Assembly (NCBI GenBank): GCA_903885795.1
Contig: CAISJV010000088.1
Location: 1-64,000, forward strand
Reading direction: 5' to 3'
Source: an uncultured delta proteobacterium
GTDB taxonomy: Bacteria > Desulfobacterota > Syntrophia > Syntrophales > UBA8958
DNA length: 64,000 nt
The position numbers were made by a program, and so were the translations under genes. Under the pieces are notes generated by a model. The model was not told the origin of the DNA. It did no database searches and saw only the letters and a list, made by a program, of their open reading frames with translations. Each line of letters begins with the position of its first letter. The first letter of the stretch is position 1. Positions 1 through 64,000 of the stretch are shown in pieces.

Positions 1-44
1 GATGAACCTTTCAGAATTGCCCCATTGCAGTAAGGAGGTATGAA

Positions 45-283
45 ATGCTGATCGATGTTGTGAGCGTCAAGCCTCGGCTGGATTTTCAGTTGGATCTTGA
101 GTTTAAAAACGGTGAGCGCCGCCGTTTTGATATGCGCCCGCTTTGGAACTTAAGCCTTGGAACCGTATTGCTAAGCTGCCGTTGTTTGAACGTGTGAGAG
201 TTGACTATGGAACTGTCGTATGGCCTGGGGAAATTGATACCGCTCCGGAAACCCTCTATGATGATTCCACTCCTCTTTCTTGA
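45..283 (+). pseudogene. DUF2442 family protein, frameshifted
   Basis: Reading from ATG 45, just after a GGAGGT ribosome site at about 35-40, gives MLIDVVSVKPRLDF...ERRRFDMRPLW and then falls out of frame. The rest of the family pattern resumes in a second frame from about 146 (LPLFERVRVDYGTVVW, then PGEIDTAPETLYDDS) and stops at TGA 281-283. The two halves together have the length and order expected of a DUF2442 protein, a small domain of unknown function often found near toxin-antitoxin genes. The break lies near 146-160. A sequencing error could also explain it. The stop codon directly abuts the sugar-transferase fragment that follows. Confidence 0.6.
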
Positions 284-606
284 GCCGTTTGCTCCGGATA
301 GACGAATTGCCCCAGTTGTGGAATGTGCTGGCGGGGGAGATGAGCTTTGTCGGACCACGGCCGGAACGCCCTGAATTTGTTAATATTCTGAAGGAGGAGA
401 TTCCCTGTTATTCCTTGCGCCATGCCGTCCGGCCGGGCATCACCGGCTGGGCGCAGGTAAACTACCCCTACGGCGCATCAAAAAAGGACGCCCTGGAAAA
501 ACTTCAATACGATCTTTACTACATCAAAAATATGTCCATGTTTCTGGACTTCCACATCCTGCTGAAAACGGTGCTGGTGATGCTGTTCAGAAAGGGGGCG
601 CGGTGA
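284..606 (+). pseudogene. 3' fragment of exopolysaccharide sugar transferase
   Basis: The reading frame carries RIDELPQLWNVLAGEMSFVG, then PRPERPEFV, then RPGITGWAQVNYPYGAS, which are the hallmark motifs of the C-terminal catalytic domain of polyprenyl-phosphate sugar-1-phosphate transferases (WbaP/WcaJ class). These enzymes load the first sugar onto the lipid carrier in the inner membrane. Only about 107 residues remain of a family normally 200-470 residues long; the membrane segment and first half of the domain are missing. A TTG at 280 opens the frame, but no ribosome site precedes it and the homology starts at the stop codon of the upstream DUF2442 remnant, so I read this as a displaced gene end, not a working gene. 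Its last 177 bp recur at 2690-2866. Confidence 0.7.
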
Positions 607-609
607 GGG
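433..609 (+). repeat. 177-bp direct repeat, copy 1 (sugar-transferase 3' end)
   Basis: This segment aligns without gaps to 2690-2866 with about a dozen mismatches in 177 bases (roughly 93% identity). It covers the last 58 codons and stop of the sugar-transferase fragment plus a few following bases. The two copies are direct repeats bracketing about 2.1 kb of toxin-antitoxin genes. Confidence 0.9.
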
Positions 610-626
610 TGGCGCCTTTTTTCCGA

Positions 627-655
627 TTGACATTCGATGTCGCCACGTATATACG
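627..655 (+). promoter_or_regulatory. candidate promoter of vapBC
   Basis: A perfect TTGACA at 627-632 is followed after 17 bases by TATACG at 650-655. It lies about 35 bases before the antitoxin start and overlaps the inverted repeat at 647-665. Inferred from sequence only. Confidence 0.45.
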
Positions 656-665
656 CAATGTATAC
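647..665. promoter_or_regulatory. candidate VapB operator (GTATA-N9-TATAC)
   Basis: The half-sites GTATA (647-651) and TATAC (661-665) form an interrupted palindrome across the -10 region and just upstream of the antitoxin ribosome site. AbrB-type antitoxins of the VapB family normally repress their own operon by binding such inverted repeats. Binding here is inferred. Confidence 0.45.
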
Positions 666-687
666 ACTTACGGGAGGTGCATTACTC

Positions 688-915
688 ATGAAAGCAGCGA
701 GGGTATTTCAATCCGGAAATTCACAGGCGGTCAGGCTGCCTAAAGAATTTCAGCTTGATGCAAAAGAGGTGGGAATATTTTGGCAGGGGGGTGATCTGAT
801 TTTGAGACCCATGAAAAAAACATGGCGGGAGTATTTTCTTCACAGCCGAAGATTTACGGATGATTATCTGGATCACGTTGAGGATATGCCGGCGGAAGAA
901 AGGCCTCGCTTGTGA
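688..915 (+). CDS. vapB: VapB-type antitoxin (AbrB/SpoVT fold)
   Basis: A 75-residue protein, MKAARVFQSGNSQAVRLPKE..., with the swapped-hairpin AbrB/SpoVT DNA-binding motif (FQSGNSQAVRLPKEF, residues 5-19) at its N-terminus and an acidic, aromatic C-terminal arm (WREYFLHSRRFTDDYLDHVED) of the kind that blocks the partner PIN toxin. I chose ATG 688 because GGGAGGTG lies at 672-679 and because the protein then begins at the fold; the frame stays open back to 637 but the extra residues do not match the family. Its TGA overlaps the GTG of vapC by the four bases GTGA, the usual translational coupling of this operon type. It should neutralise VapC and repress the operon. Confidence 0.88.
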   Translation: MKAARVFQSGNSQAVRLPKEFQLDAKEVGIFWQGGDLILRPMKKTWREYFLHSRRFTDDYLDHVEDMPAEERPRL

Positions 916-1319
916 TTCGATATATGCTGGATACAAATACCTGTATCGCGATCATCAAGCGCCGGCCCGATTCGATTCAGACCAGATTGGCCGATCTTTC
1001 CGTGGACGAAGTCGCCATATCCAGCATTGTGACAGCGGAACTTTCCTATGGCGTTGCCCTTTCACAGAGGAAAAAACAAAACGAGACGGCGCTTAAGGAT
1101 TTTCTGGATTATGTGGCGGTTCTGGATTGGCCTTTTGATGCGTGCCGTATTTACGGTAGGATAAGGGAAGATCTCAAGAAAAAAGGGACTCCCATAGGCG
1201 CCATGGACCTCCTGATTGCTGCGCATGCCTTGCTCCTGGACGCCATCCTCGTTACAGATAACGAGAGAGAGTTTGAGCGGATAGCCGATTTGAAAATGGA
1301 AAACTGGACAAGGGAATAA
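912..1319 (+). CDS. vapC: VapC toxin, PIN-domain ribonuclease
   Basis: A 135-residue PIN-domain protein. The four acidic residues of the metal-binding pocket are visible: Asp7 (MLDTN), Glu43 (TAELSYG), Asp99 (GAMDLLIAAHA) and Asp116 (ILVTDNEREF). PIN toxins of the VapC family cut tRNA or rRNA when their antitoxin is lost. The start is GTG 912, coupled to the vapB stop. All catalytic positions are present and the length is typical, so it looks intact. The stop codon TAA (1317-1319) is itself part of the palindrome at 1318-1340. Confidence 0.9.
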   Translation: MIRYMLDTNTCIAIIKRRPDSIQTRLADLSVDEVAISSIVTAELSYGVALSQRKKQNETALKDFLDYVAVLDWPFDACRIYGRIREDLKKKGTPIGAMDLLIAAHALLLDAILVTDNEREFERIADLKMENWTRE

Positions 1320-1340
1320 TAGGGGGGACAGCGCCCTATT
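1318..1340. repeat. dispersed palindrome, copy 1 (AATAGGG...CCCTATT)
   Basis: AATAGGG (1318-1324) and CCCTATT (1334-1340) are a perfect 7-bp inverted repeat around a GGGACAGCG loop, overlapping the vapC stop codon. The same core with ACAGCG loop occurs at 2630-2680 and 4681-4704. It resembles REP-type palindromes that are mobilised by REP-associated tyrosine transposases; it may also serve as a transcription terminator, as it is followed by GTTTT. Confidence 0.7.
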
Positions 1341-1427
1341 GTTTTCCTTGACATTCCATCTTGGTGGTGTAATTATTATGTGTAGGTATCGTATGCAGGT
1401 TTTATGCTTATTGCAGAGAGGTTTGAT

Positions 1428-1673
1428 ATGTCAAACACTGCCCGAAAATTAAACTTCCTCATTGAGGAAGGCGTTTGCAGGGACCTGGAAAGTCTCGTTC
1501 CTGCCGGAAAGCGCAGCAGGTTGGTTAACGAGGCCCTGCGTAAAGAACTGGAGCTGCTGCGCCGTAAATCGGCTGTTGAACAGTTGCTTGCTTCTTCGCC
1601 TCGCCAGGGTGAGGGTGGTTATTCCCATGCCGATCTTACTGAATTTCTTGCCAAAGACCGGGCGTCGCATTAA
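1428..1673 (+). CDS. antitoxin of PIN-domain pair (CopG/RHH-like)
   Basis: An 81-residue protein, MSNTARKLNFLIEEGVCRDLESLVPAGKRSRLVNEALRKE.... The pattern of a short N-terminal strand followed by SRLVNEALRKELELLRRK suggests a ribbon-helix-helix DNA-binding unit, and the C-terminal tail (SPRQGEGGYSHADLTEFLAKDR) would be the toxin-binding part. ATG 1428 is preferred over the in-frame ATG 1404 because GAGAGG at 1416-1421 precedes it at a suitable distance and the first eight residues of the longer form look like untranslated leader. The stop overlaps the start of the PIN toxin (TAATG, 1671-1675). The fold assignment is by pattern only. Confidence 0.75.
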   Translation: MSNTARKLNFLIEEGVCRDLESLVPAGKRSRLVNEALRKELELLRRKSAVEQLLASSPRQGEGGYSHADLTEFLAKDRASH

Positions 1674-2101
1674 TGGTGATGAAAAAGTACATCGTAGATG
1701 CCTCCGTTATTCTGAAATGGGTGCTGGAGAAAGAAAAGGAACCGGATCATGACAAAGCAGCCGGCCTTTTGCACGCTTGGGTGAGCGGCGCAGTCGGGAT
1801 TGCGGCGCCGGGCTTATGGACTTATGAAGTCGCAAATATTCTGGGCAGAGCGTTACCCGACGAGACGGAGGCGGACCAAAAGATGAAGCTGCTCCTCGAT
1901 CTTAAAATCGACGCGGTTGACTGTTCTGAGCAGATGAGCCGTCAGTGTTTTACCTGGATGAAAGAACATCAAGTTACTTTTTATGATGCGGTATATTTGG
2001 CCGCTGCTTATGCAATTGACGCCGTTTTGTTGACCAGTGATGAGAAGTTTCGCGAAAAGATGAAGAACGACAATCGGATATGCCTTCTCAAAGATCTGTA
2101 G
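1673..2101 (+). CDS. vapC: PIN-domain toxin (VapC-like)
   Basis: A 142-residue PIN-domain ribonuclease with acidic residues Asp9 (YIVDASVILKW), Glu52 (WTYEVANIL), Asp105 (TFYDAVYLAAA) and Asp123 (LLTSDEKF). It belongs to a different PIN subgroup from the first pair: the DASVILKW and FYDAVYLA signatures are typical of the VapC9-like type. Start ATG 1673 overlaps the antitoxin stop; ATG 1679 (MKKYIVD) is an equally plausible start. It probably cleaves structured RNA. Its stop at 2099-2101 is followed at once by a 64-bp repeat (2111-2174). Confidence 0.87.
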   Translation: MVMKKYIVDASVILKWVLEKEKEPDHDKAAGLLHAWVSGAVGIAAPGLWTYEVANILGRALPDETEADQKMKLLLDLKIDAVDCSEQMSRQCFTWMKEHQVTFYDAVYLAAAYAIDAVLLTSDEKFREKMKNDNRICLLKDL

Positions 2102-2110
2102 GAGTGGTCA

Positions 2111-2174
2111 AAATTGGGGGTCAGGTCTTGAAATTTAGCGTTTTGCATGGGGCTGGAACGGAAGATGGGGAAAA
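2111..2174 (+). repeat. 64-bp dispersed repeat, copy 1
   Basis: The segment starting AAATTGGGGGTCAGGTCTTG and containing TTTAGCGTTTTGCATGGGG matches 4243-4306 over 64 bases without gaps (ten or so differences). Copy 1 begins 10 bases after a PIN toxin stop; copy 2 supplies the last codons of the ATPase gene. On the minus strand both encode MQNAK-DLTPN, a short peptide string. The family looks like a small mobile or recombinogenic unit of unknown function. Confidence 0.75.
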
Positions 2175-2190
2175 AAAGTAACGATGATTT

Positions 2191-2218
2191 TTGTGGCACG
2201 TTACGCACTGTCTATAAT
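2191..2218 (+). promoter_or_regulatory. candidate promoter of higA-like gene
   Basis: TTGTGG (2191-2196), 16 bases, then a perfect TATAAT (2213-2218), 62 bases before the antitoxin start. Its presence would let the antitoxin be made without a toxin gene upstream. Confidence 0.4.
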
Positions 2219-2280
2219 ACCGAAGCCATTTTTCATAAAGCCATCACTGTTTTTCGCCGGTATGATATTAGGAGGACATT

Positions 2281-2598
2281 ATGGCTACAGAATATCCGGT
2301 GACGAGAGATTCTCTGATGTCTCCAGTTCACCCGGGAGAGATTCTTCGTGAAGAGGTTCTTCCCGTATTGAAATTATCGGTCAGTGAAGCGGCGCGGCAG
2401 CTTGGGGTATCCCGCCAGACCTTGCACAGAATCATGGCCGGCACCCATGCCATTACGCCGGAAATGGCCGTACGTGTCGGGAAATTCTGCGGAAATGGTC
2501 CGGGTCTATGGTTGCGCATGCAGCAGCGTTTTGACTTGTGGCATGTTGAGCAGCGTCTGCGAGACGGAATTGAAAAGATTCCAACGCATGCCACATAA
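2281..2598 (+). CDS. higA: HigA-type antitoxin, XRE family
   Basis: A 105-residue protein beginning MATEYPVTRDSLMSPVHPGE and continuing EILREEVLPVLKLSVSEAARQLGVSRQTLHRI. The HPGEILREE motif and the helix-turn-helix (about residues 32-55) identify the HigA/VapI antitoxin subfamily. AGGAGG at about 2270-2275 supports the ATG at 2281. The cognate HigB toxin normally lies directly upstream, but 2102-2280 holds only a repeat and a promoter; no toxin frame is seen. It is therefore an orphan antitoxin, or an ordinary repressor, stranded by rearrangement. The pair's toxin could sit elsewhere in the genome. Confidence 0.85.
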   Translation: MATEYPVTRDSLMSPVHPGEILREEVLPVLKLSVSEAARQLGVSRQTLHRIMAGTHAITPEMAVRVGKFCGNGPGLWLRMQQRFDLWHVEQRLRDGIEKIPTHAT

Positions 2599-2629
2599 TT
2601 AAGTATGGTTAATTAGAGGTTAATTAGTG

Positions 2630-2680
2630 ACTGCGCCCCTATTAATTATGGCGCTAGAATAAATAGGGACAGCGCGCAGT
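2630..2680. repeat. dispersed palindrome, copy 2 (long form)
   Basis: ACTGCGC-CCCTATT (2630-2643) pairs with AATAGGG-ACAGC-GCGCAGT (2662-2680), leaving the ACAGC as a bulge and an 18-base loop. It contains the same AATAGGGACAGCGC core as copies 1 and 3. It ends 10 bases before copy 2 of the 177-bp repeat. Confidence 0.7.
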
Positions 2681-2689
2681 TCCATAAAA

Positions 2690-2866
2690 CCGGGCATCAC
2701 CGGCTGGGCGCAGGTAAACTACCCTTACGGTGCATCCAAGAAAGACGCCCTGGAAAAGCTTCAATACGATCTTTACTACATCAAAAATATGTCCATGTTT
2801 CAGGACTCCCACATCCTGCTGAAAACAGTGCGGGTAATGCTGTTCAGAAAAGGGGCGCGGTGAGGG
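2690..2866 (+). repeat. 177-bp direct repeat, copy 2 (sugar-transferase 3' end)
   Basis: Second copy of the sugar-transferase gene end. The frame is still open from the Pro codon at 2690 to TGA 2861-2863 (PGITGWAQVNYPYGASKKDA...FRKGAR), so it diverged mainly by silent and conservative changes. It has no start codon of its own. It differs from copy 1 at about twelve of 177 positions. Confidence 0.88.
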
Positions 2867-2900
2867 CGAATGGCGATACGATGGACAGAAACCTATTTAA

Positions 2901-2949
2901 ATTTATCATGGCTGATTATGATTGACAGTCATTATTAGCCATGATAAAT
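2901..2949. promoter_or_regulatory. 13-bp perfect inverted repeat before the DUF4143 ATPase
   Basis: ATTTATCATGGCT (2901-2913) and AGCCATGATAAAT (2937-2949) are perfect inverted repeats with a 23-base spacer that itself contains TGACAGTCA (2923-2931). The right arm ends on the first bases of the ATPase start codon. This is the place for an autoregulatory operator or an RNA hairpin hiding the start. No function is proven. Confidence 0.6.
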
Positions 2950-4270
2950 GGGGATAATGTTGAATAGCGAGGTCCAAAACCGGATTTTACAATACAACCC
3001 CTGGCTGACGCAGCCTGACCAGGCCGACGCGTTAATTCGTCTCTATCTTCCCGCGACCTATGTGCTGCGTGAGGCTGAACCGGTCAATCTCCAGCGTGAT
3101 CGCGCCCTCCTCATTGTCGGTCCCCGTCAATCCGGGAAATCCACCCTTGCCTGGCGCCTTCTCCAATCCTGTTCGCCAAACATTCTTTATCTCAATCTGG
3201 AAGATCCGCTGCTCCGTTCGGCCCTCGGCGCGGCCATTGAGCTGGTTACTCTGCTCCGCGAGCGCTATTCGTTCATCCGGGCCGTTTTTCTCGATGAAGC
3301 CCAGCACCTGACCGACGCCGGGATCTACGTGAAGGGACTGGTGGACGCGAAATTGGGCATTCCCCTTCTGGTCACCGGATCTTCATCTTTCCACTTGATG
3401 AGCAAGACGCGGGAATCGCTGGCGGGCAGGGCGGATCGGCTGCGTCTGCTACCCTTCAGCCTCAAGGAGTTGCTGCGGCAGGAAAACCCGGCCAATACGG
3501 TTGCCGCCGGGAGCCTGGGCGAGAAAATCTTCTCCCGGCAGATGATCCACGGCAGCTATCCCGCCGTTTATCTCGCCCCTGCCGACCCGGATCGCATCCG
3601 CCTGCTGAGCGATCTGACGGAGGCCCTAATTCTGCGGGACGCTTCGGATCTCTTCCGTATCAAGCGCGTGGATGTTTTCCGGAAACTCCTCACGCTGCTC
3701 GCCGGCCAAACCGGCAATCTGGTGAACTTCTCGGAACTGGCATCGATCTGTCATGTGGATGCGGCCACGATTCATGCCTATGTGGAAATTCTTGAGGAAC
3801 GTCATATTGTCAAGGTGGTCCGGCCCTTTGCCGGCGGAAAACGGCGGGAACTCACCACGTCGCCCAAAATATACTTTGTGGATAATGGCATCCGGAATCA
3901 GTTGATCAACGCCTTTTCGGCGGATATTTCGCTGAGAACCGACAAGGGCGCACTGATGGAAAACTGGGTATTTTCAGAGCTTTACAAACGACTGCCCCTG
4001 ACGGCGGCGATCCATTTCTGGCGGAGCAAGGCCGGGGGCGAGGTGGATTTCGTGGTCGAGCAGGCTGGTAAGCTCACGGCCCTGGAAGTCAAATCTGCCG
4101 ATCTGGAGCGGCCCAAGCTCAGTCGCTCGGCGCGCAGCTTCATCGACGCCTACCAACCGGAGAGATTTGTGGTGCTGAATCGATCCCTGGAAGCCCATCT
4201 GACTATAGACAACCACCAAATTGATTTCCAGACGCCGTGGATAAATTGGGGGTCAAGTCTTTATTTTTAG
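2948..4270 (+). CDS. AAA ATPase with DUF4143 nuclease-like C-terminal domain
   Basis: A 440-residue protein. The N-terminal AAA module shows Walker A GPRQSGKST (58-66) and Walker B VFLDEAQ (113-119), with a sensor-like LLVTGSSSF. The C-terminal DUF4143 domain has GGEVDFVVEQAGK and LTALEVKSA, the D...ExK pattern of a PD-(D/E)XK nuclease fold. Proteins of this class are widespread accessory genes whose role is not settled. Start ATG 2948 lies at the edge of the inverted repeat; ATG 2957 is an alternative. The last nine residues (INWGSSLYF) are encoded by the 64-bp repeat copy at 4243-4306, so the natural C-terminus may have been replaced. Confidence 0.85.
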   Translation: MGIMLNSEVQNRILQYNPWLTQPDQADALIRLYLPATYVLREAEPVNLQRDRALLIVGPRQSGKSTLAWRLLQSCSPNILYLNLEDPLLRSALGAAIELVTLLRERYSFIRAVFLDEAQHLTDAGIYVKGLVDAKLGIPLLVTGSSSFHLMSKTRESLAGRADRLRLLPFSLKELLRQENPANTVAAGSLGEKIFSRQMIHGSYPAVYLAPADPDRIRLLSDLTEALILRDASDLFRIKRVDVFRKLLTLLAGQTGNLVNFSELASICHVDAATIHAYVEILEERHIVKVVRPFAGGKRRELTTSPKIYFVDNGIRNQLINAFSADISLRTDKGALMENWVFSELYKRLPLTAAIHFWRSKAGGEVDFVVEQAGKLTALEVKSADLERPKLSRSARSFIDAYQPERFVVLNRSLEAHLTIDNHQIDFQTPWINWGSSLYF

Positions 4271-4306
4271 CGTTTTGCATGGGGGTGGAACGAAAAATGG
4301 GGAAAA
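4243..4306 (+). repeat. 64-bp dispersed repeat, copy 2
   Basis: Matches 2111-2174 without gaps. It runs from the last codons of the ATPase gene, through its TAG at 4268-4270, and up to the truncated edge of the HigB-like fragment, so it marks the joint between two modules. Confidence 0.75.
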
Positions 4307-4308
4307 TA

Positions 4309-4475
4309 TGGTGGTCAGCCCTTTCAGAATCTTTTTCGCATTTGACCCATTCCGACAGGCCGTTTTGTTGATTGGCGGGAATAAAACGGGAGATAAGGGA
4401 TTCTACACGCGTATGATTCCCATAGCGGACACGTTGTATGACCATTACCTCCAGGATTTGGGAGAGAGGAAATGA
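4309..4475 (+). pseudogene. HigB/RelE-type toxin, N-terminally truncated
   Basis: The frame reading VVSPFRIFFAFDPFRQAVLL, then IGGNKTGDKGFYTRMIPIAD, then TLYDHYLQDL matches the C-terminal half of HigB-type (phage Gp49-like) RNA-interfering toxins, in which RILFAFDP..A.LLIGGDKTG is the conserved core. Nothing of the N-terminal half is found upstream: the frame runs directly into the 64-bp repeat. An ATG at 4275 or 4308 could be used but the product would lack part of the fold. Its TGA overlaps the ATG of the next frame (ATGA, 4472-4475), the normal HigBA coupling. Confidence 0.65.
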
Positions 4476-4687
4476 AAACAGAAAAGTATGCCGATTTTTT
4501 CGAAGAAGCAGAAAAGAGCATGTCGAAAGACAGCATCCGCCGCGCTGAGGGGGAAGCAAATGAAATCATGTTGAATCTTGGTCTGGTGGAGCTGCGAAAA
4601 AATGCGGGGCATTCCCAATCTGAAATCACGGGATACCGGCAGTCGAGTGTTTCAAAGATCGAAGCGAGGAAAGACATGAATAAATAG
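4472..4687 (+). pseudogene. HigA/XRE-type antitoxin, C-terminally truncated
   Basis: The 71-residue frame has the N-terminal leader MKTEKYADFFEEAEK and the first part of a helix-turn-helix (LGLVELRKNAGHSQSEITGY, RQSSVSKIEARKDM) and then ends at TAG 4685-4687, inside the palindrome at 4681-4704. Members of this antitoxin type normally continue for 30 or more residues. With the truncated toxin before it, this is a HigBA pair cut on both sides. Confidence 0.65.
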
Positions 4688-4704
4688 GGACAGCGCCCTA
4701 TTTA
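4681..4704. repeat. dispersed palindrome, copy 3 (perfect form)
   Basis: TAAATAGGG (4681-4689) and CCCTATTTA (4696-4704) are a perfect 9-bp inverted repeat around ACAGCG. It provides the stop codon of the truncated antitoxin. Confidence 0.75.
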
Positions 4705-4732
4705 TTCAGCCTTCCATCCTTAGAATGTAATC

Positions 4733-4966
4733 CTACATCGAGGCGTTACCGGCAAGCCTCTCCCGCACCCACATTCTGACGAGTGTGGACATACCAAGGC
4801 CTTTATTATCAGCAACTTCTTTCAGTTCAGCAATGGTTGGCTCATCGAGGCGCAATGTCAAGACCCGTTCCTTTCGGAATGACAAACCTTCCGGTCCAGG
4901 CAGGAGATCTTTTACGATCTTTCCTGTTTTCATAGGTTCATCGGTGTATGTGATTTTCTTTTTCAT
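4733..4966 (-). CDS. brnA: BrnA antitoxin
   Basis: A 77-residue CopG/ribbon-helix-helix antitoxin (MKKKITYTDEPMKTGKIVKD...VLTLRLDEPTIAELKEVADN...STLVRMWVRERL). It pairs with the BrnT toxin encoded just upstream, and as a dimer it both traps BrnT and represses the promoter. I chose the ATG at 4966-4964, preceded on this strand by GGGGAAGAAG; the frame is open further up but enters the toxin gene. The two genes overlap by 29 bases. Confidence 0.88.
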   Translation of the reverse strand: MKKKITYTDEPMKTGKIVKDLLPGPEGLSFRKERVLTLRLDEPTIAELKEVADNKGLGMSTLVRMWVRERLAGNASM

Positions 4967-5228
4967 AAATCTTCTTCCCCTTTCTCCAGTAACCTGCTCC
5001 AATGACCCGGATTATGCCTTCTCTCTCGGTAAAGCGGACTGTCATAACGCCACCCTTTACGTTGCCAAAGCAGAAAAAACGATCTTCATCCACACCGTGA
5101 TCCAAGCCCTCAATGATAACACGCTGAGGATCGGCAAAGGCGTATTGGGCTTCATAGAAAGAAACTCCGTGCTTTTCCGTGTTTTGTGCATTCTTGAAGT
5201 CATCCCATTCAAAGTCCGCTCGTTTCAT
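4938..5228 (-). CDS. brnT: BrnT toxin, RelE-fold ribonuclease
   Basis: A 96-residue protein beginning MKRADFEWDDFKNAQNTEKHGVSF and continuing YEAQYAFADPQRV, with VRFTEREGIIRVIGAGYWRKGKKIYEKENH at the end. The FEWD..K...N..KHG.SF opening and the RIIGA/ARxA...ExxxYE closing pattern define BrnT, a RelE-like toxin that stops translation. The start could also be at 5252 (MRSYYISAM), eight codons earlier. Full length and with its antitoxin intact, this is one of three complete pairs in the cluster. Confidence 0.88.
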   Translation of the reverse strand: MKRADFEWDDFKNAQNTEKHGVSFYEAQYAFADPQRVIIEGLDHGVDEDRFFCFGNVKGGVMTVRFTEREGIIRVIGAGYWRKGKKIYEKENHIHR

Positions 5229-5451
5229 GGCGCTAATGTAATACGAACGCATGGAGAGCTTTGAACATCGACAAATTTTACCAGGGATCAGTTTTGAGAC
5301 CGATTTTTCAGAATTCCGTTTTCGATATCCGGCCGATGAAAGGAGCCGGGGATGATATTTTTGCTATGACGAGTTCATTTTACCTCCAGCGGCAGTCATT
5401 TTTTGAGCAGTTTATGCTGCTCCCTGGCAATATGGCAATATTCCTCCTTTC

Positions 5452-5790
5452 CTATGCGGTTTTTAGGACCTTGGTTCCTCTGAGGAGATTGAAGGCCATC
5501 TGCCTGAAGAGGGTGTCTATGGCGTTCTTAATTAACCTCGTGAACCTGGCCCGGAAAGCGTTGTTGTGGAGATGGGAGATTCCGAAGTACTGCTCCACGA
5601 TGTACCTGACTTTGGAGATGGCCTTGTTACGATCTTTTTCGAAGGGGGTTAATTCCGTACCCCGGACGGCCTTGGTCATGATGCCGTCGGCGATCTTGTT
5701 CAGATGAAGGAACTCTCTGTTATTTTTGCCAAAATAGCCCTGTTCGACGCTCTCGCCGATAAGCAGTTTTCCTCTTTTTCGACGCGCCTG
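5452..5790 (-). pseudogene. IS5-type transposase, C-terminal remnant
   Basis: On the minus strand the frame gives NREFLHLNKIADGIMTKAVRG, then ELTPFEKDRNKAISKVRYIVEQYFG and FRQMAFNLLRGTKVLKT. The YIVEQYFG stretch holds the third catalytic acid (E) of the IS4/IS5 DDE transposases. The region normally reading ADKGY just before NREFL is replaced by ESVEQGYFGKN, and further upstream the frame no longer resembles a transposase. Only about 110 of some 300 residues remain, and no terminal inverted repeats were found. It closes the mobile-element-rich block. Confidence 0.7.
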
Positions 5791-6141
5791 TCCCTGACGG
5801 CCTTTTACCTGCAATACAAGGATCTTCTCCCCTTCTCGAAGGATCTCCTTGTGACCGAAGGGACGATTCTGACGGATGATCAGGAATGGGAGGAAGAAGC
5901 GGAAGGAATAAAAATCAGCGTACGCCCCGTGTGGCGCTGGCTTGTTTAAACAGTATTCCTTTCTTTCTTTAATGAGATGATCTTTTGGACGTTTGTCTTT
6001 AAGAATTATGGAGGCCTTTAATAGGGGTATTCCTGATGGTAAACCACTTCAGAATCCAGTATTCGGGAACCAGGACGGATCGAATGGTCTGATGGGGGGA
6101 TGGTTTGTATAAAAAATCATATTTTCGCACAAGGAGAGATA
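5791..6141. other. gap between IS remnant and FKBP gene
   Basis: A plus-strand frame at 5704-5949 overlaps the transposase remnant in antisense and has no recognisable relatives or ribosome site. The rest presumably holds the promoter of the FKBP gene. No clear signal could be assigned. Confidence 0.4.
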
Positions 6142-6849
6142 ATGACACGGAAACTGAATAGCACTATCGGGTTAGTGATCTTGGGCCTATTGTTTCTGGC
6201 CGGTCCGGCGACTGCCGCGGATGAATCCATCCTGAAAACACAAAAGGACAAGATAAGCTACGGCATCGGAGTCAGTGTAGGGAAAAACTTCAAACAGCAG
6301 GGGATCGAGGAAATCGATCTGGACATGGTAGTAAAAGGTTTAAGGGATTCTTTCTCGGGGGGAAAGCTTCTTATGTCCGAAGATGAGCTTCGTGCAACCT
6401 TGAATGCCTATCAGGAGGACTGGAAGAAGAAGCAGGTGCAGGCCAGGAAGGTGGCGGGAGATCGCAACATAAAAGAGGGCGAGGCTTTTCTGGCCCAAAA
6501 CAAGAAGAAAAAAGATGTCGTGACTCTGCCGAGCGGACTGCAATACAGAATCATCAAAAAAGGTGACGGCAAAAAGCCTTCGGATACCGACACGGTAGAG
6601 TGCCAATATCGGGGCACCCTTATCAATGGGACCGAGTTTGACAGCTCTGCACGGGCCGGAAAGCCCTTGAGCTTCAAAGTTACCGGGGTCATCCCGGGCT
6701 GGACCGAGGCGCTGAAGCTCATGACGGTGGGTTCCAAATGGCAGCTCTACGTTCCCTCGCAGCTTGCCTATGGAGAGCGGGGAGCGGGAAATCAGATCGG
6801 GCCCAATGCAACGCTCATCTTCGATGTGGAACTTGTTGCCATTAAGTGA
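6142..6849 (+). CDS. FKBP-type peptidyl-prolyl isomerase (FkpA/Mip-like), exported
   Basis: A 235-residue protein that catalyses cis-trans proline isomerisation in folding envelope proteins. It has a signal peptide ending near ATAA (1-26), an FKBP N-terminal dimerisation domain (about 30-125: KISYGIGVSVGKNFKQQGIE, KAQ-rich helix) and a C-terminal FKBP domain (about 130-235) with YRGTLINGTEFDSS, VIPGWTEALKLMTVG and IPS-like VPSQLAYGERGAG. ATG 6142 is favoured by AAGGAGAG at 6131-6138; the frame extends 14 codons further up to 6100 but this only adds non-signal residues. It sits in front of the transglycosylase and secretion genes and may help fold exported proteins. Confidence 0.9.
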   Translation: MTRKLNSTIGLVILGLLFLAGPATAADESILKTQKDKISYGIGVSVGKNFKQQGIEEIDLDMVVKGLRDSFSGGKLLMSEDELRATLNAYQEDWKKKQVQARKVAGDRNIKEGEAFLAQNKKKKDVVTLPSGLQYRIIKKGDGKKPSDTDTVECQYRGTLINGTEFDSSARAGKPLSFKVTGVIPGWTEALKLMTVGSKWQLYVPSQLAYGERGAGNQIGPNATLIFDVELVAIK

Positions 6850-6900
6850 TCCGGCGCCGGTCGTCGGGAAGTCGGGAAAAGGAAGGGCGGGTATGCGCGT

Positions 6901-7536
6901 ATGATGATAAAAATGATCAGGCATATGCAGATCCCCGCCTTTTTCATGGGCCTATCGATGATGTTACTGCTTTTTCAGTCTTATGCCGTGGCTGATGTCT
7001 ATCAGTATGTTGACGATAAGCAGGTCATCCATCTGACCAATATACCCGCGGGGCCGAAGTTCAGGGTTTTGATTAAAGAGCTGCCTTTTAATGCCTACCC
7101 TATGCCTGATTCTGGTCCATTCTATGAGTTGATTGCCGGGACAGCAGATAAATATGGCGTGGATGGCAATCTTGTGAAGGCTGTCATCAAAGCCGAATCC
7201 AATTTTAATCATAAAGCGGTATCGAAGAAAGGGGCGAGAGGGCTCATGCAGCTTATGCCCAAGACGGCCATGAATCTTGGGGTGAGCGACTCTTTTCACC
7301 CCGGCGCCAATATTGACGGCGGCATACGTCATCTCTCCTACCTGATCAGCCTTTATAACGGCGACCTGCCGCTGGTCCTGGCCGCCTACAATGCCGGTGA
7401 GGCGGCTGTTGCCAAATATCACGGCATTCCGCCCTACACAGAGACCCGGAATTATGTACGTCAGGTTCTCGCCTTTTACGATCGGTACAAAAAAGCATCA
7501 AAGAACAAACCCCTGGTATCGGCATCCCTGAATTAA
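6901..7536 (+). CDS. lytic transglycosylase, SLT domain with DUF4124 N-terminus
   Basis: A 211-residue exported muramidase. Residues 1-31 are a signal peptide (FFMGLSMMLLLFQSYAVA); residues 32-50 (DVYQYVDDKQVIHLTNIP) match DUF4124; the SLT domain follows (about 75-200) with catalytic Glu99 in VIKAESNFN, GARGLMQLMPKTA and AAYNAGEAAV. It cuts peptidoglycan glycan strands to leave 1,6-anhydro ends. Its position directly before gspI suggests it opens the wall for assembly of the type II secretion system. The first ATG at 6901 is followed by others at 6904 and 6913; the exact start is uncertain. Confidence 0.88.
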   Translation: MMIKMIRHMQIPAFFMGLSMMLLLFQSYAVADVYQYVDDKQVIHLTNIPAGPKFRVLIKELPFNAYPMPDSGPFYELIAGTADKYGVDGNLVKAVIKAESNFNHKAVSKKGARGLMQLMPKTAMNLGVSDSFHPGANIDGGIRHLSYLISLYNGDLPLVLAAYNAGEAAVAKYHGIPPYTETRNYVRQVLAFYDRYKKASKNKPLVSASLN

Positions 7537-7550
7537 TCTCATTCTCTAGG

Positions 7551-7615
7551 TCATCCATTTCCTGATCTATAAATAAGAAATAAGGTTGCACGGATTACGT
7601 TTTCTCCCTATGGAA
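7551..7615 (+). repeat. 65-bp intergenic element, copy 1 (before gspI)
   Basis: Begins TCATCCATTTCCTGAT and ends with TTTCTCCCTATGGAA. It matches 14611-14675 at about 52 of 65 positions with no insertions or deletions, and also 20041-20105. It lies 72 bases before gspI, followed by ATGTAACAGTTAT and CATAAT. Function unknown; see findings. Confidence 0.8.
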
Positions 7616-7687
7616 CAATAAGCTGTGAAAATGTAACAGTTATTCCATAATCCGAGGTAAAATGTTCAACCGAAACGGTAATCCATC

Positions 7688-8116
7688 ATGAAGAGCGGAA
7701 CCCAGGCGGGAGCGGAGGGATTCACCCTTCTGGAGATCCTGGTGGCACTGGCCATCATGGCGATTGCCGTCACGCTGGTCCTGCAGCTTTTCTCCGTCAA
7801 TTTGAGGGCTGTATCCAAAGCCGGCGATATGACCTCGGCCGCCATCAGGGGAGAAGCCAGAATCAGAGAGATTCTGGCGGAGCCATTGCCGACGGAAACC
7901 TCCTGGAGTGAGGCATCGGAAGACGGCTATCGCATGGATGTCTCCATAACGGAAGTGCTGAAGGAGAGAACCGATAACCTGCCCGTCAAAATGATGGAAG
8001 CTATCCTTACGATCCATTGGGTTGAAGGGCAAAAGGAAAAAAGCCTCACCCTGAAGTCGCAGAAGATAGCCGATAAAATAGCGCCGGGTGTGAAAAATTC
8101 AACAGACCAGGGTTGA
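7688..8116 (+). CDS. gspI: type II secretion minor pseudopilin GspI
   Basis: A 142-residue protein with a short basic leader ending in Gly and the type IV prepilin motif FTLLEILVALAI followed by a hydrophobic helix. The prepilin peptidase cuts before the Phe and methylates it; the Glu at +5 is present. Minor pseudopilin GspI nucleates the tip of the pseudopilus with GspJ and GspK. It is first in the gspI-J-K-L-M-C run and is read as GspI from its place in the order and size. It follows the 65-bp element. Confidence 0.85.
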   Translation: MKSGTQAGAEGFTLLEILVALAIMAIAVTLVLQLFSVNLRAVSKAGDMTSAAIRGEARIREILAEPLPTETSWSEASEDGYRMDVSITEVLKERTDNLPVKMMEAILTIHWVEGQKEKSLTLKSQKIADKIAPGVKNSTDQG

Positions 8117-8205
8117 GAGGCAGACGGTTCTGCCTGCCTGCATGTTTGGTAATTATGAATAATAGCGATGATGTGGCTGCGATAAATAAGAGGAATCGGA
8201 GGCAA

Positions 8206-8829
8206 ATGCTTGCATCCTTCCGGGGCTATACGCTCCTGGAACTCCTCATCTCCATGAGCCTGCTGGTGCTGATCCTGGTCATTGCCATCGGGGCTATGAG
8301 GCTTGGTTCCCGGTCGGTGGCGGCGGGTGAGAAAAAGATGGATGCCCAGGAGAGGATCAGAACGGTCCTTTCCACGATGGACGCGCAGATCCAATCCCAT
8401 ATCCCCCTGACTTATCAGGAGGAAGGCAACAAGAAATACTATTTTCGGGGAGACAAAAAGAACCTGCGTTTTTCAACAAATTATTCCATCTGGAACGGTC
8501 GGAATGGATATGTCATTGTCACTTACAAGGTCGAAGGTGATCCTGACGGTCGGGAAGTTCTGTCTGCAAGTGAACAGGTGCCGGGGATTGAAGGCCTTCG
8601 TGAGACCCGCTTCATGGAAGCGTCCCTGATCTCTTTTGAATATTTTCTCAAGGATCCGTCCGAGGAACAGGGCAAGTGGGTGGAAATGCTGTCCGATGGG
8701 CTTGCCATTCCCGAAAAAATCAGGGTTCGCGTGACCCAGGGGACGAAGCAACTGTCTCTGGTCTACCCGGTTAGAGTCGGCGGGAAGATGATGGTGGTGG
8801 GGCAGAAAGTCAACTCTCGCAGCCAATGA
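8206..8829 (+). CDS. gspJ: type II secretion minor pseudopilin GspJ
   Basis: About 207 residues, with prepilin leader MLASFRG and cleavage before YTLLELLISMSLLVLILVIA. Tyr in place of the usual Phe/Met at +1 is tolerated in this family. I prefer ATG 8206 because GGAGG lies a few bases upstream and it leaves a seven-residue leader; earlier starts (8155, or 8113 overlapping gspI) would add an unlikely long leader. The protein is a component of the pseudopilus tip complex with GspI and GspK. Confidence 0.83.
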   Translation: MLASFRGYTLLELLISMSLLVLILVIAIGAMRLGSRSVAAGEKKMDAQERIRTVLSTMDAQIQSHIPLTYQEEGNKKYYFRGDKKNLRFSTNYSIWNGRNGYVIVTYKVEGDPDGREVLSASEQVPGIEGLRETRFMEASLISFEYFLKDPSEEQGKWVEMLSDGLAIPEKIRVRVTQGTKQLSLVYPVRVGGKMMVVGQKVNSRSQ

Positions 8830-8859
8830 GGGGAGTCGGCGCGTTTGTTCGGAGAAGTC

Positions 8860-9840
8860 ATGCTGATAAAAAATCCGCAGAGCGGCATCGCCCTTGTTGT
8901 TGTTTTATGGATATTGACGATCCTCATGGTGATGGTGTTCTCATTCTCTGTGATGACACGCGGCGAAACCTATGGACTTCTGGCCTTCAAAGAGGGCGTG
9001 GAGGGAAAATTATATGCTGAGGCCGGCATTAACAGAGGGATTATGGAGATCATTTACCGGTCGGTGAACCAAAATCAATCCGTCACACTCACGGGAAGAG
9101 AGCCGTGGCGGTTGGATGGGACACCCTATGTCATTCAGGGGGGAGATGGCGGCTATCAGGTGCGGATCATGAATGAAACAGGGAAGATATCTCTGAACAG
9201 TCTGACCGACAGTTCCGGCATTGTCTTGAAGAATCTTCTGATCAATCAGGGGGTAGCACCGGAAAATTCCGATATTATTGTTGATTCGATTCTGGATTGG
9301 AAGGATGGGGATGATTTGCATCGACTGAACGGCGCGGAAAGCGATTATTACATGTCCCTGCCGAAGCCCTACAAAGCCCGGGATGCCAACTTTGAGACCC
9401 TGGAGGAACTGATCCTCGTAAGGGGAATTACACCGGAGATTCTCTACGGGAAGGATCAGAAGAAAGGAATGATCAGCGCTTTGTCCATTCACAGCACGAC
9501 TAACCAGATCAGCATTAATGCGGCCCCGAAAGAGGTCCTGGCTGCCCTTCCCGGGATGAATGCCGCTATGGTGGATCGACTTATGGAATTAAGGGCGGTG
9601 ACGGAGATTCAGGGTTTGGAGGATATCAAGGAGATCATCGGTGACAGTTACCCTCTGATGGCGCCTTATATCACTTTTACCTCGGCCTCGGGGACCGGAC
9701 CGCCTGTCTACAGTATAGAAGCTACCGGCTACAAAGGTAACCGTAAAACCGGTTACGCTATTGCGGCAACGGTTACCTTTGATGGTCCCCATCAATATCA
9801 TTACCTTTACTACAAAAGCCCGGCGGACATCACACCATGA
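8860..9840 (+). CDS. gspK: type II secretion minor pseudopilin GspK
   Basis: A 326-residue protein, large for a pseudopilin as is normal for GspK. The leader MLIKNPQSG is followed by the hydrophobic segment IALVVVLWILTILMVMVFSF; IALV...LW is the GspK version of the prepilin motif, which lacks the Glu at +5. The large globular part carries the family motifs INRG, DSILDWKDGDD and a helix-hairpin-helix-like NAAPKEVLAALPGM. GGAGAAG at 8852-8858 supports ATG 8860. It caps the pseudopilus. Its stop overlaps the start of gspL by ATGA. Confidence 0.85.
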   Translation: MLIKNPQSGIALVVVLWILTILMVMVFSFSVMTRGETYGLLAFKEGVEGKLYAEAGINRGIMEIIYRSVNQNQSVTLTGREPWRLDGTPYVIQGGDGGYQVRIMNETGKISLNSLTDSSGIVLKNLLINQGVAPENSDIIVDSILDWKDGDDLHRLNGAESDYYMSLPKPYKARDANFETLEELILVRGITPEILYGKDQKKGMISALSIHSTTNQISINAAPKEVLAALPGMNAAMVDRLMELRAVTEIQGLEDIKEIIGDSYPLMAPYITFTSASGTGPPVYSIEATGYKGNRKTGYAIAATVTFDGPHQYHYLYYKSPADITP

Positions 9841-11375
9841 CGACAGGGGAAATCATCAGCAGAATGAAACCTCTAGCTTTGGAAAAGGCGGCCCTGGCAG
9901 CCCGACTGGGCCGGCGCCTGTGGAGCATGCTCTCTTTCAGTCTTGCCGATAATCGCATTGCCCCCGGACGGTCTATGTCTGTGGTGCTGGAGACCGGACG
10001 TATCTCTGTTGTTTACGCCTCCCGGTTTTTGTCCCGCGTGAAAGTCAGGGGAATTCGTTGCTATTCTTTTGAGGAGGGAAAGGTCCCGACGCCTGAAAAC
10101 CTTGCCTCTGCGGTCGTTTTGGCGATAAATGATTTCAAGGTTCCCCGCACACGGGTCACCCTTGTCATTCCCAAGGCCTGGGTCATTATGAAGACGGCCG
10201 AGTTTCCCCTCACGGTCAGGGACACCCTTTCCGCTGTCATTTCTTATGAACTGGACCGGTTGACGCCGCTTAGCGCGGAGAGGGCTTTCTATGATTTCCG
10301 GATCATCGGGGAAGACAAAAGTCGTCTGAAGATTATGCTTGCCGCGATGAACACTGATGTCCTGCAACCTTATCTGACGGCTCTCAAAGAAAGAGAAATC
10401 CGGATCAGGATGATTACCGTAAGCACTTCTGCCTTCGGTAACCTTGCCCATTATGTTCATCGGAGCGGAAGCGCCATTTTTATTGTCATCCATGCAGACG
10501 GATACGAGGGTGGGCTCGTTCGCGATGGCCGACTGCAAATAGCCCTGGCAGAAAATTTCGTATCCGGGGATGAACAATCAAGAGAACGCATGATTGCCGA
10601 GGCAATCAATCCCCTCATCGACATGATAAAGAAAGAAGGTCAATCTCCCCTCGTCATAGTCGAACATCCCCTGTCCGAGCAATGGTGTTCCCGCCTTCGG
10701 GATTTTATCCATGCGCCGGTCCGGTTTGTCAGGGAGATGGATCTCGGGGTGCAGTGCTTAAACAATGTGAATCCGAAGGAAGTCCCCTGCATGGCCCTGG
10801 GGGGCGCTCTGGAAAGCCTCTGGCAAGGGGCGTCGAGAATGAACCTTCTCGATAAGGGTACTCATGAATCTTCGCGAACCCCGCTGGCGCTGTCAATCAG
10901 CATCGTGTCAATCCTTGTCGTCCTGGTACTGTTCTGGATGCTGTTTCCTCTTCAGATCGAAGAGCAGCGGCTTGAAGCCATCAATCGGGAAATATCGACC
11001 CGCAAAAATGAAGTCAAAAAGGTCGAAGCGTTGAAAAAGGATATGGAGAATGTGGAGAAAGAAATATTGACCATCAGGACATTCAAGACATCCCGGCCCA
11101 CGGTGCTGATCCTGCTTAAAGAAATTACCCGGATTCTGCCGAAGAATGCCTGGCTTTCGAGGGTGCGGATTGCGGAGTCCATTGTCGAGATTGAAGGTTA
11201 TGCCGCCTCGGCAACGGAACTGCTGCCAAAACTGGAGGCTTCCGAGTATTTTAAAAAAGTTGACTTTGCCTCGCCCACAATAAGGGATAGCCGCATGAAA
11301 GCAGATCGTTTCACTATAAAAATGGAAATTGAAGGTTTACCGGAGGAAAAGGCGGGCAATGGGAAACAAAAATAG
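9837..11375 (+). CDS. gspL: type II secretion inner-membrane protein GspL (PilM-PilN-like)
   Basis: A 512-residue protein. The N-terminal cytoplasmic half has an actin/PilM-like fold (VVLETGRISVVYASRF, PKAWVIMKTAEFPL, ALGGALESLW), then one membrane helix (about 347-370, LALSISIVSILVVLVLFWML), a coiled coil (EEQRLEAINREISTRKNEVKKVEALKKDMENVEKE) and a PilN/ferredoxin-like periplasmic domain (LKEITRILPKNAWLSRVRI...). GspL recruits the GspE ATPase to the membrane and pairs with GspM. No gspE is present in the window. Start ATG 9837 is coupled to gspK. Confidence 0.82.
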   Translation: MTTGEIISRMKPLALEKAALAARLGRRLWSMLSFSLADNRIAPGRSMSVVLETGRISVVYASRFLSRVKVRGIRCYSFEEGKVPTPENLASAVVLAINDFKVPRTRVTLVIPKAWVIMKTAEFPLTVRDTLSAVISYELDRLTPLSAERAFYDFRIIGEDKSRLKIMLAAMNTDVLQPYLTALKEREIRIRMITVSTSAFGNLAHYVHRSGSAIFIVIHADGYEGGLVRDGRLQIALAENFVSGDEQSRERMIAEAINPLIDMIKKEGQSPLVIVEHPLSEQWCSRLRDFIHAPVRFVREMDLGVQCLNNVNPKEVPCMALGGALESLWQGASRMNLLDKGTHESSRTPLALSISIVSILVVLVLFWMLFPLQIEEQRLEAINREISTRKNEVKKVEALKKDMENVEKEILTIRTFKTSRPTVLILLKEITRILPKNAWLSRVRIAESIVEIEGYAASATELLPKLEASEYFKKVDFASPTIRDSRMKADRFTIKMEIEGLPEEKAGNGKQK

Positions 11376-11913
11376 AATGCTCTTTATTGCTGTTCCTGTC
11401 ATGCTGGTCCTTTTCGGTGTAACCGTGTACGAGTACGGTTATCTCAGGGTTCAGTCGGAGATAAACGATATGGAGGACGCGGTGTCCACCAAGGCGAAGA
11501 TCTTGGCTAAATATAAGGCCCTGATTGCCCAGAAACCCCGAATTGAGGAAGGCTTGGTGGCTTTGACGGAGGCCAGGAAGAAGGAAAGCTCAAAAACAAT
11601 TGAAGGTCAGACTCCCTCCATCGCTGCCGCCAGTCTCCAGGATATGGTCAAAGGCATGGTCACCGCCAGAGGAGGGAGCATTGTCAGCGAACGTGCGGAA
11701 AAACCGGAAGGGTCCGGGAAATTCAGAATCATTACCGTGACCATCGATGCCCTCCTGCCTGACACAAGGGCACTGGCCGATACCATGTATGCGATTGAGA
11801 CCCAGAGTCCCTATCTTGTTATCCGGGAACTGGATACGAGAATCAGAGTTTTCAAAGACCCGAGGGATTTGACGGTCAAGTTGAAGGTTTCGGGATTGAT
11901 GGAAGGCAGATAA
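11359..11913 (+). CDS. gspM: type II secretion inner-membrane protein GspM-like
   Basis: A 184-residue bitopic protein: one N-terminal membrane helix (MLFIAVPVMLVLFGVTVYEYGYL), a coiled-coil segment and a periplasmic ferredoxin-like domain (LQDMVKGMVTARGGSIVSERAE...). This is the build of GspM/PilO. ATG 11359 is taken over the longer frame from 11329 because GGAAAAGGCGGG precedes it and because it puts the membrane helix near the N-terminus; the gene then overlaps gspL by 17 bases. It should form the GspL-GspM platform. The identification rests mostly on context and topology. Confidence 0.72.
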   Translation: MGNKNRMLFIAVPVMLVLFGVTVYEYGYLRVQSEINDMEDAVSTKAKILAKYKALIAQKPRIEEGLVALTEARKKESSKTIEGQTPSIAAASLQDMVKGMVTARGGSIVSERAEKPEGSGKFRIITVTIDALLPDTRALADTMYAIETQSPYLVIRELDTRIRVFKDPRDLTVKLKVSGLMEGR

Positions 11914-11914
11914 A

Positions 11915-12778
11915 ATGATCCGCATGAAATATATCCTTCAAAACATGAACGTGCTAAATGGACTTCTGGCCATTGTTGCTGCAGCGATGGTCTATTTCAT
12001 TGTAATCCCTTTCCTCAATCCGGATATTCGGTTTTCCCTTCCGGCAGTAAAGGAGAAGATAGACGAATCATCTAAAATATCGGTATTACCTCAAAATACC
12101 TCTCAAGCCGACTATGCCGTGATTGGCGATCAGAATCTTTTTCACCCAGAGAGGATAGTTCCACCGGAAAAAAAAGAGGAAAAGGCTATTCCAAGACCGG
12201 ATGTGATTCTATATGGAACCTTGATTACGGACCAACTGAGTATCGCTTTTGTCGAAGACAGAAAAGCGCCCAAGACAACACCGGGTAGAGGTAAGAGGCA
12301 AATTGCGCTTCACAAGGGGGATCAGTTGAGCGGATACATTCTCCGGGACATTGAAGCGAACCGCATCGTTCTTGCCAAAGGCGAAGAGAGAATCGTCGTA
12401 GTCATTGAAGACGGAGAAAAAAGAAAAGCTTCTGAAACACTTATCTCGCCTGTCACTGCCGGAATGGCGACTGGCGGTGCTTATCCGGCAACAACGCCGC
12501 CAACTAAAGCGGGAATGACGCCAGGCACCCCCCTGTCGACAACATCCCCGGCTAAAGCGGGAATGATGTCAGGCAGGGCTCAGCCGACTTCATCTGCCCA
12601 ATCTTCGGCTTTGCAATCACCTGGTCAGAAGGCCGCTCAAGCAGCGCCATCAAACACGATAGCATCACCCGGACTGCCGGATGAACTTGATAGTTCCGTT
12701 CCACGGCAGTCTTCCCGGCGTACCAAACTCTTAGAAGTGCAAAAGATGAAAGCGGAGCGGCAAAATGCTGCTCCATAA
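11915..12778 (+). CDS. gspC: type II secretion GspC-like protein with repeat tail
   Basis: A 287-residue protein with an N-terminal membrane helix (LLAIVAAAMVYFIVIPFL), then a domain like the homology region of GspC (YAVIGDQNLFHPERIV, DVILYGTLITDQLSIAFVED, IALHKGDQLSGYILRDIEANRIVLAKGEERIVVVIEDG). That domain contacts the N0 domain of the secretin GspD. After about residue 178 the protein becomes a low-complexity Pro/Thr/Ser/Ala tail with three degenerate 16-17-residue repeats (AGM..G...P.T..P.K), replacing the PDZ or coiled coil seen in other GspC. It closes this run of gsp genes. GspC is the likeliest assignment; PilP-like is an alternative. Confidence 0.68.
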   Translation: MIRMKYILQNMNVLNGLLAIVAAAMVYFIVIPFLNPDIRFSLPAVKEKIDESSKISVLPQNTSQADYAVIGDQNLFHPERIVPPEKKEEKAIPRPDVILYGTLITDQLSIAFVEDRKAPKTTPGRGKRQIALHKGDQLSGYILRDIEANRIVLAKGEERIVVVIEDGEKRKASETLISPVTAGMATGGAYPATTPPTKAGMTPGTPLSTTSPAKAGMMSGRAQPTSSAQSSALQSPGQKAAQAAPSNTIASPGLPDELDSSVPRQSSRRTKLLEVQKMKAERQNAAP

Positions 12779-12936
12779 AGATCAACAGGATATACGGAGC
12801 GCAATCTATTTAACTTGTCCTTTAAAGGCATGATGTCAAACGATATTTCCCCCTTGTGTTCCTCATAAATTAAAGACTAATTTTCTTTACATCACTGAGC
12901 AAAAAATATATCCTCGGCTAAGTTAGGGTCTTATTT

Positions 12937-14604
12937 ATGTCCATTCATGACAAGTCTGATAGTAAAAATCCCATTATTGGCATTGGATCATCACCCGGCG
13001 GTATGCAGAGCGAGGAAAAGCTGGCAGAGGTCAGATACAAGGCAATTGTCAATTCGGCGATAGATGGGTTCTGGTTTGCCGACTGTGAGGGCAATTTACG
13101 CGATGTGAACGATGCCTATTGTGCTATGACCGGCTTTACTCGGGAAGAATTACTGCAGATGACCATCAGCGATGTGGATGCCACGGAAACGCCAGCTGAG
13201 ACTGCAAGGAAAATAAGGCATTTGATGGATGTCGGTTACAGCCGTTTTGAAACCCGTCATCGATGCAAAGATGGCCATATTGTGGATATAGAGGTCAGTG
13301 CAATTTATGCGGATATCGAAGGCGGCAGCCTGTTTGCCCATCTTCGCGATATTTCCCGGCGTATAAAAAGAGAGAAGGAAATTAAACGCAACGAAGAACG
13401 GCTGGAGAGCCTTTTGGAAATATCCCAGCATAAGCACTCTTCCCTTCATGATCTGTTGGATTTTACCCTGAATGAGGCGATTGTCCTGACGGAAAGCAAA
13501 CTGGGTTACATCTATTTCTACGATGATAAAACGCAGGAATTTCAACTCAATACATGGTCCAGGGATGTGATGGCCGAGTGTAAGATTGTTGAAAAAAATA
13601 CGGTTTATCAGCTTGAAAAAACAGGTATATGGGGCGAAGCCGTCCGGCAGGGAAAACCTGTCATGGTCAATGATTTTGAGGCGCCCCATCCGCTTAAGAA
13701 AGGATACCCCGAAGGTCATGCCGTTCTACACAAATATTTGACTGTTCCCGTTTTCAGCGATGATCGTATTGTGGCTGTTGCTGGCGTCGCGAATAAAATT
13801 ACCGACTATGACGAAGCGGACGTGCGTCAGCTGACGCTTCTCATGAATTCAGCCTGGAAGATCGTGGAATGGAAAAGAGCCGACAGGGAGCTGCGGGAGA
13901 GGACCGCGCAACTTGAAGCCGCCAACAAGGAACTGGAAAGTTTCAGCTACTCTGTCTCCCATGATCTTCGCGTCCCTCTGCGTGCCATAGACGGGTATTC
14001 ACGCATGATTCTCAAAAAGCAGGGGGATCAGTTTGATGAAGATACAAAGGTTAAATTTGAGGTCATCAGAAACAGCACCCGGGTGATGGGTCAGCTCATA
14101 GATGATCTCCTGGCTTTGTCCCGGATGGGCAAGCAGGAGATGACCATGCGAAAACTGGATATGGGTTATCTTTTCAAGGATGTCTGGGATGAATTGAAAC
14201 TCGCTAACACCGACCGGAGCATGACCCTGACTATCGGCAGGATGCCTCCCGTCCAGGGAGATAAGAGGCTCATGAAACAAGTTGTCATCAATCTTCTTTC
14301 CAATGCCGTTAAGTTCACGAAACATCTTGATGATACCCGGATTGAAGCGGGGGCTTTTGGCGGTGACAACGAGATTGTGTTTTATGTAAGAGATAATGGC
14401 GCCGGCTTTGATATGCAATACGAGGATAAGTTGTTCGCCGTTTTTCAGCGCCTTCACAGAAACGAAGAGTATGAGGGAACGGGTGTAGGTTTGGCGATTG
14501 TCCAGCGCATCATCCACAGGCATGGCGGCAGGGTATGGGCGGAAGGTAAGATCGACGGGGGCGCGTGTTTTTATTTTACACTGCATAAATTATTACAAAC
14601 TTAA
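12937..14604 (+). CDS. PAS-GAF sensor histidine kinase
   Basis: A 555-residue soluble kinase. A PAS domain (about 30-150: IVNSAIDGFWFADCEGNLRDVN...YCAMTGFTREELL) is followed by a GAF-type domain (about 165-315: LLDFTLNEAIVLTESKLGYIYFYD), a HisKA domain with His342 in SYSVSHDLRVPLRA and an ATPase domain (about 390-550; NLLSNAVKFT, DNGAGFDM, GTGVGLAIVQRII). No membrane segment is seen, so it likely senses a cytoplasmic signal. No response regulator is adjacent on the same transcript. It separates gspC from gspG, so it may set the output of the secretion genes; that link is inferred. Confidence 0.87.
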   Translation: MSIHDKSDSKNPIIGIGSSPGGMQSEEKLAEVRYKAIVNSAIDGFWFADCEGNLRDVNDAYCAMTGFTREELLQMTISDVDATETPAETARKIRHLMDVGYSRFETRHRCKDGHIVDIEVSAIYADIEGGSLFAHLRDISRRIKREKEIKRNEERLESLLEISQHKHSSLHDLLDFTLNEAIVLTESKLGYIYFYDDKTQEFQLNTWSRDVMAECKIVEKNTVYQLEKTGIWGEAVRQGKPVMVNDFEAPHPLKKGYPEGHAVLHKYLTVPVFSDDRIVAVAGVANKITDYDEADVRQLTLLMNSAWKIVEWKRADRELRERTAQLEAANKELESFSYSVSHDLRVPLRAIDGYSRMILKKQGDQFDEDTKVKFEVIRNSTRVMGQLIDDLLALSRMGKQEMTMRKLDMGYLFKDVWDELKLANTDRSMTLTIGRMPPVQGDKRLMKQVVINLLSNAVKFTKHLDDTRIEAGAFGGDNEIVFYVRDNGAGFDMQYEDKLFAVFQRLHRNEEYEGTGVGLAIVQRIIHRHGGRVWAEGKIDGGACFYFTLHKLLQT

Positions 14605-14610
14605 CACCCC

Positions 14611-14675
14611 TCATCCATTTCCTGATCGGCAAATAAGATATTAGGCTATTAGGATCAGGTTTTCACCCTATGGAA
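14611..14675 (+). repeat. 65-bp intergenic element, copy 2 (before gspG)
   Basis: TCATCCATTTCCTGAT...TTTCACCCTATGGAA. Best match to copy 1 (about 80% identity, no gaps). It is followed by ATGTCACAGTCAT and a perfect TATAAT at 14704-14709, with no good -35, which fits a promoter that needs an activator. Confidence 0.8.
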
Positions 14676-14748
14676 AGACAACCGGAATCATGTCACAGTC
14701 ATCTATAATTATAATAGTCACTATGATAACGTGAGAGGAGTGGTATTC

Positions 14749-15180
14749 TTGATTCGGAAACATATTCATTTGCAAACCGGTCAGAAGGGTTTTACGCTTG
14801 TGGAGATGCTTGTCGTCATGGTGATTCTTGCCCTGATTGCCGCCCTCGTGGGGCCGCGGCTGTTCCCGAAGCTGGGGAAAGGCAAACAATCGGCGGCAAA
14901 AGCGCAGATAGAGCTTCTGGGGCAGGCACTGGATCACTTTCGTCTTGACGTCGGGCGCCTTCCGACTAGCCAGGAAGGATTGAATGTCCTCATGGTTAAT
15001 CCAGGCATCGAAAAATGGGATGGACCCTATCTGAAGAAGGAGATGCCCAATGATCCGTGGGGGAAAGCCTATCATTACCAGTCACCCGGAACACACGGGG
15101 AATATGATCTCTTTTCCTATGGGAGGGATGGCGCCGCCGGTGGAGAAGGGGAGGACCAGGACATCGTGAGCTGGAAATGA
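14749..15180 (+). CDS. gspG: type II secretion major pseudopilin GspG
   Basis: About 143 residues. Leader MIRKHIHLQTGQKG is cut before FTLVEMLVVMVILALIAALVGP, and the C-terminal part shows the GspG signature (RLDVGRLPTSQEGL, GPYLKKEMPNDPWGKAYHY, DLFSYGRDGAAGGEGEDQDI), including the acidic calcium-site loop. It polymerises into the pseudopilus shaft that pushes substrate through GspD. AGGAG at 14736-14740 favours the TTG start at 14749; GTG 14731 is also open. It has its own copy of the 65-bp element and is followed 8 bases later by gspD. Confidence 0.9.
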   Translation: MIRKHIHLQTGQKGFTLVEMLVVMVILALIAALVGPRLFPKLGKGKQSAAKAQIELLGQALDHFRLDVGRLPTSQEGLNVLMVNPGIEKWDGPYLKKEMPNDPWGKAYHYQSPGTHGEYDLFSYGRDGAAGGEGEDQDIVSWK

Positions 15181-15188
15181 TATAATTC

Positions 15189-17441
15189 ATGGAATATCTA
15201 TTGCACAGTCGAAGGACCGTCTTTTTTTCGTATATCCGATATATACTTTTCGTCGGGATATGCAGTATGTTTCTGTGCATTTGCGGAATGAAGGCGGTCT
15301 GCCGGGCGCAAGAACCCTTGCCGAATAGCGCCACTGTGCCGGCGACGACAAAGGCGGCAGCGCAGGACAAGGAAACCTTGACCGCCCCTCCACCGGCGTC
15401 GGGGCCCAAGCAGCAAATCATCATGCCACCGCCGGGGACCGGGAATATGTTGCAAACCCGGGAACAGGGGCCCGGAGGAAATTCAGAACCGACACCGCCT
15501 CCGACGCCCTCTGCCCAGAGAAAGACTCCTCTTGCCCCCGGCAATGTATCGCCGGGTCAAGGACCAGCCATACCTGCACTAAAGAACGAAGTCCCGCCCA
15601 AAGGGCAGCCATTGCCCGGGGCCGAGGGGGGCAGACAGATGATTCCCCCCCCGCCGACAGGTCCTGGTTTGCAGGCAGGTCCGGGTTCACAGATGGGTCC
15701 GGGTTTGCCGGCGGGCCAGGCTTCACCCTTCAACCCGATGTCTACTGTTCCTTCCATGCAGCCGACAATGGGTTCGGCGCCGCAAAGAGGCATGGTAACC
15801 CTGAATTTCGATGACGCTGACGTGTTTACGATCATCCAGACCATCTTTGGTACGGTGCTGAAGGTCAACTATGTGGTAGATCCCCGCATTAAAGGAAGGG
15901 TCACCTTCCGGGCCGTTGCTCCCGTTCCGATGGATAGTGTCCTGCCTCTGATGGAAGTCATTCTGAGGCTCAATGGCATCGGGGTAGTAGAAGAAAGCGG
16001 CCTGTACAGGCTAGTCCCGATCAGTGACATATCGAGGGAGCCCTCACCCGTCAGTTACGGACGTGATCCGGAAAAAATCCAGGTGAAGGGAAAGGCCATG
16101 CTTCAGGTCGTGCCCATCATTTATGTTCAATCTTCCGATGTTCTCAAACTGATTATACCGTTTGCTTCGAGCAATGCCGTTCTTATCGATGTTCCCAAGG
16201 GCAACCAGATCATTATCGTTGATACCGATGCCAACATCAAAAGGATGCTCAAACTTGTTGAGATCTTCGATAACGAAAGACTTGTGAAGACGAAGCCGCA
16301 GGTTTTCGTTTATTCGGTCCAGAACAGCAAGGCCAAAGACATTGCCAATGTATTGCAGCAGACATTCCTGGGCGGCAAGACGACCACGGGAGGTTCCGTC
16401 TCTGCCGGGACAGGCGCGGGCGCACAGAATGCTGCGTCGCCCGTGGGTGCGGGGGGCGCAGCGGGTGCTTTCCAAGGCTCCTCTTCCCAGGCATCCACCG
16501 GTACACAGGTCCCGATTTCCGATTTTACGAAGTTCATTACCGATGAAGTCACGAACTCGATCATTATCCTGTCCACACCGGAAGAGTACATGCTCATCAA
16601 GGAGACAATTGACAAGATAGACATTATTCCGAGGCAGGTTGTTATCGAGGGTTTGATCGCCCAGGTGACCCTGACGGATAATCTGAGCCTGGGGCTGTCG
16701 GCATGGGTAAAGGGAAGTATCGGGAATATCAATGTGGGCGGAGGGGTGGGCGGGGTCGGCCTGGCAGCCGACGTCAGCAAACCGTCGGGGACAGGGCTTG
16801 TCCTATATGGGGTCGATGGTGTAGGTAATCTCCAGTTTTTGATCGCCGCTATGGCTACGGACTCAAAGGCCAAACTGCTTGCTACTCCCCATATCATTGT
16901 CTCGGACAACAAGGAAGCCAAGATCCAGATCGGACAATCGGTACCCATTGTCACATCCGAGACCTTTGGCTCATCAACAGTGGCCCCCCAGCGAACCATA
17001 CAATACCGGGATATCGGCATTATCCTGAAGGTCAAACCCCGTGTAAACGAAGGCGGTCTCGTCAACCTTGAAATATACCAGGAAGTCTCCACCTACAGCA
17101 CTATTCCACTTTACGCCGGGGAACTGCAGATTGTCCTGAACAAAAACGATGCCACAACCAACGTTGTCGTCCAGGACGGCCAAACCATTGTTATTGGAGG
17201 CCTCATCCGGGAAGATACGACAAAATCCCGTTCAGGCATACCCTTCCTGAGCAGTATCCCCTACATCGGCTGGCTCTTCGGCGGGTGGATTGACAACAAG
17301 GAGCGGACGGAAATCATCATCCTGCTGACACCACGGGTGGTTAAAAACCAGAAGGAAGCCGGCGACGTGACCAACCATTATATCGACAATATGGTCGGTG
17401 AGAGCAAAGGAAGAATCAACAAGAAGGATCTGGTCAGGTAA
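15189..17441 (+). CDS. gspD: type II secretion outer-membrane secretin GspD
   Basis: A 750-residue secretin. After the signal region (YILFVGICSMFLCICGM) comes a Pro/Gly/Gln-rich stretch of about 150 residues (PPPASGPK, GPGLQAGPGSQMGPGLPAG) that is not usual in GspD. N0 (MVTLNFDDADVFTIIQTIFG), N1 and N2 domains follow, the N2 interrupted by a Gly/Ala/Ser-rich loop, then the secretin core with VIEGLIAQVTL, NKEAKIQIGQSVPIV, VQDGQTIVIGGLIRE and IPFLSSIPYIGWLFGG. It forms the outer-membrane channel. The start ATG 15189 is close behind gspG, so the two are co-transcribed. GspE and GspF must be encoded elsewhere. Confidence 0.93.
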   Translation: MEYLLHSRRTVFFSYIRYILFVGICSMFLCICGMKAVCRAQEPLPNSATVPATTKAAAQDKETLTAPPPASGPKQQIIMPPPGTGNMLQTREQGPGGNSEPTPPPTPSAQRKTPLAPGNVSPGQGPAIPALKNEVPPKGQPLPGAEGGRQMIPPPPTGPGLQAGPGSQMGPGLPAGQASPFNPMSTVPSMQPTMGSAPQRGMVTLNFDDADVFTIIQTIFGTVLKVNYVVDPRIKGRVTFRAVAPVPMDSVLPLMEVILRLNGIGVVEESGLYRLVPISDISREPSPVSYGRDPEKIQVKGKAMLQVVPIIYVQSSDVLKLIIPFASSNAVLIDVPKGNQIIIVDTDANIKRMLKLVEIFDNERLVKTKPQVFVYSVQNSKAKDIANVLQQTFLGGKTTTGGSVSAGTGAGAQNAASPVGAGGAAGAFQGSSSQASTGTQVPISDFTKFITDEVTNSIIILSTPEEYMLIKETIDKIDIIPRQVVIEGLIAQVTLTDNLSLGLSAWVKGSIGNINVGGGVGGVGLAADVSKPSGTGLVLYGVDGVGNLQFLIAAMATDSKAKLLATPHIIVSDNKEAKIQIGQSVPIVTSETFGSSTVAPQRTIQYRDIGIILKVKPRVNEGGLVNLEIYQEVSTYSTIPLYAGELQIVLNKNDATTNVVVQDGQTIVIGGLIREDTTKSRSGIPFLSSIPYIGWLFGGWIDNKERTEIIILLTPRVVKNQKEAGDVTNHYIDNMVGESKGRINKKDLVR

Positions 17442-17445
17442 AAAG

Positions 17446-18492
17446 ATGAAAGAATCGACTCACATTCTCATCCTGGAAGATCTGGCTACCGACGCGGAAC
17501 TGATTCAATTTGAACTGCAGGAGGCAGGGCTTGTCTTTACTGCAAAATGGGTGATAAATGAAAACGAATATTTGCAGGCCCTCAAGGATTCTCCCCCCGA
17601 TCTCATCCTGTCCGACTACGATTTTCCCCGATACAATGGCGTCGTGGCCCTTGCCGAGGCCAGAAGACAATGCCCTGATACCCCTTTTATCCTGGTCACC
17701 GGCGCCATCGGAGAGGATCGGGCTATTGAGATTCTTACCCGGGGCGCCAAGGATTATGTCCTGAAGAATCGCCTCCAAAGGCTTGCACCGGCCGTCCGGA
17801 GAGCTTTGGCTGAGGCGGAAGAACAAAGGGTGTGCAAACAGGAGGAAGAGGGGCTTCGTGAAGCCCACAGAAACCTGGAACGCCAGGTTTTGGAAAGAAC
17901 TGCGGAATTACAGAAGGAAATAGAGAAGAGACGGCAGATTGAGGGGGTACTGGCAAGGTACAACGAAGGGATTGAGCTTTTAAACTATGCGTCCAGCCGT
18001 TTGCTTGCGAGCGATCAGCCCCAGAAGATGATTGAGGAACTCTGCCTGAAAGTGATGAAATACCTGGGCTGTCACATATTTTTCAATTTTCTTGTTGACC
18101 AGGCTGACGGGCGCCTGCATTTAAATGCCTATGCCGGCATCCCGCCGGAGTCGGCACACGAGATCGAGTGGCTTGACCATGATGTGGCTGTGTGCGGCTA
18201 TATGGTCAGGGACGGCAGCAGGATTATGTTCGAGAATATCCCGGAGACGCCCGACGTACGTACGGAGCTGATAAAATCCTTCGGAATCAAGGCCTATGCC
18301 TGCTACCCGCTCCTGGAACAAAATCGTGTGCTGGGAACAATTTCCTTCGGCAGCCGTTCCAAGACAATATTCAATGTGGAAGAAATGGCAATGATGAATG
18401 CCATCGCCAATCAAGTTGCCATTGCCATGGCTCGCGTCAGGACGGAGGAGACCCTTTGGAAGGGCGAGTCTGATCTGCCCGTGCTTGCCTGA
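17446..18492 (+). CDS. receiver-GAF protein, possibly truncated
   Basis: A 348-residue protein: a response-regulator receiver domain (1-125) with phospho-acceptor Asp57 (LILSDYDFP) and the Lys in DYVLKNRL, a coiled coil (EAHRNLERQVLERTAELQKEIEKR) and a GAF domain (about 180-335). The sequence ends with RVRTEETLWKGESDLPVLA; in relatives a similar ETLRKSEERFRAL segment opens a PAS domain followed by a histidine kinase, so this may be the front of a longer protein cut short. It starts 4 bases after gspD and ends 18 bases from a convergent kinase gene. Without an output domain it would act as a sink or adaptor in phosphorelay. Confidence 0.8.
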   Translation: MKESTHILILEDLATDAELIQFELQEAGLVFTAKWVINENEYLQALKDSPPDLILSDYDFPRYNGVVALAEARRQCPDTPFILVTGAIGEDRAIEILTRGAKDYVLKNRLQRLAPAVRRALAEAEEQRVCKQEEEGLREAHRNLERQVLERTAELQKEIEKRRQIEGVLARYNEGIELLNYASSRLLASDQPQKMIEELCLKVMKYLGCHIFFNFLVDQADGRLHLNAYAGIPPESAHEIEWLDHDVAVCGYMVRDGSRIMFENIPETPDVRTELIKSFGIKAYACYPLLEQNRVLGTISFGSRSKTIFNVEEMAMMNAIANQVAIAMARVRTEETLWKGESDLPVLA

Positions 18493-18510
18493 TTCGGTTA
18501 TGAATGCCGG

Positions 18511-19980
18511 TCACTTCCTGTTTTTCCGTTTTTTTTGCGGCACGACCATTTCGACACGGGTACCCCATCCTTTTCTTGTCTCTATTTCCAGGCGTCCTCC
18601 TATATAATTGAGCCGTTCCCTTATACTGAGAAGGCCGAAACCACCGCTCTTCTTGAAGATCTGATCTATGCTCGCGATGTCGAAACCAATGCCGCCGTCT
18701 CTGACGGTGACTATGATATTTTCTCCCGATTTTTGAAGTGTGACATGTGCTTCTTTCGTTTCGGCATGCTTGACAATATTTAAAAGCAGCTCCCGTATGG
18801 ATCTGTATAGAAATATTTGAACATCCCTATCGATTTTCCGCGCTTTAAGATCATATTTCAGTAAGATTTGAAGACCGTGCTGGTCAAATATCTGTTCACC
18901 CAGCCATTGAAGTGCTTCGACAAGACCCAGTTCATATAGAACCGAAGGACTGAGTTCCCGCGTCAAAGATCTGGTTTGCTGGATGGATTGGTCCACCATC
19001 TCCAGGATCTCCAATATAGGTTCCGTTATGCCGGGAAGAGATTCCTGCTCCATCAGGGCGTTCAATTTTATTTTGGTCAGGGCGAGGGTTTGTCCGATAT
19101 TGTCATGGAGGTCAATAGCGATGCGTCGCCTTTCCCGTTCTTCCGTCATGACGAGCTCCGCCGAGAGGGTCCGCAGCATTTCATTATTGACCAGGATCTT
19201 CCGTTCCGCTTCCAGCCGTTTCGTAATGTCAAGGATCGACAGCACCTTTTTTGTGGTTGACGGAATCGACGCGATGTTTACTATAACATGCAGGGTGTCC
19301 CCGTGTCTGTTGAGCATCTGGAATTCACAGCCGCTCATCGGCATTTCAGCAGGCAACCCGTCTTTGAGAGAAAACCCGCTTGTCTTGCCCGGATCATCGG
19401 GATGAACAAAATCCCCCCAGTTTTTCTTGCCCTCAACGTCTGATCTTGAAAAACCTGTCAGTTCTCCAAACTGCCGGTTGGCCAAGGCGATTGTCAGATC
19501 TTCCTCGATAATGATCGTCGCGGTTCCCGTGTTTTCAAAAATGGTCCGGTAACGCATTTCCGAATCCTTGAGCGCCTCCTCGGCGCGCTTTCTTTCCTTT
19601 CGTTCCGCCACCTCCTGAAGTGCCCTGGACACTGTAGGGGGCAGACGATGAAGCCTGTCTTTCAGGACATAGTCTGTTGCCCCTTGTTTAAGAAGTTCAA
19701 TGGCCGCTTCCCAATCCAATGCTCCGGAGACAAAAATGAAGGGAATGTCCGGATGCCTTTCCTTGGCAATCTTCAGTGCAGACAGACCATCGAAGGAGGG
19801 AAGAGAATAATCTGAAAGAATGATATCCGGCCGATCATCTTCCAGTGAACGGAGAAAAGACTCTTTGTCTGATGCGTATTTCGATGTAAGTGACATGCCG
19901 GCTTCAGCAAGTTCAAAAGCCATCAAGTCGGCGTCCGTTGGGACATCGTCAAGGATCAGAATGCGTAGCTCTTTGTTCAT
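18511..19980 (-). CDS. receiver-PAS-HisKA_3 histidine kinase
   Basis: A 489-residue soluble hybrid kinase. A receiver domain (1-125) with Asp57 (IILSDYSLP) is close in sequence to that of the neighbouring receiver-GAF protein. It is followed by a PAS domain (about 138-258) and a HisKA_3 dimerisation domain with His292 (RRIAIDLHDNIGQTLA) typical of NarX/DegS-type kinases, then the ATPase domain (IVKHAETKEA, VRDGGIGFD, GGFGLLSIRERL). Kinases of this type usually signal to NarL/LuxR-type regulators; none is adjacent. It is read towards the gsp genes, and its upstream region shares the intergenic space that holds the third 65-bp element. Confidence 0.87.
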   Translation of the reverse strand: MNKELRILILDDVPTDADLMAFELAEAGMSLTSKYASDKESFLRSLEDDRPDIILSDYSLPSFDGLSALKIAKERHPDIPFIFVSGALDWEAAIELLKQGATDYVLKDRLHRLPPTVSRALQEVAERKERKRAEEALKDSEMRYRTIFENTGTATIIIEEDLTIALANRQFGELTGFSRSDVEGKKNWGDFVHPDDPGKTSGFSLKDGLPAEMPMSGCEFQMLNRHGDTLHVIVNIASIPSTTKKVLSILDITKRLEAERKILVNNEMLRTLSAELVMTEERERRRIAIDLHDNIGQTLALTKIKLNALMEQESLPGITEPILEILEMVDQSIQQTRSLTRELSPSVLYELGLVEALQWLGEQIFDQHGLQILLKYDLKARKIDRDVQIFLYRSIRELLLNIVKHAETKEAHVTLQKSGENIIVTVRDGGIGFDIASIDQIFKKSGGFGLLSIRERLNYIGGRLEIETRKGWGTRVEMVVPQKKRKNRK

Positions 19981-20040
19981 TGTTCAACCTCGATGCTGGC
20001 GACAGTATAGTCAGTCACTCACTCAATCACAAGTGTTAAT

Positions 20041-20105
20041 TCATCCATTCCCTGATGGATTTTTAAGATGTTTCGCCTCTTGGATAAAGCCTTCACCCTA
20101 TGGAA
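20041..20105 (+). repeat. 65-bp intergenic element, copy 3 (before efflux operon)
   Basis: TCATCCATTCCCTGAT...CTTCACCCTATGGAA, 47 of 65 positions as in copy 2 and no gaps. It lies 32 bases before the adaptor start, and a TATAAT follows at about 20122. The divergent kinase gene starts 60 bases away on the other side. Confidence 0.78.
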
Positions 20106-20137
20106 GATATTACCGAAAAATATAATAATTATCTAAA

Positions 20138-22252
20138 ATGAAAACACATTATCGAATCATACTTCTTCTGTTGGTTGCGGTGAGCTCTTTTCTGGCCGGG
20201 TCCTGGGTTACCCACTATGGGGGCAACCAAAAATCAACGGTGGAACGCAAGATTCTCCACTATGTGGATCCGATGAATCCCTCCTTTAAATCAGACAAGC
20301 CGGGCATTGCGCCCTGCGGCATGGCACTGGTTCCGGTCTATGCCGACCAAAGTATCTCAGCCGCAGACGGAAATGATCTCCGGGCGTCCATGCCGCCAGG
20401 CACGGTCCGTATATCCGCTGAAAAGCAACAATTGATCGGCGTCAAGGTGATGACCGTCGAAAAGGCCCCCTGGAGTCACACCCTGAGGGTACTTGGGCGG
20501 GTAACACCGGATGAGACGCGTGTTTACCGGATCAATGCCGCCGTCAACGGCTGGATCGATGCCGCCCTTCCCGTGACTACGGGCAGTCTCGTAAAAAAAA
20601 ATCAGTTGCTGGCCACTTTCTACTCGCTGGAATATCGTTCTTTATTGCAGTCTTATTTCAACATCATTGGTTCCAGCAAGTCAAATTCCCCCCTCAACAA
20701 GCCTGAAGAGCCAACAACTCGCTATAGCGCTGCCCAGCTTAAACAAATGAGAGACACGATACGGAACTTGGGGCAAGGTACTGAAAATGCTCAGGCCGAT
20801 TATTACAAAAAAAATCTCTTTAATTACGGAATGAGTGAATACCAGTTGGATGAAATGGAACGTACCCGAAAGATTCCCGAGGTCATGGAAATTCGCGCCC
20901 CGATTCCTGGTTTTATTCTTTCGCGGAATGTTTCTCCCGGCCTGCGGTTTGACAGGGGAGTGGAGTTCTTCAGGATTGCCGATCTTTCCCGCGTCTGGAT
21001 TATCACCGATGTCTTTGAAAACGAGGCTTCTTTTTTCAAACCAGGGCTGCGTGTCAAGATGGAATTGCCTTATCAGAAAAAGACCTTATCTGCCCGGATG
21101 AGCGCTGTGCTGCCCCAATTCGATCCCGCCACGCGCACTCTCAAGATCAGACTGGAGGCGGACAACCCCGGTTATGACATGCGTCCCGATATGTTCGTGA
21201 ATGTGGAAATACCTGTGAGTGGTCAGGCAGCCATCATCGTTCCCACAGAAGCGGTTGTCGATTCAGGGCTGAAAAAAACTGTGTTTGTTGATCGGGGGAA
21301 CGGTTATTTCGAACCGAGGCAAGTGGAAACAGGACGTTCGCTGGGAGACCGGGTCGAGATCGCCCGGGGACTCATGCCCGGTGAAAAGATCGTTATTTCG
21401 GGGAATTTCCTGATCGATTCCGAGGCGAAGATGCAGCAGGCAACCGCAGGGATCACCGGAAAGATCGGACGCGACCCGGTGTGCGGGATGAACATCGATG
21501 AGGACCGCGCCAGGTCGGAGGGCAACTACCTGGAATACAGGGGCCAGACTTACTTCTTCTGCGATCCCAAGGAACGGGAAGACTTTCGCAAGGAGCCGGA
21601 GCGTTATCTGAAATTGTCCCCGGGGCAGGGGGTCATGCCGCCCTCCAGGACAAAAGTAAAGGCTGTAGTTGATCACACATCACACGGCGCCATGGAAAGG
21701 ACGGCGACGGATGGCGTGGAAAACGGGTCTCTTCATAATCATAATGGCATGAAGACGGCCATGCCGAAGGATCCGGAGTCATCGTCCCTATCACCCGGGA
21801 TCGTACCCATGGAGGGAGAAAAAGCGCGCGTCCCGCTTCTTCCGGTGTCCCGCAATCCCGTCCAGATGATGCCTGGTCCTGCCGATGGCATGTCAGGTCC
21901 CGGGTTGCCAGGTCCTGCCTCCATGCCCTCACAAATGCCCGGGGGTGCATTTCCTCCGCCGGTCGGCGCCCCGGTCAAGATGTTGCCCGGTCAGGGAACC
22001 GGCATGGCCATGCCGGGGTCACCGGGCGCGGTCACCTTACCGGAGCCAAGAACCGAGGGACCGGGCCGTTCAACCAGTCGTCCACCGAGGAGAAGAGGAG
22101 TGGCGCCATTTGACGGTGCAGTCGAGCCCGGCGTTCAGGAAGGTCCCTCCGCACCGCTGCCAAAAACCAGCGGAACCATCTCTCCGGGAGCAGGTCCCGC
22201 CAGAACCGAGCAGCAGCTGAAGTCTACCGGCAGCGGTCAAAACCATGATTAA
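20138..22252 (+). CDS. heavy-metal efflux adaptor (CusB-like) with YHS domain and Pro/Gly tail
   Basis: A 704-residue periplasmic adaptor. An N-terminal membrane anchor (IILLLLVAVSSFLAGSW) precedes a degenerate heavy-metal-binding domain (YVDPMNPSFKSDKPGIAPCG, where the usual Cys-Pro-Met-His is Asp-Pro-Met-Asn), the adaptor barrel and hairpin (about 85-430), a YHS metal-binding domain (about 445-490, DPVCGMNIDEDRA...YFFCDPKEREDF) and a 200-residue tail rich in Pro, Gly and Met (GMSGPGLPGPASMPSQMPGG). Adaptors normally stop after the barrel. YHS and Met-rich regions bind copper or related soft metals. It overlaps the pump gene by 8 bases. Confidence 0.85.
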   Translation: MKTHYRIILLLLVAVSSFLAGSWVTHYGGNQKSTVERKILHYVDPMNPSFKSDKPGIAPCGMALVPVYADQSISAADGNDLRASMPPGTVRISAEKQQLIGVKVMTVEKAPWSHTLRVLGRVTPDETRVYRINAAVNGWIDAALPVTTGSLVKKNQLLATFYSLEYRSLLQSYFNIIGSSKSNSPLNKPEEPTTRYSAAQLKQMRDTIRNLGQGTENAQADYYKKNLFNYGMSEYQLDEMERTRKIPEVMEIRAPIPGFILSRNVSPGLRFDRGVEFFRIADLSRVWIITDVFENEASFFKPGLRVKMELPYQKKTLSARMSAVLPQFDPATRTLKIRLEADNPGYDMRPDMFVNVEIPVSGQAAIIVPTEAVVDSGLKKTVFVDRGNGYFEPRQVETGRSLGDRVEIARGLMPGEKIVISGNFLIDSEAKMQQATAGITGKIGRDPVCGMNIDEDRARSEGNYLEYRGQTYFFCDPKEREDFRKEPERYLKLSPGQGVMPPSRTKVKAVVDHTSHGAMERTATDGVENGSLHNHNGMKTAMPKDPESSSLSPGIVPMEGEKARVPLLPVSRNPVQMMPGPADGMSGPGLPGPASMPSQMPGGAFPPPVGAPVKMLPGQGTGMAMPGSPGAVTLPEPRTEGPGRSTSRPPRRRGVAPFDGAVEPGVQEGPSAPLPKTSGTISPGAGPARTEQQLKSTGSGQNHD

Positions 22253-25200
22253 CCGGATCATCGACTTTTCCGCCCATAACAAGCTGATTATTTTCCTGAT
22301 CGTTGCCGCCGCCTCCGTGATGGGGTGGTGGTCCATGAAGCACCTGCCTCTCGACGCCATTCCGGATCTGTCGGAAACCCAGGTGATTATCTACTCCCGC
22401 TGGGATCGCAGTCCCGATATCGTCGAGGACCAGGTTACCTACCCGATCGTTACGTCCATGCTGGGCGCACCGGGGGTCAGAACCGTGCGCGGCTTCTCCG
22501 ATTTTGGCTATTCCTTCGTCTATGTCATTTTTGAGGAAGGGACAGACATCTACTGGGCCCGGGCGCGGACCCAGGAATATCTGTCCGCAGTGCTGCAACG
22601 TCTTCCCCAGGGGGTTCAGACAGAATTGGGGCCCGATGCCACAGGACTTGGCTGGGTGTTCCAGTATGTCCTTGTGGATACCACTGGAAAACGTAGCCTG
22701 GCGGATCTCCGCTCCTATCAGGACTGGACCTTGCGTTACTACCTTAAGGCGGTTCCGGGGGTGGCCGAGGTGGCGCCCATTGGCGGTTTTCGCCAACAGT
22801 ACCAAGTCAATCTTGATCCCAACAAACTACAGTTCTACAATATTCCCGTAGGCCGGGTGGTGGAGGCGGTACGTGGCAACAATAACGATGCAGGCGGGCG
22901 CCTGATCGAGTTTGGCGGGACCGAGTACATGGTTCGTGGCCGGGGATATGCCCGGTCCATTCATGATTTCGGAAATATTTCCCTGTCCGTGAGTGAGAGC
23001 GGCTCACCGATCCGCATTCGGGATGTGGGCGAGGTTGTCCTCGGACCCGACTATCGGCGGGGGGTTGCCGACCTGAACGGGACCGGCGATGTCGTCTCCG
23101 GTATCGTTGTCATGCGCCAGGGGCAAAACGCCTTGGATGTGATCGAGCGAGTCAAGAAGAAGATCCGGGAGATCGAACCGGGACTTCCGCCCGGTGTCAA
23201 AATAGTTCCTGTTTACGACCGGTCGGACCTGATCAATCGCGCCATCGACAACCTGAAGTGGACCATTCTTGAGGTCATGATCACTGTTTCCCTGGTGGTG
23301 CTCCTGTTTCTCTGGCATATCCCGAGTGCTGTCATTCCTGTCATCACCATCCCGATTGCCATCCTTATTTCATTCATCCCGTTCCGGCTCATGGGTGTCA
23401 CCGCCAACATCATGTCCCTGGGGGGTATTGCCATCGCCATCGGCGCCATGGTCGATGCGGCCATCGTGGTCGTGGAGCAGACGCACAAGAAACTGGAACT
23501 ATGGGACAAGGAAGGTCGAAAGAGCGATTACCGGGATGTGATCATTGTGGCGGTCAAGGAGGTGGGAGGTACCAGTTTCTTCGCCCTCCTCATCATTGCC
23601 GTGTCGTTCCTTCCCGTTCTCACCTTGGAGGCGCAGGAAGGGCGTCTTTTCAAGCCGCTGGCCTACACCAAAACCCTTGCCATGATCGTTGCCGCCGTCC
23701 TGGCCATTACCCTTGACCCGGCCCTGAGGCTGCTCTTCACCCATGTTCGCAGTTTCAGCTTCCGCCCCCTCTGGATCTGCCGGGCGGTAAACGTTGTGGC
23801 GGGAAGGACTATCCATGCTGAGTCGCGCCACTTCATCAGCAGTTTTTTGATCCGCATCTACGAACCAGCCGTGGCGTGGTCGCTGCGCTGGAAGTGGTCG
23901 GTCATCGGCGCCGCCTTCATTCTGGTCCTGGTGACGGTCCCCGTTTTCCAGAAGCTTGGTTCCGAGTTCATGCCCCCCCTGGATGAAGGGGCGCTCTTCT
24001 ATATGCCCACCACCATGCCGGGTATCTCCGTTACGGAGGCACAGAAGCTGCTCCAGACCACCGACCGAATCATTAAAAGATTCCCGGAAGTCGACCAGGT
24101 CCTCGGGAAGGCCGGCCGTGCCGAGACATCGACTGACCCGGCGCCTTTCTCCATGCTGGAGACCCTGATCACTCTCAAGCCGAAAAGTGAGTGGCGAAAA
24201 GTGGGGACATGGTATTCTGCCTGGGCTCCGGACTGGCTCAAAGCGGTTTTCCGGCGTATAGCGCCCGATACGATATCCACGGCGGAGTTGGTCAGTCAGA
24301 TGAACGAGGCCCTGAGACTGCCAGGTCTATCCAACGCCTGGACCATGCCGATCAAGGGGCGCATCGACATGCTCACGACGGGCATTCGCACTCCTGTCGG
24401 TCTCAAGATTTCCGGCGCCAACCTGGTACAGATCGAGCAGATCGGCGGGCAGGTAGAGGCGATCCTGCGCCAGATGAAAGGGACCAGGAGTGTTTTCGCC
24501 GAGCGGACCGGCGGCGGATACTTCCTCGATATCGACTGGAACCGTGATGAACTGGCCCGCTATGGCCTCTCAATCGACCAGGCGCAGGAAGCGGTCCAGA
24601 ACGCCATCGGTGGGGAAAACATTGCCACCACCATTCAGGGACGGGAACGATATCCTGTAAATGTCCGCTACATGCGTGACTTCCGTAGTAATCCGGAGGC
24701 TGTCGCCCGTGTCCTTGTGCCGGTCGCCGGCGGGCAGAAACAGATTTCCCTGTCCCAGCTGGCCGAGGTGAGCGTGGCGAGCGGCCCAGCCATGATCCGT
24801 GACGAGGATGGCCTGTTAACGGGCTATGTCTATGTAGATATAGCCGGCCAGGATCCGGGAGGTTACATTGCAGAGGCGGACCGCCTACTCCGGACAAAAG
24901 TAGAATTGCCCGCAGGTTACGCTGTCACCTGGAGCGGCCAGTACGAGGCGATGCAGCGGGTCAGGGAACGCCTGGAGATCGTCGTGCCGCTGACCATCCT
25001 GCTGATTATCCTATTGCTTTATCTGAACACCCGATCCATGGTGAAAACGACCATTGTCCTTTTGGCCGTACCATTCTCGGCGGTAGGGGCCATCTGGTTC
25101 CTCCATTTTCTCGGCTACAACATGAGCATCGGTGTCTGGGTCGGACTCATCGCTCTTCTCGGCGTAGATGCGGGAATGGGGGTCTTTATGCTCCTCTATC

Positions 25201-25514
25201 TGGACCTGGCATATGCACAGGCCAGGCGGGAAAAACGTCTGACCACTCTTGCCGACCTGCGGACGGCCATCATTCAAGGGGCTGCCAAGCGCATCCGTCC
25301 CAAGTTCATGACCGTGGCCACCATGTTTCTCGGGCTCGTCCCCATTATGTGGGCCACGGGAACGGGCGCCGACGTCATGAAACATATTGCCGCACCGATG
25401 GTGGGAGGGATATTCAGCTCTTTTCTCATGGAACTGATGGTTTACCCGGCCATCTATGAGATCTGGAAATGGAACTTTGAGATGAAGAAACTGCCAATCC
25501 CCGTGGGGGAATGA
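22245..25514 (+). CDS. RND heavy-metal efflux pump (CusA/CzcA family)
   Basis: A 1089-residue inner-membrane pump. It shows the heavy-metal RND pattern: first helix ([18 protein letters not shown]), [43 protein letters not shown], the helix-4 proton-relay segment [19 protein letters not shown] with its Asp and Glu, and the C-terminal [17 protein letters not shown]. It exports metal ions using the proton gradient, with the adaptor before it; the outer-membrane CusC/TolC partner is not in the window. The adaptor's YHS and the NosL genes downstream make copper(I) the most likely substrate, though the sequence alone does not settle this. Confidence 0.9.
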   Translation: [1089 protein letters not shown]

Positions 25515-25649
25515 CGGTCGCAGTATGCGGCGAGGAGACCGGATATGAAAACTTTGCATAACCGCGGAAAAATGGTTCGCAAGCAGCGAATCAAATGTTT
25601 TTCGCCGTTCCGTGATTGTATTTAACGTTATGGAATAAATCATAATTGT

Positions 25650-26207
25650 ATGCAAGCCAAGGAGAAGCGAAAAAGATTTTTGAGCTGCGGCGAAGCCATT
25701 TTTCAAAGGTCTCGATGTGCAGGGGCTTTATGGCCGACGATTGTTTTCCTGGCAGTTCTGGCAGCAGGGAGCGGTAATGCGGCAACTCTTCGTATTGGCG
25801 ACACCTTACCCTCGATTACCCTTCCCGGCTTGAACGGCGCAAATGTCAGGATTCCCGAAAGTCTCAAGGGAAAGGTCACGGTGCTTCATTTCTGGCAAAT
25901 CGGCTGCACCTCATGCCGATTGGAAATGCCTGCCATGGAGAACCTTTACAGTAGGTACCGGAGAAAGGGGTTGGAAATATTGGCGGTCAATATTGGTCAG
26001 CGAAAAGAAGTCGTGAAGTCCTTTGCCGCTGATTTAGGAGTTTCCTATCCGATCCTGATCGATACAGACGGGAAAAGCGCCTCTTTATACGGAGTGACGG
26101 ATATACCCAGGACTTATGTGATCGATCGCAACGGTATGGTCAGGTACAGAATTCTTGGCGGCGCCACGCCGGAAATCCTGAAAAGGCTGATCCTCAGTCT
26201 TCTTTAG
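25650..26207 (+). CDS. TlpA/ResA-like thioredoxin, exported
   Basis: A 185-residue protein with an N-terminal membrane or signal segment (ALWPTIVFLAVLAAGSGNAA) and an AhpC/TSA-thioredoxin domain (about 50-180). The active site is GCTSC (Cys86, Cys89) in VLHFWQIGCTSCRLEMPAM, with cis-Pro in TDIPRTYVID. Such proteins reduce disulphides in apocytochromes c or copper-site proteins outside the inner membrane. It opens a run of genes that includes two cytochromes c and two NosL proteins, which points to a role in keeping their cysteines reduced. Confidence 0.87.
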   Translation: MQAKEKRKRFLSCGEAIFQRSRCAGALWPTIVFLAVLAAGSGNAATLRIGDTLPSITLPGLNGANVRIPESLKGKVTVLHFWQIGCTSCRLEMPAMENLYSRYRRKGLEILAVNIGQRKEVVKSFAADLGVSYPILIDTDGKSASLYGVTDIPRTYVIDRNGMVRYRILGGATPEILKRLILSLL

Positions 26208-26247
26208 TATGAGTTGTTATGAATATATCAAAACAAGGAGGTTTAAG

Positions 26248-26562
26248 ATGAAAAAATTGTTCGTTACGTTTATTCTGATTCTGTTCACGATACCAGCGGT
26301 TAGCCTTGCCGACGGCGGGAGCGACTACAAGGCCAAATGCGCAGCCTGTCATGGGGCGAAAGCCAATTTACTTCCGAAAACGGCCAGATTATTGAAGGTT
26401 GACCCCAAGAAACTCGCCCTGAAGGCCAGTCAGATGAACAGAGAGGAGATGATTGCAATCACCGAAAAAGGCAAGGGCAAGATGCCCGGCTTTGAAAAAG
26501 AGATGACGAAAGACCAGATCACCTCGACCGTCGATTATATTATGGCTTTAAGAAAAAAGTAG
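26248..26562 (+). CDS. small class I cytochrome c
   Basis: A 104-residue exported protein: signal peptide (MKKLFVTFILILFTIPAVSLA), one haem-binding motif CAACH, and a distal Met in KGKMPGF that could be the sixth ligand. The last part (DQITSTVDYIMALRKK) is the usual C-terminal helix. It carries single electrons in the periplasm. AAGGAGG at about 26235-26241 fixes the ATG at 26248. The gene after it is a paralogue, so the pair arose by duplication. Confidence 0.9.
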   Translation: MKKLFVTFILILFTIPAVSLADGGSDYKAKCAACHGAKANLLPKTARLLKVDPKKLALKASQMNREEMIAITEKGKGKMPGFEKEMTKDQITSTVDYIMALRKK

Positions 26563-26619
26563 GGTGGAGATGAGGAACGTTTCCTTGTCCCACTTAACAT
26601 TTAAAAAAGGAGGCTTACG

Positions 26620-26943
26620 ATGAAAAAAATTTGGATTCCCCTAATTCTTGTCACATTCTTCATGCCGGTAATTGCATTTGCCGATGGCCGGGCCGACTAC
26701 CGCGCCAATTGTGCATCTTGCCACTCAGCTTACCCCAATGGCTATCCTGATTTTGAAAAGGCCAAGGCAATGAAGGTGAGTCAAAAGAAACTTGCCCTGA
26801 GCGCGAGCGAGATGAGCCGTGATGAGATGATTGCCATCACCGAAAAAGGCAAAGGTGCGATGCCGGGGTATAAGGATAAGCTGGCAAAGGATCAGATCAC
26901 GGGCATTGTGGATTATATTATCAGCGCTGTTAAAAAGAAGTAG
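26620..26943 (+). CDS. small class I cytochrome c, paralogue
   Basis: A 107-residue exported protein with signal peptide (IPLILVTFFMPVIAFA), haem motif CASCH, and distal Met in KGAMPGY. It shares the KKLALSASEMSRDEMIAITEKGKG block with the previous cytochrome, but the residues after the haem site differ (HSAYPNGYPDFEKAK). AAGGAGG at about 26608-26614 is its ribosome site. The two probably serve different partners or potentials. Confidence 0.9.
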   Translation: MKKIWIPLILVTFFMPVIAFADGRADYRANCASCHSAYPNGYPDFEKAKAMKVSQKKLALSASEMSRDEMIAITEKGKGAMPGYKDKLAKDQITGIVDYIISAVKKK

Positions 26944-27040
26944 GGTTTTGTGTGCCGATATTATGGTGGAGGTCCATGCCATTAGATGATGTGAATGCTG
27001 CAAAGGATATTATGAAGTAAGAATTTGGAGAAGGGAAGTT

Positions 27041-27562
27041 ATGAAAAAATCGATATCGTGTTGTGTTTTAATTGCAATATGCCTGTTCATGGGGAACGTT
27101 CTTTGGGCCATGGACAATGATGTGAAGGATATACCGGCTTGCAAGTATTGCGGGATGAACAGAGAGATGTTTGCCCACAGCCGGATGCTGACTGCATACG
27201 ACACCGGGTCGAAGGAAGGAACGTGCAGCCTCCACTGTGCCGCTATCGATATGGCCTTGAGTCTGGACAAGACCCCGACTTCGATCCAGGTCGGGGATTA
27301 CGTGACAAAAAAATTAATCGACGCGGAAAAGGCCACCTGGGTTATCGGCGGAAACAAGCCCGGAGTCATGACGAAAAATGCCAAGTGGGCCTTTGCCGAC
27401 AAGAGCGATGCGGAGAAATTCCAGCAGGCAAACGGCGGCCGCCTGGCCACATTCGACGAGGCCCTCCAGGCCTCCTATCAGGATCTCGGCAATGACATCA
27501 AGATGATCCGGGAGAAGCGGAAAATGAGGAATATGAAGATGAATATGGAGCATAAGCATTGA
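27041..27562 (+). CDS. NosL-like copper-binding protein 1
   Basis: A 173-residue exported protein: signal peptide (SCCVLIAICLFMGNVLWA), the NosL metal-site region (DIPACKYCGMNREMFAHSRM), and the rest of the fold (GSKEGTCSLHCAAIDMAL, WVIGGNKPGVMTKNAKWAFAD, GGRLATFDEAL). NosL is an outer-membrane lipoprotein that gives copper(I) to nitrous-oxide reductase; here the signal is not a clear lipobox and no nosZ is nearby. The tail is Met/Lys/His-rich (RKMRNMKMNMEHKH) and could bind copper. The extra CSLHC pair is unusual compared with classical NosL. Confidence 0.82.
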   Translation: MKKSISCCVLIAICLFMGNVLWAMDNDVKDIPACKYCGMNREMFAHSRMLTAYDTGSKEGTCSLHCAAIDMALSLDKTPTSIQVGDYVTKKLIDAEKATWVIGGNKPGVMTKNAKWAFADKSDAEKFQQANGGRLATFDEALQASYQDLGNDIKMIREKRKMRNMKMNMEHKH

Positions 27563-27564
27563 CC

Positions 27565-28077
27565 ATGGCAACAGGACCGCGATTGACGATATTCATGAAT
27601 GTTCAGGTTATTTGCCTCCTGAGCGTGTTTTTGCTGTCATCCTTTGCTGGAGCAGTTGAAGCAGTGGAAGAGGGGGCGCCGAAACCGGCGGCCCGGGACA
27701 AATGTCCCGTTTGCGGTATGTTCGTGGCGAAGTATCCCGACTGGACGATGCTCGTCCGGTTCAAGGATGGTTCCCATGTCTTCTTCGACGGAACAAAAGA
27801 CATGTTCAAGTACCTGTTTGATATGAAACGGTATGATCCGTCTAGGAAAGTGGAGGATGTCCAAGCCGTCCTGGTGAAGGACTACTACCGCCTTTCCTTC
27901 ATGGACGCCCGGAAGGCCTGGTACATTATCGGCAGCGATGTTTACGGACCCATGGGTAGAGAACTCATCCCCTTGGAAAAGGAGTCCGATGCCAAAGAGT
28001 TCATGAACGATCATAAGGGGAAGAAGATTCTCAAATATGCCGACATCACCAGGGAGGTCATCAAAACCCTTGATTAG
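27565..28077 (+). CDS. NosL-like copper-binding protein 2
   Basis: About 170 residues, with signal segment (VICLLSVFLLSSFAGAVEA), the NosL motif DKCPVCGMFVAKYPDWTMLV, a HVFFDGTKDMFKYL segment and MDARKAWYIIGSDVYGPMGRELIP. The CxxCGM pattern with a following Met is the metal-binding site. ATG 27565 is two bases after the stop of the first NosL gene. The two NosL proteins differ clearly in sequence, so they are not a recent copy; one may receive and one donate metal. Confidence 0.8.
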   Translation: MATGPRLTIFMNVQVICLLSVFLLSSFAGAVEAVEEGAPKPAARDKCPVCGMFVAKYPDWTMLVRFKDGSHVFFDGTKDMFKYLFDMKRYDPSRKVEDVQAVLVKDYYRLSFMDARKAWYIIGSDVYGPMGRELIPLEKESDAKEFMNDHKGKKILKYADITREVIKTLD

Positions 28078-28093
28078 CCACCGTTCCCGTAAA

Positions 28094-28426
28094 ATGACCG
28101 GTAAGGCTCGGTTGACCGTGAGGAAATCGAGCCTTTGTCTGGTCATCTTCGGCACTGCCTTACTGATGCTCGGCGCGATGTTCTTTCATGCCACATATCA
28201 ACGACAGGCCGATACCCCGCTGATTGGCCGTGTCGCCGGAGTGGTCAAGACCCTGGCATTGACTGATCTGTGCCTCTTCACGGAGGCGCGCTATACCCGC
28301 CATCCGTCTCAGGCCGACCTGTTCTCGGCTTTTCAGGATCACCCCATGGCACTGGAACATTTTCCCGCGGGTTCCATTGTTGGTCCTCCTGCAACATTAC
28401 GGAAGTTACATGACAAGCTGGATTGA
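28094..28426 (+). CDS. small membrane protein of NosL-ABC cluster
   Basis: About 110 residues: a basic N-terminus, one membrane helix (LCLVIFGTALLMLGAMFFHA), then a short outside domain (TLALTDLCLFTEARYTRHPSQADLFSAFQDHPMALEHFPAGSI). I do not recognise a family with a known role. The frame is open back to 28037, inside the preceding gene, but the ATG at 28094 gives a better membrane-protein start. It overlaps the permease gene by 17 bases and is surely part of the same operon. Confidence 0.65.
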   Translation: MTGKARLTVRKSSLCLVIFGTALLMLGAMFFHATYQRQADTPLIGRVAGVVKTLALTDLCLFTEARYTRHPSQADLFSAFQDHPMALEHFPAGSIVGPPATLRKLHDKLD

Positions 28427-29546
28427 AAAACAGCGCAGCATCCTCGATTATACCCTTTCCTCGCTCATAAGGAGGAAAGGAAAGAACATCAGCCTCTTTA
28501 TAGTCTATACTCTGGTCGTCTTCATCCTGGCCTCAGCCATGTTTTTCACGGAGGCCATGAAGCGGGAGGCATCCCTCATCCTGAAGGGCGCACCGGAAAT
28601 GGTTGTTCAGAGGCTCCTGATGGGCAGATACGACCCCATCCCCTTGGATTATCTACAAAAGATAAGAGGTATTCGGGGTGTTATCTCCGCTGATGCCAGG
28701 CTTTGGGGATACTACTACGACCCCGCAGTGGGGGCAAACTATACCGTCATGGCGCCCCGCAATCAGTCCATTGCCCAGGGAAAGATCATCATCGGCAAAG
28801 GTATTGCGAGGGTCAGGATGATCAACAAGGGGGACATCCTCTCTTTTCATGCTTATGACGGCCAGGTGCGAAGTTTCACTATTGACGGTGAACTACCGGC
28901 TGCATCGGAACTCGTATCGGCCGACCTAATCCTGATCACGGAGGCCGGCTTCCGGGACCTCTTCGGATTTCCTGCCTCCCATGCGACTGATATCGTTGTA
29001 TCGGTCAGAAATCCGCAAGAACTCCTCACGATTGCCAGGAAAATATCGGAACAACTCCCGGATACGCGGCCGATCATTAGGGACGAAATTGTCCGCACCT
29101 ACGATTCGGTTTTCGACTGGCGAGGCGGCATGGTGATCGTTCTGATCATGATGGCGCTGCTCGCTTTTGTCATCTTTGCCTGGGAGAAGGCATCGGGGCT
29201 TTCTGCAGAGGAGAAGCGGGAAATAGGCATCCTGAAAGCAATCGGCTGGGAGACGTCCGACGTCATTGCCGTCAAGACGTATGAAGGATCGGTCGTATCC
29301 TTCTTTTCCTTCGCATTCGGGATTCTGCTCGCCTACGGGCATGTTTTTTTCTCGTCCGCCTTTCTCTTTGCACCTGCCTTGAAGGGCTGGTCTGTCCTCT
29401 ATCCGGATTTCCGCATTACGCCTTTTATCGATCCCCACCAGGTGGGGATCCTCTTTTTTCTCACTGTCGTACCTTACACCGTCGCGACCATCGTCCCCTC
29501 CTGGAGGGCGGCGATCGTCGATCCCGACTCGGTCATGAGGTCCTGA
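28410..29546 (+). CDS. ABC transporter permease, FtsX/MacB-type
   Basis: A 378-residue permease with the MacB/LolC layout: one membrane helix near the N-terminus (LFIVYTLVVFILASAMFF), a large periplasmic domain (about 45-230) and three helices at the C-terminus (VIVLIMMALLAFVIFAWEK, FFSFAFGILLAYGHVFFSS, ILFFLTVVPYTVATIVPS). The EKREIGILKAIGWETSDVI motif is the coupling helix that contacts the ATPase. Type VII ABC systems of this kind transmit force to periplasmic partners and need not move small solutes. ATG 28410 is preceded by a weak GGAAG. Confidence 0.87.
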   Translation: MTSWIEKQRSILDYTLSSLIRRKGKNISLFIVYTLVVFILASAMFFTEAMKREASLILKGAPEMVVQRLLMGRYDPIPLDYLQKIRGIRGVISADARLWGYYYDPAVGANYTVMAPRNQSIAQGKIIIGKGIARVRMINKGDILSFHAYDGQVRSFTIDGELPAASELVSADLILITEAGFRDLFGFPASHATDIVVSVRNPQELLTIARKISEQLPDTRPIIRDEIVRTYDSVFDWRGGMVIVLIMMALLAFVIFAWEKASGLSAEEKREIGILKAIGWETSDVIAVKTYEGSVVSFFSFAFGILLAYGHVFFSSAFLFAPALKGWSVLYPDFRITPFIDPHQVGILFFLTVVPYTVATIVPSWRAAIVDPDSVMRS

Positions 29547-29548
29547 TC

Positions 29549-30277
29549 ATGATACGTTTACTGAACGTAAGAAAGGGATTCAATCTCGGCCGGACGAACG
29601 AATTTATTGCCGTGGGCGGCGTGGACCTTTCACTGGAAGGAAACAGGATTACCGTCCTGAAAGGTCCGAGCGGTTCTGGAAAGACAACGCTCCTCAGCCT
29701 CATCGGCTGCATGTCGCGGCCGACGTCGGGACGTATCTCCCTGCTGCGGAATCTGTTGGGAAACAACGGGTTTCTCAAAGATGGCGATACGCCGGAAGTC
29801 GAGGTAACGAGCCTGCCCGAACGGTTCCTTACGGAGATACGGCGTCAAACATTCGGGTTTATCTTTCAACAATTAAACCTAATCAAGGGCGTCACCGTTC
29901 TCGAAAACATCCTACTGCCGGCTTACCCCCTGGGGAAGAAGCATGGGGTTGTCAAAAAAAGGGCGGAAGAACTCCTGGATATGTTCGGCCTTGGCGATCG
30001 CGCTGCGGCGCGGGTGGAATGGCTTTCCGGGGGAGAGGCGCAGCGGGTGGCGATTGCCCGGGCCCTGATGAACGATCCCCCGATAATTATTGCCGATGAA
30101 CCGACGGCACATCTGGACAGCAAACTTTCCAGGGAGTTTATGGACATCATTGCCCACCTGAAAGGGCAGGGCAAGACGATCATCATCGCCAGTCACGACC
30201 CCCTTGTTTTCGAGGCGCCCGTCGTCGATCGGGTCATTGCCGTTCGCGACGGCATGATTGATGGAGCAGGGGCGTGA
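29549..30277 (+). CDS. ABC transporter ATPase, LolD/MacB-type
   Basis: A 242-residue ATPase with Walker A GPSGSGKTT (about 40-48), Q-loop IFQQLNLI, signature LSGGEAQRVAIARAL, Walker B IIIADEPT and H-loop ASHD. An insertion between Walker A and the Q-loop (LLGNNGFLKDGDTPEVEVTSLPERFL) is longer than in LolD. It powers the permease two bases upstream and overlaps the next gene by four bases (GTGA). Confidence 0.9.
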   Translation: MIRLLNVRKGFNLGRTNEFIAVGGVDLSLEGNRITVLKGPSGSGKTTLLSLIGCMSRPTSGRISLLRNLLGNNGFLKDGDTPEVEVTSLPERFLTEIRRQTFGFIFQQLNLIKGVTVLENILLPAYPLGKKHGVVKKRAEELLDMFGLGDRAAARVEWLSGGEAQRVAIARALMNDPPIIIADEPTAHLDSKLSREFMDIIAHLKGQGKTIIIASHDPLVFEAPVVDRVIAVRDGMIDGAGA

Positions 30278-31275
30278 TCCTCCATCCGGCCATTGTCGCC
30301 CTCGTCCTCGTCTCGTTTCTCATTGGTGGCATGATGATCTACAGCGCTTTTTTCGGCGTCCGGATCATTGGCCGATGGGACATAAAAAGTGGCAGTGAGG
30401 AGCAGCTCGCCCTGGAGAGAAAGACCTACCTGATTTCGACGATCCTTTCCTACGTCTTCGTCTTCCAGATCGGATCTCTTTTTCTTTACGTCTACACGGC
30501 AGACAGCCTGCACAATCTCTTTGTCGGGGCCATGTGCGCCGCCGGCTCTTTGTATGTTGATCCCTATGGTTATCCAACCTTTATCCTGAAGATACTCAAT
30601 TGCATCCTGGCCGGATTGTGGTTGATCGTGAACTACGTGGACAACCGGGCCTATGACTACCCCCTCATCAGAAAGAAGTATGTCATGCTCCTTATCCTGA
30701 CGCCGTTTTTCATCACTGAAGGGATTTCACAATGGCTTTACTTCGCCCAGATGAGAGCGGATGTGATCACGTCCTGCTGCGGAAGTCTGTTTAGTTCCGA
30801 GCGAAGCGGCGTCGGCTCGGAGATCGCGGGCCTGCCAGTGAAAGCGGCCATGGCTGGTTTTTATTTGAGCCTGGTGTTGACCTTCGCGACGGGTCTTGTT
30901 TTTCTTATCAAGGAGAAGTGGGGACGTCTTTTCTCATTTGCCAGCGGCCTTCTTTTTCTTATGTCCTGTGTTGCCCTTGTCTCGTTCATTTCTTTATATT
31001 TCTATGAACTCCCGACCCACCACTGCCCCTTTTGCGTGCTCCAGAGGGAATACGGTTATATCGGCTATCTGCTCTACGCCGCCCTCCTCACGGGCGCCGT
31101 ATCGGGGCTCGGCGTTGGTGTTCTGGTGACTATCAGGGGAGGGGCGAGTTTGTCCGGCACCTTGCCCCTTGTCCAGAGGAGGCTTGCCATGATCTGCTTT
31201 CTTGCCTATGCTATGTTCGCAGGGATATCGATTTACCGAATGGTCAGCACTGATTTCACGCTGGGGCTATTCTGA
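30274..31275 (+). CDS. polytopic membrane protein with CPFC motif (DsbB/VKOR-like in places)
   Basis: A 333-residue protein with about eight membrane helices. It carries HHCPFCVLQREY near residue 250, a motif shared with DsbB and vitamin-K-epoxide-reductase-type quinone-linked thiol oxidoreductases, and a second Cys pair in VITSCCGSLF. I do not recognise the family as a whole. Start is GTG 30274, coupled to the ATPase. As the last membrane gene of the NosL-ABC operon it could exchange electrons between the quinone pool and the thiols or copper of the NosL and thioredoxin partners. That role is inferred from the CPFC motif and position. Confidence 0.7.
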   Translation: MILHPAIVALVLVSFLIGGMMIYSAFFGVRIIGRWDIKSGSEEQLALERKTYLISTILSYVFVFQIGSLFLYVYTADSLHNLFVGAMCAAGSLYVDPYGYPTFILKILNCILAGLWLIVNYVDNRAYDYPLIRKKYVMLLILTPFFITEGISQWLYFAQMRADVITSCCGSLFSSERSGVGSEIAGLPVKAAMAGFYLSLVLTFATGLVFLIKEKWGRLFSFASGLLFLMSCVALVSFISLYFYELPTHHCPFCVLQREYGYIGYLLYAALLTGAVSGLGVGVLVTIRGGASLSGTLPLVQRRLAMICFLAYAMFAGISIYRMVSTDFTLGLF

Positions 31276-31399
31276 TCAACGATGTTTCTCTCCTTGACAG
31301 CAGACGGAAAGTCGGATGAAAACTGTTCTGTTCAGAAAGCCGCGAAAAAGGGTTAACCCATGTAATGAGCCCGTCCACTTGTCTTGAAAGGAGTCTGTG

Positions 31400-31759
31400 A
31401 TGAAAATACGTGTTTATTTATTGTCCTTGATTTTTCTTTTCGTCTCATTATCTGTTGGTCATGCTCAGGAGTTTGGCAAGATCCGCGCCCTGCAGCAGAG
31501 GGCAGCACACGTCATCAAACAAAAGAATGATTTCATTGCGAAAGTATTGACTTCATATGCGATCCCTTATGAGCGCAATGCTCAGGATGTCGTTGTGCGC
31601 ATCAATATGAACGGCCAATGGCAGGATGTTACATCTATCGAAATTGTGCCTGTCCTTGTAGAAATGTCGGAGAAGCATCAAAAAGTGGCAGCTCATGAAA
31701 TATTCTTTTTCACTGCTAACGGGATACTGGATTTGTTTTCGGATCTGGCGATAAAGTGA
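31400..31759 (+). CDS. small exported protein of unknown function
   Basis: A 119-residue protein with a clear signal peptide (VYLLSLIFLFVSLSVGHA) and a mature part rich in Lys, Gln and Val (IRALQQRAAHVIKQKNDFIAKVL...VVRINMNGQWQDVTSIEIVPVLVE). No family is recognised. AAAGGAG at 31387-31393 favours ATG 31400 over the GTG at 31397. It lies about 120 bases after the operon and has a TTGACA at 31294-31299 that may start its own transcript. It converges with purQ. Confidence 0.7.
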   Translation: MKIRVYLLSLIFLFVSLSVGHAQEFGKIRALQQRAAHVIKQKNDFIAKVLTSYAIPYERNAQDVVVRINMNGQWQDVTSIEIVPVLVEMSEKHQKVAAHEIFFFTANGILDLFSDLAIK

Positions 31760-31784
31760 TTCCCCCCCATCTGTCCAAATGGCT

Positions 31785-32627
31785 TTAGATGACCTGCCGG
31801 CGGATGAAATCAATGGCGTTTTGAAAAATGATGAGGCCCATGCCCGTTTCCGGTAGATCCTCCCGGGTCCAGCGGGGATGGTTGGTGCGGTGCAGGTAGG
31901 CCTCCGGGTGGGGCATGAGGCCGAAGATCCGGCCCGTGTCATTGCAGATGCCGGCGATGGCGTCGATAGCGCCGTTGGGATTGGCCGGGTAGTCCATCGT
32001 CGGGGATCCGTCTTTATCGCTGCTGTACTGGACGGCGATCCGGCCTTCCTTGTGGAGGCGCGTCAGGATGGATGGATCACGGACAATGAATTTGCCTTCC
32101 CCATGGCGAACGGGAAGATAGAGGCATTTCGTTCCCTCCGTGTAGATACACGGTGATTCAGAGTTGACGGCGAGATGAACCCAACGGTCTTCAAATCGCC
32201 CCGAATCGTTGAAGCTCAGGGTTACGGTCTGGGTCAGGTAATCACCATCGAAACCGGGGAGGAGGCCAAGCTTGACCAGAAGCTGAAAGCCGTTGCATAC
32301 TCCAAGGATGAGCTTGCCATCCCTGATAAATCTGGTCATTTGGTCATAGAGTTTTTCCTCCGTTCCCTCGATGGTGGCGTGGCGGATCCGGTTTGCCCCT
32401 GCCTTGGCTGATCCGAGGTCGTCGCCGTCGAGAAAACCGCCGGGAAGATTGAGGAAATGATAGTCATCCAGACGTTTTTCACCATGCAGGAGTTCGCTTA
32501 TATGGACAATGTCCACCACATCTGATCCGGCGAGGCGGCAGGCATGGGCCATCTCCACCTCACAGTTCGTGCCGTTGCCGGTGATGACGATACTTTTGAC
32601 AATTTTATTTATGTTGGCCTTGGTCAT
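31785..32627 (-). CDS. purQ: phosphoribosylformylglycinamidine synthase, glutaminase subunit PurQ
   Basis: A 280-residue class I glutamine amidotransferase that supplies ammonia for step 4 of purine synthesis. The nucleophile Cys is in LILGVCNGFQLLVKLG and the catalytic His-Glu pair in FGLMPHPEAYLHRTNHP. It is about 50 residues longer than the small bacterial PurQ and looks like the glutaminase domain of the large PurL type. It is the gene after purL on the minus strand, with a 70-base gap. Confidence 0.92.
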   Translation of the reverse strand: MTKANINKIVKSIVITGNGTNCEVEMAHACRLAGSDVVDIVHISELLHGEKRLDDYHFLNLPGGFLDGDDLGSAKAGANRIRHATIEGTEEKLYDQMTRFIRDGKLILGVCNGFQLLVKLGLLPGFDGDYLTQTVTLSFNDSGRFEDRWVHLAVNSESPCIYTEGTKCLYLPVRHGEGKFIVRDPSILTRLHKEGRIAVQYSSDKDGSPTMDYPANPNGAIDAIAGICNDTGRIFGLMPHPEAYLHRTNHPRWTREDLPETGMGLIIFQNAIDFIRRQVI

Positions 32628-32697
32628 GACGAGCCTTCCTAAAGGGGGCAGATTTAAAATATCTCCCCTTGTCGTGTTGTTTCTATTACCTTCGATA

Positions 32698-35694
32698 CTA
32701 TGACAGCGTTTTCTGCCATGCAGCCTTTAAATCCGCTATGGATTCCATCATCAGAATCTCCCTCGTTGTGCCGCGCAGGGACAGGAAGGGGGAGGCGGTG
32801 ATCTCTCCGACGGCGGCATAGGCAACGGGAGACGGATTTGAATCCTCTCCCCGGAGGATTTCTTCAAATTCTTTTTGATGATCCGGTGACACCGTAGCGA
32901 CAAAACGGCTCTGGGATTCGGAAAAGAGGAGATAGTCGTCTCTGTCGATCCCTTCTTGGGGGACCATGGCCAGATCGATCTCCATCCCCAGGCCCCCGGC
33001 AAAGGCTGTTTCGGCCAGTGCCACCCCTAATCCACCATCAGAACAATCGTGACATGAGGCCACCAGTCCTTTTCCGATTGCCCTGGCTAGAGCCGTATAT
33101 AGCCTTTTTGCCTTTTCTGCATCCACTCTGGGGCAGGTATTTCCCACATAGCCATGGAGGGCGTACCATTCAGAAGCACCCATTTCATTGCGGGTCTCTC
33201 CCAGCACATAAACAATATCTCCGGCCCTTTTAGCATCCATCGTTACGGCCTGACGGACATCGGCGATTTTGCCGATTACTGAAAAAAGCAGGGTTGGCGG
33301 AATGGATATCCTCGTATTGTCGATGGCATAATCATTCTTCATGCTATCTTTACCAGAGATGCAGGGGACGCCATAGGCGATTGTATAATCGTACACGGCC
33401 TTATTAGCCCGGACCAACTGGGCGAGTTTGTATTCTCCGTCCGGGGTCTTTTCAGATTGCACCGGATCGCACCAGCAGAAGTTGTCTAAACCCGCGAGAT
33501 GGTCGAGGGATGCCCCCGTGGCGATGGCGTTCCTGACAGCCTCGTCGATGGCGCAGGCCGCCATGTGGTAGGCATCGATATCGCTGTAGCGGGGACAGAT
33601 CCCATTGGCGACGACGATTCCCTCATAGGTATCCAGGAGGGGCCGGATCACGGCGGCGTCGCTGGGGCCATCATTCATGGCCCCCACCAGGGGCTTGACT
33701 ACGCTTCCCCCCTGAACTTCATGGTCGTACTGGCGAACAACGGATTCCTTGCTGCAGATGTTCAAACGGGAGAGCATCTGCTTTAGTGCTTGCCCCGTAT
33801 CCGCAGGGGGAGGGAAAACCGGCTCTTCCCGGCGGGGCGGCGACCACCTGGCCCGCAGGTTCATCTGGGGCAGCCCGTTATGAAGGAAATCCATGCGTAG
33901 ATAGGCAACGGTCGAATTGCCATAGCGGACATGGAAAACCCCGGAATCCGTGTATTTGCCCAAAACTGTGGCTTCGACATCCATCTTTGCGGCCAGGGCG
34001 AGGAAGGCGTCAATCCTGACCGGGTCAATAGCCAAGGTCATCCTTTCCTGGGATTCGGAAATGAGAATCTCCCAGGGGTTCAAGCCAGGATATTTCAGGG
34101 GGGCGCACTTGAGATCCAGGTCGCATCCACCGGACAGCTGCGCCGTTTCCCCCACGGATGAGGACAGGCCGCCGGCGCCGTTATCGGTGATGCAACGGTA
34201 TAGCCCCAAATCCCTGGCCTTGAGAAGAAAATCGGTCATCTTTTTCTGGGTGATGGGGTCCCCGATCTGGACGGCGGTGACCGGGGAGCCTTCATGAAGT
34301 TCCTCGGAAGAAAAGGTGGCCCCGTGGATTCCATCCTTGCCGATCCGTCCTCCCGTCATAACAATCAGGTCTCCGGGGCAAATTTCCTTGGTATGAGTGG
34401 GTTTCCCCTGGATCATGGCGGGCATGATCCCCCCCGTACCGCAATAGACAAGGGGTTTCCCCAAAAATCGTTCATCAAAGATGAGGCAGCCGTTAATGGT
34501 GGGGATGCCGCTCTTGTTTCCTCCGTGTTCCACCCCTTCCCGGACCCCTTCATAGATCCGCCGGGGATGGAGAATCCTTTTCGGAAGCGTTTTGTCGTAA
34601 TCCGGCGGGGCAAAGCAGAAGACATCGGTGTTGAAGATCAGCTTGGCTCCGTAACCTGTTCCGAAGGGGTCCCGGTTGACTCCGACAATACCGGTCAGGG
34701 CGCCTCCGTAGGGATCCAGGGCCGACGGCGAATTATGGGTTTCCACTTTGAAAACGAGACTATAGTTTTCGTTGAAACGTATGATGCCGGCATTGTCCAC
34801 AAAGACGGACAGACACAAGTCCTTTGCTCCCATCTTCTCCCGGATCTGCTGTGTCGATCCCTTGATGCAGGTTTTGAAAAGAGAATTGATGGTTTCCGTA
34901 CAACCTTCGCCATCGTCGTAGATGATGATGGCATTGAATATCTTGTGTTTGCAGTGCTCCGACCAGGTCTGGGCCAGACATTCCAACTCTCCATCCGTAA
35001 TCATGGCGCCGAGGCCGACCTTTTTTCTTTCCTCCCGGACTGTGGGATCGCGGAGATAATCCCGGAGGATCTGCATCTCTTCCAGGGTCAGGGCCAGAAC
35101 TCTTTCGTTGCTGATTGCTGAGAGCGCCTCTTCATTGACATCCAGGTCGATCTCCTCGGACCTGATTAGATCGGCTCCGGTTACCCGGGGTACAAAGGGG
35201 GTCATTCCCTTGTCCGTATCCCAATCCTGGCGAGGGACTACTTCATATCGCTCAATAAGGTCGTTGGCGAGAAGATTTGTGGCGATCCGTTCCGCTTCCT
35301 CACGGCCCAGGGTTCCCCGGAGGAGATACTGCCGGGAGGTGTGAACGTTGAAGGTGCGATCCGGTGATCTCCCCAGGAGCAGTTCCATGGCTTCCCGGGC
35401 CGTCTTGCCTACATTGTCGGTCACGCCGGGCCGATAGCCAACCTCGATGAGCCAGTCGAAGTTATCTGCCAGGGCCCCGTCGATGACGTAGTGTTGAATG
35501 ACGGCATCCGAAAGGGGACCGGCAGCAACTTTTGTCAGCTCTTCATAAGAAAAAGAGCCGTCGATTGTGTAGACATCAACGGTTTTTACGTCGCCTATGG
35601 GGATATGGAGATGCTCACTGATCCGCCGTTTGATCTTTGTGCCGAGGGCGTCCCCGAGCCCTTCCTTAAAGCCGATTTCAATGCGATGGGCCAT
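32698..35694 (-). CDS. purL: phosphoribosylformylglycinamidine synthase PurL with N-terminal PurS-like domains
   Basis: A 998-residue enzyme. Two PurS-like segments come first: MAHRIEIGFKEGLGDALGTK (about 1-70) and WLIEVGYRPGVTDNVGKTAR (about 80-160). The synthase core follows, with LECLAQTWSEHCKHKIFNA (ATP/active-site His), RFNENYSLVFKVETHNSPSA, and two ATP-grasp-like halves of PurM type (CSDGGLGVALAETAFAGG). It makes FGAM from FGAR using ammonia from PurQ. The E. coli enzyme has glutaminase fused on as well; here that part is purQ. Confidence 0.92.
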   Translation of the reverse strand: MAHRIEIGFKEGLGDALGTKIKRRISEHLHIPIGDVKTVDVYTIDGSFSYEELTKVAAGPLSDAVIQHYVIDGALADNFDWLIEVGYRPGVTDNVGKTAREAMELLLGRSPDRTFNVHTSRQYLLRGTLGREEAERIATNLLANDLIERYEVVPRQDWDTDKGMTPFVPRVTGADLIRSEEIDLDVNEEALSAISNERVLALTLEEMQILRDYLRDPTVREERKKVGLGAMITDGELECLAQTWSEHCKHKIFNAIIIYDDGEGCTETINSLFKTCIKGSTQQIREKMGAKDLCLSVFVDNAGIIRFNENYSLVFKVETHNSPSALDPYGGALTGIVGVNRDPFGTGYGAKLIFNTDVFCFAPPDYDKTLPKRILHPRRIYEGVREGVEHGGNKSGIPTINGCLIFDERFLGKPLVYCGTGGIMPAMIQGKPTHTKEICPGDLIVMTGGRIGKDGIHGATFSSEELHEGSPVTAVQIGDPITQKKMTDFLLKARDLGLYRCITDNGAGGLSSSVGETAQLSGGCDLDLKCAPLKYPGLNPWEILISESQERMTLAIDPVRIDAFLALAAKMDVEATVLGKYTDSGVFHVRYGNSTVAYLRMDFLHNGLPQMNLRARWSPPRREEPVFPPPADTGQALKQMLSRLNICSKESVVRQYDHEVQGGSVVKPLVGAMNDGPSDAAVIRPLLDTYEGIVVANGICPRYSDIDAYHMAACAIDEAVRNAIATGASLDHLAGLDNFCWCDPVQSEKTPDGEYKLAQLVRANKAVYDYTIAYGVPCISGKDSMKNDYAIDNTRISIPPTLLFSVIGKIADVRQAVTMDAKRAGDIVYVLGETRNEMGASEWYALHGYVGNTCPRVDAEKAKRLYTALARAIGKGLVASCHDCSDGGLGVALAETAFAGGLGMEIDLAMVPQEGIDRDDYLLFSESQSRFVATVSPDHQKEFEEILRGEDSNPSPVAYAAVGEITASPFLSLRGTTREILMMESIADLKAAWQKTLS

Positions 35695-35815
35695 TTTTCC
35701 TCACAGCATTTTTTTGCGGCGAGTATAGGGAAAGGCTTGGGGTGTGTCAAGAAAAAGAAGGAGATGGCTAAAGCTGACATTAAATAACCTCTTGCCACCG
35801 TCCGCTATTCACTGC

Positions 35816-37279
35816 CTACTGATTCTGTCGTCCATGGGCGGCTGCATAAGCGGATACATTATGGATTGCCCGCATGGCGTCTGACAGCATGTCAAAAACT
35901 GGAATACCCCTTTCTAAAAAAGCCCTTCTTGCCTGCCGGAACAGTTCTTCCACATCCATATCTTTTTCACCTCTTCTGGGATTGGGAAGGACAACCACAA
36001 CAGGTTTTCCTGTAATATCAGTTACTTCTCCGGCAGCGGCGGCCATTTCGAGATAAGGGGTCATTTCCTGAAAAGACTTCATGCCCATCAATGTGCTCAG
36101 GGCCTTGAAATGATAAAGCAGGGGCACCTGGACCTGAATATCCACCCGCTCATCTCTTGCCGCCTGGATCAATGCCTCACGGATCATGCGTGGGGGAACA
36201 TAGGGATTGGCGATGTCGATGGGGTTGGCGGCGCTGGAGCCGGGTTTTGGCAAACAGGATAAGACGGCCTCATAAACATCTCCCTCCAAATGGGGGAGGG
36301 ATAAGCCGTAAGCTTCAGCCATGTCGCAGGCAGCCACACCCAGGGCGCCGCCCCCACCGGCAACAGTTATTCCCCGGTATATCCGGGGGGGCAGCAGGGA
36401 AAAAGCGAGGCAGGTCTGAGCCATTTCTTCAAGACTTTGGACCTGAATCGCCCCCGCCTGCCGGAGGGCTGCTTCCCAGATAACCCGGCTTCCTCCCAGG
36501 GAGGCGGTATGGCTTGTTACCGCCCGTTGCCCCGCTTCCGACTGCCCGCCTTTGTAAACGACGACAGGTTTGACCGCAGATGTTTCTCTAAGGGCCCTGC
36601 TAAATCGCTCCCCGTCTTCCACCCCTTCCACATACAGCGATACAATGCCAGTTTCGTCATCATCTTTGAAATGTTCCAGCAGCTCCGTTTCCCGAAGGTC
36701 GACGCCGTTGCCGAAACTGACCATCTTGCTGAAGTGGAAGCCTGTCCAGGGACCCATGAAGGCAAAATCGATAGACATGCCTCCACTTTGGGAAATGAAG
36801 GCGACCTGACCGCTCTCTCTGGACAGATCCGGCCCGGGAAGCATGGTGAGCCCGCTGCGGGGACAATAAATGCCGAAACAATTAGGGCCGATGACCCGAA
36901 TCCCCCTCTGGGCTATGGTGCGAATCTCGTTTTCCAAGGCAACGCCATCCGGCGTTCCCAACTCCCGAAAACCGGAGGAAATGATTTCGGCCCCCAGTGC
37001 CCCCTTCCTTAGACATTTTTCAAGGGTTTCCGGCGCCTGCGATGCTGCCACGGCGATAATTGCAAAATCTATGTTTCCGGGGATTTCATCAATGCTTCGA
37101 TATATCTTTCTCCCCAGTATTTCACCTCCCCGGGGATTGACGGGGAAAAGCTCTCCTGCAAAACTCATGGATAAAAGCGAAAGAAAGATTCCCCGACCGA
37201 AGCCGAATCCCTCCGTAGATACGCCAGCGACAGCGACGCGGCGGGGATGAAAAATCCGTTCGAGATCTTTATGGAACAT
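35816..37279 (-). CDS. CoA-binding protein, ADP-forming acyl-CoA synthetase alpha-type
   Basis: A 487-residue protein with an N-terminal CoA-binding Rossmann domain (IFHPRRVAVAGVSTEGFGFGR), succinyl-CoA-synthetase-like domains (GPNCFGIYCP; SGQVAFISQSGGMSIDFA) and the phospho-His loop AVTSHTASLGGS. These belong to the alpha part of ADP-forming acetyl/acyl-CoA synthetases, which make ATP from acyl-CoA in many anaerobes. The beta (ATP-grasp) part is not adjacent, so the enzyme would need a separately encoded partner. Alternatively it is a CoA-binding regulator. Confidence 0.83.
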   Translation of the reverse strand: MFHKDLERIFHPRRVAVAGVSTEGFGFGRGIFLSLLSMSFAGELFPVNPRGGEILGRKIYRSIDEIPGNIDFAIIAVAASQAPETLEKCLRKGALGAEIISSGFRELGTPDGVALENEIRTIAQRGIRVIGPNCFGIYCPRSGLTMLPGPDLSRESGQVAFISQSGGMSIDFAFMGPWTGFHFSKMVSFGNGVDLRETELLEHFKDDDETGIVSLYVEGVEDGERFSRALRETSAVKPVVVYKGGQSEAGQRAVTSHTASLGGSRVIWEAALRQAGAIQVQSLEEMAQTCLAFSLLPPRIYRGITVAGGGGALGVAACDMAEAYGLSLPHLEGDVYEAVLSCLPKPGSSAANPIDIANPYVPPRMIREALIQAARDERVDIQVQVPLLYHFKALSTLMGMKSFQEMTPYLEMAAAAGEVTDITGKPVVVVLPNPRRGEKDMDVEELFRQARRAFLERGIPVFDMLSDAMRAIHNVSAYAAAHGRQNQ

Positions 37280-37607
37280 GGCAGATTACCTCATTGAGTC
37301 ACGGTTTGAAAACGTCCGTTGGCATATAGCGAAGTGACAACAAGACTTCAAGGAAAAAACAAAAGAGCGCCAAGATTTTCAGAACCCGCAAAAGGCCGTA
37401 AAGTTGGTCATAATAGACGGCTTTGTAAAAAGAACCGCAGGCAAGACGAGCCAATCCTGAGGAATGAGGGGTACTTGACGTACGCCGCAGTGACGAAGGA
37501 TGCAACGCAACCCAGCATCCGGACTTTTTACAAAGCCGCAATAAAACATCTTGACAAGGGAATGAGGCAACATTATGAAGCGCCATCAAACCTGCGGAAG
37601 GTGTATC
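37280..37607. other. gap with 131-bp repeat, upstream of mdh
   Basis: This divergent spacer holds copy 1 of the hairpin-ended repeat at 37408-37538. Between 37539 and 37607 there is room for the mdh leader only. No distinct promoter could be picked. Confidence 0.5.
37408..37538. repeat. hairpin-ended 131-bp repeat, copy 1
   Basis: Runs from TCATAATAGACGG to AAAGCCG. CGGCTTTGTAAAAAG (37418-37432) and CTTTTTACAAAGCCG (37524-37538) are perfect 15-bp inverted repeats at its ends. An inner hairpin is formed by GGATGC and GCATCC. It matches 44257-44387 over 131 bases with about 14 differences and no gaps. This is the form of a small non-coding mobile element (MITE type) with no gene of its own. 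Confidence 0.85.
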
Positions 37608-38540
37608 ATGGACAAGAAGGTAACGGTTATTGGAGCGGGAAACGTGGGGGCGACCGTCGCCCAGCGGCTTGTGGAGAAATCATTATGTGATGTTATCCTG
37701 ATCGATGTTCTGGAAGGTGTCCCCCAGGGCAAGGCCCTGGATCTTGCCGAGGCGGCCCCCATCGAGAAGCACGATTCTATGATTATGGGAGCGAACAGCT
37801 ATGAAGAATCGGCAGGGTCGGATATTGTCATCATCACGGCGGGTGTTCCCCGCAAGCCCGGTATGAGCAGGGATGACCTCCTGACGATCAATTCCCGGAT
37901 TATGAAATCTGTGGTTCAGGAGGTGGTCCGTTATTCACCGGCAGCCATCTTGATCATTGTCAGTAATCCCCTGGATGCGATGTGTCATGTTGCCCACGAA
38001 GTCAGTGGTTTCCCGAGAAGCAGGGTGATAGGTATGGCGGGCGTCCTCGATGCGGCGCGGTTCCGGGCCTTTATTGCGATGGCATTGCAGGTATCGGTGG
38101 AGAATATCCACGCCACCGTCCTGGGTGGTCATGGCGACACAATGGTTCCCCTGCCGCGCTATTCCACAGTTGCCGGTGTTCCATTGACCGAAGTTCTCTC
38201 TCCTGAGCGTATCGAGGTACTGGTAGACAGAACTCGTAACGGGGGGGCGGAAATTGTCGGTCTTCTGAAAACGGGCAGCGCCTTCTATGCCCCGGCGGCG
38301 GCAGCGGTGGAGATGGCCGAGGCAATCCTCAAAGACCGAAAAAAAATCCTTCCCTGTGCAGTTTATCTCCAGGGGGAGTATGATATTCAAGACCTGTTTG
38401 TTGGCGTTCCGGTAAAATTAGGAAAAGGGGGGGTTGAAGATATCATTCAACTTCACCTAACGGAGGATGAGATGTCAGCCCTGAAAAAGTCGGCCCAATC
38501 TGTTGGGGAACTCGTCAATGCCCTGAAGCGCCTTGCCTGA
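37608..38540 (+). CDS. mdh: malate dehydrogenase
   Basis: A 310-residue NAD-dependent malate dehydrogenase of the lactate-dehydrogenase-like type. It shows the nucleotide-binding [10 protein letters not shown] (about 8-17), [17 protein letters not shown] with the active-site Arg, VSNPLDAM, and the catalytic His in [16 protein letters not shown]. The Arg at PRKPGMSR position is what selects malate over lactate. I chose ATG 37608 ([11 protein letters not shown]) with GGAAGG 12 bases before it. It interconverts malate and oxaloacetate in the citric acid cycle or the methylmalonyl-CoA route. Confidence 0.93.
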
Positions 38541-38581
38541 ATTTACATATGAATATGTGAGAATGGGACAGATGCCCATCT

Positions 38582-39466
38582 TCAGGGGGCAGACTTGAAG
38601 GCGGTCTCCTTAATGCCAGGCTGTTGCTTTTTGGGCGAGTGGGAGCCGAAGCGTGTATAGATGACAGAGCCCAGTCCCATCATCAGGGCAAGAACCTTGA
38701 CCATCCAACCGATGTAGGGTATCCAGCCGATTAACCACAAGACGACCAGACCCCAGAATGTTTCCCGGATGATGGGCTGGGGCGGTCTCTTAAACAATGC
38801 ATATAGTTTCTGCCCGAGAAGCTGGGACATGGCGATGAAGCCCAGCAGACCCGCAGAAACAACCAGGATCATCTCCAAAGGTATCAACACAATACCGATC
38901 ACGGAGATCGTCAATAAAAGGGCCAATGGGACCACCAGCACTATTCCCAGAAGTCCCCAAAGGGTAATCTTTACAGTTTCTTCCTGAATGGAAGCAGCAA
39001 TGACCCTGATGGGTTTGGGTATCAGGATTACTATCAGGATCGTGATAATCAACACGCTGAAAAAGATTGTCAGAGAAAAAATCGCGAATACCCAGGACCA
39101 ACCCTCCCATTCATCACTGAGAACTCTCGTGATCACATCGGAGATATTCGATGAATTAATCTCTGTGATCGTTCCCTGAACCTCCGCCCCCTTTCCCCTG
39201 ACAATCACGCCGCCAAAAGTGAAGACGTTTCCCCTGACAACAGCCTTTCTTGTCAGAACAATGGAATTGCCAATAGCGATTACGTTTCCCTCGACAGTCC
39301 CTGAGACCGTGATCTGGCCATTGATCGCCACGACATGGTTTATACGCGCTCCTTCTTCAACCGTGAGGTCCTCTCCGATTTTGAAGATCGTAGCATTTTC
39401 CGCCTCGACGTTAGCGGCAAAGGCGATCGTAATAATCAGCATGATTGCGACAAACGTTTTTTTCAT
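38582..39466 (-). CDS. bactofilin-like membrane protein
   Basis: A 294-residue protein: signal peptide (FVAIMLIITIAFAANVEA), a beta-solenoid segment of about 80 residues like the polymer-forming bactofilin repeat (ITVSGTVEGNVIAIGNSIVLTRKAVVRGNVFTFGG), and then about four membrane helices (FAIFSLTIFFSVLIITILIVILIP, LWGLLGIVLVVPLALLLTIS, ILVVSAGLLGFIAMS, VVLWLIGWIPYIGWMV). The role is not established; membrane-anchored bactofilin-like proteins are thought to organise the envelope. It is transcribed alone. Confidence 0.78.
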   Translation of the reverse strand: MKKTFVAIMLIITIAFAANVEAENATIFKIGEDLTVEEGARINHVVAINGQITVSGTVEGNVIAIGNSIVLTRKAVVRGNVFTFGGVIVRGKGAEVQGTITEINSSNISDVITRVLSDEWEGWSWVFAIFSLTIFFSVLIITILIVILIPKPIRVIAASIQEETVKITLWGLLGIVLVVPLALLLTISVIGIVLIPLEMILVVSAGLLGFIAMSQLLGQKLYALFKRPPQPIIRETFWGLVVLWLIGWIPYIGWMVKVLALMMGLGSVIYTRFGSHSPKKQQPGIKETAFKSAP

Positions 39467-39825
39467 TTTACTATCCCTTTGACATCTCCGACGAGCAAAC
39501 CTTCCTTACATTACTCAGGAACTTTTTATCCGCAAACCTACTTATATTTTGCTAGGACTACTATCGGAAAGGCTTGCGGCTGTCAATCATAAAATCATGA
39601 AATTATTTCGATTGCTAAAAAACATCCGACTTTATGTTTTATAGTAATATTATTCTAAAAAAAGCTTGATTTTTTGTTTTCTGTCTTGTACTGGTAGGAA
39701 CAGGTTAGGGCTGATATAAAAGGTGTGTTATCGAAGAGGTTATATATGATTAACCTCGTAGTAGGTTCGTCAAAGGGATACAGGCCATGAACAGTATTAT
39801 CTTAAATAATTGAGGAGGAAGAAAA
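39467..39825. other. divergent spacer with inverted repeat
   Basis: AT-rich from about 39590 to 39720, no frame of note. It should hold promoters for both flanking genes. The inverted repeat at 39736-39757 is its only striking element. Confidence 0.5.
39736..39757. promoter_or_regulatory. candidate operator before LuxR-type regulator
   Basis: GAGGTTA (39736-39742) and TAACCTC (39751-39757) are perfect 7-bp inverted repeats around TATATGAT, 68 bases before the regulator gene. It fits an autoregulatory site for a dimeric DNA-binding protein; no binding is proven. Confidence 0.45.
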
Positions 39826-40404
39826 ATGCTTCGTAAGGGTCAAGAAGAAACGGAAAAGAGGGGCGAGGAAAGGGTAGCGGAGCTGCTCAGGGTCAATAAA
39901 GCACTGGAACAGCAAAACGCAGAGAAAAAGGTCGCTGAGGAGGCGTTGAAGAGACGGGAAATGGAACTGGAGGCCACCGCTAAATCCCTCGAAGAACTGA
40001 ATGCCGCTCTCAAAGTGCTATTGAAGCATCGGGAGGATGACAAGAACGAAGTTGGGGTCAGGGTTATCGCCAATGTCAAGGAGCTGGTCCTGCCTTATGT
40101 CGGGAAACTTAAAGCCACCCCCTTGAACGAAACCCAGGCGATCCTTGTGGATATCATCGATATGCATCTTGGCGAGATTATATCTCCCTTCCTGATGAAG
40201 CTGACCTCTACTTACCTGGGTTTCACTCCCAAAGAAATTCAGGTGGCCAGCCTTATCAGAGATGCAAAGAAGACCAAGGAAATTGCTACGATCATGAATG
40301 TTTCCAAGAGCGCTATTGATCTGCACAGGAATCACATCCGAAACAAGCTTGGTTTAAATAACAAGAAGGTCAATCTTCGTTCCTATCTATCTTCGCTGCC
40401 GTAG
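39826..40404 (+). CDS. coiled-coil protein with LuxR-type DNA-binding domain
   Basis: A 192-residue protein. Residues 1-90 form a charged coiled coil (KRGEERVAELLRVNKALEQQNAEKK...). A middle region (about 95-130: KELVLPYVGKLKATPLNETQA) is followed by a LuxR/GerE helix-turn-helix (about 140-190: LGFTPKEIQVASLIRDAKKTKEIATIMNVSKSAIDLHRNHIRNKLGL). There is no receiver or sensor domain; relatives often carry PAS domains in front. GAGGAGG at 39811-39817 fixes the ATG. It may act as a partner regulator for one of the kinases in the window, which is a guess. Confidence 0.85.
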   Translation: MLRKGQEETEKRGEERVAELLRVNKALEQQNAEKKVAEEALKRREMELEATAKSLEELNAALKVLLKHREDDKNEVGVRVIANVKELVLPYVGKLKATPLNETQAILVDIIDMHLGEIISPFLMKLTSTYLGFTPKEIQVASLIRDAKKTKEIATIMNVSKSAIDLHRNHIRNKLGLNNKKVNLRSYLSSLP

Positions 40405-40854
40405 ACGAATTGTCGGCGCTTTTTCGGGGAAGTTGGAAGATCGGCAGACCCAGGTGTTTGCGGTGGTTATCTCCGTAGGGCCGGGTCTGCTCCCCTTATG
40501 GTTGGTTCGCCCCACCTCCCCTTGCCGCGTGCCTCAATAGCGTCCAGCCTCGTGGAGAGACGCTCTCCGTTTGATTCCCAACCTTTTGGCGGAGTAAATG
40601 GCGTAGTCCACGATGCGCCACTCCCCCCTGCAATAATTAGTTTTTCCTGCAACTCCGGATAGATGGCAGCTTCACAGGAGGTAAAAAGGCGTTGTCATCC
40701 AAATGGACGATTGCCCGGGACAGGATTGAAGCGTGAAGAGTAAATCTTTCATTGGATGCACCTGGTGGAACATTCGTTCTATTATGGGGGGATTTTCTGT
40801 TGACACACGAGAGAAAAGGGGGTAGCTTGGCCAACCAATTGGGTGAGGTGATCA
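40405..40854. other. 450-bp spacer with stacked hairpins upstream of pgpA
   Basis: Three inverted repeats are visible: GCAGACCC/GGGTCTGC at 40444-40451 and 40483-40490, GGAGAG/CTCTCC at 40554-40568, and GGAG..TGGCG/CGCCACTCC at 40591-40624. No frame in either direction has recognisable content. It may be a structured leader of the pgpA operon, a small RNA, or eroded repeat sequence. Confidence 0.45.
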
Positions 40855-41313
40855 CTGAATAAATCCCTTATCAAGGTCATTGCCACAGGCTGCGGCAGCG
40901 GGTATTTCCCTTTTGCTTCGGGAACGGCGGGAACCATTGCCGCCATTCCCCTGTATCTGGTCCTCTCACCCCTATCCTGGCCGCTGTACCTTGTGACCGC
41001 TGTCGCCTTTACTTTTCTGGCCTTTTATACGTCTCAGGAGGCGGAAATGATCTTCCAGGAGAAGGATTCCTCCCGGATCGTCATTGATGAATGGGCCGGT
41101 TTCCTCTGGGCGATGTTCCTCGTATTACCTACGGTTCCCCACCTGCTGGGGGGGGTTGTGCTCTTTCGTTTTTTTGATATTGTAAAGATCTTTCCAGCCA
41201 ATTTCTTCCAGAATCAATTGCCCGGTGGATACGGGGTGGTTATGGACGACGTCGTGGCGGGCGTTTACGCAAATGTAGTCCTGCACATCCTAATCCGCTA
41301 CGTGAATCTGTGA
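40855..41313 (+). CDS. pgpA: phosphatidylglycerophosphatase A
   Basis: About 152 residues. PgpA removes phosphate from phosphatidylglycerol phosphate in the inner membrane. The protein part NKSLIKVIATGCGSGYFPFA, then SGTAGTIAAIPLYL, then IVIDEWAGFLWAM and VVMDDVVAGVYANV covers the full PgpA pattern, including the acidic motifs. The first in-frame ATG or GTG lies about 115 bases inside and would delete conserved residues. The frame is closed by TGA at 40849, so the start must be in 40852-40870; CTG 40855 with GAGGTG at 40845-40850 fits best. A CTG start is rare. Confidence 0.78.
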   Translation: MNKSLIKVIATGCGSGYFPFASGTAGTIAAIPLYLVLSPLSWPLYLVTAVAFTFLAFYTSQEAEMIFQEKDSSRIVIDEWAGFLWAMFLVLPTVPHLLGGVVLFRFFDIVKIFPANFFQNQLPGGYGVVMDDVVAGVYANVVLHILIRYVNL

Positions 41314-41331
41314 GCAGGACAGGGGGATGAT

Positions 41332-42582
41332 TTGAAGACCGGCATTATCACCATTGGCAACGAATTAACGAGTGGTGGCATCCAGGATACCAATACCGCC
41401 TTTATTGCCCGTCAGTTTCATCTTCAGGGTTGGCAGGTTGCGGCAACCATGTCTGTAGGAGATGACGAAGTTATGATCAAGGAGGCCCTTGATTTCGTTC
41501 TGCCCTTGACGGATGCCGTTGTCATTACCGGTGGTCTTGGCCCGACGGCCGACGATATTACGACTGTTGCTGTGGCCAAGGCTTTTAACTTGCCGCTGTA
41601 TACTGACGAAGATATTTTGAATCATATCAAGGCGATCTTTTCCAGGTACGGTTTGAAATGGACCGAGAATAACGCCAAACAGGCGGTGTTTCCCCAGGGA
41701 GCTCAAATCCTTGATAATCCAGCGGGAACGGCTGCCGGTTTTTCCCTGCGGGTCCACGGAAAGGTCCTTGCCGTTATTCCTGGCGTCCCCGTTGAGGTAA
41801 AAAAAATGTTTCCCGAAGTCGTCCTTCCCCTCCTTTGCCGTTCTTTTCCCGAGGAATCGCGGTATCTGGCGGTCCGGACCCTGAAGCTCTTCGGCCTCTC
41901 CGAAGCGGCGGTGGACCAGGCAATAGCCGGGATAGATCTGTCGGGTGTCGGCATCGGTTTCTACCCCCGTTTCCCGGAGAATCATCTCGTCCTGTCCGCG
42001 AGAGATGCAGGGGAGGCTGCGGCCTGGTTAAGGGTTAAAAAATCAGCGGAGGAGATCCACAAGCGCCTCGGTTCGTATATCTTTGCCTATGACGAAGAAA
42101 CCCTGGAAGGCGTCGTGGCAGGATTGCTCAAAGAAAAGGGACTTACGGTTTCCGTTGCCGAATCCTGCACCGGCGGGTTGATTACCGACCGCCTGACGGA
42201 TATCCCGGGCAGCTCCATCTATCTGGAGCGGGGCCTTGTGACCTACAGCAACAGATCAAAAACGGACCTCCTCGGGGTTCCGGTAGAAGTCCTCCAAAAG
42301 CACGGCGCCGTCAGTGAAGAGACGGCCCGTCTCATGGCGGAAGGGGTACGGAGGCTTGCCGGTTCAGATCTTGGACTTGCGACCACGGGAATTGCGGGGC
42401 CTGACGGGGGCTCGGAGGCCAAGCCGGTGGGGACTGTCTTCATCGCCCTTGCCGATGGCGTGGAAACTAGCTGCCGAAAGTTCTCTTACCGCTGGAATCG
42501 CCGCCGTGTCAAAATCATTGCCTCTCAGGCAGCGCTGATCATGCTGAAGCGATACCTGACCGGGGAGATGAACCATGAGTGA
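41332..42582 (+). CDS. cinA: CinA-like protein, nicotinamide-nucleotide amidase
   Basis: A 416-residue protein. The N-terminal MoaB/molybdopterin-binding-like domain (GIITIGNELTSGGIQDTNT, VVITGGLGPTADDITT) hydrolyses ADP-ribose-type compounds; the C-terminal PncC domain (LTVSVAESCTGGLITDRLTDIPGSSIYL, ATTGIAGPDGG) deamidates nicotinamide mononucleotide in NAD recycling. Start is TTG 41332 after AGGGGGA. It is the usual neighbour of recA. Confidence 0.92.
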   Translation: MKTGIITIGNELTSGGIQDTNTAFIARQFHLQGWQVAATMSVGDDEVMIKEALDFVLPLTDAVVITGGLGPTADDITTVAVAKAFNLPLYTDEDILNHIKAIFSRYGLKWTENNAKQAVFPQGAQILDNPAGTAAGFSLRVHGKVLAVIPGVPVEVKKMFPEVVLPLLCRSFPEESRYLAVRTLKLFGLSEAAVDQAIAGIDLSGVGIGFYPRFPENHLVLSARDAGEAAAWLRVKKSAEEIHKRLGSYIFAYDEETLEGVVAGLLKEKGLTVSVAESCTGGLITDRLTDIPGSSIYLERGLVTYSNRSKTDLLGVPVEVLQKHGAVSEETARLMAEGVRRLAGSDLGLATTGIAGPDGGSEAKPVGTVFIALADGVETSCRKFSYRWNRRRVKIIASQAALIMLKRYLTGEMNHE

Positions 42583-43156
42583 AAACAAAAACATCCGCGC
42601 CTTTCTGGCCATCGATCTTCCGGCGGTTGTTCTTGAAAATATCCAAGCAATTCAAAACAGTTTTAAAAAAAACATCCAGGGTGTGATTCGCTGGGTACGG
42701 CCGGAAGGGATTCATCTGACCTTAAAGTTTTTCGGGGACATATCGGCGCAGGACATAGAAAATATTTCCGAGGTTATTGCCAAAAGGATGACCGATGTCC
42801 CGCCGTTTTCTCTGGAGATCATTGGTCTGGGGGCGTTCCCGGACGTGACCCGGCCCCGGGTCATTTGGATGGGAATAACCGGGCAACTCGGCCCCCTGCT
42901 ATCTCTGCAGAAAGACCTGGAAGGTGAATTCTCTCTTCTGGGTTTTCCGAAAGAGGACCGGCCCTTCCGGGCGCATTTAACCGTAGGACGGGTCAAGGTT
43001 ACCAAAGGAATTATCGGCCTCGCACCGGCCGTCGAGGCAGGGTGCAATCTGACGGCTGGAAATTTTACGGGTGGTGAGGTAACATTGTTCCAAAGCAGCC
43101 TGTCGCCACTGGGGGCGATATACACAAAGCTTGCAACGTTTCCTTTCCGAGTGTAA
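42575..43156 (+). CDS. thpR: RNA 2',3'-cyclic phosphodiesterase
   Basis: A 193-residue 2H phosphoesterase. The two HxTx motifs are IHLTLKFFGD (about residue 48) and AHLTVGRVK (about residue 131). It opens 2',3'-cyclic phosphates at RNA ends (formerly called 2'-5' RNA ligase). It overlaps cinA by 8 bases and precedes recA by 62. Confidence 0.9.
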   Translation: MSENKNIRAFLAIDLPAVVLENIQAIQNSFKKNIQGVIRWVRPEGIHLTLKFFGDISAQDIENISEVIAKRMTDVPPFSLEIIGLGAFPDVTRPRVIWMGITGQLGPLLSLQKDLEGEFSLLGFPKEDRPFRAHLTVGRVKVTKGIIGLAPAVEAGCNLTAGNFTGGEVTLFQSSLSPLGAIYTKLATFPFRV

Positions 43157-43218
43157 TGGACCTCATTGGGGAACGTTATTAATTACAGACAATTACTTAT
43201 CAAAGAAGGAGGTTCACG

Positions 43219-44229
43219 ATGGGGGTAGATATGGACAGAAACAAGGCCGTTGATCTGGCCATTAGCCAAATCGAACGACAGTTTGGAAAAGGGGCCATTA
43301 TGAGGCTTGGCGGTACGGAGAAAATCGATGTACCGGTGATCTCTACGGGGACTCTCAGTCTTGATATTGCCCTTGGGGTCGGGGGTGTGCCGCGCGGCCG
43401 GATTATCGAGATATATGGTCCCGAATCGGGCGGCAAAACGACGTTAGCCCTCCACATCGTGGCCGAGGCCCAGAGACAGAACGGTTTGGCGGCCTTCATC
43501 GATGCAGAGCACGCCCTGGATGTGACCTATGCCCGGAAAATCGGTGTCAATACCGATGAGCTTCTGATTGCACAGCCGGACTCAGGAGAGCAGGCCCTGG
43601 AGATCACCGAAACATTGGTGAGGAGCGGCGCCCTCGATGTCCTCGTAGTAGATTCAGTTGCCGCCCTTGTGCCCCGGGCGGAGCTGGAAGGGGAGATGGG
43701 AGACGCCCAGATGGGCCTTCAGGCGCGGCTCATGTCTCAGGCGCTCAGGAAGCTGACTGCCAGTATCAGTAAATCGAGAACAACCGTTATTTTCATCAAC
43801 CAGTTACGCATGAAGATAGGTGTTTTCTTTGGCAACCCCGAAACCACGACCGGGGGCAACGCCCTAAAGTTTTACGCTTCCATGCGCCTCGATATCAGGA
43901 AGGTCACTTCCATCAAGCAGGGACAGGATGTCATCGGCATGCGCACCCGTGTCAAGGTAGTTAAAAACAAGGTTGCCCCGCCATTTCGAGAGACCGAATT
44001 CGACATCATCTTTGGCGAGGGAATTTCCCGGGAGGGAGATCTCCTTGATCTGGCTGCGGAAAACGCCATTATCGAAAAGAGCGGCGCCTGGTATTCCTAC
44101 AAGGGAGATCGCCTGGGACAGGGGAGGGACAATACGCGGATTTTTCTGAAAGAGCACCCCGAAATTCTTAAGGAGATAGAGGCAGGGGTGCTGGACAAGT
44201 TTGGACTGAAGCCCGCAATCCAGGGATGA
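43219..44229 (+). CDS. recA: recombinase RecA
   Basis: A 336-residue RecA. Walker [10 protein letters not shown], the catalytic Glu region in EHALD, Walker [14 protein letters not shown]1 and L2 loops ([38 protein letters not shown]) are all present. It forms filaments on single-stranded DNA for strand exchange and SOS induction. AAGGAGG at 43206-43212 is its ribosome site. The C-terminal acidic tail is short. No clear SOS box was found upstream, so control by LexA is uncertain. Confidence 0.97.
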
Positions 44230-44256
44230 TGAACTCATAAAAAGTCAAAAATATGA

Positions 44257-44389
44257 TCATAATAGACGGCTTCGTAAAAAGATTCGCAGGCAAGGCGCGC
44301 AAATCCTGAAGAATGAGGCGTACTTGTCGTACGCCGTAGTGATGAAGGATGCAGCGCAACGCAGCATCCGGACTTTTTACGAAGCCGTC
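44257..44389. repeat. hairpin-ended 131-bp repeat, copy 2
   Basis: Second copy of the repeat at 37408-37538. Its ends are perfect 17-bp inverted repeats, GACGGCTTCGTAAAAAG (44265-44281) and CTTTTTACGAAGCCGTC (44373-44389). It sits between recA and recX, where it could end or weaken transcription into recX. Confidence 0.87.
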
Positions 44390-44406
44390 AGGAATGATGT
44401 GGATCT

Positions 44407-44904
44407 ATGGAGGAATGTCCGGAGCTTAACAAGGCGAAAAAAATCTGCTGGCGACTCCTATCCCTGAGGGATCACGGGGAACGGGAGCTGGCAGGGAAAC
44501 TGAAAAATAAAGGGGTTGAAGTCGAGATTATTGCAGAGGCGATTGATTATTTTCGCGAACTGGGGTATTTGAACGACCAGGTCTTTGCATCAAATCAGGT
44601 GCGGCGGCTGGCGACGGGAAAGGGATACGGGAATCGTAAGATCGCCTCTTTCCTCCTTGAAAAAGGAATTTCCGAAGACATTGTAGGGGAAGCGATCACC
44701 ACCGTCAGACAAGAGTGGAGCGAAGCCCAGGCATTAACATCTTTGATCAGAAAGAAAAGACCAAACGGGAACATTCGGGACGATCTGAAAGGGAAGCAAC
44801 GGCTTGTCCGCTATCTCATGGGCAAGGGATTTCCCCTGGGGTTGATTTTCGAGATGATTAACCGATCGGAGGAGGAAGACGGGCATGACGATGACAGCAA
44901 GTGA
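44407..44904 (+). CDS. recX: regulatory protein RecX
   Basis: A 165-residue RecX made of three-helix repeats (CWRLLSLRDHGERELAGKLKNKGV...AIDYFRELGYLNDQVFA...). It binds and caps RecA filaments. It has no strong ribosome site, and a hairpin repeat separates it from recA. Its end overlaps the start of alaS by 20 bases. Confidence 0.9.
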   Translation: MEECPELNKAKKICWRLLSLRDHGERELAGKLKNKGVEVEIIAEAIDYFRELGYLNDQVFASNQVRRLATGKGYGNRKIASFLLEKGISEDIVGEAITTVRQEWSEAQALTSLIRKKRPNGNIRDDLKGKQRLVRYLMGKGFPLGLIFEMINRSEEEDGHDDDSK

Positions 44905-47521
44905 AATCAGGGATAAATTTTTGAAATTTTTCGAGGCCCACGGACATACCATCGTTCCGAGCTCCAGCCTTATCCCTAAGGACGATCCGACCCTTTTATT
45001 TACAAATTCGGGGATGGTACAGTTCAAGGACTGTTTTCTGGGTCTGGAGGACCGAGGCTACACGCGGGCGACAAGCTCACAGAAGTCGGTCCGGGCCGGG
45101 GGTAAGCACAACGATCTGGAAAATGTCGGTTATACGGCCCGTCACCATACTTTCTTCGAGATGCTGGGAAATTTTTCCTTTGGCGACTATTTCAAGAAGG
45201 AGTCCATCGCCTGGGGTTGGGAGTTTCTGATTGAGAAAATGGGTCTTCCCAAAGAGAAGCTCTGGATAACGGTTTACGAGGACGACGATGAGGCTTTCGA
45301 GATCTGGAACAAAGAGATGGGGGTCCCGGCAGAGCGTATCGTCCGGATGGGGATGGAAAGTAATTTCTGGATGATGGGCGAGACCGGCCCCTGCGGTCCC
45401 TGTTCGGAGATCCTCTATGATCAGGGCTCGTCTGTAGGTTGCGGCCGTCCGGAATGCTCCGTTGAGTGCGACTGCGACCGCCACCTCGAGATCTGGAATC
45501 ATGTCTTCACCCAGTTTGATCGGGATAAGGATGGAAATTTTAATCCCCTTCCGAAGCCGAATATAGATACGGGGATGGGACTTGAGCGTCTGGCTGCCAT
45601 TGTTCAGGGTGTGCAGAGCAACTACGATACGGATCTGTTTACCCCGATTATTCAAGGGATTGCCAGGATCAGCGGTCGTGTTTATGGAACCAACGCGGAG
45701 GCGGATGCGTCTATGCGGGTTATTGCCGATCATAGCCGGGCCGTCACCTTTCTGATTGGCGACGGCGTTATGCCCAGCAATGAGGGTCGGGGTTACGTTC
45801 TCCGGCGGATCCTTCGCCGGGCGGCCAGGCACGGGAAACTTCTTGGTCTCGACCGGCCCTTCCTGCACGATGTTGTTTCCATTGTGGTTGATACAATGAA
45901 GGATGCCTATCCGGATCTTATCGAAAAAGAATCATATATCCGCAAGGTCATGGTCAATGAAGAGCAGCGCTTCATTGAAACTCTGGATACGGGGCTGCGG
46001 ATCTTGAGTGAGGAAGTGGCCATCCTCAGGAATAAGGGTGAAAAAATTATCCCCGGCGAGGTTGTCTTCAAGCTCTATGACACCTTCGGTTTCCCCGTGG
46101 ACCTGACGGCGGATATTGTCCGCAAGGACGGCCTTTCTCTTGATATGGAGGGCTTTGATAAGGCCATGGAAGCTCAACGGGAAAAGGCGCGGGAATCCTG
46201 GAAAGGGAGCGGCGAGCAGGCATTTGCCGACAGCTATAAAAGGCTTTCCGTCCGGGGTATTGCCACGACGTTCATCGGTTATCACGGCATTACGGAAGCT
46301 ACGGCAAGGGTCACGGCAATTCTGAAGAAAGACACCGAAGTGGATGAGGTTTCAGCGGGGGATAACGCCGAAATCTTTCTGGACGAGACGCCATTCTACG
46401 GCGAGAAGGGTGGTCAGGTGGGAGATACGGGAGTTATCTCCGGCGATGGGTACCTCTTTGAGGTTTGGGATGCCCAATGTCCCACCGATACCCTGATCAC
46501 GCATATCGGCAAGATGAAGCAGGGAACCATCAGGGTCGGCGATGTCGTGACGCTTAAGGTGGACGAAGCTACCCGGCGGGCGACGGAGGCCCATCATTCC
46601 GGCACCCATGTCCTTAACGCCGCCCTGCTGAAGACGCTGGGCGATCATATCAAACAGGCGGGTTCGTCGGTAACGCCGGAGCGTCTCCGCTTTGACTTCA
46701 CCCACTTTGCCCGGATCGAGCCCGAGGAACTGGATAATATCGAAACCATTGCGAACGATTATATCCGCCGGAATGCCGATGTAAACACCCGGGTCCTTCC
46801 CAAGGAAGAGGCCATGAAAACAGGGGCGGCGGCAGTCTTTGATGAAAAATACAGCGACAATGTCCGGGTGGTGAAGATGGGCGATTTCAGCATGGAACTC
46901 TGTGGTGGAACCCATGTAACCCGGACTGGCGACATCGGCGCCCTAAAGGTTATCGGTGAATCGGCTGTGGCGGCGGGCGTCCGGAGAATCGAGGCCGTCA
47001 CCGGCGCCGAGGCCATTAAATACTTCAAAGCCGTTGAATCAGAGCTCAAGAAGGCGGCGGGTCTCCTCAGGGCCAATCCGATGGAACTGGCCGAACGAAT
47101 CGAGAAGATCCAGAAGCATCAGAAGGAACTGGAAAGAGAAATCGATACCCTCAAGGGAAAACTGGCGGCAAAGGATTCGGTGGATCTGATCAGCAAGGCC
47201 AAAGAAATTAAAGGGGTCAATGTGCTGACGGCTGTTGTTGAAGCCCCGGATGTGAAGACCCTGCGTGACTTCGGAGACAAGCTGCGCGATAAGATGCGCT
47301 CCGGTGTCATTCTCCTGGGCAGCGAGGTTGAAGGCAAGGCGATGCTCTTGTGCATGGTTACCAAGGATCTGGCAAGCCGGTACCACGCGGGAAACATCAT
47401 CAAGGCCGTGGCCCCGGTTGTGGGCGGCAGCGGCGGTGGCAGACCGGACATGGCCCAGGCGGGAGGACCGCATCCCGAGAACCTGGAGAAGGCATTAGCC
47501 AAACTGGAAGAGTTGATTTAG
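44885..47521 (+). CDS. alaS: alanyl-tRNA synthetase
   Basis: An 878-residue class II synthetase. Catalytic domain at the front (IRDKFLKFFEAHGH, FTNSGMVQFKDCFLG, ARHHTFFEMLGNFSFGDYFK), tRNA-binding middle part, editing domain with AHHSGTHVLNAAL and CGGTHVTRTGDI (zinc-site His and Cys) and a C-terminal DHHA1 domain ending GGSGGGRPDMAQAGG. ATG 44885 follows GGAGGAGG. It charges tRNA-Ala. A strong terminator lies 25 bases after the stop. Confidence 0.97.
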   Translation: MTMTASEIRDKFLKFFEAHGHTIVPSSSLIPKDDPTLLFTNSGMVQFKDCFLGLEDRGYTRATSSQKSVRAGGKHNDLENVGYTARHHTFFEMLGNFSFGDYFKKESIAWGWEFLIEKMGLPKEKLWITVYEDDDEAFEIWNKEMGVPAERIVRMGMESNFWMMGETGPCGPCSEILYDQGSSVGCGRPECSVECDCDRHLEIWNHVFTQFDRDKDGNFNPLPKPNIDTGMGLERLAAIVQGVQSNYDTDLFTPIIQGIARISGRVYGTNAEADASMRVIADHSRAVTFLIGDGVMPSNEGRGYVLRRILRRAARHGKLLGLDRPFLHDVVSIVVDTMKDAYPDLIEKESYIRKVMVNEEQRFIETLDTGLRILSEEVAILRNKGEKIIPGEVVFKLYDTFGFPVDLTADIVRKDGLSLDMEGFDKAMEAQREKARESWKGSGEQAFADSYKRLSVRGIATTFIGYHGITEATARVTAILKKDTEVDEVSAGDNAEIFLDETPFYGEKGGQVGDTGVISGDGYLFEVWDAQCPTDTLITHIGKMKQGTIRVGDVVTLKVDEATRRATEAHHSGTHVLNAALLKTLGDHIKQAGSSVTPERLRFDFTHFARIEPEELDNIETIANDYIRRNADVNTRVLPKEEAMKTGAAAVFDEKYSDNVRVVKMGDFSMELCGGTHVTRTGDIGALKVIGESAVAAGVRRIEAVTGAEAIKYFKAVESELKKAAGLLRANPMELAERIEKIQKHQKELEREIDTLKGKLAAKDSVDLISKAKEIKGVNVLTAVVEAPDVKTLRDFGDKLRDKMRSGVILLGSEVEGKAMLLCMVTKDLASRYHAGNIIKAVAPVVGGSGGGRPDMAQAGGPHPENLEKALAKLEELI

Positions 47522-47546
47522 AAGCAGAGCTGCTTCACTGAAAAAA

Positions 47547-47585
47547 GGGCGTATCCTCCATGGGAAGAATGGATACGCCCTTTTT
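47547..47585. terminator. intrinsic terminator after alaS
   Basis: GGGCGTATCC (47547-47556) and GGATACGCCC (47571-47580) form a perfect 10-bp stem, followed by TTTTT and preceded by AAAAAA. It can therefore act in both directions, for alaS and for the minus-strand gene at 47602. Confidence 0.93.
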
Positions 47586-47601
47586 ATGAAAATCAGATCA
47601 A

Positions 47602-48102
47602 TTATCTTCTATCCTGCTGTGTTGACATCCCGCCCGGTCCTGTTTGATAGAGCATCAGATCGGGTGTGTAAACGCGCACCTTGTTTCCCTCTCCCATCTG
47701 CGTGAAGGTCCGGGCCTTGAGGATGGAATACCAGATGCCGATCGGGTGCTTCTTGTCGTCATACATGATGAACCCATGCTGATATTCTCGATATTCCTGT
47801 GCCTTATCCTGCATGTGGATGATCATATCCCGAAAACTCTCGGGTGTCGGTTTAAAAGATTTCCAGAGGTTAGAATCAAGGACATACTGTTTCTTCAAGC
47901 CGATCAGGGCATTGGGATAAAGATCCGGACCGCTATAGTAATAATTCATCTCCGGATCGATTTTGAAGGTGTCGAAATCCTTTGTTACTTGGCCATCGGG
48001 ATAGATGTTTCCGTACCTGCCTCCCGAGAACCCCATCATGAATAATACCATGAACAAAATCAGTATCATTTTAGTTTTCCGCTGCCTATACATCATCTGC
48101 AT
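47602..48102 (-). CDS. exported protein of unknown function
   Basis: A 166-residue protein with a hydrophobic N-terminal segment (MILILFMVLFMMGFSGG, no lipobox Cys) and a mature region beginning GNIYPDGQVTKDFDTFKIDP and containing YYYSGPDLYPNALIGLKKQYVLD and GIWYSILKARTFTQMGE. I believe similar proteins occur in other deltaproteobacteria, but their role is unknown. It lies directly after the M16 peptidase gene on the same strand with a 19-base gap, so it may be its operon partner. ATG could also be at the internal Met codons (positions 4 or 12). Confidence 0.75.
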   Translation of the reverse strand: MQMMYRQRKTKMILILFMVLFMMGFSGGRYGNIYPDGQVTKDFDTFKIDPEMNYYYSGPDLYPNALIGLKKQYVLDSNLWKSFKPTPESFRDMIIHMQDKAQEYREYQHGFIMYDDKKHPIGIWYSILKARTFTQMGEGNKVRVYTPDLMLYQTGPGGMSTQQDRR

Positions 48103-48121
48103 TCCTCCTCATTTTTAGTTT

Positions 48122-51100
48122 CTATTCCAGAGATTCCAAAAGCAGTTTGTTGCCCTCCAAGGCAGTGTTCACACTCTGCAAATGTTCTTCTGAGCTGAAA
48201 ACGGCTATGGAACTTGATTCTCTTGATTTATCTAAAAAATATACTGATGCCTCCCCCAATTTCTTGATGGTCATTGTCAGGATTTCGTCCCGGAGGGTCT
48301 GCCGGTAGGCATCGGTCAGTCCTGATAAATGGCGGATCAAGGCTGTGTACCCCTTGTTGGATGGATCCATAGGTCGGTCCATTATAGCGATGGTTCCGAT
48401 GATGGCTTTATCCAGATCCTCCTGGGAGATGTTTTGCCGATTCAACGCCTTAGTGGCCTCATCGTACACCTTTAAGGTACGGAGAATGTGGGGATCCCGA
48501 TATGACAAAAACGAGAAGACGCCGACAATGGGATCATAGGAAGACATTCCCCCATATGCACCTCCCTGAACGCGGATGTTTTTGTAGAGATAGCCGTTAG
48601 ACAAATATTTTGATGCGATCATGAGAGCGGCCGTATCGCTGTGACCGTAGGATGGCGCCGGCATGGCGCGGGCCACATAGGACACCTGAGCCGGGATGAC
48701 GACCCCCCGGTCAACGGGTTCCAATCTTGGCGGCTTGATGTTCTCTGCAAGGCTGCCGGACGGGAATCTTTCGACGAGGGGAGCAAGGTTGTCGAATAAC
48801 GTTTTCAGTCCTCTTTCCTCTGCCGTCAGGTTGATGGTCAGTCTGTCTTTTCTGAAAACCTCCGTTTTAAGTCGCCCTAGTTTTTCTAAAAAAATCTCCC
48901 GATTACCGTCGAGTTCGTCCGCCATCTGCTTCAAGGAGCGGAGCTGTGTCTTGCCGTGCCACTGTTCGTCACGCCAGGCCGATACGGACAGGGACGAAGC
49001 TGCCAGACGGCGGGCAAAAAGATGGCCTGAGGGGACAATGGAAGCATGAAACCGGTTCTTCTTTTCCATCAGGAGATCCTGCATGCGGCGTTGATCCGTC
49101 AGGTCGCCCGCCCAGAGAAGATCGGACAGGATGTTAATTGCGTCTGGGATATTTCTGTCCAGGCTCTTGAGGCGAAAGATCATTTCCTGCCAGGACCTCC
49201 CTTGATTCATGGTCAAACCGGCATTGAGTGAGCACCTGATTCCTCCCGTTTTCAGGGCGATGCGCTTGGACATATCCTCATAACCCATCCCGGCGGCTCC
49301 CATCTGGGTGATAAATTTACCCAGGAGCGGAAGATATGGTTGCAGGTCATCAGGGATCGCGGAGATATCAAAGGCCAAATCCAGATAGGAGATGCCGTTG
49401 GTAAAAAGATCATGAGTCATCGCCTTGGTGTTGCCTACGGAGATACGTTTACCAGGGACATTTTCCGTCTTCCTGCCGATATCCGTAATTTTCAGCCTCG
49501 GCAAGGTCGCCACGGCGGCGGTTGGATCCGGTTCCGTCTGGAATGCTTTTAACTCCCGGACTTCCTGATGTATCCTTTCCTGTTCGTTTTTTGTCAGGGA
49601 ATCCTTGATCCCGGCCATCTTTTTCCTGAAGTCCCCTTCCCAGGTCTCCATGCAGGTCGGACTCGGTTCCATTACCGAGAGGATACGATGAGGGTTGTCA
49701 ATCAACCACTTCTGGATCAGTTCCTCAAAGAGCGACGGGTTTTTCTGCCACTTGCGGCGGATCATATCGATAAGGCCGGGGAAGTTCAAGCTATGGAGGG
49801 GATCTCCGTCATACATCCAGGTATGAAAGACGCGGTTCATGAGGACGATGCCATAGGGATAGTTCTGGCGTATAATTTCCCTTCCCCGAAACTCGATCTG
49901 ATGAAGGGTTCCCTCGATGAGCTCCTTGTCCACCCCTTCCCGGACCACCCTGGCCAGGGTGTCGAGGATCAGGGATTCAATGGCTTCTCCTTTTTGAACT
50001 TCCGTGCCCCGGAGGCCTACGGCGAATACCACCTGTTTGTAATCCCGCTCAAAACCCGTGACCGGCGAGAGATCCTGCCCCAGTCCGGAGTCAATGAGGG
50101 CCTTGCGCAATGCCCCGGCAGCGCTGCCCACGAGAACCCCGCTGATGACCTGAAGCAGAATCACCGTTTCTTCATCGGTGTTCTCCGTGAGCAACCAGGC
50201 CATATTGACAATTGCCTTGCCATGGGGATCGTCTTCCCTGCCGATGGGAAAGACGTCTTGAACCGCGCGCGGGGAGGACCATCTCTCCTGAGTGGGAATT
50301 GAAGAATCCAGTGGTATAGAACTAAAATCCTTCAGCATCTCCTGAAGAAACTGGAGGTGCTCCCCCGTGGGGATATCCCCGTAGATGAAGATCCGGGCGT
50401 TGCTTGGCGAATAGTAGGCCTGATGGAATTTCTTAAACTGCTCATAGGTCAGGTTGGGAATGTCAGCCGGGTTTCCCCCGGAGTCGAAACGATAGATGGT
50501 ATCGGGAAAGAGGTTTTCCTGAATGGCCTTGTACATAAGGTTATCGGGAGATGAATAGGCCCCCTTCATCTCGTTGTAGACGATCCCGGAGATGGTCAGA
50601 TTTTCTTGCTCGTCGGCATCGGCAGCCCATTCCAGGTGATGCCCCTCCTGGAGGAATGTCTCCCGGAGGAGCCGGGGTCGAAAGACCAGATCCGTATAAA
50701 CGCGGGCCAGATTGAAGAAATCGACTTTGACCTGGCTGGCAACGGGATAAATAGTTTTATCTGGATAGGTAAAGGCATTGATAAATGTCTGTAATGATCC
50801 CCTCAAGAGCTCATTGAAGGCGTCTTTTACAGGATATTTTTCCGAACCGGCAAGGACCGCATGCTCCAGAATGTGGGGGAGACCTGTGGAATCTGTGGGC
50901 GGTGTCCGGAAGGCTACGGCGTACAGATTTTCCCGGTCATCGCAATGCAGGTGCAGGACCTTTGCCCCGGTGACAACATGTTCCAGTTCATACGCTGTCA
51001 CACGGATCTCGGGAATCTGCTCAATCCGCTTTACGAAAAAACCAAGCCGTGTTTCACCGGCTCTCAACATTGCCGGCGGGCAAACATTTGCTGCTGACAT
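48122..51100 (-). CDS. M16 family zinc peptidase, PreP-like
   Basis: A 992-residue peptidase of the pitrilysin type. The inverted zinc site is HILEHAVLAGSEKYPVKDAF (HxxEH near residue 75), with the distal Glu in NEMKGAYSSPDNLMYKA; four similar-fold domains follow (about 270, 520, 760 and 1000 residues in). PreP enzymes degrade short peptides. ATG 51100, preceded on this strand by AAGGAGAAA, is favoured over a 12-codon longer frame. No signal peptide is seen, so it acts in the cytoplasm. Confidence 0.9.
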   Translation of the reverse strand: MSAANVCPPAMLRAGETRLGFFVKRIEQIPEIRVTAYELEHVVTGAKVLHLHCDDRENLYAVAFRTPPTDSTGLPHILEHAVLAGSEKYPVKDAFNELLRGSLQTFINAFTYPDKTIYPVASQVKVDFFNLARVYTDLVFRPRLLRETFLQEGHHLEWAADADEQENLTISGIVYNEMKGAYSSPDNLMYKAIQENLFPDTIYRFDSGGNPADIPNLTYEQFKKFHQAYYSPSNARIFIYGDIPTGEHLQFLQEMLKDFSSIPLDSSIPTQERWSSPRAVQDVFPIGREDDPHGKAIVNMAWLLTENTDEETVILLQVISGVLVGSAAGALRKALIDSGLGQDLSPVTGFERDYKQVVFAVGLRGTEVQKGEAIESLILDTLARVVREGVDKELIEGTLHQIEFRGREIIRQNYPYGIVLMNRVFHTWMYDGDPLHSLNFPGLIDMIRRKWQKNPSLFEELIQKWLIDNPHRILSVMEPSPTCMETWEGDFRKKMAGIKDSLTKNEQERIHQEVRELKAFQTEPDPTAAVATLPRLKITDIGRKTENVPGKRISVGNTKAMTHDLFTNGISYLDLAFDISAIPDDLQPYLPLLGKFITQMGAAGMGYEDMSKRIALKTGGIRCSLNAGLTMNQGRSWQEMIFRLKSLDRNIPDAINILSDLLWAGDLTDQRRMQDLLMEKKNRFHASIVPSGHLFARRLAASSLSVSAWRDEQWHGKTQLRSLKQMADELDGNREIFLEKLGRLKTEVFRKDRLTINLTAEERGLKTLFDNLAPLVERFPSGSLAENIKPPRLEPVDRGVVIPAQVSYVARAMPAPSYGHSDTAALMIASKYLSNGYLYKNIRVQGGAYGGMSSYDPIVGVFSFLSYRDPHILRTLKVYDEATKALNRQNISQEDLDKAIIGTIAIMDRPMDPSNKGYTALIRHLSGLTDAYRQTLRDEILTMTIKKLGEASVYFLDKSRESSSIAVFSSEEHLQSVNTALEGNKLLLESLE

Positions 51101-51251
51101 ATCTATTTTTCTCCTTAACGTACCAAAGGGCGCCATAGCGGCGACTGGTCAATTCTATACCGGAGATTGTGTTTCTCGTCAAATTTTCAATGCCGTCAGT
51201 TTCATTTCGCTGCTCTTGACAGGGCGCCGTTTTCCCGTGTAGGAAGGAATT

Positions 51252-52238
51252 GTGAAGAATAAATACAACATGGTCGTTATCCTCGGTCCTACCGCATCCG
51301 GGAAGACCCGTCTGGCCGTCCGTCTGGCAAAGGATCGCGGCGGTGAAATCATCTCCGCCGACTCCCGACAGGTTTATCGGGGTATGGACCTTGGTACGGG
51401 CAAAGATCTCCTCGACTATACCATAGAGGGCGTTACCATTCCCTTCCACCTTGTCGATATTGTTGAACCGACAGAAGAGTTTCACCTCTTTGCCTATCAG
51501 CGCCTTTTTCACCGCTGTTTTAAGGACATTACTGCACGAGGCGCTCTTCCCGTGCTTGTGGGAGGCAGCGGGATGTACCTGGAAGCCGTTATCCGTTCCT
51601 ATGATCTGCGGGAGGTTCCTGAGAATAAGGACTTGCGCCGGGAACTGGACAATTTGGACATGGATGCCCTCGCCGGACGTTTGCAGGCTATTCAGCCCGA
51701 ACTCCACAACAAGACCGATCTCCTGGATCGGGAACGCTTGGTGCGGGCGATCGAAATTGCGGAAGTTACAAGGGTTAAGAGGGCGCAACCGGCAGACGGT
51801 ATGCCGGACGACAATCATTTGGCCTTCGGTCCCTGCCCTCCGATCTCAGCGCCCGAGCGTCTAGCACCCGCCCTCCGGCCCCTGGTCATAGGCGTGCGGT
51901 GGGAACGGACCATCCTGCGCCAGCGCATAACAGACAGACTCCACGCCCGCCTCCAGTCAGGGATGGTGGAGGAAGTCGCCGCCCTGCATCAAAGGTGTGT
52001 CAGTTGGGAAAGACTGTATCATTTCGGTTTGGAATACCGCTATATCAGCTTATATCTTCAGGACCTGATGAGCTTTGACGATATGGTTAAAACCCTGAAT
52101 ACCCGCATCCATCAGTTTGCCAAGCGGCAGGATACCTGGTTCCGGAGGATGGAAAGACTGGGCGTCGTCATTCACTGGATTCCAGGAGATGATTACGCCG
52201 CCCTGCGATCACTTGTGGAGGATCGCCTGACAGGATAA
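51252..52238 (+). CDS. miaA: tRNA dimethylallyltransferase MiaA
   Basis: A 328-residue protein that adds a dimethylallyl group to A37 of tRNAs reading UNN codons. It has the P-loop GPTASGKT, ISADSRQVYRGMDLGTGKD with the catalytic Asp and Thr-like residues, and LVGGSGMYLEAVI. The C-terminal half (FGLEYRYISLYLQ, IHQFAKRQDTWFRRMERLG) is a variant of the usual GYKE...T motif but fits the family. Start GTG 51252 follows AAGGAA. Its stop overlaps the next start (TAATG). Confidence 0.88.
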   Translation: MKNKYNMVVILGPTASGKTRLAVRLAKDRGGEIISADSRQVYRGMDLGTGKDLLDYTIEGVTIPFHLVDIVEPTEEFHLFAYQRLFHRCFKDITARGALPVLVGGSGMYLEAVIRSYDLREVPENKDLRRELDNLDMDALAGRLQAIQPELHNKTDLLDRERLVRAIEIAEVTRVKRAQPADGMPDDNHLAFGPCPPISAPERLAPALRPLVIGVRWERTILRQRITDRLHARLQSGMVEEVAALHQRCVSWERLYHFGLEYRYISLYLQDLMSFDDMVKTLNTRIHQFAKRQDTWFRRMERLGVVIHWIPGDDYAALRSLVEDRLTG

Positions 52239-53605
52239 TGTATTCCTCCCATCTTGACAAATATCTCCAACGCTACAGCGTTTATGAGGACTATCCCCTT
52301 TACGGAGGCGAAATGGCCGATCTCGACCAGATCGTCGTCATTCCCGCTCTGGCAGAAAAAGATGCCCTCTTTCACACTTTGGCCAGTCTGGCCCGCAACG
52401 GGGAAGAGGAATTAAAGCATAGTCTGGTTCTCTGTGTCATAAATAATCGCCCCTCCTCATTTGCTGCGACGGAAGATATCCGGAATAATCTGGAAACAAT
52501 GATGATCATGAAAGATATGATCAAGGGAGATTTGCCTGATCATCGTCTTGCCGGCACGAATATCACCGCCCTTGTTCAGGAAATATTGGCAAGACCCCTC
52601 CGTCTTGCCTTTATCGACGCCTCATCACCGGGGCATGAATTGCCTCCTAAGGGCGGCGTCGGTCTTGCAAGAAAGATCGGGATGGACAGGGCGCTAACCT
52701 TATTGGATTCCCATTGTCATGGAAAGAAATTGATTTTCTGCCTGGATGCCGACACCCTTGTGGATTCAAACTATCTGTCTTCGCTTCGGAATCACTTTGA
52801 GTGTTTTTCTCCACCGGGGGCGGTCGTTGCCTTTTCCCACCGCATGCCGGAAGATCGGCACCTTGGGGCGGGGATTTGCTCTTATGAAATATTTCTCAGG
52901 TATTATGTCCTCGGACTTGGCTGGGCCGGTTCTCCCTATGCCTTTCACACCATTGGGTCCACGATGGCCTGCACCGCAGCAGCATACACCGCTGTCCGGG
53001 GCATGCCCTGCCGGCAGGCGGGGGAAGATTTCTATTTTCTGAATAAATTAGCAAAGCTCGGCTCCCTTGGCGATATCCGCGACACCACCGTTTATCCCTC
53101 CGCCCGGCCCTCAGGACGGGTGCCTTTCGGAACGGGACGGCGCATGCTGCGTTTTCTGGAGGGTTCCCATGATGAATATCTCATTTATGATCCAAGGGTC
53201 TTTTCTGTCCTGAAGGCATGGCTGGAGGAATTTGCCCGGGAACCCGGCAGCTCCGGTGATGACCTGCTGGCCAGGGCGGCGGCGATTTCCACCCGGCTTC
53301 ACTTTTTTCTTGATCGCAACGAATTTGCTGCTGTATGGGAACGGATCAGAGGCGCCAACCACCGTCATGAATATTTGACGAGACAATTCCACGGCTGGTT
53401 TGACGGTTTCAAAACCCTGAAATTGATTCATGAACTCACGGCGGATGACTTTCCGCCGATTCATACATTCAAGGCCTTGAAAATCCTTTTCCAACAGATG
53501 AACATTCCCACTCCCGGCATCCTTGACGATAACGAATGCCGGAGCCTTGATGAACAGATGCTTATTCTTGACTTCCTTCGTCAGGGAAGTTTTATCAACC
53601 CCTAA
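52238..53605 (+). CDS. family 2-type glycosyltransferase
   Basis: A 455-residue soluble protein with a GT-A fold: DQIVVIPALAEKDALFHTLASLARN at the start, the metal-binding LIFCLDADTLVDSNYL, and GEDFYFLNKLAKLG with the likely base. No membrane helices are seen. The acceptor is unknown. It is coupled to miaA by a TAATG overlap and its end overlaps a convergent lipoprotein gene by 4 bases. Confidence 0.78.
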   Translation: MYSSHLDKYLQRYSVYEDYPLYGGEMADLDQIVVIPALAEKDALFHTLASLARNGEEELKHSLVLCVINNRPSSFAATEDIRNNLETMMIMKDMIKGDLPDHRLAGTNITALVQEILARPLRLAFIDASSPGHELPPKGGVGLARKIGMDRALTLLDSHCHGKKLIFCLDADTLVDSNYLSSLRNHFECFSPPGAVVAFSHRMPEDRHLGAGICSYEIFLRYYVLGLGWAGSPYAFHTIGSTMACTAAAYTAVRGMPCRQAGEDFYFLNKLAKLGSLGDIRDTTVYPSARPSGRVPFGTGRRMLRFLEGSHDEYLIYDPRVFSVLKAWLEEFAREPGSSGDDLLARAAAISTRLHFFLDRNEFAAVWERIRGANHRHEYLTRQFHGWFDGFKTLKLIHELTADDFPPIHTFKALKILFQQMNIPTPGILDDNECRSLDEQMLILDFLRQGSFINP

Positions 53606-54162
53606 GAGCCGACGCGCTGGAGAACGATGCTGTGGTCTCCCGTGTCCATGTACATCTTGTTGCCGTCGATGCGATATCTGGAATTGATCACATAGTTTGG
53701 CTTGTTGATGACCAGCGTGGCGCCTACGATGCGGTAACTCTCGTTATCTGTCTCGACCTTGCCATTTGCGAGCGTTGTTGTCGTGGTAACCGTCCCATCC
53801 TGGTTGAAGCGCGTAACCATTGACTGGTAATGCTTTTTGGGGCGCGGTGTGATGCTTACCACTTGCCAGGTCGTGTTTGCAAGGGGTTGCACTTCCTCCT
53901 GGGTAACTTTCTGGCGTTTCTTAGCATCTGACTTATCTACCTCGTTGCCGATGATGTAGCCGAGTCCAACACCAACTCCCGCGCCGATGAGGGTTCCTGC
54001 CGTGTTGTGCCCAATTGCCTGCCCCACGAGCGCTCCCACACCGGCGCCGCCCACCGCTCCCATCTCGGACTTGTCCATAGTCGCACAGCCGGCGCCGAAC
54101 AAGATCACCGTGCAAAGTACGCCCAAGGCAACAATCCTTTCCCATCCGCCGATTTTATTCAT
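53602..54162 (-). CDS. glycine-zipper lipoprotein
   Basis: A 186-residue lipoprotein: signal peptide with lipobox LFGAGC, then a glycine-zipper segment (GAVGGAGVGALVGQAIGHNTAGTLIGAGVGVGLGYIIG) that inserts in or lies along the outer membrane, and a C-terminal beta domain (TTWQVVSITPRPKKHYQSMVTRFNQDGTVTTTTTLANGKV...). ATG 54162 has AAGGAGTGG before it; the frame extends 37 codons further with no signal sequence. Role unknown; other glycine-zipper lipoproteins are envelope-stress proteins. Confidence 0.85.
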   Translation of the reverse strand: MNKIGGWERIVALGVLCTVILFGAGCATMDKSEMGAVGGAGVGALVGQAIGHNTAGTLIGAGVGVGLGYIIGNEVDKSDAKKRQKVTQEEVQPLANTTWQVVSITPRPKKHYQSMVTRFNQDGTVTTTTTLANGKVETDNESYRIVGATLVINKPNYVINSRYRIDGNKMYMDTGDHSIVLQRVGS

Positions 54163-54579
54163 CTTCCACTCCTTTTGACCCGTTATTTGTTGATTGGAAC
54201 TGCTCAGCAGCGCTGCCCATTTTATCCGGATATCATTACTTACCCAGCTCCAGTGTCGCTGTGGCCATATCATAATTATCGAGAAAATTAAATTATTGAT
54301 TGCAAATAAATGTCATTCTTTAAAGAAGATGCAGATTAACCTTTGAAGAACTCAGCCGCTGCTTCGGCCTGCGGTGGCCCAATTATATCTTCTTTGTTTT
54401 TGATTACTCATAGAGGCCATCTGCATAGCTATGGTATACTGTTGCATCGATAAGGGCTTAGCATTTCTATTGACATCTTTACGGGTATTCGGTAGCTTTC
54501 AGAGGGTTTTATTTATGCAACAAATATTGTCTGTTTTTGTTTACAACCTATACCGTTTGTCTTGACGGAGGAGAATCGG
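54163..54579. other. divergent spacer before hybrid kinase
   Basis: About 420 bases with no credible frame. TGGTATACT at about 54430 has the form of an extended -10 element for the kinase gene but lacks a clear -35. Confidence 0.35.
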
Positions 54580-57393
54580 ATGTACGATCCATCCAGGACA
54601 AATCAAGAGCTGATCGAAGAAAATGCCCTACTAAAGCAGAGAATCCAGGCACTGGAGCAATCGGAACCAGAGCGCAAGCGAGCTGTGAAGGCGCTAAGAC
54701 AGAAGGAGCAACAACTACGGGATACAGCGGAGAAGATCCCCGGTGTTATCTATCAGTTTTACGCGCAGCCCGATGGTAAGATTGGTCTTTATTACGTCAG
54801 TGAAAGCGCCTATAGTATTTTCGGTTTGAGTAATGCCCCGGAAGGCTTCTTTCAGCAATTCTCCGCAAGGGTTGCACCGGAGTGCCTCAAGACTTTCAGC
54901 GAATCCATTTCAGAGGCGATCAGCGCCGTAAAACCCTGGCGTTATGAAGGGGAATTCATAAAGGACTCTGGTGAATCGATTTGGTTCCTGGGCCTATCAA
55001 ATCCCGTAACAAGCGAGCGTGAGATCTTGTTCAATGGTGTCTTGCTGGATATCACTGACCGAAAGCATGCGGAGAAAGAACTAAAAGATGCCCACTCGCA
55101 TATTGAGCGTGTATTGGGATTTAGCGAGGCCCTCCTTTCTGCGGTTCCCACGCCAGTATTCTATAAGGACAAGGAAGGCCGGTATCTGGGCTGTAACCGT
55201 GCATACTCTGAGATAATGGGGGTCACTTCTAGCCAGATAAAGGGAAAAACAGTTAAGGATCTCTGGCCGAGCGAATATGCAGATGTGTATCACAAAAATG
55301 ACTTGGAGATAATGCGTAATCCTTCGCGGCAGATTTATGATTTTAAAGTGCGGGACAAGGACGGAATGGACCGCATGGTCATTTTTGCCAAGGATGTCTT
55401 TCGTGATGAAAATGGACAAATAGCAGGGATTGTAGGCGCGTTCCAAGACATAACCGAGCGCAAACATGCTGAGGCGGCGCTGCGGGAAAGTGAGCTTTTC
55501 CTGAAGGAATCTCATCGAATCGCTCGACTGGGAGGATGGAAGGCTAACCCTCATACTGATTATCTTGAATGGACCGAAGGCGTCTACGATATCATCGGAG
55601 AGCCTCTGGACTATAAGCCTTGCCTGTCGGAAGGCTTGAAACTCTTTCTGCCCGAATACGTTCCCGCAATAAGGGAGAGAGTGGCGAATTGTTTGATTAC
55701 CGGAGAACCATTCACTATGGAATGCGAAGTTTCCTCAAAATCAAGCAAGCAGATTTGGACAGAGGTCAGAGGCCTTGCACCTATTATTGCAGGAGAACGC
55801 TCCTATGTGATCGGCACGTTTCAAGACATCACCGAGCGTAAACGGGCAGAAAAAGAGTTATTTGAGAGCGTGGAGAAATATCGTCTTCTTACGGATAATT
55901 CTACCGATGTCATCTGGACTATGGCCCTGGATGGTCGATTTACTTATGTAAGCCCCTCGGTCAAGGACATGGCCGGCTTTACTCCAGAAGAGGTAATGGC
56001 CATCCCACTTGATAAATACCTTTTTAAGGAAGACTTGCCTTGGGTTTTGGAGTTGCTTTATGGGGAACTTCAGAAACCACGGGAAGAGCGATCCGAACGC
56101 CGGCTGGTTGAGGTTCGGCAGTATAAAAAAGATGGTTCTATTCTTGATGTAGAAGTCTCCACGGGCTGGCTTTATAACCAACAGGGAGAGGTTATCGGGC
56201 TTCAGGGAAGCACACGCGACATATCATCACGGAAGAAGATGGAAGCAGACCGCGCAAAACTAGAGATGCAACTGCTTCAAGCTCAGAAGATGGAGGCAAT
56301 AGGGACGCTATCTGGTGGTATCGCCCACGACTTTAACAATATTCTTAGCAGTATCCAGGGATATGTTTCCCTTATGCAACTTGATCTCGAGAGTGATCAT
56401 TCTCATCATTCAAGATTAGAGAAGATTGAAGAGCAAATAACGAGTGGGGCCAACCTGACACGTCAGTTACTGGGATTTGCCAGAGGCGGCAAGTATGAGG
56501 TCAAGACGACAAATCCAAATGAACTTCTGAATAAGAGTTCAGAGGTGTTCGGCCGAACAAAAAAGGAAGTGGCGATCGCGAAAAGGTTTCAAGAAGGTAT
56601 ATGGACCATAGAGGCAGACCGGGGACAAATAGAACAAACGCTATTGAACATATATATAAATGCCTGGCAAGCCATGCCGGGAGGAGGAAATTTGTATCTG
56701 GAATCACAGAATGTCATTCTGGATGATGCGGATGTAGAGTCCCATGGTGTCCAGAAAGGAAGATATGTGAAGATCTCGATTACAGACACAGGAATAGGGA
56801 TGGATGAACCGACACGGGAACGGATCTTTGAGCCCTTCTTCACGACCAAGGAAGCAGGAAAGGGAACCGGACTGGGGTTGGCGTCTGCCTACGGCATAAT
56901 TAAAAATCATGAAGGTTTCGTGACAGTATACAGCGAGAAAGGAAAGGGGTCGACCTTCAACATTTATCTTCCTGCATCAAATAATGAAAAAGTTGCCGAA
57001 GTAACACCTCATGTGCAAAAAAGTGACACGGGCAGGGAAACTATTCTCCTGGTAGATGACGAGGAAAGCAACGTCTCCGTGACAAAAGAGCTCCTCGAAA
57101 ACCTTGGATATCGAGTCATAGCGGCAGGAAGTGGCCAGGAAGCAATCGCGATTTTCTTGGAAAAGAAGAGAGTAATCAATTTGGTTATCCTCGACATGAT
57201 CATGCCGGGGATGGGGGGTGGTAAAACCTTTGATGCTCTCTTGGAAATAGATCCTGACGTGAAAGTCATCCTTGCCAGTGGTTATAGTATCAATGGTGAA
57301 GCTCAGCAGATTCTGGACAAAGGCTGCAAGGGTTTCATTCAAAAACCATTTCGGATCAATGAACTGTCCAGAAAAATCCGTGAGGTATTATGA
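54580..57393 (+). CDS. four-PAS hybrid histidine kinase
   Basis: A 937-residue soluble sensor. Four PAS domains (about 50-160, 175-300, 305-425 and 430-555; each closes with a DITxRK-type motif), a HisKA domain with His583 ([13 protein letters not shown]), an ATPase domain ([47 protein letters not shown]) and a C-terminal receiver with Asp872 ([14 protein letters not shown]). GGAGGAG precedes ATG 54580, six codons inside a longer TTG frame. It may sense several cytoplasmic redox or metabolite signals. No output gene is adjacent. Confidence 0.9.
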
Positions 57394-57439
57394 TTGATAT
57401 TTTAATGAACGAGGCGCTCAGGCAACTTTTCACGTAAAC

Positions 57440-57478
57440 AAAAGCCCCCTGACATTCCGGTTAAGTCAGAGGGCTTTT
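57440..57478. terminator. intrinsic terminator after hybrid kinase
   Basis: AAAGCCCCCTGAC (57441-57453) pairs with GTCAGAGGGCTTT (57465-57477), with one C-A mismatch, followed by a short T run. A-rich on the left, so it may work both ways. Confidence 0.88.
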
Positions 57479-57531
57479 GTAAAGGACACAGATCTTTTAA
57501 AACAGTGTCTTTAATTTATCCGGTAGAATTA

Positions 57532-57771
57532 TCAAACCTCGTTTCGTCTCAGCCAAGCTTCCTGGTAGAGCCTGCCGATCGTCAGGAAGAGGGCCAGGAA
57601 GAACATCCCGAACATGAAGTTGGGCGCCGTCCCGAAATACTGATCAATCTTGAATCCCAGATACAGGAAGAGGAAGGAAGCAAAGGCAATCACGAATCCC
57701 CAGCTGCTGATGACCATGATGTGCTGATACTGATGATACACGGGTTTTTGTGTGTTTTGTTGTGTTGCCAT
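57532..57771 (-). CDS. AtpZ/AtpI-like small membrane protein
   Basis: A 79-residue protein with two membrane helices (GFVIAFASFLFLYLGFKID, FMFGMFFLALFLTIGRLYQEAWL). The GF.....F.LG...D...GT.P motif is that of the AtpZ/AtpI family, accessory membrane proteins of F-type ATP synthase assembly or Mg/Ca handling. No ATP-synthase gene is nearby. It follows another small membrane gene on the same strand by 68 bases. Confidence 0.72.
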   Translation of the reverse strand: MATQQNTQKPVYHQYQHIMVISSWGFVIAFASFLFLYLGFKIDQYFGTAPNFMFGMFFLALFLTIGRLYQEAWLRRNEV

Positions 57772-57839
57772 GATCCGTTCCTCCTTTCCTCGTCTTATCT
57801 TAATTAATGAGCTGTACTGCCGTTGAATTTCGTCTACCG

Positions 57840-58115
57840 CTAGCCAACCAGATTCTTGATCCCTTCAATGACCGGATTGGTGAAAAGAGCAATCAGCACT
57901 GTGTAGAGAGCGAAAGCTCCGGCAACTTCTCCCGTGTACATCTTCTCATGCTTGTGCTTCAGGGAGATGATGGTCAACCCACCGATAATGAGGCATCCAA
58001 GTTGGAAGTAAGGGAAGTTAGCCACACCGGCTGCTGCATATTCTGCCAAAGCGAAAGTTCCCGTTAAAAGAACTACCAACATCGCCGCTACCATCGTTCC
58101 TAATGTCTTTTTCAT
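57840..58115 (-). CDS. small membrane protein of unknown function
   Basis: A 91-residue protein with a signal-like helix (TMVAAMLVVLLTGTFALA) and two further helices (FPYFQLGCLIIGGLTIISLKH; VAGAFALYTVLIALFTNPV). Not recognised. An AGGAGG-type site precedes the ATG on this strand. It is the first gene of a two-gene unit with the AtpZ/AtpI-like gene. Confidence 0.7.
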   Translation of the reverse strand: MKKTLGTMVAAMLVVLLTGTFALAEYAAAGVANFPYFQLGCLIIGGLTIISLKHKHEKMYTGEVAGAFALYTVLIALFTNPVIEGIKNLVG

Positions 58116-58585
58116 GATCTGTGTCCTCCTATGTCTATTTTTTTATTTGTTTCCGTTTGGTTTTAGATAATGCTTAAATCGTGCCAAGTAGTGTTAAGCG
58201 GACGCGTTAGTGTCATAAGTGCTTGTTTCTAATATATATAATCAATATAGGAATGGGACACACGGATGATTTTCAGGTTGGATGAAGAGGTCTTTTTTAA
58301 TGAAGCTTTAAAACTGCTTGAACGAAACAATGGGAAATGAAATTCGTAATGACGGATAAGATCTTTCGATGCTTATTTTCGTGATCCCGCATGCAACCTG
58401 CGCCATTGTTCATATTGACAGTTAAATATCGGCCCTCATGCCCCCATCTCATGGGACAAAGTCGGATTGACTTTTTCTTTTTGACCTCGATCGATATTTC
58501 CAGTATGCTCACACCAAGATTTTGTTGCTAGAAAAACGAATGCCATGCCGCAATCAAAACATTTTTTCGTTTACGAGGAACAGCT
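58116..58585. other. 470-bp spacer, AT-rich, no gene seen
   Basis: The first half (to about 58250) is presumably the promoter region of the minus-strand unit. A tiny plus-strand frame (58266-58340, MIFRLDEEVFFNEALKLLE) has no ribosome site. I see no other structure. Confidence 0.45.
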
Positions 58586-58960
58586 ATGGCCTACAACACA
58601 GCCCTTGAAGATCTAATTGAAGACATTTTGCCCGAAGGCAAACTTGAAAAGAAAAAGATGTTCGGCGGTATGTGCTATCTGATCAACGGTAACATGTCCT
58701 TTGCCGTCTGGAAGGATTATCTCATCGTGAGAATGGCGCCGGAGCTTGCCGCTGAAGAATTGAATAGTGAGCATACAAGAGAGTTCGACCTAACCGGGAA
58801 ACCCATGAAAGGCTGGGTCATGGTAGAAAAAGGTTCCTGGAACAAAAGGGATGAATTGGCCAGATGGATTGATATTGGAAGATCATTTGCATTGTCTCTG
58901 CCGAAGAAATCGCCTAAAAGAAAATCAATTGAAGGGATATATTATCGGAGTCAACGATAA
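58586..58960 (+). CDS. TfoX N-terminal domain protein
   Basis: A 124-residue protein: MFGGMCYLINGNMSFAVWKDYLIVRM is the core of the TfoX/Sxy N-terminal domain, followed by GWVMVEKGSWNKRDELARWIDIGRSFA and a Lys-rich tail. TfoX in enterobacteria activates competence genes with CRP; stand-alone N-domains like this are common and their role is unknown. GAGGAAC precedes the ATG. Confidence 0.85.
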   Translation: MAYNTALEDLIEDILPEGKLEKKKMFGGMCYLINGNMSFAVWKDYLIVRMAPELAAEELNSEHTREFDLTGKPMKGWVMVEKGSWNKRDELARWIDIGRSFALSLPKKSPKRKSIEGIYYRSQR

Positions 58961-59039
58961 GGCCAAGGGATGAATCGGATCATGAAGATACAAAGTATCC
59001 ATGAACCGTCTTTCGTTATCATAAGGGTAAAGAAGCATT

Positions 59040-59351
59040 TTGCTAAAAACACTTCTCAAGAGAACCATCTCAAAAAACAAATCACTAATACTCCGTGAAA
59101 GTCAAGACATGCATAATTTCATGATGCTCCTGATGAAGCAGAGAAATACCGGAAACAACTGGACAACTGAAGACATCGCTAAGATCAAATCACATTTAAT
59201 ACACTTGGTTCTTTACGTTCCGGCATTGATTATTTTCCTTCTTCCTTTCGGGTTTTTTTTATTACCTGTTCTCGCTGAAATAATGGACAGGCGAGAAGAG
59301 TTACGAAAAAAGGAAGCAAATGGTTTGTCCAGTTTGATATCTTCTTTATAA
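59040..59351 (+). CDS. LETM1-like small membrane protein
   Basis: A 103-residue protein with a charged N-terminus and one long hydrophobic stretch (HLVLYVPALIIFLLPFGFFLLPVLAEIMDRREELRKKE). The PALIIFLLPFG..LLP.LAE....R pattern resembles the core of LETM1-related proteins. The start is uncertain; TTG 59040 is the longest and ATG at 59109 (MHNFMM) is possible. Role unknown. Confidence 0.6.
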   Translation: MLKTLLKRTISKNKSLILRESQDMHNFMMLLMKQRNTGNNWTTEDIAKIKSHLIHLVLYVPALIIFLLPFGFFLLPVLAEIMDRREELRKKEANGLSSLISSL

Positions 59352-59730
59352 ATCAGTATTAGAAAATATAGACATCCTCATGAAATATGGTTCATGGCGG
59401 CATTTTTCTACGTGGTGAAAATGAATGATAAGATTCCATGATGTGCATGGGCGTCTGGACAAGAGAATGGCAATCGCAGCGGCTATCCTGCTATGTGCAA
59501 TCGAAGGGCGTCATGAGGGAAATATCTCCCCGGATTCGGGCTCAGAGGGACATATCTCTCCGGATTCAGGCTCAGTCGGTACCGGTGGCAGTGACTCTTC
59601 TGTGGATAGCAGTTCGGATAGTGGTGGAGGAGGTGGATTCTTCGGTGGTGGGGATAGCGGCGGAGGAGGAGCAAGCGGAGACGATTGATTGTAGTTCGCG
59701 ATCAGCCGATACCTTCAAGCATTAAAACAT
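59352..59730. other. spacer with possible Gly/Ser-rich peptide
   Basis: A plus-strand frame at 59425-59688 would give an 87-residue peptide with two ISPDSGS repeats and a tail of Gly, Ser and Asp (SSSDSGGGGGFFGGGDSGGGGASGDD). Such tails close many TPM-domain membrane proteins, but here no such domain precedes it and there is no clear ribosome site. It may be a relic. Nothing else was seen. Confidence 0.4.
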
Positions 59731-60426
59731 TTATTCTTTAAACCGATAACCGATGCCGGGTTCGTTCAACAGAAATCGTGGCCGAGTGGAGTCGGTCTCG
59801 ATCTTTTTTCTCAGCTGGTTCATGAATACGCGGACGTAATGAGTCTGTTCAACGTAGAGAGGCCCCCATACCTCCCTGATGATATGCCGGTGGGTCATAA
59901 CCTTGCCGGCATTTTTGACGAGAACCGTTAACAGCCGGTATTCAATGGGCGTCAGGTGAATCTTTCTGGTCCCACAGAAAACCTGCCTTTTTAGGAAGTC
60001 AATCCTGAGGTCAGCGGCGACAAAAACTGCTTCCCCCTGATCCTGGTTTTTTGGCGACGCATGCCGGAGGGCGACGCGAATTCTGGCAAGGAGCTCGCCG
60101 GCACCGAAAGGCTTAGTCAAATAGTCGTCTGCCCCTCTGTCGAGGGCCTTTATCTTATCTCCTTCCTTCTCCCTTGCCGAGATGACGATAACGGGCACAG
60201 CGGACCATTCGCGTAGCTTTTCGATGACCTCAAGGCCGTCCAAATCGGGAAGCCCCAAGTCCAGGAGTACAACATCGGGATTGCGTGTCGCCACCTGGGA
60301 CAGTCCGTCGGCTGCGGTTTCCGCTTCAAGCACTCCATATTTTTCGCTTTCGAGTGCTACTCGCAAGAATCGCCTCATCTGGCGCTCATCTTCGATCAAA
60401 AGAACTATGGCCTGGTTTTCTGTCAT
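59731..60426 (-). CDS. kdpE: potassium-response regulator KdpE
   Basis: A 231-residue OmpR-type regulator. The receiver domain has phospho-Asp56 (VVLLDLGLPDLDG), Thr/Ser in VISAREKEGD and Lys in YLTKPFG; the winged helix ends with RVFMNQLRKKIE and EPGIGYRF. Phosphorylated by KdpD, it activates kdp expression at low potassium or high osmolarity. It overlaps kdpD by four bases and is the last gene of the operon. Confidence 0.93.
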   Translation of the reverse strand: MTENQAIVLLIEDERQMRRFLRVALESEKYGVLEAETAADGLSQVATRNPDVVLLDLGLPDLDGLEVIEKLREWSAVPVIVISAREKEGDKIKALDRGADDYLTKPFGAGELLARIRVALRHASPKNQDQGEAVFVAADLRIDFLKRQVFCGTRKIHLTPIEYRLLTVLVKNAGKVMTHRHIIREVWGPLYVEQTHYVRVFMNQLRKKIETDSTRPRFLLNEPGIGYRFKE

Positions 60427-63116
60427 GGCAATTCCTTCTCGGATATCATGTGGGGTGGTGTTCCCTCGATGGGGATGATAAACTTAAATACAGCGCCGCC
60501 ACCCTTGCGGTTTTCCGCCCAGATACGGCCGCCGTGGGCTTCGATGATGGCGCGACAGATGGAGAGTCCGATTCCTGCCCCCATTCGCGTATTAGTGCCG
60601 CGGGTGAATTTGCTAAAAATGACTTCTTCCTCGTTGACAGGTATGCCGGGGCCGCGGTCGGCGATTTCAATCATGACGGCTGATTTCTGAGGGGTAACGA
60701 TGATTTCAATGGGGGTACCGGTCGGGGTGTGCCGCAAGGCGTTCTCCATCAAATTCGACAACACCTGCTCCATCAAGAGGGTGTCAAAGGGAATGAGGGG
60801 AAGAGACGGGGGTATCTTCAATTCCAGAGGGCACTCATTGAGGCGTTCTGAGATGCGGTTCAGGACAACCCCGATGATCTCCTCCAGGGCTTGCCATTCC
60901 TTTTTCACACCGATTGCTCCGGATTCAAGCCGGGTAAGATTCAAAACATTGCGGATAATACGCTCCAGGCGATCTGTTTCCTCATGGATTGTGCGCAGCA
61001 GTTCCAGACGGGCTGGCCTGTCAAGGGACGCTTCCTTTTCCAGGAGTGTACTGGCCGCTCCCGCCACGACTGCCAAGGGCGATCTCAAATCGTGCGAGAC
61101 AGAGCTCAGAAATGTATTCCTGACATTCTGGGCCTCCGCTTTCAGGCGCTCCTCATTCGCCTCCTTGGCTAGTATGACCCTCTCCATAGCCATACCAGTT
61201 TGGTTCACGAAGCTTTCAAGAAAATGGATGTTTTCGAGATCGAATACTTTCTGGGTATTTTCTGGAAGAACGCCTACAACACCAACGACGCCAGAGGATG
61301 CAATCATCGGCAGGTAGAGGGCCTTGGCCCCAGGGAGCGTGTCGGTTCCCAGGCCGGCGGATTGCCGGTTATCAAAGACCCATCGAGCAACGCCTAGTTC
61401 CTTCTGGTCGACGGCAAAGGTTCCTACGCCCGTTTCTGACGCGGTCAGTTCCCCGTGTTCCTCTAAAACCAGGATGACGATCTGGCTTTGAAACACTTCG
61501 CTGATGTGTTTGACGGCAATGTCGAAGATCCGTCCCTTCTTACGTTCGCGTGCCAGTTCTCGGCTCAGCGCGTACAAGGCTGCCGTACTCCTTTCGCGTT
61601 TTCGTGAGGCCTCCGCCAGTTCGCGTATTTGCAGCGTCAGCCGCGTGATGACATAGGCCACAACAAACATGACGCCGAATGTCACGAGAAAGCGGATATC
61701 GTTGACGGCGAAAGTGAAATAGGGAGGTATAAAGAAGAAATCGAATGCGGCTACGCTCATCAGGGTGGCCGCAAGGGCCGGCCAGCGCCCGGTCCGTGTC
61801 GACGTGATCACGATGCCGAGGAGATAGATCATGGCGATATCTGTCCGGTCAAAATACGGGAACATGAAACCGGCAATAGCTGTGCATATTGATACAGCTC
61901 CGAGACACCAGAACCATTCCTTGGCATTGATCTGCGGCGGAATAGGCCTGGCGCTTGACTTTGCCGTTGTCTCAGCTGCGTCCCCCGTGATCACGTATAT
62001 TTCGATATCGCCACTTCCTCTAACAATCTCGTCCAGAGGAGATCCAAAAAGTTTATCTCTCCAGTGAGGATGCGTCGGTTTGCCGACGATGATCTTGCTG
62101 ACGTTGCGCTGCCTGGCATAGTTTAGGATTTCCTCACTTGCCTTGTACCCCGTCAGCGTCACAGTTTGTGCGCCCAGACTTTCTGCCAGTCGCATATGTT
62201 CAGCCAAGATCTTCAAGTCCTCCTCGGATGGCTTGATGTGGGAGGGGGCCTCCACATGCACTGCTATCCACTCAGTCTTCATTCCGGCCGCCATTCTTCG
62301 GGCCGCGCGGATAAGGCGGATAGATCGGGGATTGGGACCGATGCAGACCAGAATTCGTTCCGCCGCCGGCCAGATGTCCCGTACGCCTGCGTCGCGCCGG
62401 TAAGTTTCCATCTGCTCATCCACCTGCTCGGCGGTTCGACGCAGGGCCAGCTCTCTAAGTGCTATCAGATTACCCTTGCGGAAAAAATTCTCCATCGCCT
62501 TTTGCGCCTGCTCGGGGATGTAGACCTTCCCCTCCTTCAGGCGCTGGAGCAGATCGTCGGGTGACAGATCGATCAGTTCGATCTCGTCAGCCCGGTCCAA
62601 AAATGAATCGGGAAAGGTTTCCCTGACGATGACACCGGTGATTTGACGGACAATGTCGTTCAGGCTCTCGAGGTGTTGGACGTTGACGGTTGTGTAGACG
62701 GAGATGCCGGCGCAGAGGAGCTCCTGGACGTCCTGCCAACGTTTTTTGTGCCGTGATTCAGATGTATTCGCATGCGCAAGTTCGTCAACGATTATTAGAG
62801 ATGGGTTTCGCGCTAGCGCCGCGTCGATGTCAAATTCCCGGATATCCCGGCCGCGATGGTGTTGGGTACGGGGCGGCAGGATTTCGAGACCGTCGAGGAG
62901 GGTTTCCGTTTCCTTCCTGCCGTGGGTTTCCACAATACCCACGACAACGTCGACGCCTTCCTCCCTTCTCTTCTGAGCGGCTCCGAGCATCGCAAAGGTT
63001 TTGCCAACACCCGGGGCGGCGCCGAAGAATATCTTCATTTTTCCCTGGCGTTGACGCTTCTCTTCGGAGACAGCCCTTTCAAGGAGCTTATCGGGATCGG
63101 GTCTTTTTGTTTCCAT
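60423..63116 (-). CDS. kdpD: potassium sensor histidine kinase KdpD
   Basis: An 897-residue KdpD. Order: N-terminal KdpD ATP-binding domain (FFGAAPGVGKTFAMLGAAQKRREEGVDVV), universal-stress-protein-like domain (about 250-370), four membrane helices (about 400-500), a GAF-like region, HisKA with His675 (SHDLRSPLAVVAG) and the ATPase domain (NLMENALRHTP, DRGPGIPVNEEE, GAGIGLSICRAI). It senses low intracellular potassium and related cues and controls KdpE. It sits between kdpC and kdpE on the minus strand. Confidence 0.93.
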   Translation of the reverse strand: METKRPDPDKLLERAVSEEKRQRQGKMKIFFGAAPGVGKTFAMLGAAQKRREEGVDVVVGIVETHGRKETETLLDGLEILPPRTQHHRGRDIREFDIDAALARNPSLIIVDELAHANTSESRHKKRWQDVQELLCAGISVYTTVNVQHLESLNDIVRQITGVIVRETFPDSFLDRADEIELIDLSPDDLLQRLKEGKVYIPEQAQKAMENFFRKGNLIALRELALRRTAEQVDEQMETYRRDAGVRDIWPAAERILVCIGPNPRSIRLIRAARRMAAGMKTEWIAVHVEAPSHIKPSEEDLKILAEHMRLAESLGAQTVTLTGYKASEEILNYARQRNVSKIIVGKPTHPHWRDKLFGSPLDEIVRGSGDIEIYVITGDAAETTAKSSARPIPPQINAKEWFWCLGAVSICTAIAGFMFPYFDRTDIAMIYLLGIVITSTRTGRWPALAATLMSVAAFDFFFIPPYFTFAVNDIRFLVTFGVMFVVAYVITRLTLQIRELAEASRKRERSTAALYALSRELARERKKGRIFDIAVKHISEVFQSQIVILVLEEHGELTASETGVGTFAVDQKELGVARWVFDNRQSAGLGTDTLPGAKALYLPMIASSGVVGVVGVLPENTQKVFDLENIHFLESFVNQTGMAMERVILAKEANEERLKAEAQNVRNTFLSSVSHDLRSPLAVVAGAASTLLEKEASLDRPARLELLRTIHEETDRLERIIRNVLNLTRLESGAIGVKKEWQALEEIIGVVLNRISERLNECPLELKIPPSLPLIPFDTLLMEQVLSNLMENALRHTPTGTPIEIIVTPQKSAVMIEIADRGPGIPVNEEEVIFSKFTRGTNTRMGAGIGLSICRAIIEAHGGRIWAENRKGGGAVFKFIIPIEGTPPHMISEKELP

Positions 63117-63173
63117 GTCTTTGATGTCCCGGGTAGATGATGCTTCTAAATGCTTGGTCTTACAATAACAGAA

Positions 63174-63746
63174 TTAGCGCATGGCATCCAGCGCCATATT
63201 CAAGTACAGGACATGTACCGTGGGTTCTCCAAGAATGCCGAATTGCCTGTTCCGGATGTGTGTTCTGACAAGATCGGCGACTTTCCTGTCATCAATGTTT
63301 CGTGCTTTAGCTACCCGCGGCACCTGGTAAAAAGCTGCTGCCGGGCTGATATGCGGATCAAGCCCGCTTCCCGATGCAGTGACAAGATCCACGGGGATGG
63401 TCAACCTGTTTCCCCGATCAATGGCCAGCAGCGATGCGATGCGTTTCTGTACGACCTCCTTCAAGGCCGGGTTCGAAGGGCCAAGATTAGAACCTATGGA
63501 TGATGCTCCGTTGTAGGCGACAGGCATTGTTGCGGAAGGCCGTCCCCAGAAATGCCGTGGTTCACGGAAGGGCTGGCCGACAAGTTCAGAGGCGGTCTTT
63601 CCCTCATTGATTTTAATAAGGCTGCCATTGGCCTGCCAGGGTAACAGCGTCTGCGCCAATCCCGTAACGGCTAAAGGGTATAAAATGCCGGTCAGAAAAG
63701 TCATGGCAGCAAAGAGCAGGACGGTTGTTCGTATTAGTTGCCACAT
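63174..63746 (-). CDS. kdpC: potassium-transporting ATPase subunit KdpC
   Basis: About 190 residues with one N-terminal membrane helix (TTVLLFAAMTFLTGILYPLAV) and the KdpC motifs GQPFREPRHFWGRPSAT, YNGASSIGSNLGPSNPAL and ASGSGLDPHISPAAAFYQVPRVA. It stabilises the KdpFABC complex. I prefer ATG 63746 (MWQLIRTT), which matches the family start; a GTG at 63764 would overlap the kdpB stop by four bases and is also possible. Confidence 0.93.
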   Translation of the reverse strand: MWQLIRTTVLLFAAMTFLTGILYPLAVTGLAQTLLPWQANGSLIKINEGKTASELVGQPFREPRHFWGRPSATMPVAYNGASSIGSNLGPSNPALKEVVQKRIASLLAIDRGNRLTIPVDLVTASGSGLDPHISPAAAFYQVPRVAKARNIDDRKVADLVRTHIRNRQFGILGEPTVHVLYLNMALDAMR

Positions 63747-63760
63747 AATCATTCCCACTT

Positions 63761-64000
63761 TCACGTCCAGTTTAAAAACGATAACAGCATATCAATGGCC
63801 TTGATCCCGAAAAATGGCACAACGAGCCCGCCTAGTCCGTAGATGATCAGATTCTGGCGGAGAACTGCGGCGGCGCCCAACGAGCGGTATCTCACGCCGC
63901 GCAGCGCCAGTGGAATCAGGGCGACAATGATCAGGGCGTTGAATATGACTGCCGACAGAATGGCGCTTTGCGGCGTTGACAGGGCCATGATGTTCAGTGC
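63761..64000 (-). CDS. kdpB: potassium-transporting P-type ATPase KdpB, C-terminal end
   Basis: The frame runs off the window edge. The visible part ([29 protein letters not shown], then [28 protein letters not shown]) is the last two membrane helices of KdpB, the ATP-driven catalytic subunit. Its TGA is at 63763-63761, and it is followed at once by kdpC. The catalytic Asp and ATP-binding parts lie outside the window. Confidence 0.92.

Follow-up and report, generated by a model that had tools for sequence, protein, structure and literature searches.

The locus analysed here raises the question of what nine packed genes at positions 25,650–31,275 of the window (the whole 64,000-nt stretch of DNA that was analysed) do together. 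The preliminary description, made from the letters alone, treated all nine as one candidate for an undescribed copper/thiol redox system. Our analysis places a conserved block of NosL, a small protein, an ABC permease, its ATPase and a membrane protein here called CPFC at the centre of the locus. We propose, with a probability of about one in two, that this block is a Type VII ABC system, so far undescribed, that handles periplasmic Cu(I) and in the window feeds a copper efflux pump. The probable task of the cassette is to move copper within the cell envelope or to expel it; ATP-driven handover of Cu(I), together with any thiol or quinone chemistry, would be further steps that we infer.

All nine ORFs were confirmed on the plus strand, and the overlaps reported for the second half were found between the small protein and permease genes (17 bp) and between the ATPase and CPFC genes (4 bp), which suggests translational coupling in that half. 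A promoter and terminator scan gave signals too near the shuffled background to place the operon ends. The run opens with a TlpA/ResA-like periplasmic thioredoxin with a CTSC motif (25,650–26,207; AhpC-TSA, PF00578, E 6e-26) and two monohaem cytochromes c with the motifs CAACH (26,242–26,562) and CASCH (26,620–26,943), both matching Cytochrome_CBB3 (PF13442; E 2e-12 and 6e-13). NosL-1 (27,041–27,562; CKYCGM) and NosL-2 (27,559–28,077; CPVCGM ... GPMG) follow; both are secreted and lack a lipobox, and their scores of 53 and 112 bits exceed the PF05573 cutoff of 24 bits. NosL-2 probably starts at the ATG at 27,565 or 27,595. A small bitopic protein with one TM helix was recognized by alignment of its homologues (28,094–28,426); it starts at 28,094 or at a GTG at 28,118, and the homologues open with MRKS. 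The permease, which has a periplasmic domain (28,410–29,546; FtsX, PF02687, E 5e-7), most likely starts at the ATG at 28,410 rather than at the TTG at 28,377. An ABC ATPase of the FtsE/LolD/MacB class (29,549–30,277; ABC_tran, PF00005, E 4e-28; FtsE, MacB and LolD matches in NCBIfam) and CPFC (30,274–31,275) complete the run. The Pfam matches agree with the thioredoxin, cytochromes, NosL proteins and ABC genes named in the preliminary description; the families it listed are real, but its title did not name the small-protein gene, which is highly conserved. The same strand encodes, 3′ of CPFC, a small secreted protein (120 aa; 31,397–31,759) that has no Pfam match and is also present in the congener locus L010.

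Relatives of CPFC were scanned for in one genome per species, which gave 543 stretches; 80 loci were kept, and their order and content were scored by profile searches. Gene order was nearly constant: NosL (one or two genes), small protein, permease, ATPase, CPFC. The ATPase was present in 71 of the 71 loci whose upstream sequence reached 2.5 kb or more, and the permease and small protein in 69 of them, while NosL was found in 44 of the 50 loci with 6 kb on both sides. The recurrence of the block is far beyond chance, and it was found at nearly all testable loci. Hosts belong to Thermodesulfobacteriota, Nitrospirota, Myxococcota and Methylococcales and include a Marinimicrobia bin and a Methylomirabilis bin; the block spans at least five phyla at ~50% identity, the phylum labels being those of the submitters because most hosts are metagenome bins. 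Cultured members with the block are Geomonas, Oryzomonas, Desulforhabdus and Methylobacter. Only two of the eight genomes of the window's genus carry it, so it is an accessory trait there; CPFC had no match in plasmid records.

The other genes of the run were far less constant. TlpA lay near 13 of the 50 loci and DsbD near 8, so TlpA is an optional partner, and the two cytochromes c were seen only in the window and in L010, that is, in this genus. The proposal that nine genes form one system therefore holds for the part from NosL to CPFC and does not extend to the cytochromes and thioredoxin. Electron balance through these proteins, which had also been suggested, cannot be the core mechanism, because the cytochromes are not conserved and TlpA is optional.

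Several variants of the block were observed. In Methylococcales, NosL lies 3′ of CPFC instead of leading. Four loci (L028, L047, L064 and L065) have the permease, ATPase and CPFC with no NosL match within 9 kb; their chaperone may be encoded elsewhere. The block is divided between two places in genomes G079 (L143/L144) and G216 (L141/L142), and in G216 the permease stands apart from the ATPase-CPFC pair. A distant version at L129 (G080), with an FtsX permease, an ATPase, a 712-aa frame weakly matching CPFC and NosL-like genes, may represent the system in a different form.

Neither the small protein nor CPFC has a match in Pfam or NCBIfam, and each is treated as a new family. In the small protein, the periplasmic motif TDLCLFTEARYTRHxSxADL..FQDHP..LEHFPSGS is conserved. 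It was found in 49 genomes of a phylum sample of 395, of which 47 also encode CPFC; the two hits without CPFC were both at contig ends. At L148, NosL, the small protein, the permease and the ATPase run up to the contig edge.

The CxxCGM motif is present in 125 of 129 NosL matches; of these 125, all but one (124) keep a distal Met. Lipobox-like sites are rare (8/125), so most NosL are apparently soluble periplasmic proteins. NosL-2 also matches solved NosL structures (PDB 7og7, E 1.7e-9). The two window proteins, the only NosL genes in their genome, have the domain, the CxxCGM motif and the distal Met of NosL copper chaperones and are predicted from these features to bind Cu(I). In the Methylococcales loci L030, L044, L072, L083 and L085, a protein encoded downstream of CPFC has a NosL domain at its N terminus and, after it, a region that matches PF13557, a family of outer-membrane barrels (E 1e-4).

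The permease is of the FtsX type, with four TM helices and the periplasmic domain between the first two. Its model (pLDDT 84) matched LolE (9rlc, E 1.2e-15) and MacB (5gko, E 4.7e-13), and the matches to LolE, LolC and MacB together ranged from E 1e-15 to 1e-12; the permease is therefore assigned to the Type VII transporters. This predicted fold agrees with the mechanotransmission type named earlier. The term "MacB-like pair" is apt for a fold near LolE and MacB, but permease and ATPase are encoded here by separate genes. In E. coli, Type VII ABC systems are known to sort lipoproteins, drive efflux, control wall hydrolysis and extract lipids; no description of a member that moves or expels copper was found in the literature searched. 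Members of this class use ATP for work on the periplasmic side, their function being set by partner proteins (PMC12646458). By analogy with other Type VII systems, the block permease would act mechanically from the periplasmic side without carrying substrate across the membrane.

LolE and MacB being the best permease matches, the block might be a Lol-like or MacAB-like transporter that extracts lipoproteins or small molecules bound to the membrane, NosL being a mere neighbour. The constant partners are instead NosL, the small protein and CPFC, no MacA-type adaptor recurs, and NosL is seldom a lipoprotein. We consider this very improbable, and lipoprotein sorting was set aside on the few lipoboxes among NosL proteins.

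For CPFC, the AlphaFold2 model was confident (pLDDT 90.5, pTM 0.90) and bore out the eight helices reported for this protein, all of them long. In an alignment of 58 members, with residues counted over ~108 homologues, C88 (in GAMC), C168-C169, C251 and P247 were invariant, and H249, H250 and C254 nearly so, C254 being replaced by Asp in 6 of 108. The conserved Cys lie in the model on the loops after helices 2, 4 and 6. Loops rich in R and K lie at 35–41, 126–131, 214–216 and 286–295, and from this charge distribution the five conserved Cys with H249 and H250 are predicted to face the periplasm. No match to CPFC was found in Pfam, NCBIfam or, by sequence, the PDB, and Foldseek gave none at E 0.001 or better; its best were a GPCR (E 0.038) and haem A synthase (6a2j, E 0.26). 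The VIA-align rows were generic helical bundles, with no DsbB or VKOR chain among the matches listed. None of these matches is taken as a sign of kinship. An internal duplication of the two four-helix halves was rejected (hhalign probability 0.7%).

These residues bear on a second reading, in which CPFC is a quinone-linked oxidoreductase like DsbB or VKOR, TlpA and DsbD are its partners, and copper is incidental or acts as a thiol-damaging stress, as in Scs. VKOR has two cysteine loops flanking two helices, and the CPFC loops around helices 5–6 are arranged alike: near-invariant Cys pairs stand in two predicted periplasmic loops, two helices apart. The HCPFC motif and the TlpA and DsbD genes near some loci would also fit, and ScsC links redox foldases to copper resistance and offers a thiol-redox precedent in copper tolerance (PMC8900818, PMC5524982). 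However, none of the 58 members matched a DsbB or VKOR Pfam family at E 0.1, thioredoxin partners are missing at most loci, where NosL and CusBA are the commoner ones, and the change of C254 to Asp is hard to fit with an obligatory CxxC. The earlier label "DsbB-like" goes back to the Pro-Phe CxxC and the cysteine layout and found no counterpart in the Pfam, PDB-sequence or Foldseek searches; nor did any result of this analysis support the suggested link of CPFC to the quinone pool. We regard a thiol/disulfide system as improbable. The cysteine cluster could equally well be a Cu(I) site as a VKOR-like arrangement.

The copper theme of the block is well supported. Directly upstream of the run, the window encodes a CusB-like periplasmic adaptor (20,138–22,252, plus strand; PF16576, PF19335, PF04945), which carries the metal-binding domains HMBD and YHS, and a CusA-type RND pump (22,245–25,514, plus strand). 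The adaptor ends in a tail of ~180 residues in which Met, Pro and His abound, and this make-up seems unusual for CusB. The best PDB match of the pump was CusA; it scored 977 bits to CusA vs 490 to ZneA/CzcA-like proteins, and in the alignment its Met587, Met637 and Met709 stand opposite Met573, Met623 and Met672, the triad of E. coli CusA. By sequence, the pump is CusBA of the Cu/Ag class, which agrees with both the metal theme once read from this pump and the copper-related role of the locus.

Besides the window, CusA was found near the block at 26 of the 80 scanned loci, in layouts that were same-strand upstream, same-strand downstream, divergent and convergent. Scoring of 60 loci gave 27 with CusBA and 33 without, with 11 state changes on a quick CPFC tree that has many weak forks. 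At L147 the order is permease-ATPase-CPFC-CusB-CusA, and in G079, where the ABC part lies elsewhere, CPFC stands 2 bp before CusB-CusA. CusA adjoins CPFC in 8 of 20 genomes, which were chosen mostly for completeness and have ~2.5 CusA copies per 4 Mb genome; the chance estimate is ~0.2, kinship being ignored. In Methylococcales, the loci have instead of CusBA a heavy-metal P-type ATPase, a DsbD_2-cupredoxin protein, the NosL-barrel protein, TlpA and DsbD. Multicopper oxidases or SCO1 stand near other loci.

A search for a co-occurring oxidoreductase, proposed in the preliminary description, was run over the block loci; no single one travels with the block across the flanks, and CusBA does so instead in about one third. 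A Pfam scan of 100 flanking genes found no family common to more than 7, and most were regulators. An octahaem (MccA/SirA-like) partner was rejected, as multihaem ORFs were near only a few loci. The multihaem ORF at L081 has the atypical spacing but only 7 motifs, and it matches cytochrome c7.

The remaining alternative is that the block matures cuproenzymes as a Type VII counterpart of NosDFYL, loading Cu(I) carried by NosL into haem-copper oxidases, nitrous-oxide reductase, multicopper oxidases or others. Methanotrophs, which are among the hosts, need copper. In the phylum sample, COX1 was commoner among the 62 genomes with CPFC (37/62) than among the 333 others (88/333; odds 4.1, Fisher p 9e-7, uncorrected for kinship), whereas NosZ was found in 2/62 vs 3/333 (p 0.18). 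SCO1 homologues lie near several loci, and the block is in the nosZ neighbourhood in G108 and G283 (L120 and L121), so that a maturation role is possible elsewhere; in Shewanella, NosL and NosY are listed beside SirA (PMC5955497). Against this, the flanks share no oxidoreductase, and both nosZ-side blocks are accompanied by another ATPase and another NosL; two ABC ATPases and more than one NosL can thus occur together in a nos locus. Moreover, 23 of the 62 genomes have neither COX1 nor NosZ; 12 of these have a Cu-oxidase_2 match, and 11, the window genome included, have none. We think cuproenzyme maturation rather unlikely, though the most probable of the alternatives.

In the window genome, which belongs to an anaerobe and is rated 100% complete, no COX1, NosZ, Cu-oxidase_2 or SCO1 was found. 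This agrees with the earlier view that the locus is no standard maturation operon for nitrous-oxide reductase or an oxidase, and, given two NosZ genomes among 62, the block does not always adjoin nosZ or another copper enzyme. The genome could hold a copper enzyme of another family, e.g. an octahaem MccA/SirA. Because those four families were not found and its only two NosL genes are both in this locus, copper export or tolerance is the likelier role in the window organism; elsewhere, copper supply by the block is possible. The lack of CusBA near 33 of 60 loci speaks against a general export role, and the COX1 enrichment and the loci by SCO1 or nosZ point to cuproenzyme supply.

We return to the Type VII copper system as the preferred reading. 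The permease, ATPase, small protein and CPFC would form a complex on which NosL docks, bringing Cu(I) to it or taking Cu(I) from it. ATP hydrolysis would power Cu(I) transfer between NosL and the Cys/His cluster of CPFC, and the metal would then pass to CusB/CusA for export. The CPFC Cys may be Cu(I) ligands or a thiol/disulfide pair that keeps the metal or its ligands reduced, with TlpA, where present, as thiol partner. The net effect in the window organism would be copper tolerance; other hosts may supply cuproenzymes with the same block. That Type VII force strips or hands over Cu(I) between NosL and CPFC and then to the RND pump, an ATP-powered metallochaperone exchange in copper export, is put forward as a tentative possibility. 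If true, the Type VII ABC class would gain a metal-handling member, and NosL would be tied to copper tolerance beyond N2O reductase, in hosts that include both anaerobes seemingly without a copper enzyme and copper-living methanotrophs.

No description of the block was found in a literature search that left out most subscription journals; as far as searched, a block that combines a Type VII ABC permease, new partners and a copper context is undescribed, as had been supposed. To our knowledge, Scs has neither an ABC transporter nor NosL. It resembles the block in having periplasmic thiol-redox proteins, one of them TlpA-like, in a copper setting; in the block the thiol parts are optional. CPFC is, like DsbB and VKOR, a multi-helix membrane protein with a CxxC and a second cysteine pair on predicted periplasmic loops, but it has eight helices, an adjacent CC pair, an extra C88 and HH, and the sequence and fold searches described above gave no match to them. 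With CusCFBA the locus shares CusBA next to the block and a periplasmic chaperone that could feed the pump; the locus adds to this the ABC block, NosL and CPFC, and neither CusC nor CusF is encoded next to the block in the window.

NosL together with an ABC pair has a precedent in NosDFYL, which delivers copper to nitrous-oxide reductase (reviewed in PMC7558416). In both, NosL is encoded with an ABC ATPase and permease and action is on the periplasmic side. The block differs in its Type VII permease (FtsX/LolCE fold) and two new membrane proteins; no NosD was found at the window locus, nosZ is usually absent, and where it occurs the block is extra to another ATPase and NosL. The Type VII systems LolCDE-LolA, MacAB-TolC, FtsEX-EnvC, YbbAP-TesA and BceAB-BceS share with it the permease fold, an ATPase of the FtsE/LolD class and a partner-defined function. 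Unlike MacAB-TolC, the block has no MacA adaptor with its permease, the only adaptor at the window locus being CusB beside CusA. Its partners set it apart from all these systems: besides NosL they are a one-helix protein and an eight-helix cysteine protein, both new, and the context is one of copper.
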